From Actinospica robiniae DSM 44927 (GTDB taxonomy: Bacteria > Actinomycetota > Actinomycetes > Streptomycetales > Catenulisporaceae): a stretch of 64,000 nucleotides of DNA. Below, piece by piece: positions 1 to 64,000 of this stretch. Each line of letters starts with the position of its first letter. Position 1 is the stretch's first letter. The position numbers were made by a program, and so were the translations under genes. Below the pieces are notes generated by a model, which did no database searches, was not told where the DNA came from, and saw nothing but the letters and a program-made list of their open reading frames with translations. The stretch is from the NCBI RefSeq assembly GCF_000504285.1, contig NZ_KI632511.1, positions 7,484,154 to 7,548,153 of the forward strand, given 5' to 3'.

Positions 1-177
1 GAGGCGATCGCCCGCGCGGTCGCCCGCAGCGAGGCCGGCGACACCGTGGTGGTGGCCGGCAAGGGACACGAACAAGGTCAGGAGATCGCCGGAGTGATCC
101 ACCCCTTCGACGACGCGGCGGTCCTGCGCGCCGCGATCCAGCACGCCGCGGCCGGGCGAGAGGCGGCGCACGGGTGA
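1..177 (+). CDS. murE: UDP-N-acetylmuramoyl-tripeptide synthetase MurE, 3' end (partial)
   Basis: The open frame enters from the left edge and stops at a TGA at 175-177. The visible 58 residues contain a GKGHEQGQ stretch, the C-terminal signature of MurE (Mur ligase family), which adds meso-diaminopimelate to UDP-MurNAc-L-Ala-D-Glu in the cytoplasm. The next gene, murF, starts on the GTG that overlaps this stop (GTGA), so the two are translationally coupled. Position directly before murF in a dcw cluster supports the call. The catalytic centre lies outside the window. Confidence 0.9.
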   Translation, partial: EAIARAVARSEAGDTVVVAGKGHEQGQEIAGVIHPFDDAAVLRAAIQHAAAGREAAHG

Positions 178-1613
178 TCGCACTCACGCTCGGCGAACTC
201 GCCCGGATCGTGGACGGCGAGCTCGCCCCCGGAACCGACCCCGCGATCACCGTCACCGGCCCCGCCTTCCTCGACTCGCGCGAGATCGTGCCGGGCGGCC
301 TGTTCGCCGCCTTCGACGGCGAGCAGGCCGACGGACACGACTACGCCTCCTCGGCGATCGAGGCGGGCGCCGCGGCGATGCTCGGCAGCCGGGACGCGGG
401 CGTGCCCGGGGTCCTGGTGCCCGACGTGGAGGCGGCCCTCGGCCGGCTGGCCCGGGAGGTGCTGCTGCGGCTGACCGGCACCACGGTGATCGCGCTCACC
501 GGCTCCTCCGGCAAGACCTCGACCAAGGACATGCTCGGCCAGGTGCTCTCCGGCCACGGCCCGACCGTGTTCACCGAGGGTTCCTTCAACAACGAGAAGG
601 GCCTTCCGCTCACCGTCCTGCGGGCCGATCAGGACACGAAGTTCCTGGTGCTGGAGATGGGCGCCCGCGGCATCGGTCATATCAAATACCTGTGTGAACT
701 GGCCCCGCCCCGCGTCGGCCTGGTGCTCAACATCGGCAGCGCCCACGCAGGCGAGTTCGGCTCGAAGGAGCAGACCGCGCTGGCCAAGGGCGAGCTGATC
801 GAGGCGCTGCCGCCGGAGGGTCTGGCCGTGCTCAACGCCGACGACCCCTACGTGGCCGAGATGGAGGTGCGCACCGTGGCGGAGACGATCACCTTCGGCG
901 AGCACCCCTCCGCCCGGGTGCGCGCCGAGGACGTCGAGCTCGACCAGAACGGCTGCCCGTCGTTCACCCTCGTGCTCAGTGCCGCCGACGCTTCGTTGAG
1001 CCGAGCCGAGCCGGACCTTGCCGACGCCGCGTCGGCGCGCGTGGCCCTCCAGGTCGTCGGGGAGCACCACGTCTCCAACGCCCTGGCCGTGGCCGCCGTC
1101 TGTCTCGGCGTGGGCATGTCCGTACCCGAAGTCGCCGCCGGCCTGGCCGCGGCGCGGGCGCTGAGCGGCGGCCGGATGGCCGTGACCGCCCGGCCCGACG
1201 GCGTCGTCGTGATCGACGACGCCTACAACGCCAACCCGGAGTCGGTGCGAGCCGGTCTCAAAGCCCTGGTCACCCTGGCGCGCTCGCGCCCGGGCGCGCG
1301 GTCGTGGGCGGTGCTCGGCCACATGGCAGAGCTCGGCGACCGCTCGGTGGAGGAGCATGACGCGATCGGCCGTTTGGCCGTACGCTTGCGCATCGACCGG
1401 CTGGTGGCCGTCGGCGCCGAAGCCGCGATGATCCACGCCGGTGCCGGCCACGAGGGCTCCGGCGGCCAGGAGACCACACTGGTGGCCGATTCGGACGAGG
1501 CGATCGCGCTGCTGCGCGAGCAGCTGCGTCCGGGGGACGTCGTGCTGGTGAAGGCGTCCCATTCCGTCGGCCTGCGCCGGGTGGCCCGAGCCCTGCTGGA
1601 GGATCCACAGTGA
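174..1613 (+). CDS. murF: UDP-N-acetylmuramoyl-tripeptide--D-alanyl-D-alanine ligase MurF
   Basis: 479 residues, the usual MurF length. It joins D-Ala-D-Ala to the UDP-MurNAc-tripeptide with ATP, the last cytoplasmic step of the nucleotide precursor. The N-terminal substrate domain is followed by the ATP loop GSSGKTS near residues 109-116, a central Mur ligase domain with the [10 protein letters not shown] segment, and a C-terminal domain with the [10 protein letters not shown] motif near residue 350. The GTG start overlaps the murE stop and the gene's own stop overlaps the mraY start, so murE-murF-mraY read as one coupled operon. Confidence 0.96.
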
Positions 1614-2677
1614 TGAGAGCGGTCCTGTACGCGAGCGTGATCGCGCTGGTGTGCTCGTTGATCGGCACACCGGTGGCGGTCAAGCTCTTCGCCCGTCGCG
1701 GTTACGGACAGGAGATCCGCGAGGACGGCCCGCAGTCGCACCAGGTCAAGCGCGGCACGCCGACCATGGGCGGCACCGTGATCGTCCTGTCCACCCTCAT
1801 CGCCTACTTCGTCACCAAGGGCCTGACCGGCAAGTGGCCGACCAGTTCGGCGCTGCTGGTGCTGTTCCTGATGACCGGTCTGGGCATGGTCGGCTTCCTG
1901 GACGACTTCATCAAGATCTACAAGCAGCGCTCGCTCGGCCTGCGGACCAAGGCGAAGCTGATCGGCCAGTCGGTGGTCGCGATCGCGTTCGCCATCCTGG
2001 TGCTGCACTTCCCCAACTCCATGGGCTACACCCCGGCCAGCGACCACGTCTCCTTCCTCTACGACATCGGCTGGCTGAGCCTGGGCCCGGTGCTGTTCGT
2101 GGTCTTCAGCTACGTGCTGATCTCCGGCTGGTCCAACGCGGTCAACCTCACCGACGGCGCGGACGGCCTGGCCACCGGCGCGTCGGTGATGGCCTTCGCG
2201 GCCTACGTGGTCATCGGCGTCTGGCAGTACGGCCAGAGCTGCGGCAGCGCGCCCAGCCGAGGCTGTTACGAGGTGCGCGACCCGCTCGACCTCGCCATCG
2301 TGGCCGCCTCGCTCATGGGAGCCTGCTTCGGCTTCCTCTGGTGGAACGCGTCGCCGGCCAAGATCTATATGGGCGACACCGGCTCGCTCGCCCTCGGCGG
2401 CGCCTTCGCCGGCCTGTCCATCTGCTCGCGCACCGAGGTGCTGGCCGTGATCATCGGCGGCCTGTTCCTAATCGAGATGTTCTCGGTGGTCATCCAGGTC
2501 GGCTCGTACAAACTCCGGGGTGGCAAACGCGTGTTCAAGATGGCGCCGTTGCATCATCATTTCGAGTTGTTGGACTGGCCAGAGGTCAACGTCGTCATCC
2601 GGTTCTGGATCATCGCGGGACTATGCGTGGCGTTGGGCCTAGGCGTCTTCTACGGCGGGTTCGCCGCGACGAAATGA
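1610..2677 (+). CDS. mraY: phospho-N-acetylmuramoyl-pentapeptide transferase MraY
   Basis: 355 residues with about ten hydrophobic segments. MraY transfers phospho-MurNAc-pentapeptide from UDP to undecaprenyl phosphate at the inner face of the membrane, giving lipid I. Family marks seen: the KRGTPTMGG loop near residue 45, [10 protein letters not shown] near residues 179-188 with the Asp residues used for Mg2+, [10 protein letters not shown] near residue 254 and the MAPLHHHFE histidine motif near residue 313. The start may be GTG 1610 or the adjacent ATG 1613; both overlap the murF stop. The stop overlaps the murD ATG. Confidence 0.97.
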
Positions 2678-4197
2678 GCACCGTGAGCACCGTGAACGGC
2701 AAGGACAAGGCCACCGGCGCGGACTGGCGCCGACCCGACCCGGACGGCCGGGCCACCGTGCCGTGGCAGGGCCTGCGGGTGTGCGTGGTCGGCGCCCGGG
2801 TGGTGGGCATCTCCGCCGCGGAGGTACTGCTCGGGCTCGGCGCGCACGTCGTCCTGTGCGACCGCTACGACGACGAGCAGACCACTCAGCGGGCCACCCG
2901 CGTCGCCGAACTCGGCGCGGTGCTGCGCCTGGGCGATGACAAGACCCTGCCGGAGGACTGCGAGCTGCTCGTGGTCGTGCCCGGCATCCCGCCGACCGCC
3001 CCCATCGTGGCGGCCGCGCGGGAGGCCGGGATCCCGATCTGGGGCGACGCGGAGCTCGCCTGGCGGCTGCGCAAGCCGCTGCCGGACGGCGGCTACGCAC
3101 CCTGGGTCGGCCTGACCGGCACCAACGGCAAGACCACCGCCGTGCGGATGCTCGCCTCGATGCTCGAGGCGGCCGGCCGGCGCGCGGTCGCCTGCGGCAA
3201 CGTCGGCTTCCCGCTGGTGGACGCGGTCGTCGCGGCCGAGCCGTACGAGGTGCTGGCGATCGAGTTCTCCAGCTTCCAGCTCTACTGGTCCGAGTCGCTG
3301 AGCCTGCAGGCCGCCGCGGTGCTCAACATCGCGCCGGACCACCTGGACTGGCACGGCACGATGGAGGACTACGTCGCGGCCAAGGCCCGGATCTACGAGC
3401 GCTGCCAGGTCGCCTGCGTCTACAACGCCGCCGACCCGATCACCGAGCGGATGGTCGAGGAGGCGGACGTGGTCGAGGGCTGCCGGGCCATCGGCTTCAC
3501 CCTCGGCGCCCCCGGGCTGTCCATGTTCGGCGTGGTGGACGGCATCCTGGCCGACCGGGCGTTCATCGAGGACCGCCGGACCTCGGCGGCCGAGCTCGGC
3601 ACGATCTTCGACGTGGAGCCGCACGCCCCGCACAACATCGCCAACGGCCTCGCCGCCGCGGCGCTGGCCCGGGCGCACGGCGTGCCGGTCGAGGCGGTGC
3701 GCGACGGCCTGCGCAACTTCCGCCCGGACCCGCACCGGATCGAGTTCATCGCCGTCCTCGACGGCGCCGACTACGTGGACGACTCGAAGGCCACGAACAC
3801 GCACGCGGCCGCCGCGTCGCTCGCGGCCTACGAGCACATCGTGTGGATCGCCGGCGGCCTGGCCAAGGGCGCCGAGTTCGACACCCTGGTGGAGAAGGCC
3901 GCCAAGCGCCTGCGCGGCGTGGTCCTGCTCGGCCAGGACCGGGCCCTGATCGCCGAAGCGCTGCGGGCCAAGGCCCCCGACGTCCCGATCGCCGACATCG
4001 GCGGCGCCGACACCGGCCTGGACGCCCAGACCGCGATCGAAGCGGCCCTCGACGCCGCCGCCGGGTTCGCCCAGCAGGGCGACACCGTGCTGCTCGCCCC
4101 CGCCTGCGCCTCGATGGACCTGTTCGTCTCCTACAACCAGCGCGGCGAGATCTTCGCCGAGCGGGTCCGCGCCCGCAAGGCGGCGCAGGCCGGGTAG
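2674..4197 (+). CDS. murD: UDP-N-acetylmuramoylalanine--D-glutamate ligase MurD
   Basis: 507 residues from the ATG overlapping the mraY stop (ATGA); a GTG at 2683 is an alternative. MurD adds D-Glu to UDP-MurNAc-L-Ala. The ATP loop GTNGKTT is at about residues 149-155, followed by the EFSSFQL and [11 protein letters not shown] motifs of the central domain and the [10 protein letters not shown] motif of the C-terminal domain. The glycine-rich N-terminal loop reads GARVVGIS, whereas MurD usually has GLGxSG or GLGxTG, so the UDP-binding loop is atypical. The reading frame stays open far upstream, but that part is a shadow of mraY. A strong hairpin follows the gene, ending this part of the dcw operon. 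Confidence 0.95.
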
Positions 4198-4222
4198 CCA
4201 CCGCAATGAACTGATAACGAGC

Positions 4223-4256
4223 CGAGCCGCGTGAGCCACCCGAGTCACGCGGCTCG
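4223..4256 (+). terminator. hairpin terminator after murD
   Basis: Perfect 12-bp inverted repeat (CGAGCCGCGTGA and its complement) around a 10-nt loop, 26 bp past the murD stop. There is no U-tract, as is common in actinomycetes. It separates the murF-murD block from the inserted genes and ftsW. Confidence 0.75.
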
Positions 4257-4334
4257 TCGCATGTCACGGTGATGGTGGCGAAGAAACAGGCGTCGCGGGG
4301 GTGCCGGTCGTATTTCGGGCTTATCTTCTGACGC

Positions 4335-5228
4335 ATGGTCACTTCCACACACGAGACCCTGCACCGATTCTTCCGAGACCATCCGGAAGAGATCGACCGG
4401 ACCTTTCACGCCGTGGGATTGAAGACGTTCCCGCCGACCGTGAAAGCCTGGGAACTGTCGAACGACGTGACGACGTTCGCCCCGCTCGAGCGCCGCGTCG
4501 ATTCGGTGATGCGCCTCCAAGCGGCAGACGGACACACTTTCATCGTCGTATTCGAGGCCCAAAGCAGGCCGGACAAGGCCAAGCAGCGCAGCCGGCCTTA
4601 CTACGTCGCCTATCTGCACGAGCGTTATCAGTGCCCGGTAATGCTCGTCGTGATCTGCCAGGACCTGGACACGGCGGCGTGGGCGCGCACTCCTGTCCGG
4701 ATCTCGACGCGTTTCTGGACGAGTCTCGAGCTGAACCCGTGGGTGCTCGGCCCGGAGAACGTGCCGATTCCGGCGGAGATCGACGCGTCGAACGTCCACC
4801 TCGGCGCGCTTTCGGTGATCATCCATGGTCGAGATGTCGATGAAACGGCCCTGCGCAGGCTCGCCGATGCCGTGCTCCAGGCCGGCGACGAGATCTACGC
4901 CGACCTCGGCACCTACGTCCAACTCGGGCTCGGTTCCCTTCCCGCCGCACACATCTGGAGGAAGATGATGACTATGGACCTCGAAACGCTGCGCACGTCC
5001 CCGATCCTCCGGGAGATCCTGGACGATCACGACAGCGACGTCAAAGCTGCCAACGTCCTTCGCATCCTGAACGCGCGCTCGATCGAGCTGGACAACGACC
5101 AGCGTTCGAGGATCACCGACTGCACCGACGTGGCGCGGCTCGACGCGTGGTTCGACGCGGCGATCGACGCCGCGTGCGCCGCGGACGTCTTCGCCGCGCA
5201 CGCCCCGGCCGAAGCTGACACCCCGTAA
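4335..5228 (+). CDS. Rpn/PD-(D/E)XK nuclease-like family protein
   Basis: 297 residues, no signal peptide or membrane segment. It resembles a protein family abundant in Streptomyces: an N-terminal THETLHRFF helix, ERRVDSVMRL near residue 60, VVFEAQSRPDKAKQRS near residue 80 and RPYYVAYLHERYQCPV. The D...E-x-Q spacing fits a PD-(D/E)XK core as in Rpn-like transposase-associated nucleases; this fold assignment is inference and the role of the family is not established. A possible -10 TTATCT lies 8 nt before the ATG, so the mRNA may be nearly leaderless. Codon use looks less GC3-biased than in the neighbouring mur genes, and the gene interrupts murD-ftsW, which points to an insertion. Confidence 0.6.
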   Translation: MVTSTHETLHRFFRDHPEEIDRTFHAVGLKTFPPTVKAWELSNDVTTFAPLERRVDSVMRLQAADGHTFIVVFEAQSRPDKAKQRSRPYYVAYLHERYQCPVMLVVICQDLDTAAWARTPVRISTRFWTSLELNPWVLGPENVPIPAEIDASNVHLGALSVIIHGRDVDETALRRLADAVLQAGDEIYADLGTYVQLGLGSLPAAHIWRKMMTMDLETLRTSPILREILDDHDSDVKAANVLRILNARSIELDNDQRSRITDCTDVARLDAWFDAAIDAACAADVFAAHAPAEADTP

Positions 5229-5237
5229 CATCCCTCC

Positions 5238-5669
5238 ATGACGGTTGAGATCTCCCCGCTCGAGTCCGTGACCTCCGAGGTGGTCGAGGCGTTCGACCGG
5301 CTGCTGCCGCAGCTTTCGGCGCACGCGAAGCCGATCGGGGCGGCGGAGCTGGAGGCGCTGCTCGGGTGGCAGGGCACGACGGTGCTGCTGGCGCGGCTGG
5401 ACGGGCGGATCGTGGGGACGCTGACGCTCGTGCTCTTCCCGATCCCGAGCGGGCTGCGGGCCTGGGTCGAGGACGTGGTGGTGGACTCCTCGGCGCGCGG
5501 GAACGGGGTGGGGGCGGCGCTGACCACGCACGCGCTGGGGCTGGCCCGGACGGCGGGGGCGCGGACGGTCGATCTGACGTCGCGTCCGTCGCGGATGGCG
5601 GCGCGGCGGCTTTACGAGGGGCTCGGGTTCGGGGTGCGCGACTCGCGGCTCTACCGCTATCAGCTCTAG
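5238..5669 (+). CDS. GNAT-family N-acetyltransferase
   Basis: 143 residues, one GNAT domain. The acetyl-CoA binding segment is seen as VEDVVVDSSARGNGVGAAL (motif A, R/Q-x-x-G-x-G/A type) near residues 80-98, and the C-terminal RLYEGLGF near residue 125 is motif B. The substrate is unknown. The start is ATG 5238; a -10 box TAACAT (5226-5231) overlaps the stop codon of the previous gene and lies 6 nt from the ATG, so it may be transcribed separately and without a leader. With the preceding nuclease-like gene it forms the insertion between murD and ftsW. Confidence 0.85.
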   Translation: MTVEISPLESVTSEVVEAFDRLLPQLSAHAKPIGAAELEALLGWQGTTVLLARLDGRIVGTLTLVLFPIPSGLRAWVEDVVVDSSARGNGVGAALTTHALGLARTAGARTVDLTSRPSRMAARRLYEGLGFGVRDSRLYRYQL

Positions 5670-5715
5670 CCGACGCCCGCGCCGGCACCCACGCCGAGCC
5701 CCGCGTTCCCCGCGT

Positions 5716-5749
5716 CTTGCACCGGTCCCCGGCCCGTGTGCGCTAACCT
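5716..5749 (+). promoter_or_regulatory. candidate promoter for ftsW-murG-murC-ftsQ
   Basis: TTGCAC at 5717-5722 and TAACCT at 5744-5749 lie upstream of ftsW. The 21-bp spacer is longer than ideal, so the -35 assignment is weak. A promoter is needed somewhere here because a terminator and a non-dcw insertion separate ftsW from murD. Confidence 0.35.
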
Positions 5750-5794
5750 CGCCGGTAGGCGTGGCGGGGCGGAAAGGGCAAAGGGCTGACGGCA

Positions 5795-7087
5795 ATGGGC
5801 TGGATCGGGCAGGCGCGGACCGGGCTCGTCCAGGCCCGACGTTGGCTGCTGCATCCGATGGCCCCTTACTTCATGCTGATCGGCGCGACCACGCTGCTGG
5901 TCGGCATCGGCCTGCTCGAGGTGTATTCGGCCTCGACGACGAACAACCTGGTCTCCGGAAAGCCGGAGCTCGGCACGATCACGAAGCAGGCGGTCTCCGC
6001 GGCGATCGGGGTGCCGCTGCTGGCGGTGGCGGCGCGGCTGCCGGTCCGCTTCTACCGGCTGCTGGCCTATCCGCTGCTGCTCGTGTCGCTGTTGCTGCTG
6101 CTCATGGTGCTCGCCTTCGGGCAGGTCTCGACCGGCGGCAACCAGAACTGGCTCGAGTTCGGGCCGCTGACCATCCAGCCGAGCGAGTTCGCCAAGTTCG
6201 CGCTCGTGCTCTGGGGCGCGGATCTGCTCGACCGCAAGGAGAAGCGGCTCGCCAGCTGGGACCACCTGATCGTGCCGCTGCTGCCGATGGCCGGCCTGAT
6301 CATCGGACTGGTCATGCTGGGCGGGGACATGGGCACGTCCATGGTGATAGCGGCCATCGCGTTCGCCCTGCTGTGGGTGGTGGGCGCGCCCGGGCGGCTG
6401 TTCACCGTCACCTCCGCCGGGGCGGGCGGGCTGGCCACGCTGGCGGTGCTGATGCGGCCCAGCCGGGTGCGCCGGTTCACCGAGTTCCTCTCCAGCACCT
6501 CCGCCGACCCGACCGGCACCGGCTACCAGGCCGCGCAGGGCTTCTCCGCGCTCTCCTCCGGCGGCTGGTTCGGCGTCGGGCTCGGGGCCAGCCGGGAGAA
6601 GTGGGGCCAGCTGCCCGAGGCGCAGACCGACTTCATCTTCGCCATCATCGGCGAGGAGCTCGGCCTGATCGGCGCGCTGGCCGTGCTCGCCCTGTTCATC
6701 GTGCTCGGATACGCCGGGCTGCGGATAGCGATGCAGGCCACGGACGGCTTCGTCCGCCTCGCCTCGGCTGCGGTCACCGGCTGGCTGATGGCGCAGACCC
6801 TGATCAACCTCGGCGCGGTGCTCGGCGTGCTGCCGATCGCGGGCGTGCCGCTGCCGTTCGTCTCCTACGGCGGGTCCTCGCTGCTGCCCTCGCTGGCGGC
6901 GGTCGGGATGCTGCTCTCCTTCGCCCGTTCGCAGTACCGGCAGGGCACCGGCGCCCCGGCCGCCGCGGACGGGGACGGGCCGCGGGACGGCGCAGGCTAC
7001 GCCTCCTCATCCGCACCCGCTAAGCTCGGCTCCCGGCCGCCGAGCGCCCGTGGCCGAGCCGCCGAGAAGTTGGGACATGCCCCGTGA
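5795..7087 (+). CDS. ftsW: peptidoglycan glycosyltransferase FtsW (SEDS family)
   Basis: 430 residues with about ten membrane segments. FtsW is the division-specific SEDS lipid II polymerase working with the cognate class B PBP. Seen: GQVSTGGNQNWLEFGPLTIQPSEFAK-type loop in mid-protein (SEDS signature, with the QPSEFAK part near residue 128), the GGWFGVGLGASREKWGQLPEAQTDFIFAIIGEELG region, which holds the conserved Asp, and VPLPFVSYGGSSLL near residue 350. A disordered, Ala/Gly/Pro-rich tail follows. The stop overlaps the murG GTG. Confidence 0.94.
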   Translation: MGWIGQARTGLVQARRWLLHPMAPYFMLIGATTLLVGIGLLEVYSASTTNNLVSGKPELGTITKQAVSAAIGVPLLAVAARLPVRFYRLLAYPLLLVSLLLLLMVLAFGQVSTGGNQNWLEFGPLTIQPSEFAKFALVLWGADLLDRKEKRLASWDHLIVPLLPMAGLIIGLVMLGGDMGTSMVIAAIAFALLWVVGAPGRLFTVTSAGAGGLATLAVLMRPSRVRRFTEFLSSTSADPTGTGYQAAQGFSALSSGGWFGVGLGASREKWGQLPEAQTDFIFAIIGEELGLIGALAVLALFIVLGYAGLRIAMQATDGFVRLASAAVTGWLMAQTLINLGAVLGVLPIAGVPLPFVSYGGSSLLPSLAAVGMLLSFARSQYRQGTGAPAAADGDGPRDGAGYASSSAPAKLGSRPPSARGRAAEKLGHAP

Positions 7088-8217
7088 CCGAAGATCGACC
7101 GCTGCACGCGGTGCTGGCCGGCGGCGGGTCCGCCGGGCACATCGAGCCGGCGCTGGCGCTGGCCGACGCGCTGCGCCGACGCGATCCGCGGTCCTCGATC
7201 ACCTGCCTCGGCACCACCAAGGGCCTGGACACCAAGCTCATTCCGGAGCGCGGCTACCCGCTCGAGCTGATCCCGGCCGTGCCCATGCCGCGTAAACCCA
7301 CCATGGACGTGTTCACCGTGCCGTCCCGGCTGGCCGGCACCGTGCGCCGGGCCGCCGAGATCCTGGACAAGGTGGAGGCGGACGTCGTGGTGGGGTTCGG
7401 CGGGTACGTCTCGCTGCCGGCCTACTTCGCCGCGCGGCGCCGCAGCGTGCCGATCGTGGTGCACGAGGCGAACGTGCGGCCGGGCCTGGCCAACCGGGTC
7501 GGCTCGCGGATGACCGCCTGGATCGCCACCGGCTCGCCGGACTGCCGCCTGAGCGGCGGCCGCTACCTGGGCATGCCGCTGCGGCAGATGATCTCGCGGC
7601 TCGACCGCCCGGCGCTGCGGGACGAGGCGCTGGCGTTCTTCGGCCTCACGCCGGGCCGCCCCACGCTGCTGGTCTACGGCGGTTCGCAGGGCGCGCGCCG
7701 GCTCAACGAGGCGATCGAGGGCGCGGCCGGCGCCCTGTCCGAGGCCGGGGTGCAGATCCTGCACGCGGTCGGCCGGGGCAACTGGCGCGACCAGGACGTC
7801 TTCCCGGTCGCCGGCGCCGCCTACGTGCGGGTGCCCTACCTGGACCGGATGGACTACGCCTACGCGGCCGCCGACCTGGTGCTGGGCCGCGGCGGGATGA
7901 TGACCTGCTCGGAGCTCGCCGCGGTCGGCCTGCCCGCGGTGTACGTGCCGCTGCCCGTCGGCAACGGCGAGCAGCGGCTCAACGCCCAGCCGGTGGTCCG
8001 GGCGGGCGGCGGCATCCTGGTGCAGGACGAGCAGCTGACCCCGGCCTGGCTGCTGGAGCACGCGCTCCCGCTGCTGACCGACCCGGTCCGGCTGGCCGAG
8101 ATGGGCGCCGCGGCCGCCGCGTTCGGCCGCCGCGACGGCGACGAGGCGCTCGCCGATCTGGTGTACGAAGCGGCCGGAAGCGCGGGAAAGCCGCCGACTG
8201 AGGCGCAAGGAGCGTAA
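7084..8217 (+). CDS. murG: UDP-GlcNAc--lipid I N-acetylglucosaminyltransferase MurG
   Basis: 377 residues, GT28 family, peripheral on the inner membrane face. MurG adds GlcNAc to lipid I to give lipid II. The N-terminal glycine loop GGGSAGHIEPALALA (residues 9-23), the second loop GGSQGARRLNEA (about 199-210) and the donor-binding GRGGMMTCSELAAVGLP (about 268-284) are present. The GTG start overlaps the ftsW stop; the TAA stop shares its last base with the murC ATG. Confidence 0.96.
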   Translation: MTEDRPLHAVLAGGGSAGHIEPALALADALRRRDPRSSITCLGTTKGLDTKLIPERGYPLELIPAVPMPRKPTMDVFTVPSRLAGTVRRAAEILDKVEADVVVGFGGYVSLPAYFAARRRSVPIVVHEANVRPGLANRVGSRMTAWIATGSPDCRLSGGRYLGMPLRQMISRLDRPALRDEALAFFGLTPGRPTLLVYGGSQGARRLNEAIEGAAGALSEAGVQILHAVGRGNWRDQDVFPVAGAAYVRVPYLDRMDYAYAAADLVLGRGGMMTCSELAAVGLPAVYVPLPVGNGEQRLNAQPVVRAGGGILVQDEQLTPAWLLEHALPLLTDPVRLAEMGAAAAAFGRRDGDEALADLVYEAAGSAGKPPTEAQGA

Positions 8218-9668
8218 TGAGCAACATCCACGACCTCTACCACCAGCGGCTCGACCCGGTGCCGCCGGCCGAGCAGCTCGGCCGGGTGCACTTCGTCGGG
8301 ATCGGCGGCGTCGGCATGGCCCCGGTCGCCCGGGTCGCGCTGGAGCGCGGGCTGCCCGTCTCCGGCAGCGACATCAAGCGCACCGCGGTCGTCGAGGAGC
8401 TCGAGCGCGACGGCGCGGTCATCTCGATCGGCCAGAAGCCGGAGAACCTCGAGGGCGTGGACACGGTGGTGGTCAGCACTGGGCTGCGCGGCGACAACGT
8501 CGAGATGCTCGCCGCCAGGGAACGCGGCCTGACGGTGGTGCACCGCGCCACCATGCTCGCCTCGCTGATGGTCGGGCGCACAGCGGTGGTGGTCGCGGGC
8601 ACGCACGGGAAGACCACGACGACCTCGATGATCGCGGTCGCCCTCACCGAGCTCGGCGAGGACCCGTCCTACGCGGTCGGCGGCGAGATCGGGGCGACCG
8701 GGATAAGCGGCCGGTCCGGCCGCGGCCCGGTGTTCGTGGCCGAGGCCGACGAGGCCGACGGCACCTTCCTGCACTACCGGCCGGACATCGCGGTCATCAC
8801 CAACGCCGAGCTCGACCACCCGGACTACTTCGAGTCCGTCGACGCGGTGCACGAGGCCTTCAAGGCCTTCGTGGAGCGGATCAAGCCCGACGGCGTGCTC
8901 GTCGTGTGCTGCGACGACCCGGGCGCGCGGATCGCCCTGGCGCACGCGAGGTCCCGCGGCCTGCGCACGGTCAGCTACGGCTTCTCCGACGCCGCCGACG
9001 TGCACATCTCCGACGTCACCTTCGCCGGCGGCCGCTCGGCGGCGAAGCTGGGCGCCGAGGCGGACGTGGTCGGCCTCGAACTGAACCTGACCGGCCGTCA
9101 CAACGTGGAGAACGCGGCCGCCGCCTGGGCCGTGCTGACCACGCTCGGCTTCGCGCCCGAGGCCGCGGCCGGCTCGCTGACGCACTTCACCGGGGCGCGG
9201 CGGCGGATGGAGCTCAAGGGCGAAGCGGCCGGCGTGCGCGTGTACGACGACTACATGCACCACCCGACCGAGATCGCCGCGACCCTCGCCGCGTACCGGG
9301 AGCTGGCCGGGGACGGGCGGCTCGTCGTCGCGTTCCAGGCGCAGCGCTACTCCCGGGCCAAGACCTTCCTGCGCCAGTACGGCGCCCCGCTCGGCGCGGC
9401 CGACTTCGTCGTGGTGCTCGAGGTCTATCCCGGCTCGGGTGAGGACCCGATCCCGGGCGTGAACGGCTCGGTCATCGCCGAGGACGTGCCGCTGCCGGCC
9501 GCGCAGGTCGCGTTCGAGCCGGTGACCGCCGACGTGGCCCCGCTGCTGGCCGAACTGGTCGAGGCGGGCGACGTGGTGGTCACGGCGGGCGCGGGCGACG
9601 TGACCACCGTGGGCCCGGCCCTGCTCGAGCTGCTGCGCCGGCGCGCCGTCCAGGTCACCCGGCGGTGA
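8217..9668 (+). CDS. murC: UDP-N-acetylmuramate--L-alanine ligase MurC
   Basis: 483 residues. MurC adds L-Ala to UDP-MurNAc, the first Mur ligase step. The N-terminal Rossmann motif VGIGGVGMAPVA lies near residue 27, the ATP loop GTHGKTTTTSM near residues 128-138, and the YDDYMHHPTEI motif and FQAQRYSR segment mark the C-terminal domain. It overlaps murG by one base (TAATG) and has an AAGGAG ribosome site inside murG. Confidence 0.96.
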   Translation: MSNIHDLYHQRLDPVPPAEQLGRVHFVGIGGVGMAPVARVALERGLPVSGSDIKRTAVVEELERDGAVISIGQKPENLEGVDTVVVSTGLRGDNVEMLAARERGLTVVHRATMLASLMVGRTAVVVAGTHGKTTTTSMIAVALTELGEDPSYAVGGEIGATGISGRSGRGPVFVAEADEADGTFLHYRPDIAVITNAELDHPDYFESVDAVHEAFKAFVERIKPDGVLVVCCDDPGARIALAHARSRGLRTVSYGFSDAADVHISDVTFAGGRSAAKLGAEADVVGLELNLTGRHNVENAAAAWAVLTTLGFAPEAAAGSLTHFTGARRRMELKGEAAGVRVYDDYMHHPTEIAATLAAYRELAGDGRLVVAFQAQRYSRAKTFLRQYGAPLGAADFVVVLEVYPGSGEDPIPGVNGSVIAEDVPLPAAQVAFEPVTADVAPLLAELVEAGDVVVTAGAGDVTTVGPALLELLRRRAVQVTRR

Positions 9669-9676
9669 ACTGAGCG

Positions 9677-10489
9677 ATGACCGGCCCCGGTGGCGGAGAT
9701 TCCACGAACGAGCGCGCCGGCGCCGCCACCGCCACGTCCGCCGGGAGGCGTCCGGGCGGATCGGGCCGGGTCTCCGACCTGCCCGCGCGCCTCTACGCCG
9801 CGCGGATGCGCACCCGGTCGCGCCGCCGCCGGCTCGCGGTCACCCTGACGGTCACCGCCTGCCTGCTCGCGCTGGTCGGCTACCTGGTGCTCTGGCACAC
9901 CTCGTTGATCGCGGTGAGCGCGGTCAAGGTGCAGGGCGCCAAGTCGATCTCCACCGCGACCGTGCTGGACGCCGCGCAGATCCCGGCCGGCAGCCCGATG
10001 GCCGCGCTCGATCCGGCCGCCGCGGCCGCGCGGATCGAGCGCGTTCCGCAGGTCGCCTCGGCCACGGTCCGGCGCGACTGGCCGGGCACGGTGCTGATCA
10101 GCGTGGTCGAGCGGGTGCCCGCGGCGCTGGTGCCGGACGCCGGGGGCTACGCGATCGTGGACGGCGGCGGGGTGGTGCTCGGTCAGAGTGCGAAGACGCG
10201 CTCCGGGCTGCCGGTGATCGACGTCTCCGGCGCGGCGAAGGACGCGCAGGTGGTGCCCGGCGCGCTGGCCGCGCTGCGGGCGCTGCCGGCCGATGTGGAC
10301 CGGCGCATCTCCTCGATCACCGCGACCGATCCCTATGCCATCACTCTGACGCTCGCCGGCGGCGTCACGGTGAATTGGGGCGGTGGCGACGACGCCGTCG
10401 ACAAAGCGCGCGACCTCGTGGCGCTGATGCGCACGGGCCACGCCCACCACTACGATGTGAGCGCTCCGAATGCCCCGGCGAAGTCGTGA
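9677..10489 (+). CDS. ftsQ: cell division protein FtsQ/DivIB
   Basis: 270 residues. The cytoplasmic N-terminus is rich in Gly/Arg, one membrane segment spans about residues 54-75, and a POTRA domain follows (VSAVKVQGAKSISTATVLDAA), then the FtsQ beta domain with the VERVPAALV element. FtsQ links the divisome subunits FtsL/FtsB to FtsW/FtsI outside the membrane. It starts 8 bp after murC, in the same operon, and is followed by a 234-bp regulatory gap before ftsZ. Confidence 0.92.
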   Translation: MTGPGGGDSTNERAGAATATSAGRRPGGSGRVSDLPARLYAARMRTRSRRRRLAVTLTVTACLLALVGYLVLWHTSLIAVSAVKVQGAKSISTATVLDAAQIPAGSPMAALDPAAAAARIERVPQVASATVRRDWPGTVLISVVERVPAALVPDAGGYAIVDGGGVVLGQSAKTRSGLPVIDVSGAAKDAQVVPGALAALRALPADVDRRISSITATDPYAITLTLAGGVTVNWGGGDDAVDKARDLVALMRTGHAHHYDVSAPNAPAKS

Positions 10490-10526
10490 AATAGCCTGAC
10501 AATACGGTGAAGCGTGGAAGAATAAG

Positions 10527-10551
10527 CGAAACTGTCCGGGGGTCAGTTTCG
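10527..10551. repeat. 8-bp inverted repeat upstream of ftsZ
   Basis: CGAAACTG (10527-10534) and CAGTTTCG (10544-10551) form a perfect inverted repeat with a 9-nt G-rich loop. It lies 17 bp before a candidate promoter. It could be a protein-binding site or a weak attenuator. No T-run follows. Confidence 0.55.
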
Positions 10552-10560
10552 GCGTGTTCG

Positions 10561-10590
10561 TTGCGGGGCGTGCGTCCGGCGACCTACTGT
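10561..10590 (+). promoter_or_regulatory. candidate ftsZ promoter
   Basis: TTGCGG (10561-10566) and TACTGT (10585-10590) with an 18-bp spacer, about 130 bp before the ftsZ start. A second possible -35 TTGACG stands at 10621. Streptomyces ftsZ is known to have several promoters in this gap; which one is active here cannot be told from sequence. Confidence 0.45.
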
Positions 10591-10723
10591 CGTGTCGTCG
10601 ATCGAGTCATCGAGATGATGTTGACGGCCGTCAGGGGCGATAAAGTCTTTGAGCGGACCGTGTGCGCGGCCACCCGTGCGCGCCGCGGCGGACCAACTCA
10701 CCAGTGCGAGAGGCCTTCGAATC

Positions 10724-11860
10724 GTGGGTGCACCCCAGAACTACCTCGCCGTCATCAAAGTCGTGGGCATCGGCGGCGGCGGTGTCAACGCCATCAACCG
10801 TATGATCGAGGTCGGACTCAAGGGTGTCGAGTTCATCGCGATCAACACGGATGCGCAGGCGCTGTTGATGAGCGACGCCGACGTCAAACTCGACGTCGGC
10901 CGTGAACTGACCCGCGGGCTCGGCGCCGGCGCCAATCCCGAAGTCGGCAAGAAGGCCGCGGACGACCACGCCGAGGAGATCGAAGAGGTCATCAAGGGCG
11001 CGGACATGGTGTTCGTCACCGCCGGCGAGGGCGGCGGCACCGGCACCGGCGGCGCCCCCGTGGTGGCCCGGATCGCCCGTTCGCTCGGCGCGCTGACCAT
11101 CGGCGTGGTCACCCGGCCGTTCACCTTCGAGGGACGGCGCCGGGCCACCCAGGCCGAGGAGGGCATCTCCGCGCTGCGCGAGGAGGTCGACACCCTCATC
11201 GTGATCCCGAACGACCGGCTGCTGTCCATCTCCGCGCCCGGCGCCACCGTGCTCGACGCGTTCAAGTCGGCCGACCAGGTGCTGCTCAGCGGCGTCCAGG
11301 GGATCACCGACCTGATCACCACCCCGGGCCTGATCAACCTGGACTTCGCCGACGTGAAGTCGGTGATGTCCGAGGCGGGCTCCGCGCTGATGGGCATCGG
11401 CTCGGCCCGCGGCGAGAACCGGGCCACCGCGGCGGCCGAGATGGCCATCTCCTCCCCGCTGCTCGAGGCCTCCATCGACGGCGCGCGCGGCGTGCTGCTG
11501 TCCATCTCCGGCGGCTCGGACCTCGGCCTGTTCGAGATCAATGAGGCCGCGCAGCTGGTCTCCGAGGCCGCGCACCAGGACGCGAACATCATCTTCGGCG
11601 CCGTCATCGACGACGGGCTCGGCGACGAGGTGCGGGTGACCGTGATCGCCGCGGGCTTCGACGGCGGCCAGCCGTCCAAGCGCCGGGAGTCCGCCGCGCC
11701 GCGCCGCACCGAGACGGTCGAGAACACCACCGCGGTCAACGGCATGCTCGGCTCGCTGCCGCGCCGGGAGGACGACGAGCCCACCCAGGTGCTGCCGATC
11801 CCGCCGACCCGGGCCGAGGACGACATCGACATCCCGGACTTCCTCAAGAACCTGAACTGA
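10724..11860 (+). CDS. ftsZ: cell division GTPase FtsZ
   Basis: 378 residues from GTG 10724. The frame is open from 10649, but homologous FtsZ proteins of actinomycetes begin with the [11 protein letters not shown] sequence found directly after this GTG, so the upstream 25 codons are not used. FtsZ polymerises into the Z ring. Seen: GGGGVNAIN near residues 17-24, NTDAQAL near 42, the GTP signature [11 protein letters not shown] near 104-114, NLDFADV (T7 loop) near 205-211, a variable linker and the conserved tail DIDIPDFLK that binds SepF and other partners. Confidence 0.98.
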
Positions 11861-11905
11861 CGCCGGCCGTCGGCGCCCTCCCGGAGCACCGGATAGGCTC
11901 CGCGC

Positions 11906-12640
11906 GTGGAGATCTACCAGCACGGGCGGATCCGGTTCGCCTTCTCGGACCGGCACGGCGGCGTGAGCGCCCCACCCTACGGATCGCTCAACCTCGCCGA
12001 CCACGTGGGCGACGACCCGCAGGTGGTGGCTTCCAACCGCGCGCTGGCCGCGCGGTCGCTGGGCCTCGAGCCCGAGCACGTGGTGTATCTGACGCAGGTT
12101 CACGGGGCCGAGGTGGCCCGCGCGCACGGTCCGTGGCCCGGCGCGCGCCCGGAGGCGGACGCCAGCGTCACCGACGTCCCCGGTCTGGCCCTCGCCATCC
12201 TGGTGGCCGACTGCACTCCGGTGCTGCTCGCCGATCCCGACGCGGGCGTGGTGGCGGTCGCCCACGCGGGGCGCCCGGGGATGGCCGCCGGCGTGGTGCC
12301 GGCCACGGTCGGGCGGATGCGCGAGCTCGGCGCCGAGCCCGAGCGGATCATCGCCTACACCGGCCCGGCCGTCTGCGGGGCCTGCTACGAGGTCCCGGAC
12401 GCGATGCGGGCGCAGGTGGCCGAGCGGGTGCCCGAGTCCTGGGCGGTGACCCGGCAGGGGACCGCGGCGGTGGACGTGCCCGGCGGCGTCTGGGCGCAGC
12501 TGCGCGCGGCCGGGATCGCCGAGGCGAACGCGCACCGCTCGCCGCTGTGCGCGATGGAGTCGGCGGACCACTATTCCTACCGCCGCGAGGGCGTCACCGG
12601 CCGGTTCGCCGGCTTCGCCTGGATCGAGCGCGCGTGCTAG
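11906..12640 (+). CDS. pgeF: peptidoglycan editing factor PgeF (YfiH/DUF152, laccase-like)
   Basis: 244 residues. The YfiH fold is seen in VSAPPYGSLNLADHVGDD, the TQVHGAEV motif near residue 65, VADCTPVLLAD with its metal-site Cys near residue 102, AHAGRPG near 119 and GPAVCGACYEV near 152-162. In E. coli the family removes wrongly built UDP-MurNAc-L-Ser precursors; older annotations call it polyphenol oxidase. The position after ftsZ is typical of actinobacteria. A -10 box TAGGCT (11894-11899) lies 6 nt before the GTG, so it can be made from a leaderless mRNA. The end overlaps yggS. Confidence 0.9.
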   Translation: MEIYQHGRIRFAFSDRHGGVSAPPYGSLNLADHVGDDPQVVASNRALAARSLGLEPEHVVYLTQVHGAEVARAHGPWPGARPEADASVTDVPGLALAILVADCTPVLLADPDAGVVAVAHAGRPGMAAGVVPATVGRMRELGAEPERIIAYTGPAVCGACYEVPDAMRAQVAERVPESWAVTRQGTAAVDVPGGVWAQLRAAGIAEANAHRSPLCAMESADHYSYRREGVTGRFAGFAWIERAC

Positions 12641-13374
12641 CGGACGGGCGCCGGGCCGAGATCGCGGCGAACCTGGCCGGAGTCAGGGCCCGGATCGAGG
12701 CGGCCTGCGCCGCGGCCGGCCGTTCGCCCGAGGAGGTGAATCTGGTCGCGGTGACGAAGTTCCGGCCGGCCGTCGACGCGCTGCACCTCTACGCGCTCGG
12801 GCAGCGGGTGTTCGGGGAGAACCGGGACCAGGAGGCGGCGCCGAAGGCGGCCGAGGTGGCCGCCGCACTTGCCGACACGGCGTCGGATCCTTTCCCCGAA
12901 TGGCACTTCATCGGACAGCTGCAGACCAATAAGGTGAAATCAGTCGTCTCCTATGCGGACGTGATCGAGTCGGTCGACCGCCCGGAACTCGCGGCGGCGC
13001 TGGCGAAGGCGGCCGAGCGGGCCGGGCGCAGGCCGCGCTGCCTGGTCCAGGTCAATCTGGACCCGGCCGCCGAGCGCGACGCCGGCGGCCGCGGCGGCGC
13101 CCATCCGCAGGACGTGCTGCGGGTCGCCGACGCCGTGGCGCGCAGCGGCGTGCTTCGGCTCGAAGGGCTGATGGCGGTGGCGCCGCTCGGCGCCGCGCCG
13201 GAACCGGCGTTCGAGCGGCTCGCGGCCCTTGCCGCGAAACTGCGTGGCGTCCATCCTGATGCCATGTCACTCTCGGCGGGGATGAGTGGGGATCTGGAGG
13301 CCGCGGTGGCGGCGGGGGCGACACACGTGCGGATCGGGTCCGCCTTGCTCGGTGGCAGACCTCCGCTGCGGTAA
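12634..13374 (+). CDS. yggS: YggS/PLPBP-family pyridoxal-phosphate-binding protein
   Basis: 246 residues from GTG 12634, which overlaps the pgeF stop by 7 bp. It is a single alanine-racemase-like TIM barrel without the second racemase domain. The PLP lysine is in LVAVTKF near residue 37; FGENRDQE, WHFIGQLQTNK and the C-terminal SAGMSGDLEAAVAAGATHVRIGSAL phosphate-binding part are typical. The family keeps vitamin B6 pools in balance and is not known to be an enzyme. The small insert DAGGRGGAHPQD near residue 150 is longer than in E. coli YggS. Confidence 0.93.
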   Translation: MLADGRRAEIAANLAGVRARIEAACAAAGRSPEEVNLVAVTKFRPAVDALHLYALGQRVFGENRDQEAAPKAAEVAAALADTASDPFPEWHFIGQLQTNKVKSVVSYADVIESVDRPELAAALAKAAERAGRRPRCLVQVNLDPAAERDAGGRGGAHPQDVLRVADAVARSGVLRLEGLMAVAPLGAAPEPAFERLAALAAKLRGVHPDAMSLSAGMSGDLEAAVAAGATHVRIGSALLGGRPPLR

Positions 13375-13482
13375 CGTCGTGATTCACCGCGAGTGTTCAT
13401 GGTTAAAGCCGATCAGCCGCTGACTGAGACATCGCACCATCGCCGACATCGCGTCATCGCCCACCGACGGAAGGACGGGCAC

Positions 13483-14148
13483 ATGCCGGGGTTCATCAAG
13501 AAGACGGCCGTCTACCTCGGCTTGTCCGAGGGCGACGATCCGTACGCTTACGAAGAGGAGTACGAGGGCGAGGAGGAGGGCGAGCCGCGCCCGCTCGGCG
13601 CGTCGCAGCACCGTGACGAGGACGAGCGCGAGGAGGAGTACGTCCCGCGCTTCGCCCAGCAGGCGCCGCGCTACGCCGAGGCCCCGGTGCGTTCGGCCGA
13701 GCCGGCCGAGCAGGAGGTGCGCCCGCTCTTCCTGGCCGCGCCGCGCCGCCCGAGTGTCCCGGCCGGCCGGGTCGGCGGCGTCCCCGAGCCGGTCCGGCCG
13801 ACGCCGGTCGCGGTGCTGGCGGAGCCGTACGAGCGGCAGGGCGGCGGCAGCGGCGGGGGCGGCGGCGAGCCCTACCGCATCACGACCCTGCATCCGCAGC
13901 GGTACGACGACGCGCGCACGATCGGCGAGCACTTCCGGGACGGCACCCCGGTGATCATGAACCTGAGCGAGATGGGCGACACGGACGCGAAGCGCCTGGT
14001 CGACTTCGCCGCGGGCTTGGTCTTCGGCCTGCGGGGAAGCATCGAGAGAGTGACGCAGAAGGTGTTCCTGCTCTCACCTGCTAACGTCGATGTCACGGCC
14101 GAGGACAAGGCCCGCATCGCCGAGGGCGGGTTCTTCAACCAGAGCTGA
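13483..14148 (+). CDS. sepF: cell division protein SepF
   Basis: 221 residues from ATG 13483. The frame is open 30 codons further up, but SepF proteins begin with an amphipathic membrane-binding helix, here [14 protein letters not shown], and a GGAAGGA-type ribosome site precedes this ATG. An acidic, then Pro/Gly-rich linker runs to about residue 125. The C-terminal SepF domain (about 130-215) contains [21 protein letters not shown] and [18 protein letters not shown]. SepF anchors FtsZ to the membrane in Gram-positives lacking FtsA. Confidence 0.93.
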
Positions 14149-14207
14149 CCAGCGGTGTCCGACCGGACGCCGACGGTGACGGCGCTCCGGAAGGAACGGT
14201 GTGACTC

Positions 14208-14495
14208 ATGGGACATGTGGTCATCGAGATCGTGATTGTGGCCCTGTGGGTGTACTGGATCCTGTTCATGTTCCGGCTGGTCATGTCGTGGGTTTTCCAA
14301 TTCGCCCGCTCCTACGACCCGCACGGTGTCATGCTGGTTGCCGTGGAGTCCGCCTACACCGCCACCGATCCCCCGCTGAAGTTCCTGCGGCGGTACATCC
14401 CGCCGCTGCGCATCGGCGGAATGGCGCTCGACCTGGCGTTCTTTCTGTTACTGATCATCTTGTACCTGGCGATCCAGTTCGTCGGGAGCATCTGA
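14208..14495 (+). CDS. YggT family membrane protein
   Basis: 95 residues with two hydrophobic segments (about residues 3-28 and 68-92). The segment between them, TDPPLKFLRRYIPPLRIGGMALDLAFF, is the YggT signature (PPL..LR..IPP). The family lies between sepF and divIVA in most actinobacteria; its molecular role is not known, though a link to division or to osmotic stress has been proposed for relatives. AAGGAA lies just before the ATG. Confidence 0.88.
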   Translation: MGHVVIEIVIVALWVYWILFMFRLVMSWVFQFARSYDPHGVMLVAVESAYTATDPPLKFLRRYIPPLRIGGMALDLAFFLLLIILYLAIQFVGSI

Positions 14496-14511
14496 CGATA
14501 CATAACAGCCA

Positions 14512-14533
14512 GGACACGAGATATTGTCTGTCC
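14512..14533. promoter_or_regulatory. candidate divIVA promoter/operator
   Basis: An interrupted inverted repeat (GGACA at 14512-14516, TGTCC at 14529-14533) surrounds an AT-rich TATTGT that could be a -10 box at 14522-14527. No good -35 is seen. It lies about 35 bp before divIVA. Confidence 0.3.
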
Positions 14534-14564
14534 GGTACGCCGACGACCACGCCGAGGTGAAGAG

Positions 14565-15677
14565 ATGCCGTTGACCCCCGAGGATGTTCACAACAAGCAG
14601 TTCACGACCGTCCGCCTACGCGAGGGTTACGACGAGGAAGAAGTCGATGCCTTCCTCGACGAGGTGGAGGCGGAACTGACCCGCCTGCTGCGCGAGAACG
14701 AGGAGCTGCGGGCCAAGCTGGCCGCCGCGACCCGGGCCGCCGCCCAGGCGCAGCAGCAGGCCCAGCAGGCGAGCATGGACCGCGGCCCCGGGCCGATGGA
14801 CCGCCCGCCGCTGGACCGCGCGCCGGTGCCGATGGACCGCATGCCGCAGCGGCGCGAGCCGCAGCCCATACCTCCGCAGCTGCCGGCCCCGATGCCGATG
14901 GCGATGGCGGTCCCGCAGCAGCCGCAGTTCCAGCCCGGCGGCGACTCGGCCGCGCGCGTGCTGGCGCTGGCCCAGCAGACCGCGGACCAGGCGATCGCGG
15001 AGGCCCGCAACGAGGCCAACAAGATCGTCGGCGAGGCGCGCACCCGGGCCGACGGCCTCGAGCGCGAGGCCCGCGGCAAGGCCGAGGCGCTGGAGCGTGA
15101 CGCGCAGGAGAAGCACCGCGTGGCGATGGGCACGCTGGAGCAGGCCCGCGCCTCGCTCGAGCGCAAGGTCGAGGACCTGCGCGCGTTCGAGCGCGAGTAC
15201 CGGCAGCGGCTCAAGTCGTACCTGGAGAGCCAGATGCGCCAGCTGGAGTCCAACTCCAGCGACGACTCCGCGCTGGCCCGCTCCTCGGCGTCGAACTTCG
15301 GCGGCGGCGTCCCGCAGCTCGGCCCCGGCCCGTCCGCTCCGGCCCCGCAGGCTCCGCTGCCCCCGCAGCCGATGCCCGGCATGGCCGGTATGGGCAACAT
15401 GGGCAACATGGGCGCACCCGCGTTCGGCGGCGGCATGGGCGCGAGCGGTTCGGGCATGGTCCCGGGCCTCGGCCAGTCCGGCCCGCAGGGCGGCTACGCC
15501 TCCGCGGTCCCGGCCCCGCCGATGCCCGCGCCCGCCATGGCCGGCTCCTCGATGAGCCAGATGACCCAGACCATGGCCCCGATCCGGCCCGGCGTCCCGC
15601 CGCAGCCGAACCCGGGCATCCCGCAGGCGCCGTCTCCGATGCGCGGTTTCCTGATCGACGAGGACCCCGAGTCCTGA
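14565..15677 (+). CDS. divIVA: polar growth scaffold DivIVA (Wag31-like)
   Basis: 370 residues. The N-terminal membrane-curvature domain is seen as PLTPEDVHNKQF then REGYDEEEVDAFLDEVEAEL, followed by a short coiled coil. A Gln/Pro/Met-rich linker with repeated MDR motifs (about residues 67-125) separates it from a second, longer coiled coil (about 130-225). The tail has Met-Gly repeats (GMGNMGNMG near 275). In actinomycetes DivIVA marks hyphal tips and directs apical wall growth; it is longer than the Bacillus protein because of the linker and tail. Confidence 0.95.
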   Translation: MPLTPEDVHNKQFTTVRLREGYDEEEVDAFLDEVEAELTRLLRENEELRAKLAAATRAAAQAQQQAQQASMDRGPGPMDRPPLDRAPVPMDRMPQRREPQPIPPQLPAPMPMAMAVPQQPQFQPGGDSAARVLALAQQTADQAIAEARNEANKIVGEARTRADGLEREARGKAEALERDAQEKHRVAMGTLEQARASLERKVEDLRAFEREYRQRLKSYLESQMRQLESNSSDDSALARSSASNFGGGVPQLGPGPSAPAPQAPLPPQPMPGMAGMGNMGNMGAPAFGGGMGASGSGMVPGLGQSGPQGGYASAVPAPPMPAPAMAGSSMSQMTQTMAPIRPGVPPQPNPGIPQAPSPMRGFLIDEDPES

Positions 15678-15710
15678 GCCGACGCGGCCACCACGGCTGA
15701 CGGCCGGTCG

Positions 15711-15734
15711 GCCCGGGCGAGTCGGAGCCCGGGC
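15711..15734 (+). terminator. possible terminator after divIVA
   Basis: Two copies of the palindrome GCCCGGGC with an 8-nt loop form an 8-bp all-GC hairpin 34 bp past the divIVA stop. No T-run follows, so it is less certain than the others. Confidence 0.5.
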
Positions 15735-15818
15735 GCCGTCGACCACGCGCCGGAGCGTCGCGCTCCGCGCGGCGCGCGCCTCTTCTCGCGCGTGCGGTCG
15801 GCTGCTTGACTGGCCGGT

Positions 15819-17504
15819 GTGGAGCAGTCCTCGCCCGCCTTGGGATGGCGGGCCGCGCTCGCCGCGGCGAGCGCCGGATACGCGCCCGCGCCGCCACGCC
15901 CGCCGGCGTCCTCGGACCCGGGGGTGGTGGGCCCCTACCGGATCGAGGCGGTGCTGGGGCAGGGCGGCATGGGCAGGGTGTTCCTGGCCAGGGACACACG
16001 GGATGAACGGGCTGGGCCGGCGGCGGTGAAGGTCCTGGCCCGGACCGAGGACGCGACAGCGTGGTCGCGGTTTCGACGGGAGTTGCAGGCGGCGCGCCGG
16101 GTGCACGGGCACGGGACGGCGCGCGTCCTCGACGGGGATGCCGAGGCGGATCCGCCCTGGTTGGCGGCCGAGTACATCGCCGGACCGACGCTGGAGCGGC
16201 TGGTGGCCGAACGCGGTCCGCTGGAGCCGGCGGCGGCCGCGGCCCTCGCGGTGGGCGTGGCCGGCGCGCTCGGTGAGATCCACGCGGCGGACGTGGTGCA
16301 CCGCGACTTGAAGCCCGCCAACATCGTCCTGGCCGCCGACGGACCGCGGGTGGTGGACTTCGGCATCGCGCGCACGGCAGACGCGACCACCCTCAGCCTG
16401 GCCGGATGGGCCATGGGCACGCCCGGCTTCATGTCTCCCGAGCAGATCACCGACCCGCGCGCGGTCGGACCCGAGGCGGACGTCTTCGCGCTCGGCTCGG
16501 TGCTGGTCTTCGCCACGACGGGGTCGTCGCCGTACCGCGGGGGAGATCCGGCCGCCGTGGTCTACCGGATCGTGCACGGCGAGCCGCGTCTTTCCGGCGT
16601 CCCGGCTTCCCTGCGTCCGCTGGTCGAGGCCTGCCTGGCCCGGGATCCGGCGGCGAGGCCGCGGGCGGAGGCGGTGGCCGCGGCGGCCCTGCGCATCGTG
16701 GACTTCGAGCTGGAACGGCAGGCCGCGCTCGCCGCCGAGCCGGTCGAGATGCTGGCCGGCACCGCGCCGCCGCTGATCCTGCCGCTTCCGCCTGCCTCTG
16801 ATCCGGACGATCTGACCCTCGGCACGCGCACCACCGCAGACCGTGTCGCGGCCGGCGGCCGGCGTCGCCCCCGCGCCCGCCTACTCGCGCTGCTCGCCGT
16901 GCTCGCGGTCGGAGCGCTCGGCGCGTCGGGCTGGTTCGCGGCTCAAGCTCTCGCGCACCCCTGGCCGAGTACGGGAGCGAGCAGCCAGGCACGGAGCCCA
17001 GCGAGCACTCGCGCCGCCTCGACGGGGTTCGCAGGAGGCACGGTGACGCTCGGACCGGGCTGTGCCGCCTCGACTCGGGGTGTGTTTTCCGTCACATCGC
17101 CGACGCTGGAGGAGGACGTCGGCGGGGGAGATCCGGCCTGCGGCCGGGCGGCCGACGCCTTCCGCAAGTCCGGCGCCGCCACAGATCCGACGCCGCCGAC
17201 CTCGCAGGCGGTCTGGCACTTCCGCTTCCACCGCGCGGTGCGCTGCACGCTCTCCGTCTACATCGCGAACACCGACCCGTCGTCGGGCCAAGCCGTCTAC
17301 GAAGTCACCGCGCACGGGCGCACCACCACGTTCACGATCGAGCAGACCACGTTCAAGGGCGGCTTCACCACGCCCGGCGCCCTCAACGGGCTGATCGCCC
17401 CCGACGGCGACATCGTGCTCGTACTCACCGACCTGAGCGCGCATCAGGGTGACACCAACCACGTCACCGCATCGTCTGTCGCCGCTGCCTGCCAACCGAA
17501 CTGA
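15819..17504 (+). CDS. membrane serine/threonine protein kinase (PknB-like)
   Basis: 561 residues. The Hanks kinase domain covers about residues 35-290: glycine loop LGQGGMGRVFLA near 45, catalytic Lys in AAVKVLA near 70, HRDLKPANIVL near 161, DFGIA near 180 and GTPGFMSPEQ near 200. A basic juxtamembrane stretch leads to one membrane segment near 352-376 (LLALLAVLAVGALGASGWF). The outer part of about 180 residues has three or more Cys and no PASTA repeats, so it is an unknown sensor domain. GTG start; alternatives are near. The gene is convergent with ileS. Confidence 0.9.
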   Translation: MEQSSPALGWRAALAAASAGYAPAPPRPPASSDPGVVGPYRIEAVLGQGGMGRVFLARDTRDERAGPAAVKVLARTEDATAWSRFRRELQAARRVHGHGTARVLDGDAEADPPWLAAEYIAGPTLERLVAERGPLEPAAAAALAVGVAGALGEIHAADVVHRDLKPANIVLAADGPRVVDFGIARTADATTLSLAGWAMGTPGFMSPEQITDPRAVGPEADVFALGSVLVFATTGSSPYRGGDPAAVVYRIVHGEPRLSGVPASLRPLVEACLARDPAARPRAEAVAAAALRIVDFELERQAALAAEPVEMLAGTAPPLILPLPPASDPDDLTLGTRTTADRVAAGGRRRPRARLLALLAVLAVGALGASGWFAAQALAHPWPSTGASSQARSPASTRAASTGFAGGTVTLGPGCAASTRGVFSVTSPTLEEDVGGGDPACGRAADAFRKSGAATDPTPPTSQAVWHFRFHRAVRCTLSVYIANTDPSSGQAVYEVTAHGRTTTFTIEQTTFKGGFTTPGALNGLIAPDGDIVLVLTDLSAHQGDTNHVTASSVAAACQPN

Positions 17505-17507
17505 ACG

Positions 17508-17544
17508 CACGTCAGCCCGGGCCGGATGAGCCCGGGCTGACGTG
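17508..17544. terminator. bidirectional terminator between the kinase gene and ileS
   Basis: Perfect 15-bp inverted repeat (CACGTCAGCCCGGGC and complement) with a 7-nt loop, starting 4 bp after the kinase stop and ending 21 bp before the ileS stop. It serves the two convergent genes. Confidence 0.85.
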
Positions 17545-17565
17545 ATCAGCTCACTGACCGGTCGA

Positions 17566-20500
17566 TCAGGCCTTCGCCACGGAGAAGCTCAGGCCCAGAT
17601 CCGCGTCGGCGAACGCGGCTTGCACCGGAGCCTCGCCGCGGGTGAACTCCACCGCGAGGACCTCCTGCGCGATCGCCGCCTCGTGCACGGTGAGCGCCTC
17701 GGCGGTCTCGTCCGCGGCGTGCCAGACCAGCCGGATCCGGTCCGAGACGTCCAGGCCGCTGGTCTTGCGCGCCTCCTGGATCAGCCGGACCGCGTCGCGG
17801 GCCAGGCCGGCCAGCCGCAGCTCCGGCGTGATCGTCAGATCCAGCGCCACGGTCTCGCCGCCGGCGGTCGCCACCGCCCAGCCCTCCTTCGGCGTCTCGG
17901 TCACGATCACCTCTTCGGCCTCGACCTCGACCTGCTCGCCCTCGACCGCCAGCGCGGCCCGGCCCTCGGCCCGCAGCCGGGCGGCGAGGTCCGCGGCGTC
18001 GGCGGCCGCGATGGCGTCGGCCACCAGCGGCGTGCGCTTGCCGAACCGCTTGCCCAGCGCCCGGAAGTTGCCCTTCGCCGAGTACTGCAGCAGGTCGCCC
18101 GCGGCCGCGCTCAGCGCCTCGGTGCCCTCCACGTTCAGCTCCTCGGCCACCTGCGCCCGCAGCTCGGCCGACAGCCCGGCCCAGCCGTTCGCGCCGACCA
18201 GGGCCCGGCCGAGCGGCTGACGGGTCTTGACCCCGGACTCGGCGCGGGTGGCCCGGCCCAGCTCCACCAGCCGGCGCACCAGCGCCATCTGCACGCCGAG
18301 CTCGTCGTCGATCGCCGCCTCGTCCGCCTCCGGCCAGGACGAGAGGTGCACCGACTCGGGCGCGTCCGGCGTCACCGGGCGCACCACGTCCTGCCAGACC
18401 CGCTCGGTGATGAACGGCACCAGCGGCGCCATCAGCCGGGTGACCGTCTCGAGCACCGTGTGCAGGGTGGCCAGCGCGGCCGGGTCCGCGTCCCAGAACC
18501 GCCGCCGCGACCGGCGCACGTACCAGTTCGACAGGTCGTCCACGTAGGCGGCCAGCAGCTTGCCGGTCTGCTGGGTGTCGAAGTTCTCCAGCGCCGCGTC
18601 CACGTCCCGCACCAGCCGGTTGAGCTCGGAGAGCACCCAGCGGTCGAGCACCGGGCGCTCGGCCGGGGCCGGGTCGGCCGCGGACGGGGTCCAGCCGCCG
18701 GTACGGGCGTAGAGCACGTGGAAGGCGACCGTGTTCCAGTAGGTCAGCAGGGTCTTGCGGACCACCTCCTGGATGGTGCCGTCGCCCACCCGCCGGGCCG
18801 ACCAGGGCGAGCCGCCGGCCAGCATGAACCAGCGCAGCGGGTCGGCCCCGTGCCGGTCCATCAGCGGGATCGGCTCGAGGATGTTGCCCAGGTGCTTGGA
18901 CATCTTGCGCCCGTCCTCGGCCATGATGTGGCCCAGGCAGAGCACGTTCTTGTACGAGGACTGATCGAACACCAGCGTGCCGATCGCCATCAGGGTGTAG
19001 AACCAGCCGCGGGTCTGGTCGATCGCCTCGCAGATGAAGTCGGCCGGGTAGGCCTCGGCCAGCTCCTGCTCCGAGCCGGGCAGGTGCGGGTAGCCCAGCT
19101 GCGCGAACGGCATCGAGCCGGCGTCGTACCAGCAGTCGATCACCTCGGGCACCCGCTGCGCGTGCGCGCCGCAGGTCCCGTCGCCGGCGGGGCAGGCGAA
19201 GGAGACCTCGTCGATGAACGGCCGGTGCGGGTCGAGCCCGGCCAGGTCGCGCCCGGCCAGCGCGCCGAGCTCGGCCAGCGAGCCCACACAGGTCACGTGG
19301 CCCTCGGCGCAGCGCCAGATCGGCAGCGGGGTGCCCCAGTACCGGTTGCGGGACAGGGCCCAGTCGATGTTGTTGTTCAGCCAGTCACCGAAGCGGCCGT
19401 ACTTGACGTTCTCCGGGTACCAGTTGGTGGCCTCGTTCTCGCGCAGCAGCGCGTCCTTGACCGCGGTGGTGCGGATGTACCAGGACGGCTGCGCGTAGTA
19501 GAGCAGGGCGGTGTGGCAGCGCCAGCAGTGCGGGTAGGAGTGCTCGTACTCGAGGTGCCGGAAGAGCACGCCGCGATCGCGCAGATCAGCCGTCAGGGCC
19601 TCGTCCGCCTTCTTGAAGAACACCCCGCCGACCAGCGGCACCGACTCCTCGAAGGTGCCGTCGGCGCGTACCGGGTTGACCACCGGCAGGCCGTAGCCGC
19701 GGCAGACCTTGAGGTCTTCCTCGCCGAAGGCAGGGGACTGGTGCACCAGGCCGGTGCCGTCCTCGGTGGTGACGTAGTCGCCGAGTACGACGAAGTGCGC
19801 CTCCGAAGGGAACTCAAGGAAGTCGAACGGACGCTGGTAGCTCCAGTACTCCATCTCCTTGCCGGTGAACGACTCCCCGGTCGCCGTCCAGCCCTCGCCC
19901 AGCGCCTTCTCCAGCAGCGGCTCGGCCACGACCAGGGTCTCGGTGCCGTCGGTCGCCGCGACGTAGGTCACCTCGGGGTGCACCGCGACGGCCGTGTTCG
20001 ACACGAGCGTCCACGGTGTGGTCGTCCACACCAGCAGCGCCGCGCGCCCGGCCAGCGGACCGGAGGTCAGCGGCATCCGCACGTACACCGAGGGATCCAC
20101 GACCGTCTCATAGCCCTGAGCCAGCTCGTGGTCGGACAGGCCGGTGCCGCAGCGCGGGCAGTACGGCGCGACGCGGTGGTCCTGCACCAGCAGGCCCTTG
20201 TCGAAGATCTGCTTGAGTGACCACCACACCGATTCGATGTAGGACGGGTCCATCGTCCGATACGCCTCGGACAGGTCCACCCAGTAGCCCATGCGTTCGG
20301 TGAGCTTCTCGAACTCGCCCACGTGCCGCTCGACCGAGGCACGGCACCTGGCGTTGAACTCCGCCACGCCGTACGCCTCGATGTCCTGCTTGCCGGTGAA
20401 GCCGAGCTCGGTCTCCACCGCGAGCTCGACCGGCAGGCCGTGGCAGTCCCAGCCGGCCTGTCGCTCGACGCGGTAGCCCTTCATGGTCTTGAACCGCGGG

Positions 20501-20703
20501 AAGACGTCCTTGAAGACGCGCGCCTCGACGTGGTGCGTGCCCGGCATGCCGTTGGCGGTGGGCGGGCCCTCGTAGAAGGTCCAGCGCGGGCCGCCTGCGG
20601 TGGCCTCCAGGCTCTTGCGGAACACGGACTCACGGCGCCACAGGTCGAGCACCTCGTGCTCGAGGGCGACCAGGTCCACCTGGGCGGGTACGGGTCGGTA
20701 CAT
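17566..20703 (-). CDS. ileS: isoleucyl-tRNA synthetase (type 2, GTHH signature)
   Basis: 1045 residues, class Ia synthetase charging tRNA-Ile. The length and the ANGMPGTHH segment (residues 50-58) fit the eukaryote-like IleRS2 type. The usual HxGH signature is changed to GTHH (residues 55-58). Also seen: WDCHGLPVE, the CP1 editing domain, Cys pairs CPRCG and CWRCH, WYDAGSMPFAQ, KMSKHLGN near 599-606 and a long anticodon-binding tail. IleRS2 enzymes resist mupirocin, and GxHH variants have been reported as hyper-resistant. Expression is likely controlled by the T-box leader just upstream. Confidence 0.97.
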   Translation of the reverse strand: MYRPVPAQVDLVALEHEVLDLWRRESVFRKSLEATAGGPRWTFYEGPPTANGMPGTHHVEARVFKDVFPRFKTMKGYRVERQAGWDCHGLPVELAVETELGFTGKQDIEAYGVAEFNARCRASVERHVGEFEKLTERMGYWVDLSEAYRTMDPSYIESVWWSLKQIFDKGLLVQDHRVAPYCPRCGTGLSDHELAQGYETVVDPSVYVRMPLTSGPLAGRAALLVWTTTPWTLVSNTAVAVHPEVTYVAATDGTETLVVAEPLLEKALGEGWTATGESFTGKEMEYWSYQRPFDFLEFPSEAHFVVLGDYVTTEDGTGLVHQSPAFGEEDLKVCRGYGLPVVNPVRADGTFEESVPLVGGVFFKKADEALTADLRDRGVLFRHLEYEHSYPHCWRCHTALLYYAQPSWYIRTTAVKDALLRENEATNWYPENVKYGRFGDWLNNNIDWALSRNRYWGTPLPIWRCAEGHVTCVGSLAELGALAGRDLAGLDPHRPFIDEVSFACPAGDGTCGAHAQRVPEVIDCWYDAGSMPFAQLGYPHLPGSEQELAEAYPADFICEAIDQTRGWFYTLMAIGTLVFDQSSYKNVLCLGHIMAEDGRKMSKHLGNILEPIPLMDRHGADPLRWFMLAGGSPWSARRVGDGTIQEVVRKTLLTYWNTVAFHVLYARTGGWTPSAADPAPAERPVLDRWVLSELNRLVRDVDAALENFDTQQTGKLLAAYVDDLSNWYVRRSRRRFWDADPAALATLHTVLETVTRLMAPLVPFITERVWQDVVRPVTPDAPESVHLSSWPEADEAAIDDELGVQMALVRRLVELGRATRAESGVKTRQPLGRALVGANGWAGLSAELRAQVAEELNVEGTEALSAAAGDLLQYSAKGNFRALGKRFGKRTPLVADAIAAADAADLAARLRAEGRAALAVEGEQVEVEAEEVIVTETPKEGWAVATAGGETVALDLTITPELRLAGLARDAVRLIQEARKTSGLDVSDRIRLVWHAADETAEALTVHEAAIAQEVLAVEFTRGEAPVQAAFADADLGLSFSVAKA

Positions 20704-20938
20704 CGGCGGGCCCCTCCGCTTCTCGTCGCGGCTGCCGTCTCGCGGCAGCGCCTCCGGTCGGCGAAGGGACGAGCGCGTCGGCCGACGCGTCCCGCGGTAC
20801 CACCCTTCTTGGCCCGGCGCCGCCGGCGCCGTGCCCCCTCAACTCGCGGAAAGGCCGGTTCTACTGGGGTCGGGCGGGCCCGACCGGTTCTTCCGGCGGC
20901 TCGGGGGTGATGGCCCCGTCCTCGCCTGCGCGATCCGC
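20704..20938 (-). promoter_or_regulatory. isoleucine T-box riboswitch (translational, short Stem I)
   Basis: The leader of ileS. The T-box core AAGGGTGGTACCGCGG occupies 20807-20791 on the minus strand. A small hairpin CGGGG-CCATCAC-CCCCG presents the Ile codon ATC (20911-20909) in its apical loop, as in the ultrashort Stem I T-boxes of actinobacteria. AGTAGAACCGG precedes the core. The ribosome site GCGGAGGG (20719-20712) can pair with CCCTTCGC (20768-20761), so uncharged tRNA-Ile is expected to free the start site: translational, not transcriptional, control. A -10 TACACT lies at 20950-20945. Confidence 0.92.
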
Positions 20939-21035
20939 GCACCCAGTGTACGGCCCGGCCGCGCCGCGCTCGACCGGGTTTCGGCCCGGTGCCCGGAATC
21001 CGGACGCGGCACGCCGCGCGACCTAGGCTGGGCGC

Positions 21036-21350
21036 ATGGCTCCCGCCGCGCCGCGCCCCGGCGCTCCCGCCACCCCGCCCGTGCGCCTGGGTATCCGGGT
21101 GAAGCCGGGGGCGGCGCGCACCAGAGCGGGAGGGTCGTACGGAGACGCGGGGGCGCTCGTCGTCGCGGTGACGGAGCGCGCGGTGGACGGGAAGGCTACC
21201 GCCGCCGCGTTGGCCGCCCTGGCCCGGGCGCTCGGCGTGCCGCGGGCGGCGGTGACGCTGGTCAGCGGCGCCACGAGCAGGGACAAGGTGGTGCGGGTGG
21301 AGCATCCGCCGGCCGATCTCGCCGACCGGATCCGGGCCCTGCGCGACTGA
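21036..21350 (+). CDS. DUF167/YggU family protein
   Basis: 104 residues. After a Pro/Ala-rich start the DUF167 fold is seen: IRVKPGAARTR, ALVVAVTERAVDGKATAAAL and a C-terminal VSGATSRDKVVRVE strand. The biochemical role is unknown. A -10 box TAGGCT (21024-21029) lies 6 nt before the ATG, which fits leaderless transcription. It is divergent from the ileS leader. Confidence 0.85.
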   Translation: MAPAAPRPGAPATPPVRLGIRVKPGAARTRAGGSYGDAGALVVAVTERAVDGKATAAALAALARALGVPRAAVTLVSGATSRDKVVRVEHPPADLADRIRALRD

Positions 21351-21377
21351 GTGGACTACCTTACCATACGTATCCGG

Positions 21378-21503
21378 GCGGGCACCGAACGTAGCGTCAG
21401 CCGGTCGGCCCAGTGCCCGCGGGGAAAAGATCTTTGCCATTCCGTGATTAGTGCCGGATTGGGCCGGGCACCAATCAGCCGCGTAACCCGTTATGCGGAA
21501 TGG
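21378..21503 (+). other. structured intergenic region (nested inverted repeats)
   Basis: In the 271-bp gap between the DUF167 and DksA-like genes, GCGGGCAC (21378-21385) pairs with GTGCCCGC (21413-21420); then CCATTCCG (21437-21444) pairs with CGGAATGG (21496-21503), enclosing GATTGG/CCAATC (21457-21462, 21471-21476). The first stem could end the DUF167 transcript; the second is less GC-rich and may be a leader RNA or a small RNA. No known riboswitch class is recognised. Confidence 0.4.
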
Positions 21504-21576
21504 GTGAACGGCGCCACCGCGTCGCACCGCCCGCAGCCCGGCCGGCCCGCCCCGGCGCGAAGCGCGCCCACCGGCG

Positions 21577-21588
21577 GTGACCGGTCAC
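21577..21588. repeat. 12-bp palindrome before the DksA-like gene
   Basis: GTGACCGGTCAC is a perfect palindrome 33 bp before the GTG start. It may be a dimeric regulator site. The core GGCGGTGACCGG recurs just after the gene, near 22213. Confidence 0.4.
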
Positions 21589-21621
21589 TTTTGATCCGAT
21601 CCGAGAGCGAGGGATGCACCT

Positions 21622-22179
21622 GTGAGCACCACCGCGCGTACCACCGCCGCAGCCTCGGCGGCGCCGTCGCCCACCACCAAGAAGGCGCCGGCCGCCAAGT
21701 CCGCCGCGCGTCCGGCGACCAAGGCGCCCGCCGCCCGCGCCCCGCGCACCCCCGCTCGCACCACCGCCAAGCCCCGCGGCGGAACCGAGGCCCTGCCGGT
21801 ACGCGCCGGCGAGGACCCGTGGACCGCCGAGGAGATCGGCGAGGTCGAGCAGGACCTGCGCGCGGAGGTCGACCGCCTGCGCGCGGACGTGGCCTCGGCC
21901 GACCGCGCCCTGGAGGACCTGCTGCGCGACGCCGGCACCGGCGCCGGCGACGACCAGGCCGACACCAGCGCGAAGAACTTCGAGCGCGAGCACGAGATGT
22001 CCATCCTCAGCCACGCGCGGGAGATGCTCGTGCAATCGGAGCGGGCGCTCGGGCGCATCGCCGGCGGGACCTACGGAGTGTGCGAGTCCTGCGGCGAGGG
22101 CGTCGGCAAGGCGCGGCTGCAGGTCTTCCCGCGGGCCACGCTGTGCAAGGACTGCAAGGAGAAGCAGGAAAGGCGCTGA
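21622..22179 (+). CDS. DksA/TraR C4-type zinc finger protein
   Basis: 185 residues. The first 60 are Ala/Lys/Pro-rich, like a histone-tail extension. A coiled coil (about 65-125) is followed by the zinc finger CESCGEGVGKARLQVFPRATLCKDC, with four Cys, near residues 155-180. The fold is that of DksA/TraR proteins, which enter the RNA polymerase secondary channel. In actinomycetes this lspA neighbour is only loosely studied. The ribosome site GAGGGA lies 8 nt before the GTG. Confidence 0.86.
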   Translation: MSTTARTTAAASAAPSPTTKKAPAAKSAARPATKAPAARAPRTPARTTAKPRGGTEALPVRAGEDPWTAEEIGEVEQDLRAEVDRLRADVASADRALEDLLRDAGTGAGDDQADTSAKNFEREHEMSILSHAREMLVQSERALGRIAGGTYGVCESCGEGVGKARLQVFPRATLCKDCKEKQERR

Positions 22180-22194
22180 TCCGGGCCGGAGATT

Positions 22195-22217
22195 CCGCCC
22201 GGCTGATCGCCGGGCGG
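22195..22217 (+). terminator. terminator after the DksA-like gene
   Basis: Perfect 9-bp stem CCGCCCGGC / GCCGGGCGG with a 5-nt loop, 15 bp after the stop. Confidence 0.65.
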
Positions 22218-22252
22218 TGACCGGACGAACCCGGACGAGGTAGGGTCGGCGG

Positions 22253-22930
22253 GTGGACAATGCACGGGGCGGCCAGGACCAGGCCCTCGAATCCGACCTC
22301 CGCCCGCCGACCGGGCCCGAGCCCCTCGCCGCCCGGCGGCGCGTGGGCATCCTGTTCGCGGTCGCGGCGCTGGTGTACGTCTTGGACGTGGTGACCAAGC
22401 TGCTCGTGGTCTCCCGCCTCACCCTGGGCCAGCCGGTGCACGTCATCGGGTCGCTGCTGCAGCTGACCTACACCCGCAACTCCGGCGCGGCCTTCTCCAT
22501 CGGGTGGAGCTACACCGCGATCTTCTCGCTCATCGCGATCGGCGTGGTGTTCGTCATCCTGCGCCTGGCCCGCAACCTCTACAGCGGGCCGTGGGCTGTG
22601 GCCCTCGGGCTGCTGCTCGGCGGCGCGGCCGGCAACCTCACCGACCGGATCGCGCGGGCGCCCGGGCCGTTCCGCGGCTGGGTGGTGGACTTCGTCCAGC
22701 TGCCGCACTTCGCCATCTTCAACCTGGCCGACGCCGCGATCACCTGCGGCGGCGTGCTGATGGTGCTGCTCGCCTTCCGCGGCCTGCACCCGGACGGCAC
22801 CGACGAGCGTGCCGCGGCGGAGCGCGCCGCCGCCGAGGCCGAGGCGCAGACCGGGTCCGAGGCGCCGGCCGAGGCGTCGGAGTCCGGCGAGAGCGACGAG
22901 AGCGCCGAGCGGGAGCACGAGCACCGCTGA
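22253..22930 (+). CDS. lspA: lipoprotein signal peptidase LspA
   Basis: 225 residues, four membrane segments between about 30 and 180. LspA cuts the signal peptide of diacylglyceryl-modified prolipoproteins. Catalytic aspartates are in [11 protein letters not shown] near 125-135 and FNLADAAI near 159-166; [11 protein letters not shown] is also typical. The tail after residue 185 is acidic and Ala-rich. A -10 TAGGGT (22241-22246) lies 6 nt before the GTG, so the mRNA is probably leaderless. Its partner lgt is at 58.1 kb in this window. Confidence 0.95.
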
Positions 22931-22955
22931 CCTCCGGCCCCGGTAACCTGGTCGG

Positions 22956-23900
22956 ATGAACTCCACCGCCCGCTCCCTGCCCATCCCCGACGGCCTGCAC
23001 GGCGAACGGGTGGACGCCGCGTTGGCCCGCATGTTCGGGCTCTCCCGGACCAAGGCGGCGGAGCTGGCCGAGCAGGGCCTGGTCTCGATCGACTTCAAGC
23101 CGGCCGCCAAGTCGGACCGGGTCCGCGGCGGCGCCTGGCTCGAGATCGAGCTGCCCCCGCCACCCGGCGCCGAGGACGCGGGCCCGGCCGTGGTGGCCGA
23201 GCCGGTGCCCGGCATGCGCATCGTGCACGACGACGACGACATCGTGGTGGTGGACAAGCCGGTCGGCGTCGCGGCGCACCCGAGCCCGGGCTGGCTCGGC
23301 CCCACCGTGGTCGGCGGCCTGGCCGCGGCCGGCTACCGCATCTCCACCTCCGGCGCGGCCGAGCGCCAGGGCGTCGTGCACCGGCTGGACGTCGGCACCT
23401 CCGGGCTGATGGTCGTGGCCAAGTCGGAGCACGCCTACTCGGTGCTCAAGGACGCCTTCCGCGAACGCACTGTGGACAAGCGCTACAACGCGCTGGTGCA
23501 GGGCTACCCGGACCCGATGAGCGGCACCGTGGACGCGCCGATCGGCCGCCACCCGAAGGCGGACTACAAGTGGGCGGTCACCGCCGACGGCAAGGACTCG
23601 GTGACGCACTACGACACCATCGAGGCCTTCCGCCGGGCCACGCTGCTCGACATCAAGCTCGAGACCGGGCGCACCCACCAGATCCGGGTGCACATGTCCG
23701 CGCTGCACCACCCGTGCGTCGGCGACCTGACCTACGGCGCGGACCCGAAACTGGCCCAGCGACTCGGGCTCTCCCGGCAGTGGCTGCACGCGGCCCGCCT
23801 CGCCTTCGCCCACCCGGCCACCGGCGAGCGGGTCGAGTTCACCTCGCCCTATCCGCAGGACCTCCAGCACGCCCTCGACCTGATCGCCGCAGAAAGCTGA
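22956..23900 (+). CDS. rluD: RluA-family rRNA pseudouridine synthase (RluD-like)
   Basis: 314 residues. An N-terminal S4 RNA-binding domain ([31 protein letters not shown]) is followed by the synthase domain with the catalytic Asp in [15 protein letters not shown] near residue 145, [16 protein letters not shown] near 240 and a C-terminal HAARLAF. RluD-type enzymes modify helix 69 of 23S rRNA; the exact site here is inferred. It follows lspA by 25 bp, and a -10 TAACCT 6 nt before the ATG suggests a leaderless start of its own. Confidence 0.92.
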
Positions 23901-23946
23901 CACACCGACACGCCCCCGTCGGAAGCCGCGAAGGAGCGCACCGAGC

Positions 23947-24957
23947 ATGTCCGTCACCACCGGCCGTGAGATCCACCTCGTCCGCCGACCCGTGGGCGAG
24001 CCCGTCCCCGAGGACTTCGCCACCCTGGAGGCGCCGGTCGCCCCGCCCGCCGCGGGGCAGGTGCTCGTGCGCAACGACTGGCTTTCGGTGGACCCGTACA
24101 TGCGGGGCCGGATGAACGACGTCAAGTCCTACGTGCCGGCCTTCGCGCTCGGCCAGGCGATGGAGGGCGCCGCCGTCGGGACCGTGATCGAGTCGGCCGA
24201 CGAGGCGGTCCCGGTCGGCGCGACCGTGCTGCACATGGCCGGCTGGCGCGAGTACGCCACGCTCCCGGCAGCGGCCGTGCGCGTCGTCGACCCCGAGCTC
24301 GCCCCGGCCCAGGCCTACCTCGGCGTGCTCGGCACGACCGGGCTGACCGCGTACGCCGGGCTGGTGGAGGTCGCCCCGGTCAAGGAGGGCGACGTGGTCT
24401 TCGTCTCCGGCGCGGCCGGAGCGGTCGGCTCGGTGGCCGGGCAGATCGCCAAGCGGCTCGGCGCGGCCCGGGTGATCGGCTCGGCCGGCGGACCGGACAA
24501 GACGGCCCGGCTGACCTCCGAGTTCGGCTACGACGCCGCCGTCGACTACCGCCGCGGCGAGCTCGAGCAACAGCTCAAGCAGGCCGCGCCGGAAGGCATC
24601 GACGTCTACTTCGACAACGTCGGGGGCGATCATCTGCGCGCCGCCATCGCCCGGCTGCGGGTGGGCGGACGCGTCGCGCTGTGCGGCGCGATCTCCCAGT
24701 ACAACGCCGCCGAGCCGGTGCCCGGCCCGGACAACCTGGCCCTGGCCATCGGCAAGCGGCTGACCCTGCGCGGGTTCATCGTGACCGACCACATGCACCT
24801 GGCCAAGCAGTGGATCCCCCAGGCGGCGCGGTGGCTGCGCGAGGGCGAGCTGCGTACCGAGGAGACCGTGGTGGAGGGGATCGAGAGCTCCGTCGAGGCC
24901 TTCCTCGGCCTGCTGCGCGGCGCCAACACCGGCAAGATGCTGATTCGTCTGCCCTAG
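23947..24957 (+). CDS. zinc-free NADP-dependent medium-chain oxidoreductase
   Basis: 336 residues of the leukotriene B4 dehydrogenase/CurA-like branch of the MDR family. Seen: DPYMRGRMNDVKSY near 50, GLTAYAGL near 133, the nucleotide-binding GAAGAVGSVAGQIAKRLGAARVIGSAG near 156, and DVYFDNVGGDHL near 220. No zinc-binding Cys set is present. Such enzymes reduce the C=C bond of enones; the substrate is unknown. AAGGAG precedes the ATG, and a strong hairpin follows the gene. Confidence 0.9.
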   Translation: MSVTTGREIHLVRRPVGEPVPEDFATLEAPVAPPAAGQVLVRNDWLSVDPYMRGRMNDVKSYVPAFALGQAMEGAAVGTVIESADEAVPVGATVLHMAGWREYATLPAAAVRVVDPELAPAQAYLGVLGTTGLTAYAGLVEVAPVKEGDVVFVSGAAGAVGSVAGQIAKRLGAARVIGSAGGPDKTARLTSEFGYDAAVDYRRGELEQQLKQAAPEGIDVYFDNVGGDHLRAAIARLRVGGRVALCGAISQYNAAEPVPGPDNLALAIGKRLTLRGFIVTDHMHLAKQWIPQAARWLREGELRTEETVVEGIESSVEAFLGLLRGANTGKMLIRLP

Positions 24958-24972
24958 GCCTGTGCGCGAGCA

Positions 24973-24999
24973 GCCCGCGCCGATCCGGTCGGCGCGGGC
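24973..24999 (+). terminator. terminator after the MDR oxidoreductase gene
   Basis: Perfect 11-bp stem GCCCGCGCCGA / TCGGCGCGGGC with a 5-nt loop, 15 bp after the stop. The following 190 bp before the DUF2567 gene hold no gene that can be supported. Confidence 0.8.
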
Positions 25000-25193
25000 A
25001 TGCCGTCGAAGACGGTGATCCATCCGGTGCAGGAGCTGGCCGAGGCGGCCGGTGTCGCGACGCTGGTCGTCGACCCGGTCCGGATCGCCGAGCACGAGGG
25101 CCGTCCCACCGTGTTCCAGCCGGCGATGGTCTCACGACACGGCCCGACCCGGTTGTCGGACCCGGGAAGACACTGCGCGGAGGTTGTGAAAAA

Positions 25194-25880
25194 GTGTCAT
25201 CGATGAGTATCGAGATATCGACGCCCGCGCCGCGCAGCGCGCGTCCGCGCGGCACGTGGGCGCCCGAGGTCCTCGGCGCCCTGGTGATCTCCGCGCTGTC
25301 GCTGGTGGCCGGAGTGATCGTGGGCGTCGCCTGGCGCTACCTGGCCCCGCCGGTCCAGGGCGTGATCACCGTCTCCGACGGCCAGAAGTCGGCCTTCTAC
25401 GAGAACCCGGAGACCAAGGGCTTCGTCGGGCAGGACGGCACCTTCGCCGTCTGCGCGGTCGTGGCCGGGGCGCTGCTCGCGCTGGCCGCCTTCGGCTGGT
25501 TCCGCCACCGCGCCCCGATCGGCGTCGCGCTGGCGCTGGCCGGCGCCGGGATCGGCGCGGCTTACTTGGCCGCCTGGTTCGGCGTCTGGCTCGGCCCGGG
25601 CCGCGGCGACGTGATCGCCTCCACGAAGGGCGTGCCCGCGAACGGGCTCTTCGACCTGCCGCTGCGGATCGGCGCCACCGGCGTGGTCTGGCTCTGGCCG
25701 GCCGTCGCGGTGGGCCTGTACTTCCTGCTGGTGCTCGTGTTCGGCCCGTCCGACCCGGAGCCGGAGCCGCCCCAGTACGAGTTCCCGCAGTGGGCCGACC
25801 CGGTCGACCTGACCGCCCCCGGGCCCGGCGCGGAAGGCCCGCGCGACGCGGTGCCGGGATCGCAGCCGCCCGCCGGCTGA
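25194..25880 (+). CDS. DUF2567 family membrane protein
   Basis: 228 residues if read from GTG 25194, which has GGAGG 10 nt upstream; ATG 25203 is the alternative start. There are four hydrophobic segments: about 25-47, 88-106, 113-132 and 162-185. The first outer loop contains DGQKSAFYENPETKGFVGQDG, typical of DUF2567 proteins of actinomycetes. The tail is Pro/Asp-rich. The function is not known. Confidence 0.75.
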   Translation: MSSMSIEISTPAPRSARPRGTWAPEVLGALVISALSLVAGVIVGVAWRYLAPPVQGVITVSDGQKSAFYENPETKGFVGQDGTFAVCAVVAGALLALAAFGWFRHRAPIGVALALAGAGIGAAYLAAWFGVWLGPGRGDVIASTKGVPANGLFDLPLRIGATGVVWLWPAVAVGLYFLLVLVFGPSDPEPEPPQYEFPQWADPVDLTAPGPGAEGPRDAVPGSQPPAG

Positions 25881-25893
25881 GTACGCTGGCCCG

Positions 25894-26397
25894 GTGGCGA
25901 AGACCAAGCAAGGCAGGACCGCGGCGGGCACCCCGGCGACCGTCGCCCTGACGAAGGCGCAGATCCCCTTCGTCACCCACGAATACCCGCACGACCCGGC
26001 CGCCGCCTCCTACGGCACCGAGGCGGCCGAGGCCATGGGCGTCGACCCCGCCCGCGTGTTCAAGACCCTCGTCGCGGACGTCGACGGCAGGCTCACCGTG
26101 GCCGTCGTCCCGGTCTCCGGCTCGCTCGACCTCAAGGCGCTGGCCGGCGCGGTCGGCGGGAAGAAGGCCGCGATGGCCGACCCGGCCGCGGCCGAGCGCT
26201 CCAGCGGCTACGTGCTCGGCGGCATCTCGCCGCTCGGGCAGCGCCGGCCGCTGCCGACCGTGGTGGACGCCTCCGCGCTGGCCTTCGAGACCGTGTTCTG
26301 CTCGGCCGGACGCCGCGGCCTCGAGGTGGAGCTCGCCCCGGCCGAGCTGGTCCGGCTCACCTCGGCCGTGACCGCGCCGATCGGGCGGGCCGGCTGA
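25894..26397 (+). CDS. ybaK: Cys-tRNA(Pro)/Cys-tRNA(Cys) deacylase YbaK-like
   Basis: 167 residues, one YbaK/EbsC domain. ASYGTEAAEAMGVDPARVFKTLV near residues 30-53 carries the conserved Lys, followed by KKAAMADPAAAERSSGYVLGGISPLGQRRPLPTVVD-type sequence and a late FCSAGRRGLEVEL. Such proteins hydrolyse Cys-tRNA-Pro made by mistake. A -10 TACGCT (25882-25887), just after the stop of the previous gene, lies 6 nt before the GTG, indicating leaderless transcription. It is convergent with the LON-domain gene. Confidence 0.92.
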   Translation: MAKTKQGRTAAGTPATVALTKAQIPFVTHEYPHDPAAASYGTEAAEAMGVDPARVFKTLVADVDGRLTVAVVPVSGSLDLKALAGAVGGKKAAMADPAAAERSSGYVLGGISPLGQRRPLPTVVDASALAFETVFCSAGRRGLEVELAPAELVRLTSAVTAPIGRAG

Positions 26398-26410
26398 GCC
26401 GCCGGCTCAG
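26394..26410. terminator. stop-to-stop palindrome between ybaK and the LON gene
   Basis: CTGAGCC-GCC-GGCTCAG: a 7-bp stem with a 3-nt loop whose arms contain both stop codons of two convergent genes. It may be a small bidirectional terminator. Confidence 0.5.
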
Positions 26411-27066
26411 TCCCGCTTGAGGATGTCCACCGCCGGGAGCGAGCGCAGCTCCTGGATCAGCAGCGACTCCCGCCGCAGCAGCGCCTGCTCGCGCCGCAGC
26501 CGGGTGGCGGTGTCGGCCGCGGCCAGCAGCGAGTGCTTCTCCCGCAGGTCGATGATCATCGTCGCGGCGATCAGGTAGGACAGGACCGTCGGGTCGTCCG
26601 GCAGCTGCGGCAGCGCGCCGATGCGCAGCCCGCGCAGCGTGGTCAGGGCCCGCTGGTAGCCGAGGAAGTGCGCGGTGGCCGGGGTGCGCAGCGCGTCCGC
26701 GCCCTCGCCCGGCACGTCGGTCAGGATCTCCACCTCGGCCGTCGGGTACGGCGCCCCGGCCAGGTCCGCGGCGAGCACCCGGAAGCGCTCCACGCCCGTG
26801 GTCACCAGCGAGTACGAGCCGTCGTCGGCCGCGTCCACCGCCGAGATCTGCGCGGTGCATCCGTACTCGTAGACGCTGCGGACGTTGCCCTCGCCCACCT
26901 CGCGCCCGTCCTTGATGGCCACCACGCCGAAGCGCTGCTCGGCCGTCTCGAGCGCCTGCAGGTCCTCGACCAGTTGCCGGTAGCGCGGTTCGAACACGCG
27001 CAGCGGCATCACGACACCGGGGAAGAGCACTGACCCGAGCGGGAAGAGGGGCAGCGTGGTCGGCAT
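26407..27066 (-). CDS. LON peptidase substrate-binding domain protein
   Basis: 219 residues from ATG 27066. Homologues begin with the LPLFPLGSVLFPGVVMPLRVFEPRYRQLV sequence seen at its start, so the 22 upstream codons are excluded. It has only the N-terminal LON domain (PUA-like fold), then a helical part; no ATPase or protease. RVFEPRYR and the YEYGCTAQI strand are typical. The role is unknown. A -10 TACGCT (27078-27073, minus) is 6 nt from the ATG, giving a leaderless promoter back to back with that of hisD. Confidence 0.87.
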   Translation of the reverse strand: MPTTLPLFPLGSVLFPGVVMPLRVFEPRYRQLVEDLQALETAEQRFGVVAIKDGREVGEGNVRSVYEYGCTAQISAVDAADDGSYSLVTTGVERFRVLAADLAGAPYPTAEVEILTDVPGEGADALRTPATAHFLGYQRALTTLRGLRIGALPQLPDDPTVLSYLIAATMIIDLREKHSLLAAADTATRLRREQALLRRESLLIQELRSLPAVDILKRD

Positions 27067-27072
27067 GCCCCT

Positions 27073-27139
27073 AGCGTAGAACCTCCCGAGCCCAGTATTC
27101 GGAATCTTGCGCGGGCTGGTGCCGGTGGGCAACTACACT
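27073..27139. promoter_or_regulatory. divergent leaderless promoters of the LON gene and hisD
   Basis: TACGCT on the minus strand (27078-27073) and TACACT on the plus strand (27134-27139) each lie 6 nt before a start codon (ATG 27066 minus, GTG 27146 plus). The expected transcription starts fall on the start codons themselves. -35 boxes are weak (TTGCGC at 27107 for hisD, with a long spacer). Confidence 0.6.
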
Positions 27140-27145
27140 GGTTGT

Positions 27146-28534
27146 GTGATCAACCGTATCGATTTGCGTGGAATGGACCTGCGTGCGTCGAACCTGGACG
27201 TGCGGAATCTGGTTCCGCGGGCCGAGTTCGACATCGAGGCCGCTCTTGAGGCCGTCCGTCCGATCTGCGAGGACGTGCGCCATCGCGGCGAGGCCGCGTT
27301 GATCGAGTACGGGGAGCGGTTCGACGGGGTTCGGCTGCGCTCGCTGCGGGTGTCCGGCGAGGCGATCGCGCAGGCGCTGAGCGCGCTCGACCCCCAGGTG
27401 CGCGCCGCCCTCGAGGAGTCGATCCGCCGCGCCCGCAAGGTGCACAACGACCAGCGCCGGCGCGACGTGCAGACCGTCGTGGTGCCCGGCGGCATGGTGA
27501 CCGAGCGCTGGGTGCCGATCCGGCGCGCGGGCCTGTACGTGCCCGGCGGCCTGGCCGTGCTGCCCTCCTCCGTCGTCATGAACGTGGTGCCGGCGCAGGT
27601 AGCGGGGGTCGAGCAGATCGCGGTGGCCTCGCCGCCGCAGCGCGCCTACGGCGGCCTGCCGCACCCGACCATCCTGGCCGCCTGCGCCCTGCTAGGGGTC
27701 GAGGAGGTCTACGCGGTCGGCGGATCCCAGGCCATCGCCATGTTCGCCTACGGCTCGGGCCCCGGCGAGACCGGCTGCCGCCCGGTGGACATCGTCACCG
27801 GCCCGGGCAACATCTACGTCGCCGCCGCCAAGCGGCTGCTCAAGGGCCGGATCGGGATCGACACCGAGGCCGGCCCGACCGAGATCGCCATCCTGGCCGA
27901 CCTCAGCGCCGACCCGGGCCACGTGGCCGCCGACCTGATCAGCCAGGCCGAGCACGACCCGATGGCCGCCGCGATCCTGGTCAGCGACTCGCCCGCACTG
28001 ATCGAGGCGGTCGAGCTCGAGCTGGCCAAGCGGGTGCCGGAGACCAAGCACGCCGAGCGGATCGCCCAGTCCCTGGGCGGGCGCCAGTCCGCGCTGATCC
28101 TGGTCGACGACCTCGAGGCGGGCCTGGCCGTGGTGGACGGCTACGCGGCCGAGCACCTGGAGATCCAGACCTCCAACCCCCGGGTGTGGGCCGGGCGGGT
28201 GCGCAATGCCGGCGCGATCTTCGTCGGCCCGTACTCGCCGGTGTCGCTGGGCGACTACTGCGCCGGGTCCAACCACGTGCTGCCCACCGGCGGCTGCGCC
28301 TGCCACAGCTCGGGCCTGTCCGTGCAGACCTTCCTCAAGGGCATCCACATCGTCGAGTACAACGAGGCCGCCCTGGCCGAGGTCGCGCCGCACGTGGTCA
28401 CCCTGGCCAACGCCGAGGACCTGCCCGGCCACGGCGAGGCCGTGCTGGCCCGCCGCCCGCCGGAGGCCGACGGAGCATCCGACCGCCCGGCCCTCGCGCC
28501 GGACACCGACGAAAGCCCTCTGGAGGAGGAGTGA
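27146..28534 (+). CDS. hisD: histidinol dehydrogenase HisD
   Basis: 462 residues from GTG 27146, chosen because the -10 box TACACT ends 6 nt before it and homologues start with RIDLRG. HisD is the zinc enzyme that oxidises histidinol to histidine in two NAD steps. Seen: [30 protein letters not shown] near residues 125-150, [21 protein letters not shown] near 220, the [13 protein letters not shown] zinc-ligand segment near 268 and [10 protein letters not shown] with a further His near 375. First gene of the his operon; its stop overlaps the hisC GTG. Confidence 0.97.
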
Positions 28535-29697
28535 CCGAGGACGCCACGCGTCCGGATCCCGCCGGCTTCACCTGGCGGGATCTGCCGATCCGGGACGACC
28601 TGCGCGGCCTTTCGCCCTACGGCGCGCCCCAGCTGGACGTCCCGGTCCTGCTCAACACGAACGAGAACCCGTACCCGCCCTCGCCCGAGCTCGTCGCCGA
28701 CGTCGCCATCGCCGCCACCAGCGCGGCCGCCGGGGCGAACCGCTACCCGGACCGGGACGCGGTGGAATTGCGCAAGGACCTGGCCCAATTCTTGAACGAG
28801 CACAGCCTGGGCCACGACCTGCTCGGCGCGAACCTGTGGGCCGCGAACGGCTCGAACGAGATCATCCAGCAGATCCTGCAGTGCTTCGGCGGCGCGGGCC
28901 GCACCGCGCTCGGATTCGAGCCGTCCTACTCGATGCACCGGCTGATCGCGCTGGCCACCGGCACCGCCTGGGCGGCCGAGCCGCGCGACCCGCGGACCTT
29001 CGAGCTCGATCCCGGCTACGCCGTCGCCAAGATCGAGCAGCACCGGCCGGACGTGGTCTTCCTCACCTCGCCGAACAACCCGACCGGCACCGCCGCTCCG
29101 CTGGAGCTGGTCGAGGCGATCGTGGACGCGGCCCCGGGCATGGTCGTGATCGACGAGGCCTACGCCGAGTTCTTCCGGCCCGGCACGCCCTCCGCGCTCA
29201 CCCTGCTGCCCGGCCGGCCCCGGCTGATCGTGACCCGGACCATGTCGAAGGCCTTCGCCATGGCCGGCGCGCGGATCGGCTACCTGGCCGCCGACCCGGC
29301 CGTGATCGACGCGCTGCTGCTGGTGCGCCTGCCCTACCACCTGTCGGTGTTCACCCAGGCCGTGGCCCGCACCGCGCTCGCGCACACCGCCGAGCTGCTC
29401 GGCACGGTCGACGCGGTCAAGGCCCAGCGCGACCGGATCGTGGCCGAACTCACCGCGCTCGGCCTGCACGTGGTGCCCTCCGACGCCAACTTCGTCTCCT
29501 TCGGCGACTTCCAGGACCCGCACGCCGTGTGGCAGGCGCTGCTGGACCAGGGGGTGCTGATCCGCGAGGGTCTGCTGCCGCATAAGCTGCGGGTGACCGC
29601 GGGCACCGTGGAGGAGACCACGGCGTTCCTGGACGCGTTCACGCGGCTCCTTCAGGACGGCAGGGCCCCGTTGCGCGCGAAGGGTGAAGGACAGTGA
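28531..29697 (+). CDS. hisC: histidinol-phosphate aminotransferase HisC
   Basis: 388 residues from the GTG overlapping the hisD stop, with GGAGGAG just before. A class I/II PLP aminotransferase making histidinol phosphate. [15 protein letters not shown] near 42, [12 protein letters not shown] near 111, [11 protein letters not shown] near 180, [10 protein letters not shown] near 205 and the PLP lysine in [18 protein letters not shown] near 237 are all present. The stop overlaps hisB. Confidence 0.97.
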
Positions 29698-30296
29698 GCG
29701 AACTGCGCCGTCGTTACGGCCGGGTCGAGCGGACCACCAAGGAGTCGAGCGTCCTGGTCGAGATCGACCTCGACGGCACCGGCAGCACGGACGTGGAGAC
29801 CGGCATCGGCTTCTACGACCACATGCTCGCCCAGCTGGCCAAGCACGGCCTGTTCGACCTGGTCGTCAAGACCACCGGCGACCTGCACGTGGACGCCCAC
29901 CACACGGTGGAGGACACCGCGCTCGCGCTCGGCGCCGCGTTCCGCGAGGCGCTGGGGGACAAGGTCGGGATCCGCCGGTTCGCCAACGCCGCGGTGCCGC
30001 TGGACGAGACCCTGGCCGAGGCCGTGGTGGACCTGTCCGGCCGGCCCTACCTGGTGCACGAGGAGCCGGAGCGGATGGCCCCGATGATCGGGGCCTACGA
30101 CACCACGCTCACCCGGCACATCTTCGAGTCCTTCATCGCCCAGGCGCAGATCTGCCTGCACCTGCGCGTGCCCTACGGACGCAACGCGCACCACATCGTC
30201 GAGGCGCAGTTCAAGGCGGTGGCCCGGGCCCTGCGCGACGCGTGCGCGCTCGACCCGCGGGTGACCGGCGTCCCGTCCACGAAAGGCACCCTGTGA
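29694..30296 (+). CDS. hisB: imidazoleglycerol-phosphate dehydratase HisB
   Basis: 200 residues, the monofunctional form without a phosphatase domain, as usual in actinobacteria. Two repeated halves carry the metal ligands: [16 protein letters not shown] near 40, [14 protein letters not shown] near 66-79, LVHEEPERM, then [19 protein letters not shown] near 163. It dehydrates imidazole glycerol phosphate. GTGA overlaps link it to hisC before and to the small membrane protein gene after it. Confidence 0.97.
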
Positions 30297-30454
30297 CCAA
30301 CAGCTACAGCGCGGCCCTGCTGATCCTGCTGGGCCTGTTCCTGGCCGGCGGCGTGATCTCCTTCGCCAAGCAGAACATGTCCAAGGGGATCGTCACCCTG
30401 CTCGGCCTGTGCAGCGTGATGGCGCTGGCCGCCGGCGTCATGCGGTGGAAGTAG
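30293..30454 (+). CDS. small two-helix membrane protein in the his operon
   Basis: 53 residues from a GTG that overlaps the hisB stop (GTGA), so translation is coupled. Two hydrophobic segments (about 6-24 and 31-49) are separated by a short basic loop, FAKQNMSKG. It ends MRWK. There is no enzyme motif. Small membrane ORFs in this place are seen in other actinomycete his operons, from memory; no function is known to me. Because it is co-translated with His enzymes it may be more than chance. Confidence 0.7.
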   Translation: MTNSYSAALLILLGLFLAGGVISFAKQNMSKGIVTLLGLCSVMALAAGVMRWK

Positions 30455-30460
30455 CCGGGA

Positions 30461-30495
30461 GATGAGCGAGCTCGCGAGCGACGCGATGAGCGCGG
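30461..30495. repeat. GAGCGAGC-type short repeat before hisH
   Basis: A G/C/A-rich sequence with repeated GCGAG units ending ACGCGATGAGC. A related stretch precedes the second DsbA-like gene (57151-57185), also ending ACGCGATGAGC. It fills the gap between the small membrane gene and hisH. Confidence 0.45.
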
Positions 30496-30496
30496 C

Positions 30497-31129
30497 ATGA
30501 GCACCGTCGCCATCCTCGACTACGGATTCGGCAACGTCCGCTCGGCCGAGCGGGCGGTGGCCCGGCAGGGCGCCGAGGTGAGCATCACCGCCGACTTCGA
30601 GGCCTGCCTCGAGGCGGACGGCCTGCTGGTGCCCGGCGTCGGCGCGTACGCGGCCTGTATGAGCGGCCTGCGACACGTGCTCGGGCACCGGGTGATCGGC
30701 CGCCGGCTGGCCGGAGGCCGGCCGGTGCTGGGCATCTGCGTCGGCATGCAGGTGCTCTTCGAGCAGGGCATCGAGCACGGCCTGCGCACCGAGGGCTGCG
30801 GCGAGTGGCCCGGCACGGTGGAGCAGCTCGAGGCGCCGGTGGTGCCGCACATGGGCTGGAACACCGTCTCGATCCCGGCCGGGAGCGAGATGTTCGCCGG
30901 CCTCGAGCCGGACGACCGCTTCTACTTCGTGCACTCCTACGCCGCGCGGGACTGGGCGCTGACCGACACCGGTCCGCTGCCCACGCCGAAGGTCGCCTGG
31001 TGCGACTACGGCTCGAAGCCGTTCGTGGCCGCGGTGGAGAACGGCGCGCTGTGGGCCACCCAGTTCCACCCGGAGAAGTCCGGGGACGCGGGCGCGCAGC
31101 TGATCGCCAACTGGATCAAGACCCTGTAA
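30497..31129 (+). CDS. hisH: imidazole glycerol phosphate synthase glutaminase subunit HisH
   Basis: 210 residues, class I glutamine amidotransferase. It supplies ammonia to HisF. The oxyanion strand is [14 protein letters not shown] near 51-64, the nucleophile Cys is in [11 protein letters not shown] near residue 78, and the His/Glu pair is in TQFHPEKSG near 192. HNMGWN-like VPHMGWNTV is also seen. hisF is three genes downstream. Confidence 0.96.
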
Positions 31130-31173
31130 CTCCCCACTCCTCGGCGCTCGAGGGGCAACGGTAGAGGAAACGC

Positions 31174-31911
31174 ATGTCCAAGCTCGAACTCCTGCCCGCG
31201 GTGGACGTGGAGGACGGCCAGGCGGTCCGGCTGGTGCGGGGCGAGGCGGGCACCGCCACGTCCTACGGCGCCCCGCTGGACGCCGCGCTGGCCTGGCAGT
31301 CGGCCGGGGCCGAGTGGGTGCACCTGGTGGACCTCGACGCGGCGTTCGGCCGCGGCTCCAACCGCGAGCTGCTGGCCGCGGTGGTGGCCGCGCTGGAGGT
31401 CAGGGTGGAGCTGTCCGGCGGCATCCGGGACGACGACTCGCTGCGGGCCGCGCTGGCCACCGGCTGCACCCGGGTCAACCTGGGCACCGCCGCGATGGAG
31501 AACCCGGCGTGGGTGGCCAAGGCCATCGCCGAGCACGGCGACCGGATCGCGGTCGGCCTGGACTGCAAGCTGGAGGACGGCTCCTGGCGGCTGCGCGGCC
31601 GCGGCTGGACCACCGACGGCGGCGAGCTGTTCGAGGCCCTGGCCCGGCTGGACGCCGAGGGCTGCGCCCGCTACGTGATCACGGACGTGAACAAGGACGG
31701 CATGCTGGCCGGCCCGAACGTCGAGCTCTACCGCACCGTGTGCGCCGCGACCGACCGCCCGGTGGTGGCCTCCGGCGGGGTCTCGAGCATCGAGGACCTG
31801 CGGGCGCTGGCCGGGCTCGTGCCCGACGGGGTCGAGGGGGCTATCGTGGGCAAGGCGCTGTACGCGGGCGCGTTCACGCTCGAGCAGGCCTTGGAGGCGG
31901 TGTCCCGGTGA
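31174..31911 (+). CDS. priA: phosphoribosyl isomerase A (HisA/TrpF bifunctional)
   Basis: 245-residue TIM barrel. It isomerises ProFAR in histidine synthesis; in actinobacteria the same enzyme also does the TrpF reaction on phosphoribosyl anthranilate. The catalytic Asp residues are in [15 protein letters not shown] (about residue 11) and [15 protein letters not shown] (about 175); phosphate sites are [10 protein letters not shown] near 83 and [12 protein letters not shown] near 200. The trp genes in this window lack trpF, which supports the dual role. The stop overlaps the ridA GTG. Confidence 0.95.
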
Positions 31912-32300
31912 CTGTTCAGCGCATTTCCTCCGGTGGCCCGTATGAGGACGTCATCGGCTACAGCCGCGCCGTGATAGCCGGCCCGAACGCCTACGTCTCC
32001 GGCTGCACCGCCGTGGTGGACGGGGCTGTGCACCACGACGGGGACCCGTATCAGCAGGCGATCACGGCCTTCGGCGTGGCGCTGGACGCCATCGCCCAGG
32101 CCGGTTTCGGGCCCGAGCACGTGGTGCGCACCCGGATGTACGTGACCCACACCCGGGACATGGACGAGGTCGGGCGGGCGCACAAGGAGCTGTTCGACGC
32201 CGTCCGTCCGGCCGCGACCATGGTCGTGGTCGCCAAGCTGATCGACCCTCTGATGCTGGTCGAGGTCGAGGTCGACGCCTACCGGGAGGATGCCGGATGA
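31908..32300 (+). CDS. RidA family protein (Rid/YjgF/UK114)
   Basis: 130 residues from a GTG overlapping the priA stop. The Rid fold is seen as [29 protein letters not shown], the central [31 protein letters not shown] and [23 protein letters not shown]. Canonical RidA deaminates reactive enamines and has a conserved Arg, here in VRTRMYV near residue 68. Its place inside the his operon, co-translated with priA and hisF, suggests damage control for PLP or aminated intermediates, which is inference. Confidence 0.9.
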
Positions 32301-33067
32301 GCCTCGCGGTCCGCGTGATCCCCTGCCTCGACGTGGACGCCGGCCGCGTGGTCAAGGGCGTGAACTTCGAGAACCTGCGCGACGCCGGCGATCCGGTGGA
32401 GCTGGCCCGCGCCTACGACCAGGCGGGCGCGGACGAGCTGACCTTCCTCGACGTCACCGCCTCCAGCGGCGACCGGGAGACCACCTACGACGTGGTGCGC
32501 CGCACAGCCGAGCAGGTGTTCATCCCGTTGACCGTCGGCGGCGGCGTGCGCTCGGCCGACGACGTGGACCGGCTGCTGCGCGCGGGCGCGGACAAGGTCG
32601 GGGTGAACACGGCCGCGATCGCGCGCCCGGAGCTGATCACCGAGATCGCCGAGCGCTTCGGCCGGCAGGTGCTGGTGCTCTCGGCGGATGTGCGCCGGTG
32701 CACCGGCGGGGTGCGCACGGACTCGGGTTTCGAAGTGACCACGCACGGCGGCCGCACCTCCACCGGCATCGACGCGGTGGCCTGGGCGGCGACGGCGGCC
32801 GAGCTCGGCGCCGGGGAGATCCTGCTGAACTCGATGGACGCCGACGGCACCAAGGACGGCTACGACCTCGAGCTGATCCGGCTGGTGCGCGCGGAGGTCT
32901 CGATCCCGGTGATCGCCTCCGGCGGCGCCGGGCGGGTCGCGGACTTCGCCCCGGCCGTCGAGGCGGGCGCGGACGCCGTGCTGGCCGCTTCGGTCTTCCA
33001 CTTCGGCGAGCTGTCCATCGGCGAGGTCAAGTCGGCCCTGCGCGAGGCCGGGCACCCGGTGCGCTGA
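32297..33067 (+). CDS. hisF: imidazole glycerol phosphate synthase cyclase subunit HisF
   Basis: 256-residue TIM barrel. It uses ammonia from HisH to make imidazole glycerol phosphate and AICAR. Catalytic Asp residues lie in [25 protein letters not shown] near residue 11 and [15 protein letters not shown] near 130; [14 protein letters not shown] and VIASGGAG are the phosphate sites. ATGA overlap with ridA. Last gene of the his operon, followed by a strong terminator. Confidence 0.97.
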
Positions 33068-33108
33068 CGCCGCAGTCCCTGCCGGTGCCGACCGGCCGAG
33101 AGCGCCTC

Positions 33109-33143
33109 CCGAGGGCCCGCAGAGCGCTTCTGCGGGCCCTCGG
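33109..33143 (+). terminator. terminator of the his operon
   Basis: Perfect 15-bp stem (CCGAGGGCCCGCAGA and its complement) with a 5-nt loop, 42 bp after hisF. Confidence 0.85.
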
Positions 33144-33151
33144 CGTCCGCC

Positions 33152-33181
33152 TTGACGCCCTCGCGGACGACGACGTAGGGT
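33152..33181 (+). promoter_or_regulatory. promoter of the glucarate dehydratase gene
   Basis: TTGACG (33152-33157) and TAGGGT (33176-33181) with an 18-bp spacer, close to the sigma-70/HrdB consensus. The expected start is near 33188, leaving a leader of about 54 nt that contains the palindromic operator. Confidence 0.65.
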
Positions 33182-33215
33182 GCGAAGGCTGTCGTCGTTC
33201 ATAAGTCTGCAAGTT

Positions 33216-33231
33216 GTTCACAAGCATGAAC
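33216..33231. promoter_or_regulatory. predicted IclR operator, site 1 (glucarate dehydratase)
   Basis: GTTCACAAGCATGAAC: inverted repeat GTTCA-N6-TGAAC, 11 bp before the ATG and downstream of the promoter. It differs at only 2 of 16 positions from the site before kdgD (39497-39512). A further GTTCA half-site is at 33197. Confidence 0.65.
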
Positions 33232-33241
33232 GGGATGATCC

Positions 33242-34525
33242 ATGCGCCTGCCGAAGATCACCGAGGTCGTCATCACCCCGGTGGCGGTGCTCGACCCGCC
33301 GCTGCTCAACGCCTCCGGCGTGCACCAGCCCTACCAGCTGCGGGCGATCATCGAACTGCACACGGACGCCGGGATCACCGGCCTGTCCGAGGCCTACGGC
33401 GACGACCCGACCCTGGCGAACCTGCGCAAGGCCGCGCCGGCGCTGGCCGGCCTGAGCGTCTCCGACGTCAACGGCCTGACGAACCGGGTGGCGCTGGCGC
33501 TGGGCGCGGTGACCCCGACCAACCTCACCGAGCTGGTCGGCCGGGTCTCCCGGGAGAAGACCGTCGCGCAGACCATCGGCGCGCTCGAAGTGGCCCTCTA
33601 CGACGCGCAGGGCAAGGCGACCGGCCAGCGCGTGTGCGACCTGCTCGGCGGGGCCGTGCGCGAGGCGGTGCCCTACAGCGCGTACCTCTTCTACCGCTGG
33701 GCCACCCACCCCGAGGGCGCCACCGGCCCGGACTTCCCGGACGACGACTGGGGCGACGCGCTCGACCCCGAGGGCATCGTGCGCCAGGCCGAGCGGATGG
33801 TGGACACCTACGGCTTCGGCTCGCTCAAGCTCAAGGGCGGCGTGTTCGAGCCGGAGGCCGAGGCCGAGGCGATCGCCGCGCTGCGCGAGGCGTTCCCCGA
33901 GCACCCGCTGCGGCTCGACCCGAACGCGAACTGGTCCGTGGCCACCTCGAAGCGGATCGCGCCGCGGCTCGAGGGTCTGCTGGAATACCTCGAGGACCCG
34001 ACCGCGGGCAACCCGGGCATGGCCGAGGTCGCCCGGGCCACCTCGCTCCCGCTGGCCACCAACATGTGCGTGACCGCGTTCGAGGAGATACCGGAGGCGG
34101 CCCGGCTCGAGTCGGTCTCCGTCGTGCTCTCCGACCACCACTACTGGGGCGGCTTCCGGGCCTCGCTCAAGCTCGCCGGGATCTGCGAGACCTTCGGCTG
34201 GGGCATGTCGATGCACTCGAACACGCACCTGGGCATCTCGCTGGCCGCCATGACGCACCTGGCCGCGGCCGTGCCGAACCTCACCTACGCCTGCGACACC
34301 CACTCGCCGTGGACCCGCGAGGACGTGATCCAGCCCGGCGCCCTGGTCTGGGACAAGGGCTCGCTGGCCGTGCCCGGCACCGAGGGCCTCGGCGTGGAAC
34401 TCGACCGGGACGCGCTGGAGAAGCTGCACCGGCAGTACCTCGACTGCGGCATCCGCTTCCGTGACGACCTGTCCGCGATGCGGCTGAAGGACCCGTCCTG
34501 GGAGCGGCTGAACCCGCGGTTCTGA
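33242..34525 (+). CDS. glucarate dehydratase (enolase superfamily)
   Basis: 427 residues, muconate/mandelate-type enolase superfamily. The KxK-type catalytic lysines are in FGSLKLKGGVF near residue 198, the metal ligands in LRLDPNANWS near 224 and the following LEYLEDP near 250, and the base His in MSMHSNTHLGIS near 325, as in GlucD; CDTHSPW is also a GlucD mark. The product would be 5-keto-4-deoxyglucarate, substrate of KdgD encoded at 38.5 kb. Galactarate or other aldarates cannot be excluded as substrates. Confidence 0.87.
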   Translation: MRLPKITEVVITPVAVLDPPLLNASGVHQPYQLRAIIELHTDAGITGLSEAYGDDPTLANLRKAAPALAGLSVSDVNGLTNRVALALGAVTPTNLTELVGRVSREKTVAQTIGALEVALYDAQGKATGQRVCDLLGGAVREAVPYSAYLFYRWATHPEGATGPDFPDDDWGDALDPEGIVRQAERMVDTYGFGSLKLKGGVFEPEAEAEAIAALREAFPEHPLRLDPNANWSVATSKRIAPRLEGLLEYLEDPTAGNPGMAEVARATSLPLATNMCVTAFEEIPEAARLESVSVVLSDHHYWGGFRASLKLAGICETFGWGMSMHSNTHLGISLAAMTHLAAAVPNLTYACDTHSPWTREDVIQPGALVWDKGSLAVPGTEGLGVELDRDALEKLHRQYLDCGIRFRDDLSAMRLKDPSWERLNPRF

Positions 34526-34556
34526 CCGTCAGGGCCCTGCCGAAATCGGCTGCTCC

Positions 34557-35078
34557 TCAGTCCTCGTCGCTCGCCGGCATCCCCGGGTGGATGCCGGCGA
34601 GCGCTTCGTTGTTTAGCGCGTCCTTCGCCTCGGCGAGCTTGCGCAAGAGACCCAGCAGCTGCTCGCGCTCTTCGGCTTCAAGCGGCCGGCACGTGCGGAC
34701 TTCCAGGTCGAGGGCGGCCTGCAACGCCTGGTCCAGCAACGCGGATCCGGCGCCGGTGAGTGTGACGGCGTAGGCGCGCCGGTCCGCCGGGTGCGGCCTG
34801 CGCTCGATCAGGCCCCTGCTTTCCAGGTCGTCGATGAGCGCGACCATGCGGTTCGGCGTGATCCGCAGCATCGCCCCGAGCGCGCGCTGCGAGTGCCCCT
34901 TCCGGTCGGCCAGCAGCCGTAGCAGCCCGAAATGACGCACCTCGAGACCGAGCCCGGCCAGCGCGTGGCCGAGTTCGCGGCCGACCTCGAAGCCGAGCCG
35001 GGAGAGCAGGAAGGCCACGCTCGGCGGTATCTCGCCGACCGCGACCGGCGGGTGGTGCGCTGTACGGGGCGGCGTCAT
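34557..35078 (-). CDS. MarR-family transcriptional regulator
   Basis: 173 residues. The winged helix covers about residues 45-115: LRLLADRKGHSQRALGAMLRITPNRMVALIDDLESRGLIERRPHPADRRAYAVTLT, the last part being the wing. The C-terminal helix dimerises. The gene is divergent from the DUF1707 gene and probably controls itself or that gene; the ligand is unknown. Its 3' end contains a perfect hairpin that doubles as terminator of the convergent glucarate dehydratase gene. Confidence 0.92.
   Translation of the reverse strand: MTPPRTAHHPPVAVGEIPPSVAFLLSRLGFEVGRELGHALAGLGLEVRHFGLLRLLADRKGHSQRALGAMLRITPNRMVALIDDLESRGLIERRPHPADRRAYAVTLTGAGSALLDQALQAALDLEVRTCRPLEAEEREQLLGLLRKLAEAKDALNNEALAGIHPGMPASDED
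34568..34603. terminator. hairpin inside the marR 3' coding end
   Basis: Perfect 15-bp stem (CGCTCGCCGGCATCC and complement) with a 6-nt loop, inside the last codons of the MarR gene and 43 bp past the glucarate dehydratase stop. On the plus strand it is followed by CTTCGTTGTTT, T-rich for this genome, so it can end the plus-strand transcript. Confidence 0.7.
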
Positions 35079-35104
35079 GGGTGCTCCCGGCGGTCGGACT
35101 CACA

Positions 35105-35144
35105 GGATCGTCCCAGGTTGGGATCGTGTCCCCGGGTTTATAGT
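35105..35144. promoter_or_regulatory. marR/DUF1707 divergent promoter region
   Basis: A direct repeat of GGATCGT (35105-35111 and 35121-35127) is followed by TATAGT (35139-35144), a near-consensus -10 box for the plus-strand gene. The repeats could be the MarR binding site. No clear -35 is seen. Confidence 0.4.
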
Positions 35145-35208
35145 ACCGGTGTGGAACGATTTGGACCGGGCGTGGCGCGGTCCGGGCGCACGCAGCGAGG
35201 TGATCGAC

Positions 35209-35643
35209 ATGGGCACAGAGAAGCCGCAGGTCACGACGGATCCGTGGGGTGAGGGCGACCCCCGCGGCCAGGCCGGCGGGGCGGGCATCCGCGCCTCGGA
35301 CGCCGAACGCGAGGACGCTCTGCGCGTCCTGGCCGACCATTACGCCGACGGCCGGCTCGACCGGGCCGAATTCGACGAGCGCGCCGACGCGGCGTTCGCG
35401 GCACGTACCCGGGGCCAGCTGCGCGCGCTGTTCCGCGACCTGCCGCGGCCAGCTGCCGAGGCGGTCCGGAAGGGCGCGCGGGTCCCGCGCCCGGCCACCC
35501 GCCCGCCGGCCCCGCCGATCCTGATCCTCCCGCTGCTGCTGGCCCTGGGGATCGTGGCGGCGCTGCACGGAATCCCGCCGTTCCCGCTCATTCCGCTCTT
35601 CTTCCTGCTCGCCCGCCGGCAGCGGCGCTGGGATCGGAACTGA
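35209..35643 (+). CDS. DUF1707 SHOCT-like domain membrane protein
   Basis: 144 residues from ATG 35209, which has GAGG 8 nt upstream; the frame is open back to 35077 but that part has no ribosome site. DUF1707 covers about residues 28-78: IRASDAEREDALRVLADHYADGRLDRAEFDERADAAFAARTRGQL-type sequence. Two short hydrophobic stretches (about 100-117 and 122-135) end in a basic tail. The domain is common in actinomycetes and its function is unknown. Confidence 0.85.
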   Translation: MGTEKPQVTTDPWGEGDPRGQAGGAGIRASDAEREDALRVLADHYADGRLDRAEFDERADAAFAARTRGQLRALFRDLPRPAAEAVRKGARVPRPATRPPAPPILILPLLLALGIVAALHGIPPFPLIPLFFLLARRQRRWDRN

Positions 35644-35650
35644 TGACGGC

Positions 35651-35689
35651 TGACAGATATTGACATCTGTCATCTCCATGTCGCATCCT
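35651..35689 (+). promoter_or_regulatory. aldo/keto reductase promoter with palindromic operator
   Basis: TGACAGAT (35651-35658) and ATCTGTCA (35665-35672) form a perfect 8-bp inverted repeat around ATTGAC. The -35 box TTGACA (35660-35665) lies inside it, and CATCCT (35684-35689) is the -10 box at an 18-bp spacer. A repressor bound here would block RNA polymerase. The TetR gene downstream is the natural candidate. Confidence 0.75.
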
Positions 35690-35716
35690 GGGATCAACGA
35701 CCTTCAGGAGGCGACG

Positions 35717-36727
35717 ATGATCACCACGCGTACGCTCGGAGCCGGTTCGGCCGCGGTGCCCTCGGGCGCGCTCGGCCTCGGCCTGATGGGCATGTCCGGG
35801 ATGTACGGCCCCGCCGAGGAGTCCGAGTCCATCGCCACCATCGGCGCCGCCGTCGAAGCGGGCGTGGACCTGCTCGACACCGGCGACTTCTACGGCATGG
35901 GCCACAACGAGATGCTGCTCGGCCGGGCGCTCAGGGAGCTGAAGCTGGACCGGGACTCGGTGAAGATCTCGGTCAAGTTCGGCGCGCAGCGCGGCCCGGA
36001 CGGCGGCTGGCTCGGCTACGACGCCCGGCCCGCGGCGGTCAAGACGGCGCTGGCCTACACCCTCACCCGGCTCGGCGTCGACCACATCGACATCTACCGC
36101 CCGGCCCGGCTCGACCCGGAGGTCCCGATCGAGGAGACCGTCGGCGCGATCAGCGAGCTGATCCAGGCCGGGTACGTCCGGCAGGTCGGCCTGTCCGAGG
36201 TCGGCGCCGAGACCATCCGCCGCGCCCACGCGGTGCACCCGATCACCGACCTGCAGATCGAGTACTCGCTGATCTCCCGCTCTCCGGAGGAGTCCATCCT
36301 GCCGACCACGCGGGAGCTCGGCATCGGCGTCACGGCGTACGGCGTGCTCTCCCGCGGCCTGATCAGCGGGCACTGGACGCCGGAGCGCTCCACCGGGCCC
36401 GGGGACTTCCGCGCCCACGCCCCGCGCTTCCAGGGTGAGAACCTCGCCCGCAACCTCGAGCTGGTCGAGGCCCTGCGCACGATCGCCGAGGGCAAGGGCG
36501 TCTCGGTGGCGCAGATCGCGATCGCCTGGGTGCTGGCTCAGGGCTCGGACATCGTGCCGCTGATCGGCGCGCGCCGGCGGGACCGGCTGACCGAGGCCCT
36601 CGGCGCGATCGAGGTCGAGCTCACCCCCGCGGACCTCGACGTGATCGAGAAGGCCGTGCCGAAGGGTGCCGCGGCCGGCGACCGTTACGCCACGCCGCAG
36701 ATGGCCACGCTCGACAGCGAGCGCTGA
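35717..36727 (+). CDS. aldo/keto reductase
   Basis: 336 residues from ATG 35717, which has AGGAGG 5 nt upstream; the longer frame would begin inside the promoter. Of the AKR tetrad, Asp and Tyr are in LDTGDFYGMGHNE near residues 52-57 and Lys in ISVKFGA near 86, but the usual His site reads IYRPARLDP, so the His is absent, as in some AKR branches. NADPH binding is suggested by the late PLIGARRRDRL. The substrate is unknown. A TetR gene follows by 1 bp. Confidence 0.9.
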   Translation: MITTRTLGAGSAAVPSGALGLGLMGMSGMYGPAEESESIATIGAAVEAGVDLLDTGDFYGMGHNEMLLGRALRELKLDRDSVKISVKFGAQRGPDGGWLGYDARPAAVKTALAYTLTRLGVDHIDIYRPARLDPEVPIEETVGAISELIQAGYVRQVGLSEVGAETIRRAHAVHPITDLQIEYSLISRSPEESILPTTRELGIGVTAYGVLSRGLISGHWTPERSTGPGDFRAHAPRFQGENLARNLELVEALRTIAEGKGVSVAQIAIAWVLAQGSDIVPLIGARRRDRLTEALGAIEVELTPADLDVIEKAVPKGAAAGDRYATPQMATLDSER

Positions 36728-36728
36728 G

Positions 36729-37334
36729 ATGACCCCGGCGGCGCAGCCGCTCACGCGCGAGCAGATCCTCGCCGCGGCGAAGGACGCGCTGCGCCGCTAC
36801 GGTCCGGCCAAGACGACCGTGGTCGACGTGGCGCAGATGCTCGGCGTCTCGCACGGCACGGTCTACCGCCACTTCCCGACCAAGGCGGCGCTGCGGGCCG
36901 CGGTGGTGCGCGAGGGGCTGGAGGCGGTGTCGCGGGATCTGGGCGTCATCGCGGACGAGCAGGGCCCGGCCGTCGACCGGCTGCGCCGCTGGCTGGGCGC
37001 GCTGGTGAGCCGGAAGCAGGGCTACGCCCGCGAGGACCCGGAGCTCTTCGAGACCTACCACCAGATCTCCTCGGCCGACCCCGGCGCGGTCCAGGAGCAC
37101 GTCTCCGCCCTGGCCGAGCAGATCACCGCGATCCTGCGCGACGGCGTGGCCGCGGGCGAGGTCCGTGCGTCCGCGCTCGAGGCGGGTGGTAAGGCCGTGC
37201 TCGACGCCACGGCCCGGTTCCACAACCCGTCGCACGTGGCCGAATGGTCCTCGCCGGGAATCGACGAGGACTTCGCGGCGGTGTGGCGGCTGCTGGTGCT
37301 CGGGATCGAGCGGCCGCTGGGAGCTGATAGCTGA
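36729..37334 (+). CDS. TetR-family transcriptional regulator
   Basis: 201 residues. The N-terminal helix-turn-helix is AAAKDALRRYGPAKTTVVDVAQMLGVSHGTVYRHFPTKAALRAAVV-type sequence, about residues 15-60, with the recognition helix SHGTVYRHF. The C-terminal ligand domain resembles the TetR_C_7-like group. It starts 1 bp after the aldo/keto reductase stop, so the two are co-transcribed and the repressor probably binds the palindrome at the shared promoter. Confidence 0.92.
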   Translation: MTPAAQPLTREQILAAAKDALRRYGPAKTTVVDVAQMLGVSHGTVYRHFPTKAALRAAVVREGLEAVSRDLGVIADEQGPAVDRLRRWLGALVSRKQGYAREDPELFETYHQISSADPGAVQEHVSALAEQITAILRDGVAAGEVRASALEAGGKAVLDATARFHNPSHVAEWSSPGIDEDFAAVWRLLVLGIERPLGADS

Positions 37335-37350
37335 CGGCCCGTCCGTCAGC
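37330..37350. terminator. bidirectional terminator, tetR and the TIM-barrel-like gene
   Basis: GCTGACGG-CCCGT-CCGTCAGC: 8-bp perfect stem with a 5-nt loop. The stop codons of the two convergent genes lie inside its arms. Confidence 0.65.
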
Positions 37351-38494
37351 CGGCCAGCGCCCGGACGGCTTCGAGATCCGCTGCGGAGGCCAGTCCCGCG
37401 TGGTACAGCCGCAGCTCCTCGGCCCCGGCCGAGCGCAGTTCGGCGACCCACGCTCCGAGGCCGTCGCGGTCCGAGCCCATGCCGGCGACGATGTTGACCG
37501 TCGCGGCGAGCGGCTGGGCAGTGGCCGACTTCGCCATCGCGTCGGCGTACGCACGGAGCTGCGTCAGCGCGTCCTGCGATCTGGCGCCGCCGCACTGCAG
37601 CACCGCGCCGAACGAGCCGTCCGGGACGCTGCCGGGGTTCGCGCCGACGGCCAGCGGGTCCGGGCTCGTGTGCAGCAGGATCGGCACGTCCGGGCGCACC
37701 TGCCGTGCCGCCGAGACCACCTCGACCTGGAACCTCGCCGCCGCCTGGATCCGCATGTAGCCGACGGTGTCCATCGTCCGCGCGTCCAACGCGGCTGACG
37801 CCGCGTCGCCCCGGAAGACCGGCTCGAGTGCGCCGCGCACTGATTCCCGCAGACCGTCGAGCCCGGCCGAGGTGTACCAGGCTTCGCACGCCGCGCAGAA
37901 GCACAGGTTCAGCAGGAACTTCGTGCCCTGATCGAAGGCGACGCCGCCGGTCTTGTCGTGCGCGTGCAGGTGGTCGTACCCGTACCAGCCGCAGGACTCG
38001 AGTTCGATCCCGTCGATGTCCGGCTGCGCCGCGACCTCAGCGGCCAGCAGCGCGCAGTATCCGCGCACCTCGGGGGAGTTCAGGCACAGCGCCCACGGGT
38101 ACGGGTCGCCGAACGCGTTGACGACGGAGTGCTCCGGATGCAGGGTGCCGAGGCGCTGATTGTGCGTCAGGATCGTCCAGGCGTAGACCTTCAGCCCGGC
38201 CTCGCGCAGCCGTGGCGCCGCCTCGGTGAACGCACCGGCCGCCCAGCTCGCTTCGGCCGGCTGCAGCAGCGAGCCGCTCCAGTGCGCCGGATCCGGCCGA
38301 TAGTAGAGCGCGGAGTGGCCGGCCGTGACCACCTTGCGTTGCGGATGGCGCGGCGAAAGCGCCCTGACCGTGTGATACGCGGCGGCCAGGGTGACCCGGT
38401 CCGCGCCGAGCCCGGCGATCCGGTCCGGGCACTGCGGGTCTCCCGCCACGTCCCAGGGATAGAGGTTGACGCCGAGCCCGGCTGCCGGACTCAC
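37346..38494 (-). CDS. uncharacterised TIM-barrel-like protein in the kdgD operon
   Basis: 382 residues, no signal peptide or membrane segment. I do not recognise a named family with certainty. Features resemble putative glycoside-hydrolase-like barrels: LGVNLYPWDVAG at the start, LKVYAWTILTHNQRLGTLHPEHSVVNAFGD-type sequence near 100-130, DIDGIELESCGWYGYDHLHAHDKT near 160 with acidic residues at a strand end, a CFCAACEAW Cys cluster near 202 and LLHTSPDPL near 282. The GTG start overlaps the kdgD stop (GTGA), so the protein is co-made with KdgD and probably acts on uronate- or aldarate-containing sugars; that is inference. Confidence 0.7.
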   Translation of the reverse strand: MSPAAGLGVNLYPWDVAGDPQCPDRIAGLGADRVTLAAAYHTVRALSPRHPQRKVVTAGHSALYYRPDPAHWSGSLLQPAEASWAAGAFTEAAPRLREAGLKVYAWTILTHNQRLGTLHPEHSVVNAFGDPYPWALCLNSPEVRGYCALLAAEVAAQPDIDGIELESCGWYGYDHLHAHDKTGGVAFDQGTKFLLNLCFCAACEAWYTSAGLDGLRESVRGALEPVFRGDAASAALDARTMDTVGYMRIQAAARFQVEVVSAARQVRPDVPILLHTSPDPLAVGANPGSVPDGSFGAVLQCGGARSQDALTQLRAYADAMAKSATAQPLAATVNIVAGMGSDRDGLGAWVAELRSAGAEELRLYHAGLASAADLEAVRALAG

Positions 38495-39459
38495 TCCGCG
38501 GCCTCTCCGGCGCTGTCGGCGAGTGCGGCGAGGGCCTCGCGGGCCCGGTCGACCAGCGCCAGGGCCTCGGCGACGTGCTCGGCGGCGGGCTCGACCAGCG
38601 GTGCGCGCACCGGGCCGGCCTCGTGGCCGGCCGCCCGGGTCAGTGCCTTGACCAAAGAGACCGCGTAGCCGGGGCGCGCGTGGCGCAGCTCGACGTAGGG
38701 GCGGAAGAACACGTCAACCAGCCGGTCCACGGTCTTGCGCTCCCCGCGCTCGAGCGCGCCGTGGAAGGCGAGCGCCAGGTCCGGGGCGAAGCAGAACACT
38801 GCCGAGGAGTACAGCGGGACGCCGACCGCCCGGTACGCCTGCTGGGTCATCTCCGCGGTGGGCATCCCGTTGAAGTACTGGAAGTCCTCCGCGCCGCTCG
38901 CGCGCACCGCGCTGACCACCCGCAGCATCAGGTCCAGGTCGCCGCGTCCGTCCTTGAAGCCGACGATGTTGGACACTTGGGCGAGTTCGACCACGGTCTC
39001 CGGGGTGAACACCGTCGTGTCGCGCTGGTAGAGGATCAGGTCGAGGTCGGTCGCCGCGGCCAGCGCACTGTAGTGGCGCAGCAGTCCGTCCTGGCCGCCG
39101 TCCGCGCTGTACGGCGGCAGCACGAGCAGGCCGTCGGCGCCGGCGCGCTCGGCGGCGCGGGCGTAGTCCACCGCGAGGGCGGTGCCGTAGCCGCAGCCGC
39201 CGATGACCGGCACGCGGTGCTCGGCGGCGTCCGCGGCCTCGACCGCGACGCGCACGACCGTCTCGTACTCGGCCGGGGCGAGCGCGGGGAACTCGCCGGT
39301 GCCGCAGGCGGCGAACACGGCGCCGGGGCGCTGCTCGAGCCGGGCCGCGACGTGCGCGCGGTAGGCCTCGGGGACGAAGCGCCCGTCCTGGTCGAAGGCG
39401 GTGACGGGGAAGAAGAGCAGGCCGCCGAGGCGGCGGGGGCTGGCGGCACGGGGCGGCAC
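38491..39459 (-). CDS. kdgD: 5-dehydro-4-deoxyglucarate dehydratase KdgD
   Basis: 322 residues, DHDPS/NAL superfamily TIM barrel. KdgD dehydrates and decarboxylates 5-keto-4-deoxyglucarate to 2-oxoglutarate semialdehyde. The subfamily start GLLFFPVTAFDQDGRFVPEAYRAHV, FAACGTGEFPAL near 49, the Tyr in LILYQRDTTVF near 146 and the Schiff-base Lys in NIVGFKDGRGDLD near 172 are seen. The GTG start has GAAGGGA 9 nt upstream. It is divergent from iclR, with a predicted IclR operator in between. Confidence 0.93.
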   Translation of the reverse strand: MPPRAASPRRLGGLLFFPVTAFDQDGRFVPEAYRAHVAARLEQRPGAVFAACGTGEFPALAPAEYETVVRVAVEAADAAEHRVPVIGGCGYGTALAVDYARAAERAGADGLLVLPPYSADGGQDGLLRHYSALAAATDLDLILYQRDTTVFTPETVVELAQVSNIVGFKDGRGDLDLMLRVVSAVRASGAEDFQYFNGMPTAEMTQQAYRAVGVPLYSSAVFCFAPDLALAFHGALERGERKTVDRLVDVFFRPYVELRHARPGYAVSLVKALTRAAGHEAGPVRAPLVEPAAEHVAEALALVDRAREALAALADSAGEAAE

Positions 39460-39496
39460 GGAAGCGGGTCCCTTCGGCGGTGCGGGCAGACGGCGC

Positions 39497-39512
39497 GTTC
39501 ACCATCATGAAC
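39497..39512. promoter_or_regulatory. predicted IclR operator, site 2 (kdgD)
   Basis: GTTCACCATCATGAAC: inverted repeat GTTCA-N6-TGAAC, 38 bp upstream of the kdgD GTG. 14 of 16 bases equal those of the glucarate dehydratase site. It lies in the 445-bp gap 39460-39904 between the divergent kdgD and iclR genes; the middle of that gap (about 39560-39780) is very GC-rich and shows no gene. Confidence 0.65.
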
Positions 39513-39802
39513 ATCGTCCAGTAATCTGAATCCACCGGCACCCTAGAACGGGAAAGATCGCCCGTCAAGGTGGGCGCGACCGCCCGGCGGCCCGGCCCGG
39601 CGCCGCGAAAATTTCGTCGGCGCGGGCAGCGCGCGCGCCGCCGCAGAGCGCCGCCACCTGGGATCACGGGAGGGCCGTCGAGCCGGGGGCGGTCCGCCGG
39701 TCCCCGGCACTCGGGTCCGCGGGCCTGCCGGCGCCGGCCGGCGACGAGCGGCGGCAGAAAGTTTCGGGCCGGAGCGCCGATCCGACCGACGTCACTATTC
39801 CG

Positions 39803-39831
39803 TATACTGAACACTGGTCGCACTTGTGAAC
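39803..39831 (+). promoter_or_regulatory. iclR promoter with degenerate operator (site 3)
   Basis: The -10 box TATACT (39803-39808) is nearly consensus; the -35 is weak. GGTCGCACTTGTGAAC (39816-39831) sits at the expected start point and matches the other operator (read as GTTCATGCTTGTGAAC) at 12 of 16 positions, with one half perfect. A second TGAACA at 39808-39813 precedes it. This fits autoregulation. Confidence 0.55.
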
Positions 39832-39904
39832 ATTTCGAGGCCCTGGCACGATGGCCTCGACGCGCGCGGGCGAGTGGCCCGCGCGGCTTGCGGAAGGGAA
39901 CCCC

Positions 39905-40678
39905 ATGGCATCCGACTCCCAGGCTCCCGCCGCGGTCAAATCGGCCGATCGCACCGTGGAGCTGCTGGAGCTGCTCTCGCGCACCGGTGAGCCGCTCACC
40001 CTCAGCGAGATCCAGCGCGAGCTGTCCTATCCCAAGTCCAGCCTGTTCGTGCTGCTGCGCACCCTGGTCGCGCGCGGCTGGGTGGAGACCGACCGGCGCG
40101 GCACCGGCTACTCCATCGGCGTCCGGGCCCTGCTCGTCGGCACTTCGTACCTGGACCGCGACCCGGTCATCCGGGCCGCCACCCGCGTGCTCGAGGAGCT
40201 GCGCGCCGAGGTCAACGAGACCGTGCACCTCGCCCGGCTCGACGCCGGCGACGTGGTCTACCTGGCCAGCCGCGAGTCCGCGCACCAGCTGCGGCTGACC
40301 TCCCGGGTCGGCCGCCGGCTGCCCGCGCACGCCACCTCGCTCGGCAAGGCGCTGCTCGCCGAGCACACCGACGACGAGGTCGACGCTCTGCTCCCGGAGC
40401 GGCTCGACCCCCTCACCCCGCACACCCTGACCAGCCGTCAGGCCCTGTTCGCCGATCTGGCCGAGACCCGCGAACGCGGCTACGCGGTCGAACGCGGCGA
40501 GAACACCGTCGGCCTCGGCTGCTTCGCCGTGGCGCTCGACTTCAAGAGCCCGGCCATCGACGCCATCAGCTGCTCCGTGCCCTCGGTGCGGCTCGACGAC
40601 GCCGAGCACGCGGCCCAGGTGCTGGAGGCGATCGTCCGGCACGCCAAGGATCTGAGCGCGATCCTGCGCACCGGCTGA
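39905..40678 (+). CDS. IclR-family transcriptional regulator of uronate catabolism
   Basis: 257 residues from ATG 39905, with GGAAGGGA before it; the 18 codons upstream lack a ribosome site. The N-terminal winged helix covers about 8-72 (ADRTVELLELLSRTGEPLTLSEIQRELSYPKSSLFVLLRTL-type), followed by the IclR effector domain with LPAHATSLGKALLAEH near 141 and RGYAVERGENTVGLGCFAV near 195. It opens an operon with udh and the aldehyde dehydrogenase gene and is divergent from kdgD. The effector is probably an aldarate or a breakdown product, which is inference. Confidence 0.9.
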   Translation: MASDSQAPAAVKSADRTVELLELLSRTGEPLTLSEIQRELSYPKSSLFVLLRTLVARGWVETDRRGTGYSIGVRALLVGTSYLDRDPVIRAATRVLEELRAEVNETVHLARLDAGDVVYLASRESAHQLRLTSRVGRRLPAHATSLGKALLAEHTDDEVDALLPERLDPLTPHTLTSRQALFADLAETRERGYAVERGENTVGLGCFAVALDFKSPAIDAISCSVPSVRLDDAEHAAQVLEAIVRHAKDLSAILRTG

Positions 40679-40699
40679 GCCGACTCGGAAGGAGAACCC

Positions 40700-41503
40700 T
40701 TGTCCACCATCCTGATCACCGGCGCCGCCGGCGGCGTGGGGACGCTGCTGCGGCCCCGGCTCGCCCGAACGGGCCGGATACTCCGGCTGCTCGACCTCGC
40801 CGAGCTCGTCCCGGCGGCGGGGGAGGAGGCCGTGCGCGCCTCGGTCACCGACCTCGACGCGATGATCGAGGCCTGCCAGGGCGTCGACGCGGTGGTCCAC
40901 CTCGGCGGCCAGGCCACCGAGGCGCCGTGGCAGACCATCCTCGACGTCAACATCAACGGCACCTACACCGTCTTCGAGGCCGCCCGCCGGGCCGGGGTGC
41001 CGCGGGTGGTGTTCGCCTCCTCGAACCACGCGGTCGGCTACCACACTCCCGCCGACTACCCCGTGGCCGAGAACGTCACGCCGCTGCCGGACACCTATTA
41101 CGGCGTCTCCAAGGTGGCCGGCGAGGGCCTCGGCGCGCTCTACGCGCACCGCTACGGCATGGACGTGATCTGCGTCCGGATCCTGTCCTGCTTCCCCGAG
41201 CCGACCAACCTGCGCGCCCTGTCCACCTGGCTCTCGCCGGACGACGCCGGGCGGCTGTTCGAGGCCTGCCTCGCCGCGGAGCGTCCCGGCTACCGCATCG
41301 TCTACGGCGTCTCCGCGAACACCCGCGGCGGCTGGGTCTCCCAGGCCGGCGCGCGCGAGCTCGGCTACGAGCCGCAGGACGACGCCGAGATCTTCGCCGA
41401 CAAGCTCATCGCCGAGTTCGGCCCGCTCGACCCGCAGGACCCCGTGTTCGCCCACCTCGGCGGTCCGTTCTGCTTTCCCTCCCTCGACGCAGAGAATCTG
41501 TGA
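40700..41503 (+). CDS. udh: uronate dehydrogenase (extended SDR)
   Basis: 267 residues. It oxidises glucuronate or galacturonate with NAD+ to the aldarolactone. Seen: the Rossmann motif TGAAGGVGTLLRP near 7-19, VVHLGGQATEAPWQTILDVNINGTYTVFEAAR near 63-95, FASSNHAVGYH near 110, the catalytic Tyr and Lys in YYGVSKVAGEG near 134, and the Udh-like CFPEPTNLRALSTWLSPDD. The start is a rare TTG at 40700, supported by GGAAGGAGA just upstream and by homologue length. Confidence 0.9.
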   Translation: MSTILITGAAGGVGTLLRPRLARTGRILRLLDLAELVPAAGEEAVRASVTDLDAMIEACQGVDAVVHLGGQATEAPWQTILDVNINGTYTVFEAARRAGVPRVVFASSNHAVGYHTPADYPVAENVTPLPDTYYGVSKVAGEGLGALYAHRYGMDVICVRILSCFPEPTNLRALSTWLSPDDAGRLFEACLAAERPGYRIVYGVSANTRGGWVSQAGARELGYEPQDDAEIFADKLIAEFGPLDPQDPVFAHLGGPFCFPSLDAENL

Positions 41504-41510
41504 GGCACCC

Positions 41511-42986
41511 ATGACCGTCGCGGACGAGATCATCCAGGGCTACGACCCGCGCACCGGCGAGCCCGCCGGGGAGCCGGTGCCCGCCACCGCTCCGAACGAG
41601 GTGGACCGGGCGGTGGCCCGGGCGCGTTCGGCCGCCGCCCCGTGGGCGCGGCTGGAGCGCGCGGTGGCCCTCGAGGCCGTCGCGGACGCCCTCGACGCGC
41701 ACACCGACGAGCTGGTGGAGCTGGCAGACCGGGAGACCGCGCTCGGCGCCGCCCGGCTGACCGGCGAGGTGGCCCGCACCACCGGGCAGCTGCGGCTGTT
41801 CGCCGGGGTGCTGGGCGCCGGCGGGTATCAGGACACGGTGGTCGAGCGAGCCGACGGCGCCCGGCCGGACCTGCGCCGGATCAACCGGCCGATCGGGCCG
41901 GTCGCGGTGTTCGCCGCCTCCAACTTCCCCTTCGCCTTCTCCGTCGCCGGCGGCGACACCGCCTCCGCGCTTGCGGCCGGCTGCCCGGTGGTCGTCAAGG
42001 CGCACGAGGCGCACCCGCACACCTCGCTGCGCACGGCCGAGCTGGTCCGGCAGGCGCTGGCCGGGGCCGGGGCGCCGGAGGGCGTGTTCGAGATCGTCTT
42101 CGGCTTCGAGGCCGGGGTGCGGCTGGTGCGGCACCCGGACATCGCGGGCGTCGGCTTCACCGGCTCCACCCGCGGCGGCCTGGCGCTGGCCAAGCTGTGC
42201 GCCGAGCGGCCCGACCCGATCCCGTTCTACGGCGAGCTCGGCTCGGTCAACCCGGTCGTGGTGCTGCCGGGCGCGGTCGCCGCGCGCGGCACCGAGATCG
42301 CCAACGGCTACGCGGCCTCGCTCACCCTCGGCTCCGGCCAGTTCTGCACGAACCCGGGGATCATCTTCGTGCCCGAAGACCAGGAGCTGCTGGAAGCGGT
42401 GGCCGAGGCCATGTCCGGCACCGTCGGCGGGCCGATGCTGGCCGAGCGGATCCACTCCGGACTGGTGGCCGGCGCGCAGGAGCTGGCCGGGGTGCCGGGC
42501 GTGCGGCTGCTGGCCGAGGGCAAGCCGGGCACCGGGCCTTGGGCGCCGACCCCGGCCGTGTACACGGTGACCGCCGAGGACTTCCGGCAGCACGCCGAGG
42601 CGCTGCGCGAGGAGCACTTCGGTCCGGTCGGACTGGTCGTCACCTACCAGCCCGGCGGAGCGGACGACCCGCGCCGGCTGCTGGAGGGCGGCAGCCTCGG
42701 CGAGGGGCATCTGACCGCGACCGTCCACCTCGACGCCGAGGATGAGGGGGACGTGGAGGCGGCCCGGGAACTGCTGCCCGAGCTCGAGCAGATCGCCGGG
42801 CGCATCGTGTTCAACGGCTGGCCGACCGGCGTCGCGGTGACGCACGCCCAGCACCACGGCGGCCCCTACCCGGCCACCACCGCGCCCGCGCACACCTCGG
42901 TGGGCTCGGCCGCGATCCGGCGCTGGCTGGTGCCGGTGGTCTACCAGGACGCGCCGGCCGCGCTGCTGCCGACCGCCCTGAGCTGA
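41511..42986 (+). CDS. 2,5-dioxovalerate (2-oxoglutarate semialdehyde) dehydrogenase
   Basis: 491 residues, aldehyde dehydrogenase family. FAASNFPFAFSVAGGDTASALAAGCPVVVKAHEAHP near 135-170 is typical of the KGSADH branch that ends aldarate catabolism. The catalytic Cys is in GSGQFCTNPGIIF near residue 281, the Glu in GELGSVNPVVVLPGA near 243, and FTGSTRGG near 218 binds the cofactor. It oxidises the KdgD product to 2-oxoglutarate. It follows udh by 7 bp. Confidence 0.9.
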   Translation: MTVADEIIQGYDPRTGEPAGEPVPATAPNEVDRAVARARSAAAPWARLERAVALEAVADALDAHTDELVELADRETALGAARLTGEVARTTGQLRLFAGVLGAGGYQDTVVERADGARPDLRRINRPIGPVAVFAASNFPFAFSVAGGDTASALAAGCPVVVKAHEAHPHTSLRTAELVRQALAGAGAPEGVFEIVFGFEAGVRLVRHPDIAGVGFTGSTRGGLALAKLCAERPDPIPFYGELGSVNPVVVLPGAVAARGTEIANGYAASLTLGSGQFCTNPGIIFVPEDQELLEAVAEAMSGTVGGPMLAERIHSGLVAGAQELAGVPGVRLLAEGKPGTGPWAPTPAVYTVTAEDFRQHAEALREEHFGPVGLVVTYQPGGADDPRRLLEGGSLGEGHLTATVHLDAEDEGDVEAARELLPELEQIAGRIVFNGWPTGVAVTHAQHHGGPYPATTAPAHTSVGSAAIRRWLVPVVYQDAPAALLPTALS

Positions 42987-43004
42987 GAACCTCGAGCCGA
43001 GTGC

Positions 43005-43036
43005 CCGTCAGGGATGCGCCCGCGCGTCCCTGACGG
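43005..43036. terminator. bidirectional terminator after the aldehyde dehydrogenase gene
   Basis: CCGTCAGGGA and TCCCTGACGG form a 10-bp perfect stem that can extend by four inner pairs. It lies between two convergent genes. Confidence 0.75.
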
Positions 43037-43062
43037 AGGTCCCGGGCCGACGCGGCCGCGGC

Positions 43063-43704
43063 TCAGAACCCCAGCGTGGCGCGCTGCAGCCGACCGACCG
43101 CGGTGTCGTCCCCGGACAGCTCCACCCGCGCGGCGTCCTTGCGGCCGAAGCAGAACAGCACCAGCTCCCCGACCGGCCCGGAGACGGTGACCATCAGCGG
43201 CGTGGCCGGCTTGGCCACCACCGTGAGCTGGTTCGGCGTGCGCACCAGCGTCACCCCGACCGGCACCTTGCGGAACATCAGCTTCACCCCGCTGCGCAGC
43301 CGGCGCCAGAGCTCGTCCTCGTGCTCCTGATCGAGCTTGCGCGGCTCCCAGTCCTGCGCCGCGCGGCGCACGTCCTCGTGGTGGACGAAGAACTCGAGCA
43401 CGTTGGCCGCCTCGTCCACCGCGCCCACCCGGGTCGGGGACCAGGGCGGCGGGCCGGAGCGGAAGCGCTCGACCAGGCCCGGGTAGGGCAGCCGCTTCTT
43501 GCTGCGGTTCTGGACCCGCCTGGTCCAGCCGGCCAGCGGCTTGGCGACGATCCCGGCGGCGGCGTCCGGCCTGCCCTCGCGCAGCACCAGGTGCGCGACG
43601 AGGTCGTCGGTGCGCCACCCCGCGCACAGGGTCGGGGCGTCCGGCCCGATCGTCGCCAGAGTCTCGGCCAGGGCCTGCCGTTCCCGCGCTGCGAATCCGG
43701 TCAT
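43063..43704 (-). CDS. TIGR03085/maleylpyruvate isomerase N-terminal-like family protein
   Basis: 213 residues from ATG 43704. Homologues begin near MTGFAARERQALAETL, and a -10 box TACTCT (43716-43711, minus) ends 6 nt before this ATG, so the longer frame is not used and the mRNA is probably leaderless. LCAGWRTDDLVAHLVLREGRPDA carries the His of the DinB/MPI-like metal site, with further His in EFFVHHEDVRRA near residue 112. The family, probably mycothiol-linked, has no proven function. Confidence 0.82.
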   Translation of the reverse strand: MTGFAARERQALAETLATIGPDAPTLCAGWRTDDLVAHLVLREGRPDAAAGIVAKPLAGWTRRVQNRSKKRLPYPGLVERFRSGPPPWSPTRVGAVDEAANVLEFFVHHEDVRRAAQDWEPRKLDQEHEDELWRRLRSGVKLMFRKVPVGVTLVRTPNQLTVVAKPATPLMVTVSGPVGELVLFCFGRKDAARVELSGDDTAVGRLQRATLGF

Positions 43705-43900
43705 GCGCACAGAGTATCGGCAGGCGAGCGGCTGAGCCATCGTCCGATAACGTAAGGATCGCGCGGGGGGAATCTCCCTATACACCAGCGGCGTTGCTTG
43801 GCTAGTGTCGAAGAGCGTGTGTCCGTCGCCGGTGCCCGGCACCGCGCTCCACGCACCTGTCCGCGCGGCCGCGTCGCGCCTGCCACGAGGGGGATCCGCC

Positions 43901-45784
43901 ATGTCACGCCCGTATCCGGCGAAAGCTTCGCCGACCCGCCGCGGATTGTGGGTGCTCGGGCTCGCGATCCGGACGGAGAAGCGGGTCTTCGCCGGCGCGC
44001 TGCTCGGCAGCGCGCTCTACGGGTCCATGACCGTCGGCGCGGCCTGGGCCGCGGGGTGGGCCACCAACCACGTCGTGCTCCCGGCCTTCTCCACGCGCCA
44101 CACCCCGGCCGGGATGCTCGCGGCCGGCGGGCTGCTGATCGTGGGCGTGGCCGTGGCCAAGGTGCTCGGCATCTTCGGCCGCCGGCTGCTGGCTGGCGTG
44201 CTGCAGTTCCGGATGCAGGCGAGGTTCCGCCGCCGCGTCACCGCCGCGTACCTCCGGCTCCCGCTGAGCTGGCATCAGCAGCGGCCCACCGGACGGCTGC
44301 TGTCGAACGCCAACTCCGACGTGGAGATGTCGTTCATGCCGATCGCGCCGATGCCGATGTCCCTCGGCGTGGTGGTGATGCTGCTCATGGCCATCGTCGA
44401 CATGTTCCTGACCAACTCGGTGCTCGCCCTCGTCGGAGTGCTGCTGTTCCCGGCGGTCATCGCCACCAACACGGTGTACGTCCGCTTCTCCGGACCCCGC
44501 TTCGCCCGCGCCCAGGAGCTGCGCGCGCACGTCGCGGAGGTCGCGCACGAGTCCTTCGACGGCGCGCTCGTGGTCAAGACGCTGGGCCGGGAGGCCGCGG
44601 AGACCGAGCGCTTCGCCGTGCGTGCCAACCACCTGCGTGACGCCAACATCGCGGCCGGTCGGGCCCGCAGCCTGTTCAGCCCGATCCTCGAGGCACTGCC
44701 GAACCTCGGCGTGCTCGCCGTGCTGCTGTTCGGCACCCAGCAGGTCGCGGCCGGCCACGCCCGGCCGGGCGACGTGGTCAACGTCGCGTACCTGATCACC
44801 CTGCTGGCCTTCCCGATCCAGGCCATCGGCTGGGTGCTCGGCGACCTGCCCCGGGCCGTGGTCGGCTACGAGCGGGTGGCCGCTGTGCTGGCCGCGCGGG
44901 ACCACACCGACTACGGGACCGCGGCCACGAACGCCGCAGTGGGAGCCGCGGCCCTCGAGTTCGACCACGTCGACTTCGCCTACCCCGGCACCGAGCAGTC
45001 GCCGGTGCTGCGCTCGCTGACCGCGTCGGTCGCTCCGGGACGCACCGTCGCGCTGGTCGGCGCCACCGGCGCGGGCAAGTCGACGCTCGCCGCGCTGCTG
45101 GCCCGGCTGGCCGACCCGACCGGCGGCGAGATCCGCCTGGACGGCACCGTCCTCGCCGACTACGCCAAGGGCGAGGTCTCCGACGCGGTCGCGCTCGTCC
45201 CGCAGCAGACCTTCATCTTCGGCGACACCGTGCGCGCCAACGTGACTCTGGGCGCTGACATGTCCGACGACGCGGTGTGGGCCGCGCTGCGCACCGCGCA
45301 GGCGGAACGCTTCGTCAAGGCCCTGCCGGCCGGACTCGACACCGTCATCGGCGAGCGCGGCACGACGCTGTCCGGCGGCCAGCGCCAACGCCTCGCCCTG
45401 GCCCGCGCGCTGGCCCGCCGCCCCCGGCTGCTCGTGCTCGACGACTGCACCTCCGCGGTGGACCCGAGCGTGGAGGCGGCGATCCTCGACGGGCTGCGCG
45501 AGCAGGGCTCTTCCACCGGGCCCGGCGCCACGGTCGTGGTCATCGCCTACCGCAAGGCGACGGTCGCGCTCGCCGACGAAGTGCTCTTCCTCGAGAACGG
45601 CGCGATCAGCGCCCGCGGCACCCACGACGAGCTGCTCGCGGCCAGCCCCGGCTACCGCGAGCTGATCACCGCGTACGCCAAGGCCGCCGAGGAGGCTCAG
45701 TCCGCCGAGCCGGACGGATCCGCCGAGCCGCTCGAGACCGCGCAGCCCTACGCCCCGACCCAGGCCGAGGAGATCCCCGCATGA
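43901..45784 (+). CDS. ABC exporter subunit A with degenerate nucleotide site
   Basis: 627 residues from ATG 43901, with GAGGGGG upstream. Six membrane segments (about 25-310) are followed by a nucleotide-binding domain with Walker A GATGAGKST near 387, Q-loop VPQQTFIFG, signature LSGGQRQR near 489 and Walker B LLVLDDCTSAVD near 512. Here the catalytic Glu is Asp, and the H-loop reads VVVIAYRKAT, Tyr in place of His. These are marks of the inactive site in heterodimeric exporters. The partner gene overlaps by 4 bp. Substrate unknown; drug or lipid export is likely. Confidence 0.92.
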   Translation: MSRPYPAKASPTRRGLWVLGLAIRTEKRVFAGALLGSALYGSMTVGAAWAAGWATNHVVLPAFSTRHTPAGMLAAGGLLIVGVAVAKVLGIFGRRLLAGVLQFRMQARFRRRVTAAYLRLPLSWHQQRPTGRLLSNANSDVEMSFMPIAPMPMSLGVVVMLLMAIVDMFLTNSVLALVGVLLFPAVIATNTVYVRFSGPRFARAQELRAHVAEVAHESFDGALVVKTLGREAAETERFAVRANHLRDANIAAGRARSLFSPILEALPNLGVLAVLLFGTQQVAAGHARPGDVVNVAYLITLLAFPIQAIGWVLGDLPRAVVGYERVAAVLAARDHTDYGTAATNAAVGAAALEFDHVDFAYPGTEQSPVLRSLTASVAPGRTVALVGATGAGKSTLAALLARLADPTGGEIRLDGTVLADYAKGEVSDAVALVPQQTFIFGDTVRANVTLGADMSDDAVWAALRTAQAERFVKALPAGLDTVIGERGTTLSGGQRQRLALARALARRPRLLVLDDCTSAVDPSVEAAILDGLREQGSSTGPGATVVVIAYRKATVALADEVLFLENGAISARGTHDELLAASPGYRELITAYAKAAEEAQSAEPDGSAEPLETAQPYAPTQAEEIPA

Positions 45785-47616
45785 CCGCCGTCGTGGAAGA
45801 GCTCGAGCAGGCCGCGGAGCCGGCCGCTCCCGAGACCCTGATCGTCGGCGAGGCCTCCGGCGGTCCGCTGCGGATCGTGCGCGCCGGCCTGCGGCTCTCG
45901 CCCGAGTTCACCCGGGGCATGGGCGTCACGATCCTGCTGGCGCTCGTCGCCACCACCGGGCGCATCGTCATCCCGGTCGCCGTGCAGCAGGCCATGGACA
46001 AGGGCTTCGGCGCGGCCTCCGGCAAGGTGGACGTCGCCGAGGTCGAACACATGGTGCTGATCGCGGCCTGCGCCGTGGTGGTCACCATGGTCTCGGCCAC
46101 CGCGATGAGCCGGCGGCTCTACCGGGCCAGCGAGTCCGGCCTCGCCGGGCTGCGGATCAAGGCGTTCCGGCACGTGCACGACCTCTCCGTCGCGCACCAG
46201 CAGGCGGAACAGCGCGGCTCGCTGGTCTCCCGGGTGACCTCGGACGTCGACACCATCACCAACTTCATCCAGGAGGGCGGCCTCACCCTGGTGGTGAGCA
46301 TCGCCCAGATGGGGCTGGCCACCATCGTCATGGCGGTCTACTCCTGGCAGCTGACCATCCTGATCTGGGTCTGCTTCCTGCCGCTGTTCGCCACCATGCG
46401 GATCGTGCAGAAGGCCACCGGCAAGCGCTACAGCGCGGTGCGCAAGGCCATCGGCAACATGCTCGGCGCGGTCAGCGAGACCCTGGTCGGCACCCCGGTC
46501 GTGCGCGCGTACGGCATCGAGGACCGGATGGCCGAGCGGATGAACGCCTCGATCGAGGACACCCGGGCCGCCCAGGTCCGGGCCCAGCGGATCGTCGTGA
46601 CCACCTTCAGCGCCGGCGAGATCGCGGCCGGGCTCGCGAACGCGGGCGTGATCGTGGTCGGCACGCTCCTCGGCGTGGGCGGGCATCTGACCGCGGGTCA
46701 GCTCGTCGCCATGCTCTTCCTGGTCTCGCTGTTCATCACACCGGTGCAGTGGGGCGTCGAGGTGCTCAACGAGGCGCAGAACGCGATCTCGGGCTGGCGC
46801 CGGGTGATCGGCCTGCTCGAGGCGGTGCCGGACGTGCCGGATCCGGGCGCGGCGGGCGAGGACCTGCCGGCCGGGCCGCTGGACGTGCGCTTCGAGGGCG
46901 TGGCCTTCGCCTACCCGAGCGGTCCCCGGGTGCTGCACGAGGTGGACGCGGTGATCCCGGCGCGCTCGCGGATCGCGGTGGTGGGCGAGACCGGCTCGGG
47001 CAAGACCACCTTCGCCAAGCTGCTCACCCGGCTGATGGACCCGATCGAGGGCCGTGTGCTGATCGGCGGCGTCGACGCTAGGCGGATCCCGTTCGAGCAG
47101 CTGCGCCGCCGGGTGGTGATGGTCCCTCAGGACGGCTTCCTGTTCGAGGGCACCCTCGCCGACAACGTGCGTTACGGAGCTCCCGGCGCGGCCGACGCGG
47201 CGGTGGCCGCGGCGTTCGAGGCGCTCGGGCTCGGCGAGTGGCTGGCCGGCCAGCCGCAGGGCGTGGCCACCCAGGTCGGGCAGCGCGGCGAGTCCCTCTC
47301 GGCGGGCGAGCGGCAGCTGGTCGCGTTGGCCCGCGCGTACGTCGCGGATCCGGACCTGCTGCTGCTCGACGAGGCCACCTCGGCGGTCGACCCCGCGACC
47401 GAGCAGCGCATCGCCCGGGCGCTGGAGGCGCTCACCCGCGGCCGCACGACGGTCTCGATCGCGCACCGGCTCTCCACCGCGCAGTCGGCCGACGAAGTGT
47501 TCGTGTTCGACGCCGGCGAGCTGGCCGAGCGCGGCCCGCACCAGGAGCTGGTGGACCGCGGCGGCATCTACGCGGGGCTCTACGCCTCGTGGGCGCGCAC
47601 GGCCGTGGGGCGGTAG
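45781..47616 (+). CDS. ABC exporter subunit B (catalytic half)
   Basis: 611 residues from the ATG overlapping the stop of subunit A. Six membrane segments (about 45-340) precede the nucleotide-binding domain: Walker A GETGSGKTT near 401, VPQDGFLFEG Q-loop, Walker B LLLLDEATSAVD with the catalytic Glu near 528, and H-loop VSIAHRLST. The signature reads LSAGERQL instead of LSGGQ. This pairs with the altered Walker B/H-loop of subunit A, giving one normal and one degenerate ATP site, as in TM287/288 or BmrCD. Confidence 0.93.
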   Translation: MTAVVEELEQAAEPAAPETLIVGEASGGPLRIVRAGLRLSPEFTRGMGVTILLALVATTGRIVIPVAVQQAMDKGFGAASGKVDVAEVEHMVLIAACAVVVTMVSATAMSRRLYRASESGLAGLRIKAFRHVHDLSVAHQQAEQRGSLVSRVTSDVDTITNFIQEGGLTLVVSIAQMGLATIVMAVYSWQLTILIWVCFLPLFATMRIVQKATGKRYSAVRKAIGNMLGAVSETLVGTPVVRAYGIEDRMAERMNASIEDTRAAQVRAQRIVVTTFSAGEIAAGLANAGVIVVGTLLGVGGHLTAGQLVAMLFLVSLFITPVQWGVEVLNEAQNAISGWRRVIGLLEAVPDVPDPGAAGEDLPAGPLDVRFEGVAFAYPSGPRVLHEVDAVIPARSRIAVVGETGSGKTTFAKLLTRLMDPIEGRVLIGGVDARRIPFEQLRRRVVMVPQDGFLFEGTLADNVRYGAPGAADAAVAAAFEALGLGEWLAGQPQGVATQVGQRGESLSAGERQLVALARAYVADPDLLLLDEATSAVDPATEQRIARALEALTRGRTTVSIAHRLSTAQSADEVFVFDAGELAERGPHQELVDRGGIYAGLYASWARTAVGR

Positions 47617-47636
47617 CGGAGACTCAGCGCACTGTC

Positions 47637-47655
47637 TAGGGCCGGACAGGCCCTA
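47637..47655. terminator. small hairpin between convergent genes
   Basis: TAGGGCC-GGACA-GGCCCTA: 7-bp stem and 5-nt loop, overlapping the stop of the minus-strand membrane protein gene. Confidence 0.55.
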
Positions 47656-48780
47656 AGCGACCTGATGCCAGGAGAGCGCCAGCCAGGCGACCCAGGCCAG
47701 CATGCCGGTGTTCAGCGCCAGCAGCGGGTACCACTGCCACCACCGCCGGGCCACCACGGCCAGCGCGATCAGCAGCGGGAAGAGCGCGGCCAGGTAGCGC
47801 GGCTCCGAGGTGAACAAGGGCGAGGTGATGCCGAGCCAGAACATCACCGCGGACCAGGCGGTATACGAGATCGGCAGCTTCAACAGGCAGGCGATCAGCC
47901 CCGCGAGCGCGATCAGGGCGCAGATCGCCGAGGTGAGCAGGATCTGGCCGCCATAGGGGTAGCCGCTCTGCGCGAGGTACTGGAACGTGCCGAGCGGGTT
48001 CTGCGCCACCGATCCCCGGTTGCCGCCGGTGACCTGCTGCGCGTACGGCAGGATCCAGTCGCCGAAGTGCAGCTGGCAGTACAGGAGGTAGCCGCCGAGA
48101 CCGATCAGCGGGGCCGCGGCCTGCGCGAGCCCGCTGAGTATGCTCCGCGGCCGCCAGTCGCTGCGGTACGCCCGCCGGATCGCCTCGATCAGGCCGAACA
48201 GCGCCAGCACCACGCCGGTGGGCCGCGACACGCCGGCGAGCAGGCCCAGCGCCACCGCCCACCCCGGCCGGCCGCGCCGCACGGCCAGGAAGTAGCCCGC
48301 CGCGAGCACCCCGGCGAGCGGCTCGGTGTACCCCATGACCAGCACGAACGCTCCCGGCGCGAGCTGGCTGAGCCACGCCGCCCGGCGCGCCGTGCCCTCG
48401 TCTTCGGTCTCGGTGAGCGCGATCAGGTAGACCAGCGCGCCGAACAGCAGCGACATCGTCCAGCTGAAGGCGAACAGCACGAACGCGGTGGGCAGCCGGG
48501 TCACGACGGTCAGCCCGGCGGTGGCGAGCGAGGTCAGCGGGAAGAAGTGGGCCAGCCCGCCGGCGCCGGTCTGGTCGGTGAACACCGCTGTGCCGTGCGC
48601 CATCCCGTCGGCCTCGGCCAGATACCAGTGCGTGTCCCAGACGTAGAGCGGGCCGAGCACGTCGCCGGGGCTGATCTGCCGGCACACCAGCAGCACGACC
48701 AGGTGCGCGACCAGCCAGGCGGGCAGCGTCGCGAGCAGGCCCGCGCCGAGCCGACGGCTCGTCGCCGCGTGCCTGGTCAT
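47653..48780 (-). CDS. GT-C (PIG-V-like) membrane glycosyltransferase
   Basis: 375 residues from ATG 48780, which has GGAGG 9 nt upstream; an earlier ATG at 48852 lacks one. There are about nine to ten membrane segments. The first outer loop, [20 protein letters not shown] near residue 42, has the WD-x-x-W-Y motif typical of PIG-V-like mannosyltransferases, where the Asp is catalytic. [17 protein letters not shown] and GVSRPTGVV are also family-like. It probably uses a polyprenyl-phosphate sugar to modify a lipid or protein outside the membrane; the acceptor is unknown. Confidence 0.78.
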
Positions 48781-48860
48781 CGCCGCAGTCCTCCCACTCG
48801 TGCCGCCGCGTCCGGCCCGGTGGGTCCCGACGTGATCGTCCGAGCGCGACAATAGGGCAC

Positions 48861-49232
48861 ATGGATGAGACGACGCCCGTATCTCCGGCCTTGGACCCGG
48901 CGATTGCAGCGCAGTTGAGACGAAACACCCAGGGACTCCTCCCGGCGGTCGTGCAGCAGTACGACAGCGGCGAGGTCCTCATGCTGGCCTGGATGGACGA
49001 CGAGGCGCTGCGCCGCACGCTGACCACCGGCCGGGCCACCTACTGGTCGCGCAGCCGCGCCGAATACTGGGTCAAGGGGGCGACTTCCGGCAACTTCCAG
49101 GCGGTCAAGTCGGTCTCCCTGGACTGCGACGGCGACACCGTGCTGGTCAAGGTCGACCAGTCCGGCCCGGCCTGCCACACCGGGACGCACACCTGTTTCG
49201 ACGGCCGGGAGCTGCCGCTCGGCGAGGAGTGA
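48861..49232 (+). CDS. hisI: phosphoribosyl-AMP cyclohydrolase HisI
   Basis: 123 residues, the single-domain form without HisE. It opens the adenine ring of PR-AMP in histidine synthesis. [24 protein letters not shown] near 26-49, [18 protein letters not shown] near 66, and the zinc/Mg site [22 protein letters not shown] near 90-110 are seen. It is 15.8 kb from the main his operon and next to trpE. A GACAAT (48848-48853) 7 nt before the ATG suggests leaderless transcription. Confidence 0.96.
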
Positions 49233-49320
49233 GGCGGACGGCGGGCGAGGCGGGCGCACGCCGGCTTCGCCCGCTGGACACCGGTCTCGGCCCTTGCGCC
49301 CGGCTGCCAGAATGTCAGCC

Positions 49321-50862
49321 ATGACGACCGGTGCGACCACACCAGACCTGTCCGCCTTCCGGGCCCTGGCCGGCTCCCGCCGGGTCATCCCGGTCACCCG
49401 CCGGTTCCTGGCCGACGGCGAGACCCCGGTGGGCCTGTACCGCAAGCTCGCGGCCGAGCGGCCCGGCACCTTCCTGCTCGAGTCCGCCGAGCACGGCGTC
49501 TGGTCGCGCTACTCCTTCGTCGGGGTGCGCAGCGAGCTCGCGCTGAGCGAGAAGGACGGCCGCGCCCGGTGGATCGGCACGCCGCCGACCGGGGCGCCGA
49601 CCGAGGGCGCGCCGCTGGAGGTGCTGCGGGCCGCGCTCGAGCTGCTGCGCACCCCGCACGACCGGGACCGCGCCGACCTGCCGCCGCTCACCGGCGGGTT
49701 CGTCGGCTATCTCGGCTACGACACGGTCCGGCGGCTCGAGCGGGTCGGCGACCACGCCAAGGACGACCTGAACCTGCCCGAGCTGACCATGCTGCTCGCG
49801 GCCGACCTCGCGGTGCTCGACCACACCGACGGCACGGTGACCCTGATCGCCAACGCGATCAACCTCAACGGCACCCCGGACGGCGTGGACGCGGCGTACC
49901 AGGGTGCGGTGAAGCGGCTGGACGCGATGGCCGCCGATCTGGGCCGGCCGGACCGGCTGCCGCCGGCCACACTGCGGCTCGAGACGGCGCCCGAGTACAC
50001 CGGGAACCGCACCGGCGAGGACTACCGGACCGCGGTGGACGCGGCGAAGGAGCAGATCCGCGCGGGCGAGGCCTTCCAGATCGTGCTCTCCCAGCGCTTC
50101 GAGATGGCCACCGACGCCAGCGCGCTGGACGTATACCGGGTGCTCCGGGCCACGAACCCGAGCCCTTACATGTACCTGTTCCGCTTCCCCGGCGCCGATG
50201 GCGCCGACGGCGCGGACACGGGCTTCGACGTCGTCGGCTCCTCGCCGGAGGCGCTGGTGAAGGTCGCCGACGGCGAGGCGATGCTGCACCCGATCGCCGG
50301 CACCCGTCCGCGCGGGGCCACCCCGGAGCAGGACGCGGCGCTGGGCGACGAGCTGCTGGCCGACCCGAAGGAGCGCGCCGAGCACCTGATGCTGGTCGAC
50401 CTCGGCCGCAACGACCTGGGCCGGATCAGCGAGCCCGGCAGCGTGGACGTGCTCGAATTCATGGCGGTGGAGCGCTACAGCCACGTGATGCACCTGGTCT
50501 CCACCGTGGTCGGCCGGATCGCGCCGGAACGCACCGCGCTGGACGTGCTGCTCGCGGCGTTCCCGGCCGGCACCCTCTCCGGCGCGCCCAAGCCGCGCGC
50601 GCTGCAGATCATCGACGACCTCGAACCCACCCGCCGCGGCGTGTACGGGGGCTGCGTCGGCTACCTCGACTTCGCCGGGGACGCCGACACCGCGATCGCG
50701 ATCCGCACGGCGCTGCTGCGCGACGGCGTCGCCTACGTGCAGGCGGGCGCGGGCGTCGTGGCCGACTCGGTGCCGGAGTCCGAGGACGCGGAGTGCCGCA
50801 ACAAGGCGATGGCCGTGCTGCGCGCGGTCGCCGCGGCCGGGACGCTGCGGCCCGCGGCCTGA
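49321..50862 (+). CDS. trpE: anthranilate synthase component I TrpE
   Basis: 513 residues from ATG 49321; the nine codons upstream in frame are not needed. TrpE makes anthranilate from chorismate with ammonia from TrpG, which is not in this window. Seen: the N-terminal Trp-binding [17 protein letters not shown] near residue 50, [15 protein letters not shown] near 246, SSPEALVKV near 311, PIAGTRPRG near 328 and the C-terminal [14 protein letters not shown] near 416. CAGAAT 7 nt before the ATG may be a leaderless -10. No leader peptide with Trp codons is seen before trpE. Confidence 0.96.
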
Positions 50863-50921
50863 GCCGGCCGGGGAGCGGCCCCGCCCGCAGCGGCCGCGAC
50901 CCGGTTTGCGAGGATGGTCGC

Positions 50922-51617
50922 ATGGCATCAGCAGCACAGTCCGCGACCGGCGACGCCGCCTCCGCCCCGCCGGCCGGCGAGGCCGGCTCCGAGGACGCCG
51001 CGACGGTCACCGAGCAGGCCCCGGTGCGCCCGGCCCGGCGCGCCGCGCAGGCCAAGGCCACCGCGGCGCTGCTGGCCGCGCTCGGCGCCGGCGTGATCCT
51101 GCTGACCATCGGACGCGGCTGGGCGCACGGCGACGTCACCACGCCGATCACCTTCGGCGTCAGCGCGTCCGGCTCGCAGCTGACCAGCGCGCCCTACGCG
51201 CTCGGCCTGGCCGGGCTGGCCGGCTCGGTGGCGCTGCTGGCCGTGCGCAACCTCGGCCGCTACCTGGTCGGGGCGCTGCTCGCGCTGGCCGGGGCCGGCA
51301 CCGTCTACGCGGTGGCCGACCGGCTGCACTCCCTCGACGCCGCGCTGCGCTCGTCGGCGGCGTCGCAGGGTCTCGGCTCGGACGCGGTGGTCAGCCACGT
51401 GCACAACAACGCGTGGCCGTACCTGACCATCGTCGGCGGCGTGCTGCTGTGCCTGGCCGGGATCTACACGCTCGCGCGCGGGCGCGGCTGGTCCGGGCTC
51501 GGCAACCGCTACGAGGCGCCGGCGGCCGCGGCCGCCGAGGGCGCGAAGCCCGCCGACCGCGCGGTGACGGCCCGTGACATCTGGGACGCGCAGGGTCGCG
51601 GAAACGACCTGACCTGA
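50922..51617 (+). CDS. Trp biosynthesis-associated membrane protein (TIGR02234-like)
   Basis: 231 residues. After a 40-residue Ala/Pro-rich start there are four hydrophobic segments (about 45-62, 86-103, 108-127 and 163-183). GRGWAHG near 65 and the position between trpE and trpC match the family of trp-region membrane proteins in actinobacteria. The function is unknown; it ends ARDIWDAQGRGNDLT. GAGGAT 6 nt before the ATG may be a leaderless -10 box. Confidence 0.82.
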   Translation: MASAAQSATGDAASAPPAGEAGSEDAATVTEQAPVRPARRAAQAKATAALLAALGAGVILLTIGRGWAHGDVTTPITFGVSASGSQLTSAPYALGLAGLAGSVALLAVRNLGRYLVGALLALAGAGTVYAVADRLHSLDAALRSSAASQGLGSDAVVSHVHNNAWPYLTIVGGVLLCLAGIYTLARGRGWSGLGNRYEAPAAAAAEGAKPADRAVTARDIWDAQGRGNDLT

Positions 51618-51770
51618 CGTCATGTGTCCGCGTAGACACGGAACGTACGCGAGGCCGAGTGATCTGCGTCTCCTGGCCACCCCCCGATTTCGACCACGCA
51701 GCGTGATGCGGAACAATAGGGACAGCGCGTGAGCGCGGTCCTATCTTCCACTTGTAGGAGTTCAGCAACC

Positions 51771-52130
51771 ATGTCGCAGGTGATCGAAGAGACTCAGGCG
51801 GAGAAGGGCTCCTCGCCCCTGGCGAAGGTCGCCGGCGCCGGCATGGCCATGATGGGCGCCTCGTCGCTGCCGACGATCGAGGAGCACCACATCGACCACG
51901 GGCACGCTCCGGCCCGCACCTGGGCCTGCCTCATCTCCGGTCTGGGCTGGCTCGCCGGCGGCGTCGCCTTCCCGTTCCACATCTGGTCCGTGGTCATCAT
52001 CGGCGGCGTCCTGCAGATCATCGCCATCGTCGTCAACGTGGCCCTGAACGGCGCCGGCCTCGGCGCCAAGTCCAACAGCGACTGGGCCGCGGCCAAGGCC
52101 GAGGCGAAGGCCGCCCGCGTCGCCGCCTGA
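51771..52130 (+). CDS. HGxxPAAW-like small membrane protein
   Basis: 119 residues from ATG 51771, with TAGGAG 10 nt upstream. HHIDHGHAPARTWACLISGLGW near residue 38 matches the HGxxPAAW motif family of actinobacteria with changes (Ala-Arg-Thr-Trp). Two membrane segments (about 48-66 and 71-92) follow, then an Ala/Lys-rich tail. The family often lies between trpE and trpC; function unknown. Confidence 0.75.
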   Translation: MSQVIEETQAEKGSSPLAKVAGAGMAMMGASSLPTIEEHHIDHGHAPARTWACLISGLGWLAGGVAFPFHIWSVVIIGGVLQIIAIVVNVALNGAGLGAKSNSDWAAAKAEAKAARVAA

Positions 52131-52149
52131 CGCGGCGCCGAGCGAGGTC

Positions 52150-52186
52150 CGCGCCCTGCTCACGCCGCACGGCGGAGCGGGGCGCG
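52150..52186 (+). terminator. terminator before trpC
   Basis: 12-bp stem with one G-U pair, followed by GTTTC. It lies 20 bp past the small membrane protein gene and separates it from trpC, which has its own -10 box TAGCAT near 52229. Confidence 0.65.
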
Positions 52187-52290
52187 TTTCGTGATGTGGA
52201 TCTTGGCAGCGTGCACCGCGCCGGGCCGATAGCATGGCAGGGCAAGACGGCGCCGTGTGTGGGCGTGCCTATCGAGGGGACGGTACCAGG

Positions 52291-53097
52291 GTGAACGTGC
52301 TCGAGGAGATCATCGAGGGTGTCCGCGCCGACCTGGCTGAGCGCCAGGCCGTCACCCCGCTCGAGGAGCTCAAGTCCCGGGCCCGGACGCAGCCGTCCGC
52401 CAAGGACGGCGTCCGCGCCCTGCGCGGCGAGGGCGTCGCGGTGATCGCCGAGGTCAAGCGGTCGAGCCCGTCCAAGGGCGCGCTGGCCGCGATCGCCGAC
52501 CCGGCCGCACTGGCGGCGGACTACGAGCTCGGCGGCGCCAGCGTCATCAGTGTGCTGACCGAGCAGCGCCGGTTCGGCGGCTCGCTGCAGGACCTCAAGG
52601 ACGTGCGCGCCCGGGTGGACATCCCGGTGCTGCGCAAGGACTTCATCGTCTCCAGCTACCAGCTGTGGGAGGCCCGCGCCAACGGCGCCGACCTCGCCCT
52701 GCTCATCGTCGCCGCGCTCGGCCAGGACGCGCTGGTCTCGCTGATCGAGCGGGCCGAGTCGATCGGCCTGACCCCGCTGGTCGAGGTGCACTCCGAGGAG
52801 GAGATCGACCGGGCGCTGGACGCCGGCGCCAAGATCATCGGCGTCAACGCGCGCGACCTCAAGACCCTCCAGGTGGACCGGGACACCTTCGCCCGGCTGG
52901 CCCCCCGCATCCCCGACTCGGTGGTGCGCGTGGCCGAGTCCGGCGTGCGCGGCCCGCACGACCTGATCGCCTACGCCAACGCCGGCGCGGACGCCGTGCT
53001 GGTCGGCGAGTCCCTGGTCACCGGCCGGGACCCGCGCTCCTGCGTGGCCGACCTGGTCGCCGCCGGAGCCCACCCGGCCATGCGCCGCGGCCGCTGA
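52291..53097 (+). CDS. trpC: indole-3-glycerol-phosphate synthase TrpC
   Basis: 268-residue TIM barrel from GTG 52291, preceded by GAGGGGA; the 19 codons before it are excluded because homologues begin at [17 protein letters not shown]. It closes the indole ring. [15 protein letters not shown] near 52 holds the catalytic Lys, VLRKDFIV near 112 the second Lys, [12 protein letters not shown] near 182 and [12 protein letters not shown] near 211 the phosphate site. It is followed by the leader-like ORF and trpBA. Confidence 0.96.
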
Positions 53098-53120
53098 GCC
53101 GGCGGATCGCCGGCAGGCAC

Positions 53121-53126
53121 TAGGAT
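53121..53126 (+). promoter_or_regulatory. leaderless promoter of the trpBA unit
   Basis: -10 box TAGGAT, 6 nt before the GTG of the short Trp-rich ORF, 23 bp after the trpC stop. No clear -35 is seen. Confidence 0.45.
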
Positions 53127-53132
53127 CGCCCC

Positions 53133-53228
53133 GTGAGCACGTCGACCTCTCCCCGCGCCGCCGCCCGTCGGCGGCCGTGGTGGCGCCACGCGCCGGCGGG
53201 TCGCCGATGGCGGGCCGCGGCCGCGTAG
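53133..53228 (+). CDS. putative Trp leader peptide upstream of trpB
   Basis: 31 codons from GTG to TAG, encoding an Arg/Ala-rich peptide with three Trp, two in tandem (PWWRHAP, then RRW). The -10 box TAGGAT ends 6 nt before the GTG, so translation probably begins at the 5' end of a leaderless mRNA. The tandem TGG codons (53178-53183) straddle the stem and loop of a possible hairpin CGTGG-TGGCG-CCACG (53176-53190); a second hairpin GGCAG-CCCG-CTGCC lies near 53260, before the trpB ribosome site. This layout suggests attenuation by ribosome stalling at low Trp-tRNA. The Streptomyces gene trpM/trpX holds the same place but is longer. Confidence 0.55.
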   Translation: MSTSTSPRAAARRRPWWRHAPAGRRWRAAAA

Positions 53229-53305
53229 CCGCCCTCGTCCAGGGTGTCGCGCGGCAGCCCGCTGCCCGGTTCACGCATGGCGATTCCTGAGGAGCTCGCA
53301 GTCCG

Positions 53306-54616
<1,311 letters not shown>

Positions 54617-54619
54617 ACC

Positions 54620-55423
54620 GTGAGCAAGCTCTCTGATGTGCTGGCCGCGGCCAAGGCCGAGGACCGCGCGGCGCTGATCGGCTACCTGCCGGCCGGCTAC
54701 CCCTCGGTGGACGGCTCGATCGCGGCCCTGCGCGCCATGATCGAGGGCGGCGTCGACATCGTCGAGGTCGGATTGCCGTATTCGGACCCGCAGATGGACG
54801 GCCCGGTGATCCAGAAGGCCGTGCAGGCCGCGCTCGACGCCGGGGTGACCACCCTGGACGTGCTGCGCGTGGTCGAGGGCGCGGCCGCCACCGGCGCGCC
54901 GACCCTGGTGATGAGCTACTGGAACCCGATCGAGCGCTTCGGCGTGGACCGCTTCGCCGCCGAGCTGAGCGCGGCCGGGGGAGCGGGCACCATCCTGCCC
55001 GACCTGATCCCGGAGGAGGCGGACGAGTGGATCGCCGCCGCCGACGCGCACGGGCTCGACCGGGTCTTCCTGGTCGCCCAGACCTCCACCTCGGAGCGGA
55101 TCGCGCTGACCACGGACGTGTGCCGGGGCTTCGTCTACGCCGCCTCGCTGATGGGCGTCACCGGCACCCGGGAGGCCGTGAGCGGCTCGGCCAAGGACCT
55201 GGTCGCGCGCACCCGCGAGCAGACCGGCCTGCCGGTCTGCGTCGGCCTCGGCGTCTCCAACGGCGTCCAGGCGGCCGAGGTGGCCGCGTTCGCGGACGGG
55301 GTGATCGTCGGCTCGGCCTTCGTGCGCCGGCTGATCGAGGCGCCGGACGAGGCGGCCGGTCTGGCCGGGGTGCGCGCGCTGGCCGAGGAGCTGGCCGAGG
55401 CTGTCAGGAAGGGCCGACGGTGA
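54620..55423 (+). CDS. trpA: tryptophan synthase alpha chain TrpA
   Basis: 267-residue TIM barrel. It splits indole-3-glycerol phosphate and passes indole to TrpB. The catalytic Glu and Asp are in VDIVEVGLPYSDPQMDGPVIQ near residues 50-63; FVYAASLMGVTGTREAVSG near 172 and VCVGLGVSNGVQ near 206 form the phosphate site. GTG start. Confidence 0.96.
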   Translation: MSKLSDVLAAAKAEDRAALIGYLPAGYPSVDGSIAALRAMIEGGVDIVEVGLPYSDPQMDGPVIQKAVQAALDAGVTTLDVLRVVEGAAATGAPTLVMSYWNPIERFGVDRFAAELSAAGGAGTILPDLIPEEADEWIAAADAHGLDRVFLVAQTSTSERIALTTDVCRGFVYAASLMGVTGTREAVSGSAKDLVARTREQTGLPVCVGLGVSNGVQAAEVAAFADGVIVGSAFVRRLIEAPDEAAGLAGVRALAEELAEAVRKGRR

Positions 55424-55431
55424 GATACGGT
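55401..55431 (+). promoter_or_regulatory. candidate promoter of the MauE-like gene
   Basis: CTGTCA (55401-55406) and TACGGT (55426-55431) with a 19-bp spacer overlap the end of trpA. The MauE-like gene starts at 55508. Confidence 0.35.
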
Positions 55432-55507
55432 TTGTGCGACATTCGCGTCTGACCGCGCGAAGCCGCACCACCGTAGCCGACGAGGGCATCCGAGAAGGGA
55501 ACACGCC

Positions 55508-56047
55508 ATGGCGACCAAGGGCGCTGTGACCGGCAACAACACCGACAACGGGCGCCGGGTCGAGGACGAGGCCGCGCCCCCGTCCTGGCTGGACGCCAAC
55601 GGGCGGTGGATCTCGCTGGTCGCGCGCGTGCTGCTCGGCGTGATGTGGGTGTACTACGCGGCGCCGAAGCTGGCCACGCCGACCCAGAACGTGGCCGACG
55701 TGCGCAACTACCACATCCTGCCCGGCGGCCTGATCACGCCGTTCGCCTACGCGCAGCCCTACCTGGAGCTCGCCCTCGGCCTGCTGCTGATCATCGGCCT
55801 CGGCACCCGCCTGGTGGCCGCTCTGTCCGGGCTTCTGCTGCTGGTCTACATCGGCGCGATCATCTCGCTCGGCGCCCGCGGCATCCACATCAACTGCGGC
55901 TGCGGCGGCACCGGCGGCGTGGTCTCGGCCGGCCAGACCCGCTACACCCTGGACGTGCTGCGCGACGTGGTCTTCCTGATCCCGGCGCTCTGGCTGCTCT
56001 GGCGGCCCAAGTCGCGCTTCTCCGCCGACGAGGCGCTGCTGCCGTAG
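55508..56047 (+). CDS. MauE/DoxX-like membrane protein
   Basis: 179 residues with four hydrophobic segments (about 37-55, 80-102, 104-122 and 150-166). The WISLVARVLLGVMWVYYAAPKL start and the loop INCGCGGTGG with two Cys near residues 124-126 match the MauE family, which acts in membrane disulfide exchange. Two DsbA-like genes follow directly, so this set is likely a thiol-redox relay outside the membrane, in the manner of a VKOR/DsbB substitute; that is inference. GAGAAGGGA lies upstream and a strong terminator follows. Confidence 0.83.
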   Translation: MATKGAVTGNNTDNGRRVEDEAAPPSWLDANGRWISLVARVLLGVMWVYYAAPKLATPTQNVADVRNYHILPGGLITPFAYAQPYLELALGLLLIIGLGTRLVAALSGLLLLVYIGAIISLGARGIHINCGCGGTGGVVSAGQTRYTLDVLRDVVFLIPALWLLWRPKSRFSADEALLP

Positions 56048-56070
56048 CCGCTCGTCCGCCCGCGTGAACC

Positions 56071-56103
56071 GCGAAGCCCCCGTCCGCCGGACGGGGGCTT
56101 CGC
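56071..56103 (+). terminator. strong terminator after the MauE-like gene
   Basis: Perfect 15-bp stem (GCGAAGCCCCCGTCC and complement) with a 3-nt loop, then GTTCTC. Confidence 0.92.
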
Positions 56104-56164
56104 CGTTCTCACCCACCGCGTGTCGATCATCACGCAAAGAGACGCTGCGGCACGATAAGGAGTC

Positions 56165-56977
56165 ATGTCACCGCAGGGCAAGGACGACAAGCGCTCGGCC
56201 AAGGGGCGCGAACGGGCTGCCGCCGCCTACGCCGCGGAGCAGGCCAAGGCGCGCCGGAAGCGGCAGTTCCTGATCGGCGGGATCGTCGTTCTGGTCATCG
56301 CGGTCGCCGTCGGCATCGGTATCGCGGTGCAGCACAACAGCAGCCAGAACTCCTCGGCCGCCGCCAACGGCCCGCTCGTCTTCCCCACCGGCACCGTCGC
56401 GAACGGGCTGGCCGTGCCCTACGGCACCGACCAGAACGCCAAGGTGACGCTGACCGTCTACGAGGACTTCCGCTGCCCGTTCTGCAAGGAGGCCGAGTCG
56501 ATGTTCGGCCCGATCTACACCGCCCAGGCGAAGGCCGGGAAGATCAAGGTGCAGTTCCACATCGTCAACCTGATCGACCGCAACGACGGCGGCACCGGCT
56601 CGATCGAGTCCGGCAGCGCGGCCGGCTGCGCGCAGGACGTCGGCAATGAAAAGTTCAAGGGCTACCACGACGTCCTCTTCGCCAACCAGCCGCCCGAGAC
56701 CGACGACGCCTACGCCTCCGCCGACACCCTGATCTCGCTGGCCAAGCAGGTCTCCGGCCTCGACACCTCGGCCTTCCAGACCTGCGTGAAGTCCGGGAAG
56801 TACCAGCCCTGGGTGGTGAAGAACTACGACGCCCTCTCCAGCGCGGAGGGCGGCAACGTCTCCACGCCCGACTACCTGATCAACGGCCAGCCGTTCGAAC
56901 TCACCTCGCAGCCCGCCGCGACCCAGGAGAAGAACTTCACCGCCGCGCTCGATCGGGCCGTCGCCGCCGCGGGGTGA
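56165..56977 (+). CDS. membrane-anchored DsbA-family thiol oxidoreductase
   Basis: 270 residues. A basic N-terminus is followed by one membrane segment (about 37-57), then an outer thioredoxin-like DsbA domain. The active site is DFRCPFCKEAESMF, Cys-Pro-Phe-Cys near residues 103-106. QFHIVNLIDRNDGG and a late cis-Pro region STPDYLINGQ near 239 are typical of thioredoxin_4 domains. It probably oxidises or isomerises disulfides in exported proteins. The stop overlaps the longest open start of the next gene, but a later start there is more likely. Confidence 0.9.
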   Translation: MSPQGKDDKRSAKGRERAAAAYAAEQAKARRKRQFLIGGIVVLVIAVAVGIGIAVQHNSSQNSSAAANGPLVFPTGTVANGLAVPYGTDQNAKVTLTVYEDFRCPFCKEAESMFGPIYTAQAKAGKIKVQFHIVNLIDRNDGGTGSIESGSAAGCAQDVGNEKFKGYHDVLFANQPPETDDAYASADTLISLAKQVSGLDTSAFQTCVKSGKYQPWVVKNYDALSSAEGGNVSTPDYLINGQPFELTSQPAATQEKNFTAALDRAVAAAG

Positions 56978-57150
56978 GCAGCGTCAAGGTCACAAGCGGG
57001 TCACGCCTTGCCGAGAATTCTCCGAGAAGGCGCACTCGCCCTCCCGCGACGCCCCGCCGCGAGCATAGGATTCCCAGGCGGGCGTCACCGGGGCACGGCG
57101 GTGCGCGCCCGGACCTCGAGGGCGTCGGGTCCGCCGAGGCGTTGCTGACG

Positions 57151-57185
57151 ACGAGCGGAGCGAGCGAGCACGCGATGAGCAGGGC
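57151..57185. repeat. GAGCGAGC-type short repeat, second copy
   Basis: ACGAGCGGAGCGAGCGAGC followed by ACGCGATGAGC, related to the sequence before hisH (30461-30495). The chosen ATG of the next gene is inside it. Confidence 0.4.
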
Positions 57186-58095
57186 GAATCGAATCGGCAA
57201 AGAGCTGGCGCGGCAGCGGGCCGCCCTCGTGCGGGCCGAGCTGGCGCGGCGTGAAGCGCGCAACCGGCGCACCGCGGTCTACGGGTCCTCGCTCGGCGTG
57301 GTCCTGCTCGCGATCGTCTTGAGCATCGTCGTCACCGGGGCGATCCAGCCCTCCGGTGCGCCGTCGGCCCCGACCAAGACCGTGGCCGACACCAGCGGCG
57401 GGATCACCAGCGCCGACGGCATGGCCATACCGATCGGCGACTCCGGCGCCCCGGTCAAGGTGACCGTCTACGAAGACGTCCGCTGCTCCGACTGCGGCGC
57501 GTTCGAGAGCCAGTACCAGAGTGCTTACAAGGCCCTGGTCAAGGCCGGCACGGTGCAGGTGCTGGTGCACCTGGTCGACCTGATCGACAACAGCGACGGC
57601 GGCTCCGGCTCGCTGGCCGGCGGCAACGCCATGGCCTGCGCCCAGAACGCCGGCTACTTCGAGGCCTACCACGACCTCCTCTTCGCCCATCAGCCCGCGT
57701 CCGAGTCCACGGACACCTTCAGCTCCACCAGCACCCTGATCGGCTACGCGAAGCAGGTGTCCGGCCTGGACAGCCCGACCTTCGAGTCCTGCGTCAAGTC
57801 CGGCAAGTACGACGGCTGGATCAAGCAGAACTACCGCGACCTCGAGCAGGTCGTCGGCGTCGCGAACGCGGCGACCCCGACCCTGATGGCCAACGGGACC
57901 AAGCTGACGCTCTCCACCCCGGCCGCCTTCACCACGCAGATGCAGCAGCTGGCCGCCAAGGCGTCCGCGGCCGCGTCGGCTCCGGCCTCGGGCACCGCGG
58001 CGGCCTCGTCCACCGCGTCGCCGCCCGCGTCCCCGTCCACCGCCCCCACCTCCTCGGCGAGCGCCTCCGCCTCGTCGTCGCCCAGCGCCTCGTAA
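57175..58095 (+). CDS. second membrane-anchored DsbA-family protein
   Basis: 306 residues from ATG 57175; the frame is open to 56974, but the first 67 codons lack similarity to the family and a -10 box TAGGAT lies inside them at 57066. One membrane segment spans about residues 35-58. The active site is YEDVRCSDCGAFES, Cys-Ser-Asp-Cys, unlike the CPFC of the previous gene. A cis-Pro region NAATPTLMANG follows near 240. The C-terminal 45 residues are Ser/Ala/Pro-rich. It resembles the previous protein strongly, so the pair arose by duplication. Confidence 0.83.
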   Translation: MSRANRIGKELARQRAALVRAELARREARNRRTAVYGSSLGVVLLAIVLSIVVTGAIQPSGAPSAPTKTVADTSGGITSADGMAIPIGDSGAPVKVTVYEDVRCSDCGAFESQYQSAYKALVKAGTVQVLVHLVDLIDNSDGGSGSLAGGNAMACAQNAGYFEAYHDLLFAHQPASESTDTFSSTSTLIGYAKQVSGLDSPTFESCVKSGKYDGWIKQNYRDLEQVVGVANAATPTLMANGTKLTLSTPAAFTTQMQQLAAKASAAASAPASGTAAASSTASPPASPSTAPTSSASASASSSPSAS

Positions 58096-58110
58096 GCCGG
58101 AACCGGAACC

Positions 58111-59187
58111 ATGAACTCCACCACGCTGGCCTATCTGCCCAGCCCGTCCACGGCCGGGCTCCAGATCGGACCGCTGCCCGTCCGCTTCTACGCCCTGTGC
58201 ATCATCGCCGGGATCGCCATCGCGGTGATCCTCGGCGAACGGCGCTGGCGGGCCAAGGGCGGCGAACCGCACATCATCACCGACATCGCGATCTGGGCCG
58301 TGCCGTTCGGCCTGATCGGCGGGCGGCTCTACCACGTGGTGACCGACCCGGAGCTCTACTTCGAGCACGGCGAGGACTGGGTCCGGGTCTTCTACGTCTG
58401 GGACGGCGGCCTCGGCATCTGGGGCGCGATCGCCCTGGGCGGCCTCGGCGCCTGGATCGGCGCGCGCCGCCGCGGGGTGCGGATGCCGGCCTACGCCGAC
58501 GCGGTGGCGCCCGGCATCGTGCTGGCCCAGGCCATGGGCCGGTGGGGCAACTGGTTCAACAACGAGCTCTACGGCGACCCGACCAGCAAGCCGTGGGGCC
58601 TGACCATCCACTGCATGAGCCAGGACGGCATCCGCCAGGCCGTGGCCTGCCCGGGGAGCACCTCGACCGTGCTCGGCCACTTCCAGCCCACCTTCCTCTA
58701 CGAGGTGATCTGGGACGTGCTGGTGTGCGTGCTGCTGCTGTGGGCGGACCGCCGCTTCAGCATCGGGCACGGCCGGCTGTTCGCGCTGTACGTCATGGGC
58801 TACACCGCGGGCCGCGGCTGGATCGAGCACCTGCGCAGCGACTACGCGCACGCGTTCCTGGGCCTGCGCGTCAACGACTGGGCGTCCATCGTCTGCTTCA
58901 GCGCCGCGCTGGCCTACTTCCTGATCTCGCGGCGGCTGCGTCCGGGCAAGGAGAGCCGCGAGGAGCTGTACTGGCCGTATTTCAAGCCGTATGCCCCGGA
59001 GGGCGGCGCGCGAGCCGACGACCGAGAGGACGAGGGCGAGGCCGCTTCCGAGGACGTGTCCAGCGGTGGACGACGCCCTGAGAACGACGCGGACCGAGAC
59101 CCGCAGGAGCGTGCGCTGAGCGCCGAGTCCGCCGAGGACGACGACGCCGAGGCCGTCGACGGGGCGAAGCACGAGGAGCACGCGTAA
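58111..59187 (+). CDS. lgt: prolipoprotein diacylglyceryl transferase Lgt
   Basis: 358 residues with about seven membrane segments. Lgt moves a diacylglyceryl group from phosphatidylglycerol to the lipobox Cys of prolipoproteins. Seen: LPVRFYALCIIAGIA near 22, the VPFGLIGGRLYHVVTD loop near 65, VWDGGLGIWGAIALGG near 97 (usually HGGL; here DGGL), and MGRWGNWFNNELYGDPT, the Lgt signature, near 145. The acidic tail of about 65 residues is longer than in E. coli. LspA, which acts next, is encoded at 22.3 kb. Confidence 0.95.
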   Translation: MNSTTLAYLPSPSTAGLQIGPLPVRFYALCIIAGIAIAVILGERRWRAKGGEPHIITDIAIWAVPFGLIGGRLYHVVTDPELYFEHGEDWVRVFYVWDGGLGIWGAIALGGLGAWIGARRRGVRMPAYADAVAPGIVLAQAMGRWGNWFNNELYGDPTSKPWGLTIHCMSQDGIRQAVACPGSTSTVLGHFQPTFLYEVIWDVLVCVLLLWADRRFSIGHGRLFALYVMGYTAGRGWIEHLRSDYAHAFLGLRVNDWASIVCFSAALAYFLISRRLRPGKESREELYWPYFKPYAPEGGARADDREDEGEAASEDVSSGGRRPENDADRDPQERALSAESAEDDDAEAVDGAKHEEHA

Positions 59188-59235
59188 AAAGAACGCCAAG
59201 TGCGCCGGGCCGCAATCCGCCCGCGTACGCATTCC

Positions 59236-59276
59236 CGCAGGCAGGCCGCTTCCGTTCAGGAGGCGGCCTGCCTGCG
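59236..59276 (+). terminator. terminator after lgt
   Basis: 14-bp perfect stem CGCAGGCAGGCCGC and complement, extendable inward by four pairs including one G-U, with loop GTTCA. The remaining gap to gltB (about 245 bp, 59277-59520) has no gene; it is less GC-rich than the rest and probably holds the gltB promoter, for example around TAACGT near 59432. Confidence 0.85.
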
Positions 59277-59520
59277 TTCACGTGGTTGTGACATGCGTCA
59301 TAAGCCGGAAGAGTGAAAGCGGCGCAACCCGGGGAAAACACGCTGTAGCGCATGAGCACCGCAGGTCAACGACTCGACGTCCGAATAGCGAGACGAAAGC
59401 CTCTCTCATTACGGAATCCGCACCCATCGTGTAACGTTCGATTCCACCGCGGCAGGGCCAGAGTCGTCCCTCGTGCGCGCACACTTCACGTTGCGGCCCC
59501 AAGACGACACGGAGGACCCG

Positions 59521-64000
<4,480 letters not shown>

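Follow-up and report, generated by a model that had tools for sequence, protein, structure and literature searches.

A short leader ORF between trpC and trpB of Actinospica robiniae DSM 44927 ends close behind the codon pair CGA-TGG (Arg-Trp), and comparison of actinobacterial genome sequences shows selection on both the six nucleotides CGATGG and their reading frame in four family-level groups. We consider this ORF to be probably a ribosome-mediated, Trp-codon-dependent attenuator of trpBA, which would set the expression of these genes by the supply of charged Trp-tRNA. That the conserved feature itself is real appears to us, from the comparisons below, beyond doubt.

The window, that is, the whole 64,000-nt stretch of DNA analysed here, carries, in this order, hisI and trpE, then a gene for a membrane protein and a short one resembling HGxxPAAW genes, and after these trpC, the leader ORF, trpB and trpA; the names of hisI and the membrane-protein gene are our assumption, made by inspection. 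On the forward strand, trpC (indole-3-glycerol phosphate synthase) occupies positions 52291-53097 with its TGA stop at 53095-53097 (NCBIfam NF001369, 447.2 bits against a cut-off of 329), trpB, the proposed regulated gene, 53306-54616 with a GAGGAG ribosome-binding site at 53289-53294 (TIGR00263, 590.4 bits against 392.45), and trpA, the next gene of the unit, 54620-55423 (TIGR00262, 204.7 bits against 102.35). The short ORF between the gene that follows trpE and trpC (51771-52127) reached 17.3 bits (E 0.0036) with the NCBIfam HGxxPAAW model, less than its cut-off of 33 bits. As the earlier note on this DNA had read it, the leader ORF (53133-53228, forward strand) starts with the GTG at 53133, 6 nt behind a -10-like TAGGAT box (53121-53126), and runs for 31 codons to a TAG stop at 53226-53228, the ATG of trpB (53306) following after 77 nt. 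Direct reading also confirmed its three TGG codons, two in tandem (TGGTGG, 53178-53183; codons 53178-53180 and 53181-53183) and a third (53208-53210) within CGATGG(C) at 53205-53211, where it follows the rare Arg codon CGA. Behind the trpC stop and ahead of the -10 box, an inverted repeat, GCCGGCG-GAT-CGCCGGC (53098-53114), is visible by eye, which is possibly a terminator of trpC read-through, or an operator; a different inverted repeat, GCCGG-GTTT-CCGGC, was seen by eye at the same place in a related locus (L003).

The leader ORF stands out within its surroundings. When both strands of the 64-kb window were scanned for a TANNNT box 5-9 nt before ATG or GTG, two leaderless-like ORFs of 8-60 codons were found, and the leader ORF was the only one with a WW pair or three Trp codons. 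No such ORF precedes trpE: the two short ORFs (5-60 codons) between position 49100 and the trpE start contain no Trp codon, in agreement with the earlier note. Control exerted on trpBA and not on trpE would fit both this finding and the conserved position of the leader.

Conservation was evaluated first within the family of the window (Actinospica/Catenulispora), here labelled f1; f2, f3 and f19 denote the other family-level groups. While trpB was present in all 60 relatives examined, the leader ORF was found in the trpC-trpB gap of 14/14 f1 genomes, the window's own included, and a search with the peptide profile matched all 14 beside trpB with E below 1e-12. The peptide segment ARRRPWWRxxPAxRRW is identical in the 14 sequences, while a codon-by-codon comparison shows many synonymous positions to vary. 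The codon before the third Trp is an exception, being CGA in 14/14, whereas elsewhere in the f1 ORFs CGA makes up 5 of the 82 codons at conserved Arg columns. The suggestion in the earlier note that the Trp content may be chance is thus not upheld, since a three-Trp ORF recurs in every same-family genome. Searched against 394 genomes of the class, the f1 peptide profile gave only background outside f1 (best E 1.1e-4), and the 29 non-own loci retrieved for these background matches contained neither trpB nor trpC. In a Catenulispora-type locus (L013) the leader ORF is extended in frame to more than 100 codons, apparently via an insertion, with a 24-residue core and the stop retained; in an Actinospica durhamensis-like locus (L002) about 160 nt with inverted ends (GTGTCTTC...GAAGACAC) are inserted between the trpC stop (1135) and the leader start, and the -10 box and leader ORF behind the insertion are intact.

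The trpC-trpB gaps of further actinobacteria were then compared, each gap being delimited by the trpC stop and the beginning of the BLAST match to trpB, and counted if at least 90 nt long. We take f2 to be Streptomyces, on the strength of its TrpM match, and f19 to be probably the Streptosporangiaceae of GTDB. An in-frame CGATGG within a short ORF was found in 14/14 f1 gaps, in 33/33 f2 gaps (35 of the 45 f2 genomes were used, two of them lacking a usable trpC/trpB pair), in the single f3 gap (1/1) and in 43/55 f19 gaps (the raw count of 44/55 includes L228, judged spurious, and some of the motif-less gaps are those of an early-starting trpB with little room), compared with 0/14 gaps of other families; the locus L080, where CGG encodes the Arg of Arg-Trp and CGATGG is absent, was scored as a miss. 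Altogether, 92 of 103 gaps hold CGATGG where an order-1 Markov model expects 12.9, a count of related sequences and not of independent events. Seven of the 98 CGATGG occurrences were dropped by eye, namely second matches in L025, L084, L087, L198, L200 and L202 and the sole match of L228. Among the remaining 91 loci the Arg-Trp frame is open with an upstream ATG or GTG in 90, against 27 and 19 for the other two frames, and the base after CGATGG, which was not selected for, is C in about 98%. Since the loci were chosen for the motif, the presence of CGA in 91/91 and the invariance of the six bases hold by construction; the gap counts and the comparison with other Arg codons are free of this effect. 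In the latter, CGA accounts for 33 of 3336 Arg codons (1%) in the flanking trpC and trpB genes, and in the f2 ORFs it stands before Trp in 33/33 and in 8 of 290 positions in other conserved Arg columns.

The leader peptides are otherwise unrelated between families, with lengths from 7 to 160-odd residues. The f3 peptide is MLLRERWRARRTSR; f19 comprises a class 19a, with peptides such as MLEPLRERWRA and MPQPRERWRAYPLYH, and a class 19b, with peptides such as MTTTANLLHPGHRWR, MRALRTTRTAVLTGRWS and MPGHRWS. Comparison of the f1 and f2 peptide profiles aligned only three columns (RWR), with a probability of 2.0. Other Trp residues are scarce outside f1 (0 of 12 residues in f3, 0 of 194 in 19a, 9 of 613 in 19b and 2 of 2429 in f2), while the tandem TGG is present in 14/14 f1 sequences and only there. 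The earlier note had proposed to check the conservation of the WW pair and the ORF, and would have been refuted had the ORF or its Trp codons not been conserved; both are kept in 14/14 same-family genomes, but by the sequences compared the widest-kept part of the feature is the third Trp codon within CGATGG and not the WW pair. In f19 the motif behaves as a single copy in cis: all six exact matches to the 19b motif in 61 genomes lie ahead of trpB. Allowing up to two mismatches gave 26 matches, 12 just before trpB and 14 elsewhere; the latter were rejected as further sites because they are within chance, a reversed control pattern giving 32.

The sequences suggest two ways in which the ORF is started. 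Relative to the leader start, a TANNNT box stands 5-9 nt upstream in 12/14 f1, 1/1 f3, 14/14 class 19a, 13/33 f2 and 0/29 class 19b loci, compared with 2 of 328 control ATG/GTG codons further down the same gaps. In 23/29 class 19b loci the trpC stop and the first start codon are instead at most 6 nt apart, an arrangement shared by 4/33 f2 loci, 1/14 class 19a loci and none of f1. Because two different arrangements, a -10 box or a start on the trpC stop, serve the same small ORF, these counts suggest that being translated is what matters. In S. lividans the -10 consensus is TAnnnT and leaderless transcripts are frequent (PMC8079986). The earlier note had called a leaderless leader peptide an unusual design; this does not hold, as seven are described in S. 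lividans (TrpL1, TrpL2, LeuL1, LeuL2, IlvL, MetL and ThrL; PMC8079986) and leaderless polycysteine ORFs are reported to act as attenuators in mycobacteria (Canestrari 2020, as cited in PMC13236596).

For the window, RNA folding predicts a pair of hairpins that abut each other, both on the forward strand, as the earlier note had proposed. Hairpin A (53165-53210) holds all three TGG codons, and CGAUGG closes its 3' arm; hairpin B (53211-53268) lies where relatives have a conserved hairpin, and an alternative fold from 53208 includes the UGG. When 53204-53300 is folded alone, the third TGG is drawn into the second hairpin, so that A and B are predicted to be able to compete for CCGAUGG. The predicted stability does not exceed what composition gives: the window hairpin fold has a z of -0.90 against dinucleotide shuffles (41/200 at least as stable) and 53204-53300 a z of -0.05 (86/200), and covariation of hairpin A was not seen. 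The search of 53000-53400 for terminator-like sites gave none, and between the motif and trpB the longest T-run is 1 to 5 across the groups, with no U-tract. A known RNA family (T-box, riboswitch or Rfam leader) was rejected, since no Rfam covariance model reached its gathering score in the window or in 15 related loci.

A strongly covarying hairpin after the ORF is shown by comparison in part of f19, namely class 19b. Here, in 21/29 loci, the distance from the C of CGATGG to the first base of the best predicted stem is exactly 11 nt, which puts this base at the G of the usual TAG; the class count includes two loci of one genus (L095 and L190) in which a long frame follows Arg-Trp and the stems are weak. 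The stem score at this offset is 27.0, against 15.6 (s.d. 0.83) with shuffled 3' sequence (z 13.8; maximum of 100 null means, 17.75). Because variable-length loops break the 19b alignment, covariation was counted loop-free: 9/9 pairs show changes on both sides and 92.7% of cells are paired, a percentage inflated by the choice of 3' arms for best complementarity, for which the stem-score shuffle allows. Double-change cells number 42 against 9.8 in shuffles, 0/500 shuffles reach any of the five measures, and sliding the partner by 1-3 columns lowers the pairing to 28-60%. The stem signal falls to z 5.3 in 19a and to z 5.0 and 4.6 in f1, and the f2 hairpin is not significant (z 1.9, with at least one of 100 null means higher); the offsets tested had been chosen from a prior stem survey. 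With RNAalifold, MAFFT alignments of f1 and 19a yielded short stems, and those of 19b and f2 yielded no consensus. In the Catenulispora hairpin the UGG lies inside the 5' arm, and the 3' arm varies yet stays complementary, mostly via G-U pairs. The stretch from leader to trpB in f1 is C-rich and G-poor, with a median C-G skew of 0.44 in 12 sequences against 0.03 in trpC; that of the window, with 20 C and 19 G, is not skewed as in the other f1 members. A Rho loading site in the C-rich stretch is a candidate that we regard only as a lead.

Taken together, the attenuator interpretation of the earlier note is partly supported by these comparisons. Transcription would start at or near the GTG behind TAGGAT. 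When Trp-tRNA is short, the ribosome would slow at CGA-UGG; standing at the UGG, only a few nucleotides ahead of the next hairpin, it would cover the 5' arm of that hairpin, and transcription into trpBA, or survival of the mRNA, would continue. With enough Trp the ribosome would run on to the nearby stop, which lies 1 to 29 codons after the UGG in the leader loci, and leave, upon which the hairpin would form and trpBA expression would drop. Termination without a U-tract, Rho or decay are candidates for the off step. Such a device would be of the simplest attenuator type, requiring no antiterminator. Among the findings that count against it are the lack of a terminator-like site in 53000-53400, the window hairpins, which are no better than shuffles, the f2 hairpin, which is not significant, and the conservation of the peptide itself in f1 and f2, for which a pure codon sensor has no need. 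The plasmid complementation of an S. coelicolor trpM deletion, and the statement that trpBA are expressed independently of trpM (PMC5036795), likewise count against it.

The tRNA complement of the genome offers a possible role for the fixed CGA. There are 53 tRNA genes by Rfam, among which ARAGORN identified Arg anticodons ACG, CCG, CCT and TCT and one tRNA-Trp. Because no tRNA-Arg with a TCG anticodon is among these loci, CGA would be read only by tRNA-Arg ACG, through wobble of inosine with A. This single reader should make the CGA-UGG pair slow and sensitive, and we infer that CGA renders the codon that follows it Trp-sensitive. In the Salmonella his leader, CGA is among the slow Arg codons and CGA pairs are highly de-attenuating (PMC4046918), and decoding in the A site varies with the codons in the P and E sites (PMC11805395). 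A more far-reaching version, which we put forward tentatively and hold to be rather doubtful, is that CGA-UGG is itself the sensor: an inosine-wobble tRNA-Arg on CGA in the P site would make the decoding of one Trp codon sensitive enough to Trp-tRNA charging for it to replace a run of them, the cassette would be old in Streptomycetales and f19 with two interchangeable starts, and TrpM would be its leader peptide, with constraints gained later.

The Streptomyces gene trpM/trpX (SCO2038; NCBIfam NF047334) is, like the window ORF, a small ORF between trpC and trpB with Arg-Trp near its end; unlike it, it is described as coding for a protein, about 64 codons long, that modulates Trp synthesis and development (PMC5036795, PMC7042404). 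All 33 f2 ORFs scanned match NF047334, with 23 invariant columns and CGATGG in 33/33. The window ORF did not match this model at E up to 1, nor did any of 10 f1 peptides, and homology of the f1 peptide with TrpM was rejected on this basis and because the two profiles share RWR alone. A trpM deletion in S. coelicolor grows slowly on minimal medium and is cured by Trp, Ser or indole, and also by a plasmid carrying the gene with its upstream region (PMC5036795). Its authors state, as data not shown, that trpBA expression is independent of trpM (PMC5036795). The word stem 'attenuat' is absent from PMC7042404, and its one listed occurrence in PMC5036795 concerns Bacillus. That the deletion can be complemented in trans points to a protein function in Streptomyces, and the CGATGG fixed in 33/33 f2 ORFs points to an additional function in cis; a protein function and a cis leader function may both be present, in f1 as in f2. 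In the locus L023 an inverted repeat of MITE-like type (GGGTGTGTCCGCGAAGTCGC ... GCGACTTCACGGACACACCC) lies between trpM and trpB.

Several other leaders resemble the one described here. Streptomyces TrpL1 (before trpE, MFAHSTRNWWWTAHPAAH) and TrpL2 (before trpS, MMTRTCTQLWRAA) have the leaderless start that is predicted here, and are likewise short ORFs with one or more Trp codons followed by hairpins, and TrpL2 shares in addition a single Trp, Arg-Ala after it and the lack of a U-tract (PMC8079986); they differ in lying ahead of trpE and trpS and not trpBA, and in having no Arg before Trp. The text seen of PMC8079986 counts 8 leader peptides, none ahead of trpBA, and trpM/trpX is absent from its main text. 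The classical trp attenuators of Streptomyces, Corynebacterium and enterics also combine a leader ORF containing Trp codons with hairpins before trp genes, and one is predicted ahead of trpB2A in C. diphtheriae (PMC1262725); they use double or triple UGG and a GC-rich terminator followed by poly-U, whereas the leaders studied here lack a U-tract and mostly have a single UGG, preceded by a fixed CGA. Mycobacterial leaderless polycysteine uORFs are similar in their leaderless start, here a predicted one, in regulatory codons near the end and in having no clear terminator (PMC4633059, PMC1262725), and differ in sensing cysteine, in using a run of codons instead of one pair and in being reported to act by translation attenuation (PMC13236596). 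The open literature searched, which excludes subscription papers, contained no leader or attenuator ahead of trpBA in Streptomyces, Catenulispora or Streptosporangiaceae. With TrpL1 and TrpL2 of S. lividans, the predicted C. diphtheriae trpB2A attenuator and the mycobacterial cysteine ORFs as its nearest known counterparts, a trpBA leader with CGA-UGG would be a new variant among these.

The same observations bear on other explanations. The ORF could encode a free small protein that modulates Trp metabolism in trans, as proposed for TrpM, with conservation acting at the protein level. The NF047334 matches of all 33 f2 ORFs with their 23 invariant columns, the constancy of f1 residues despite many synonymous changes, the complementation of the trpM deletion from a plasmid (PMC5036795) and the trans-acting leader peptide peTrpL of Sinorhizobium (PMC7298713) all agree with such a protein. 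We nevertheless regard it as unlikely to be the explanation, for the peptides of f1, f2, f3 and f19 have only Arg-Trp in common, f19 ORFs shrink to MPGHRWS, and a demand for Arg in a protein does not explain CGA. No residue pair but that same Arg-Trp, close to the C terminus, is kept across families, and it could mark an arrest peptide, whose nascent chain would stall the ribosome on free tryptophan or another ligand in the manner of TnaC and so uncover or hide downstream sequence. Described arrest peptides need a longer motif, and between families almost no other part of the peptide is kept; as the synonymous fixity of CGA also favours decoding over the residue, we think this distinctly improbable.

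An equally small probability attaches, in our judgement, to CGAUGGC being a signal at the RNA level, recognised by a protein, an RNase or base pairing, with the ORF secondary. The motif is fixed at its nucleotides and the next base is nearly always C, as such a signal would have it, but the Arg-Trp frame is kept open with a start in all but one of the 91 loci, and the Rfam search of the window and the 15 loci was negative. One form of this idea, in which the AUG within the motif starts an overlapping ORF coupled to trpB, was rejected because the ends of such frames are scattered from hundreds of nucleotides before the trpB start to more than 1000 nt after it. Chance, finally, would have the Trp codons arise from a random Arg/Trp-rich frame in GC-rich DNA and the hairpins from composition. 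The window hairpins taken alone do fall within the shuffle range, but conservation across genera and families and the covariation in 19b leave chance hardly credible as an account of the whole: it is already refuted for the ORF and CGATGG, though not for the window's own hairpins.

An attenuator of this kind would give Streptomyces-like bacteria a concrete cis-regulator for trpBA, one that can be tested by single-codon changes. It would also allow another reading of the trpM phenotypes, as deleting trpM also removes the leader, its Trp codon and possibly the trpBA promoter. If the CGA-UGG pair is the sensor, codon context would turn one codon into an amino-acid gauge, and this, if true, would help to find attenuators with neither codon runs nor U-tract terminators, which present searches miss.
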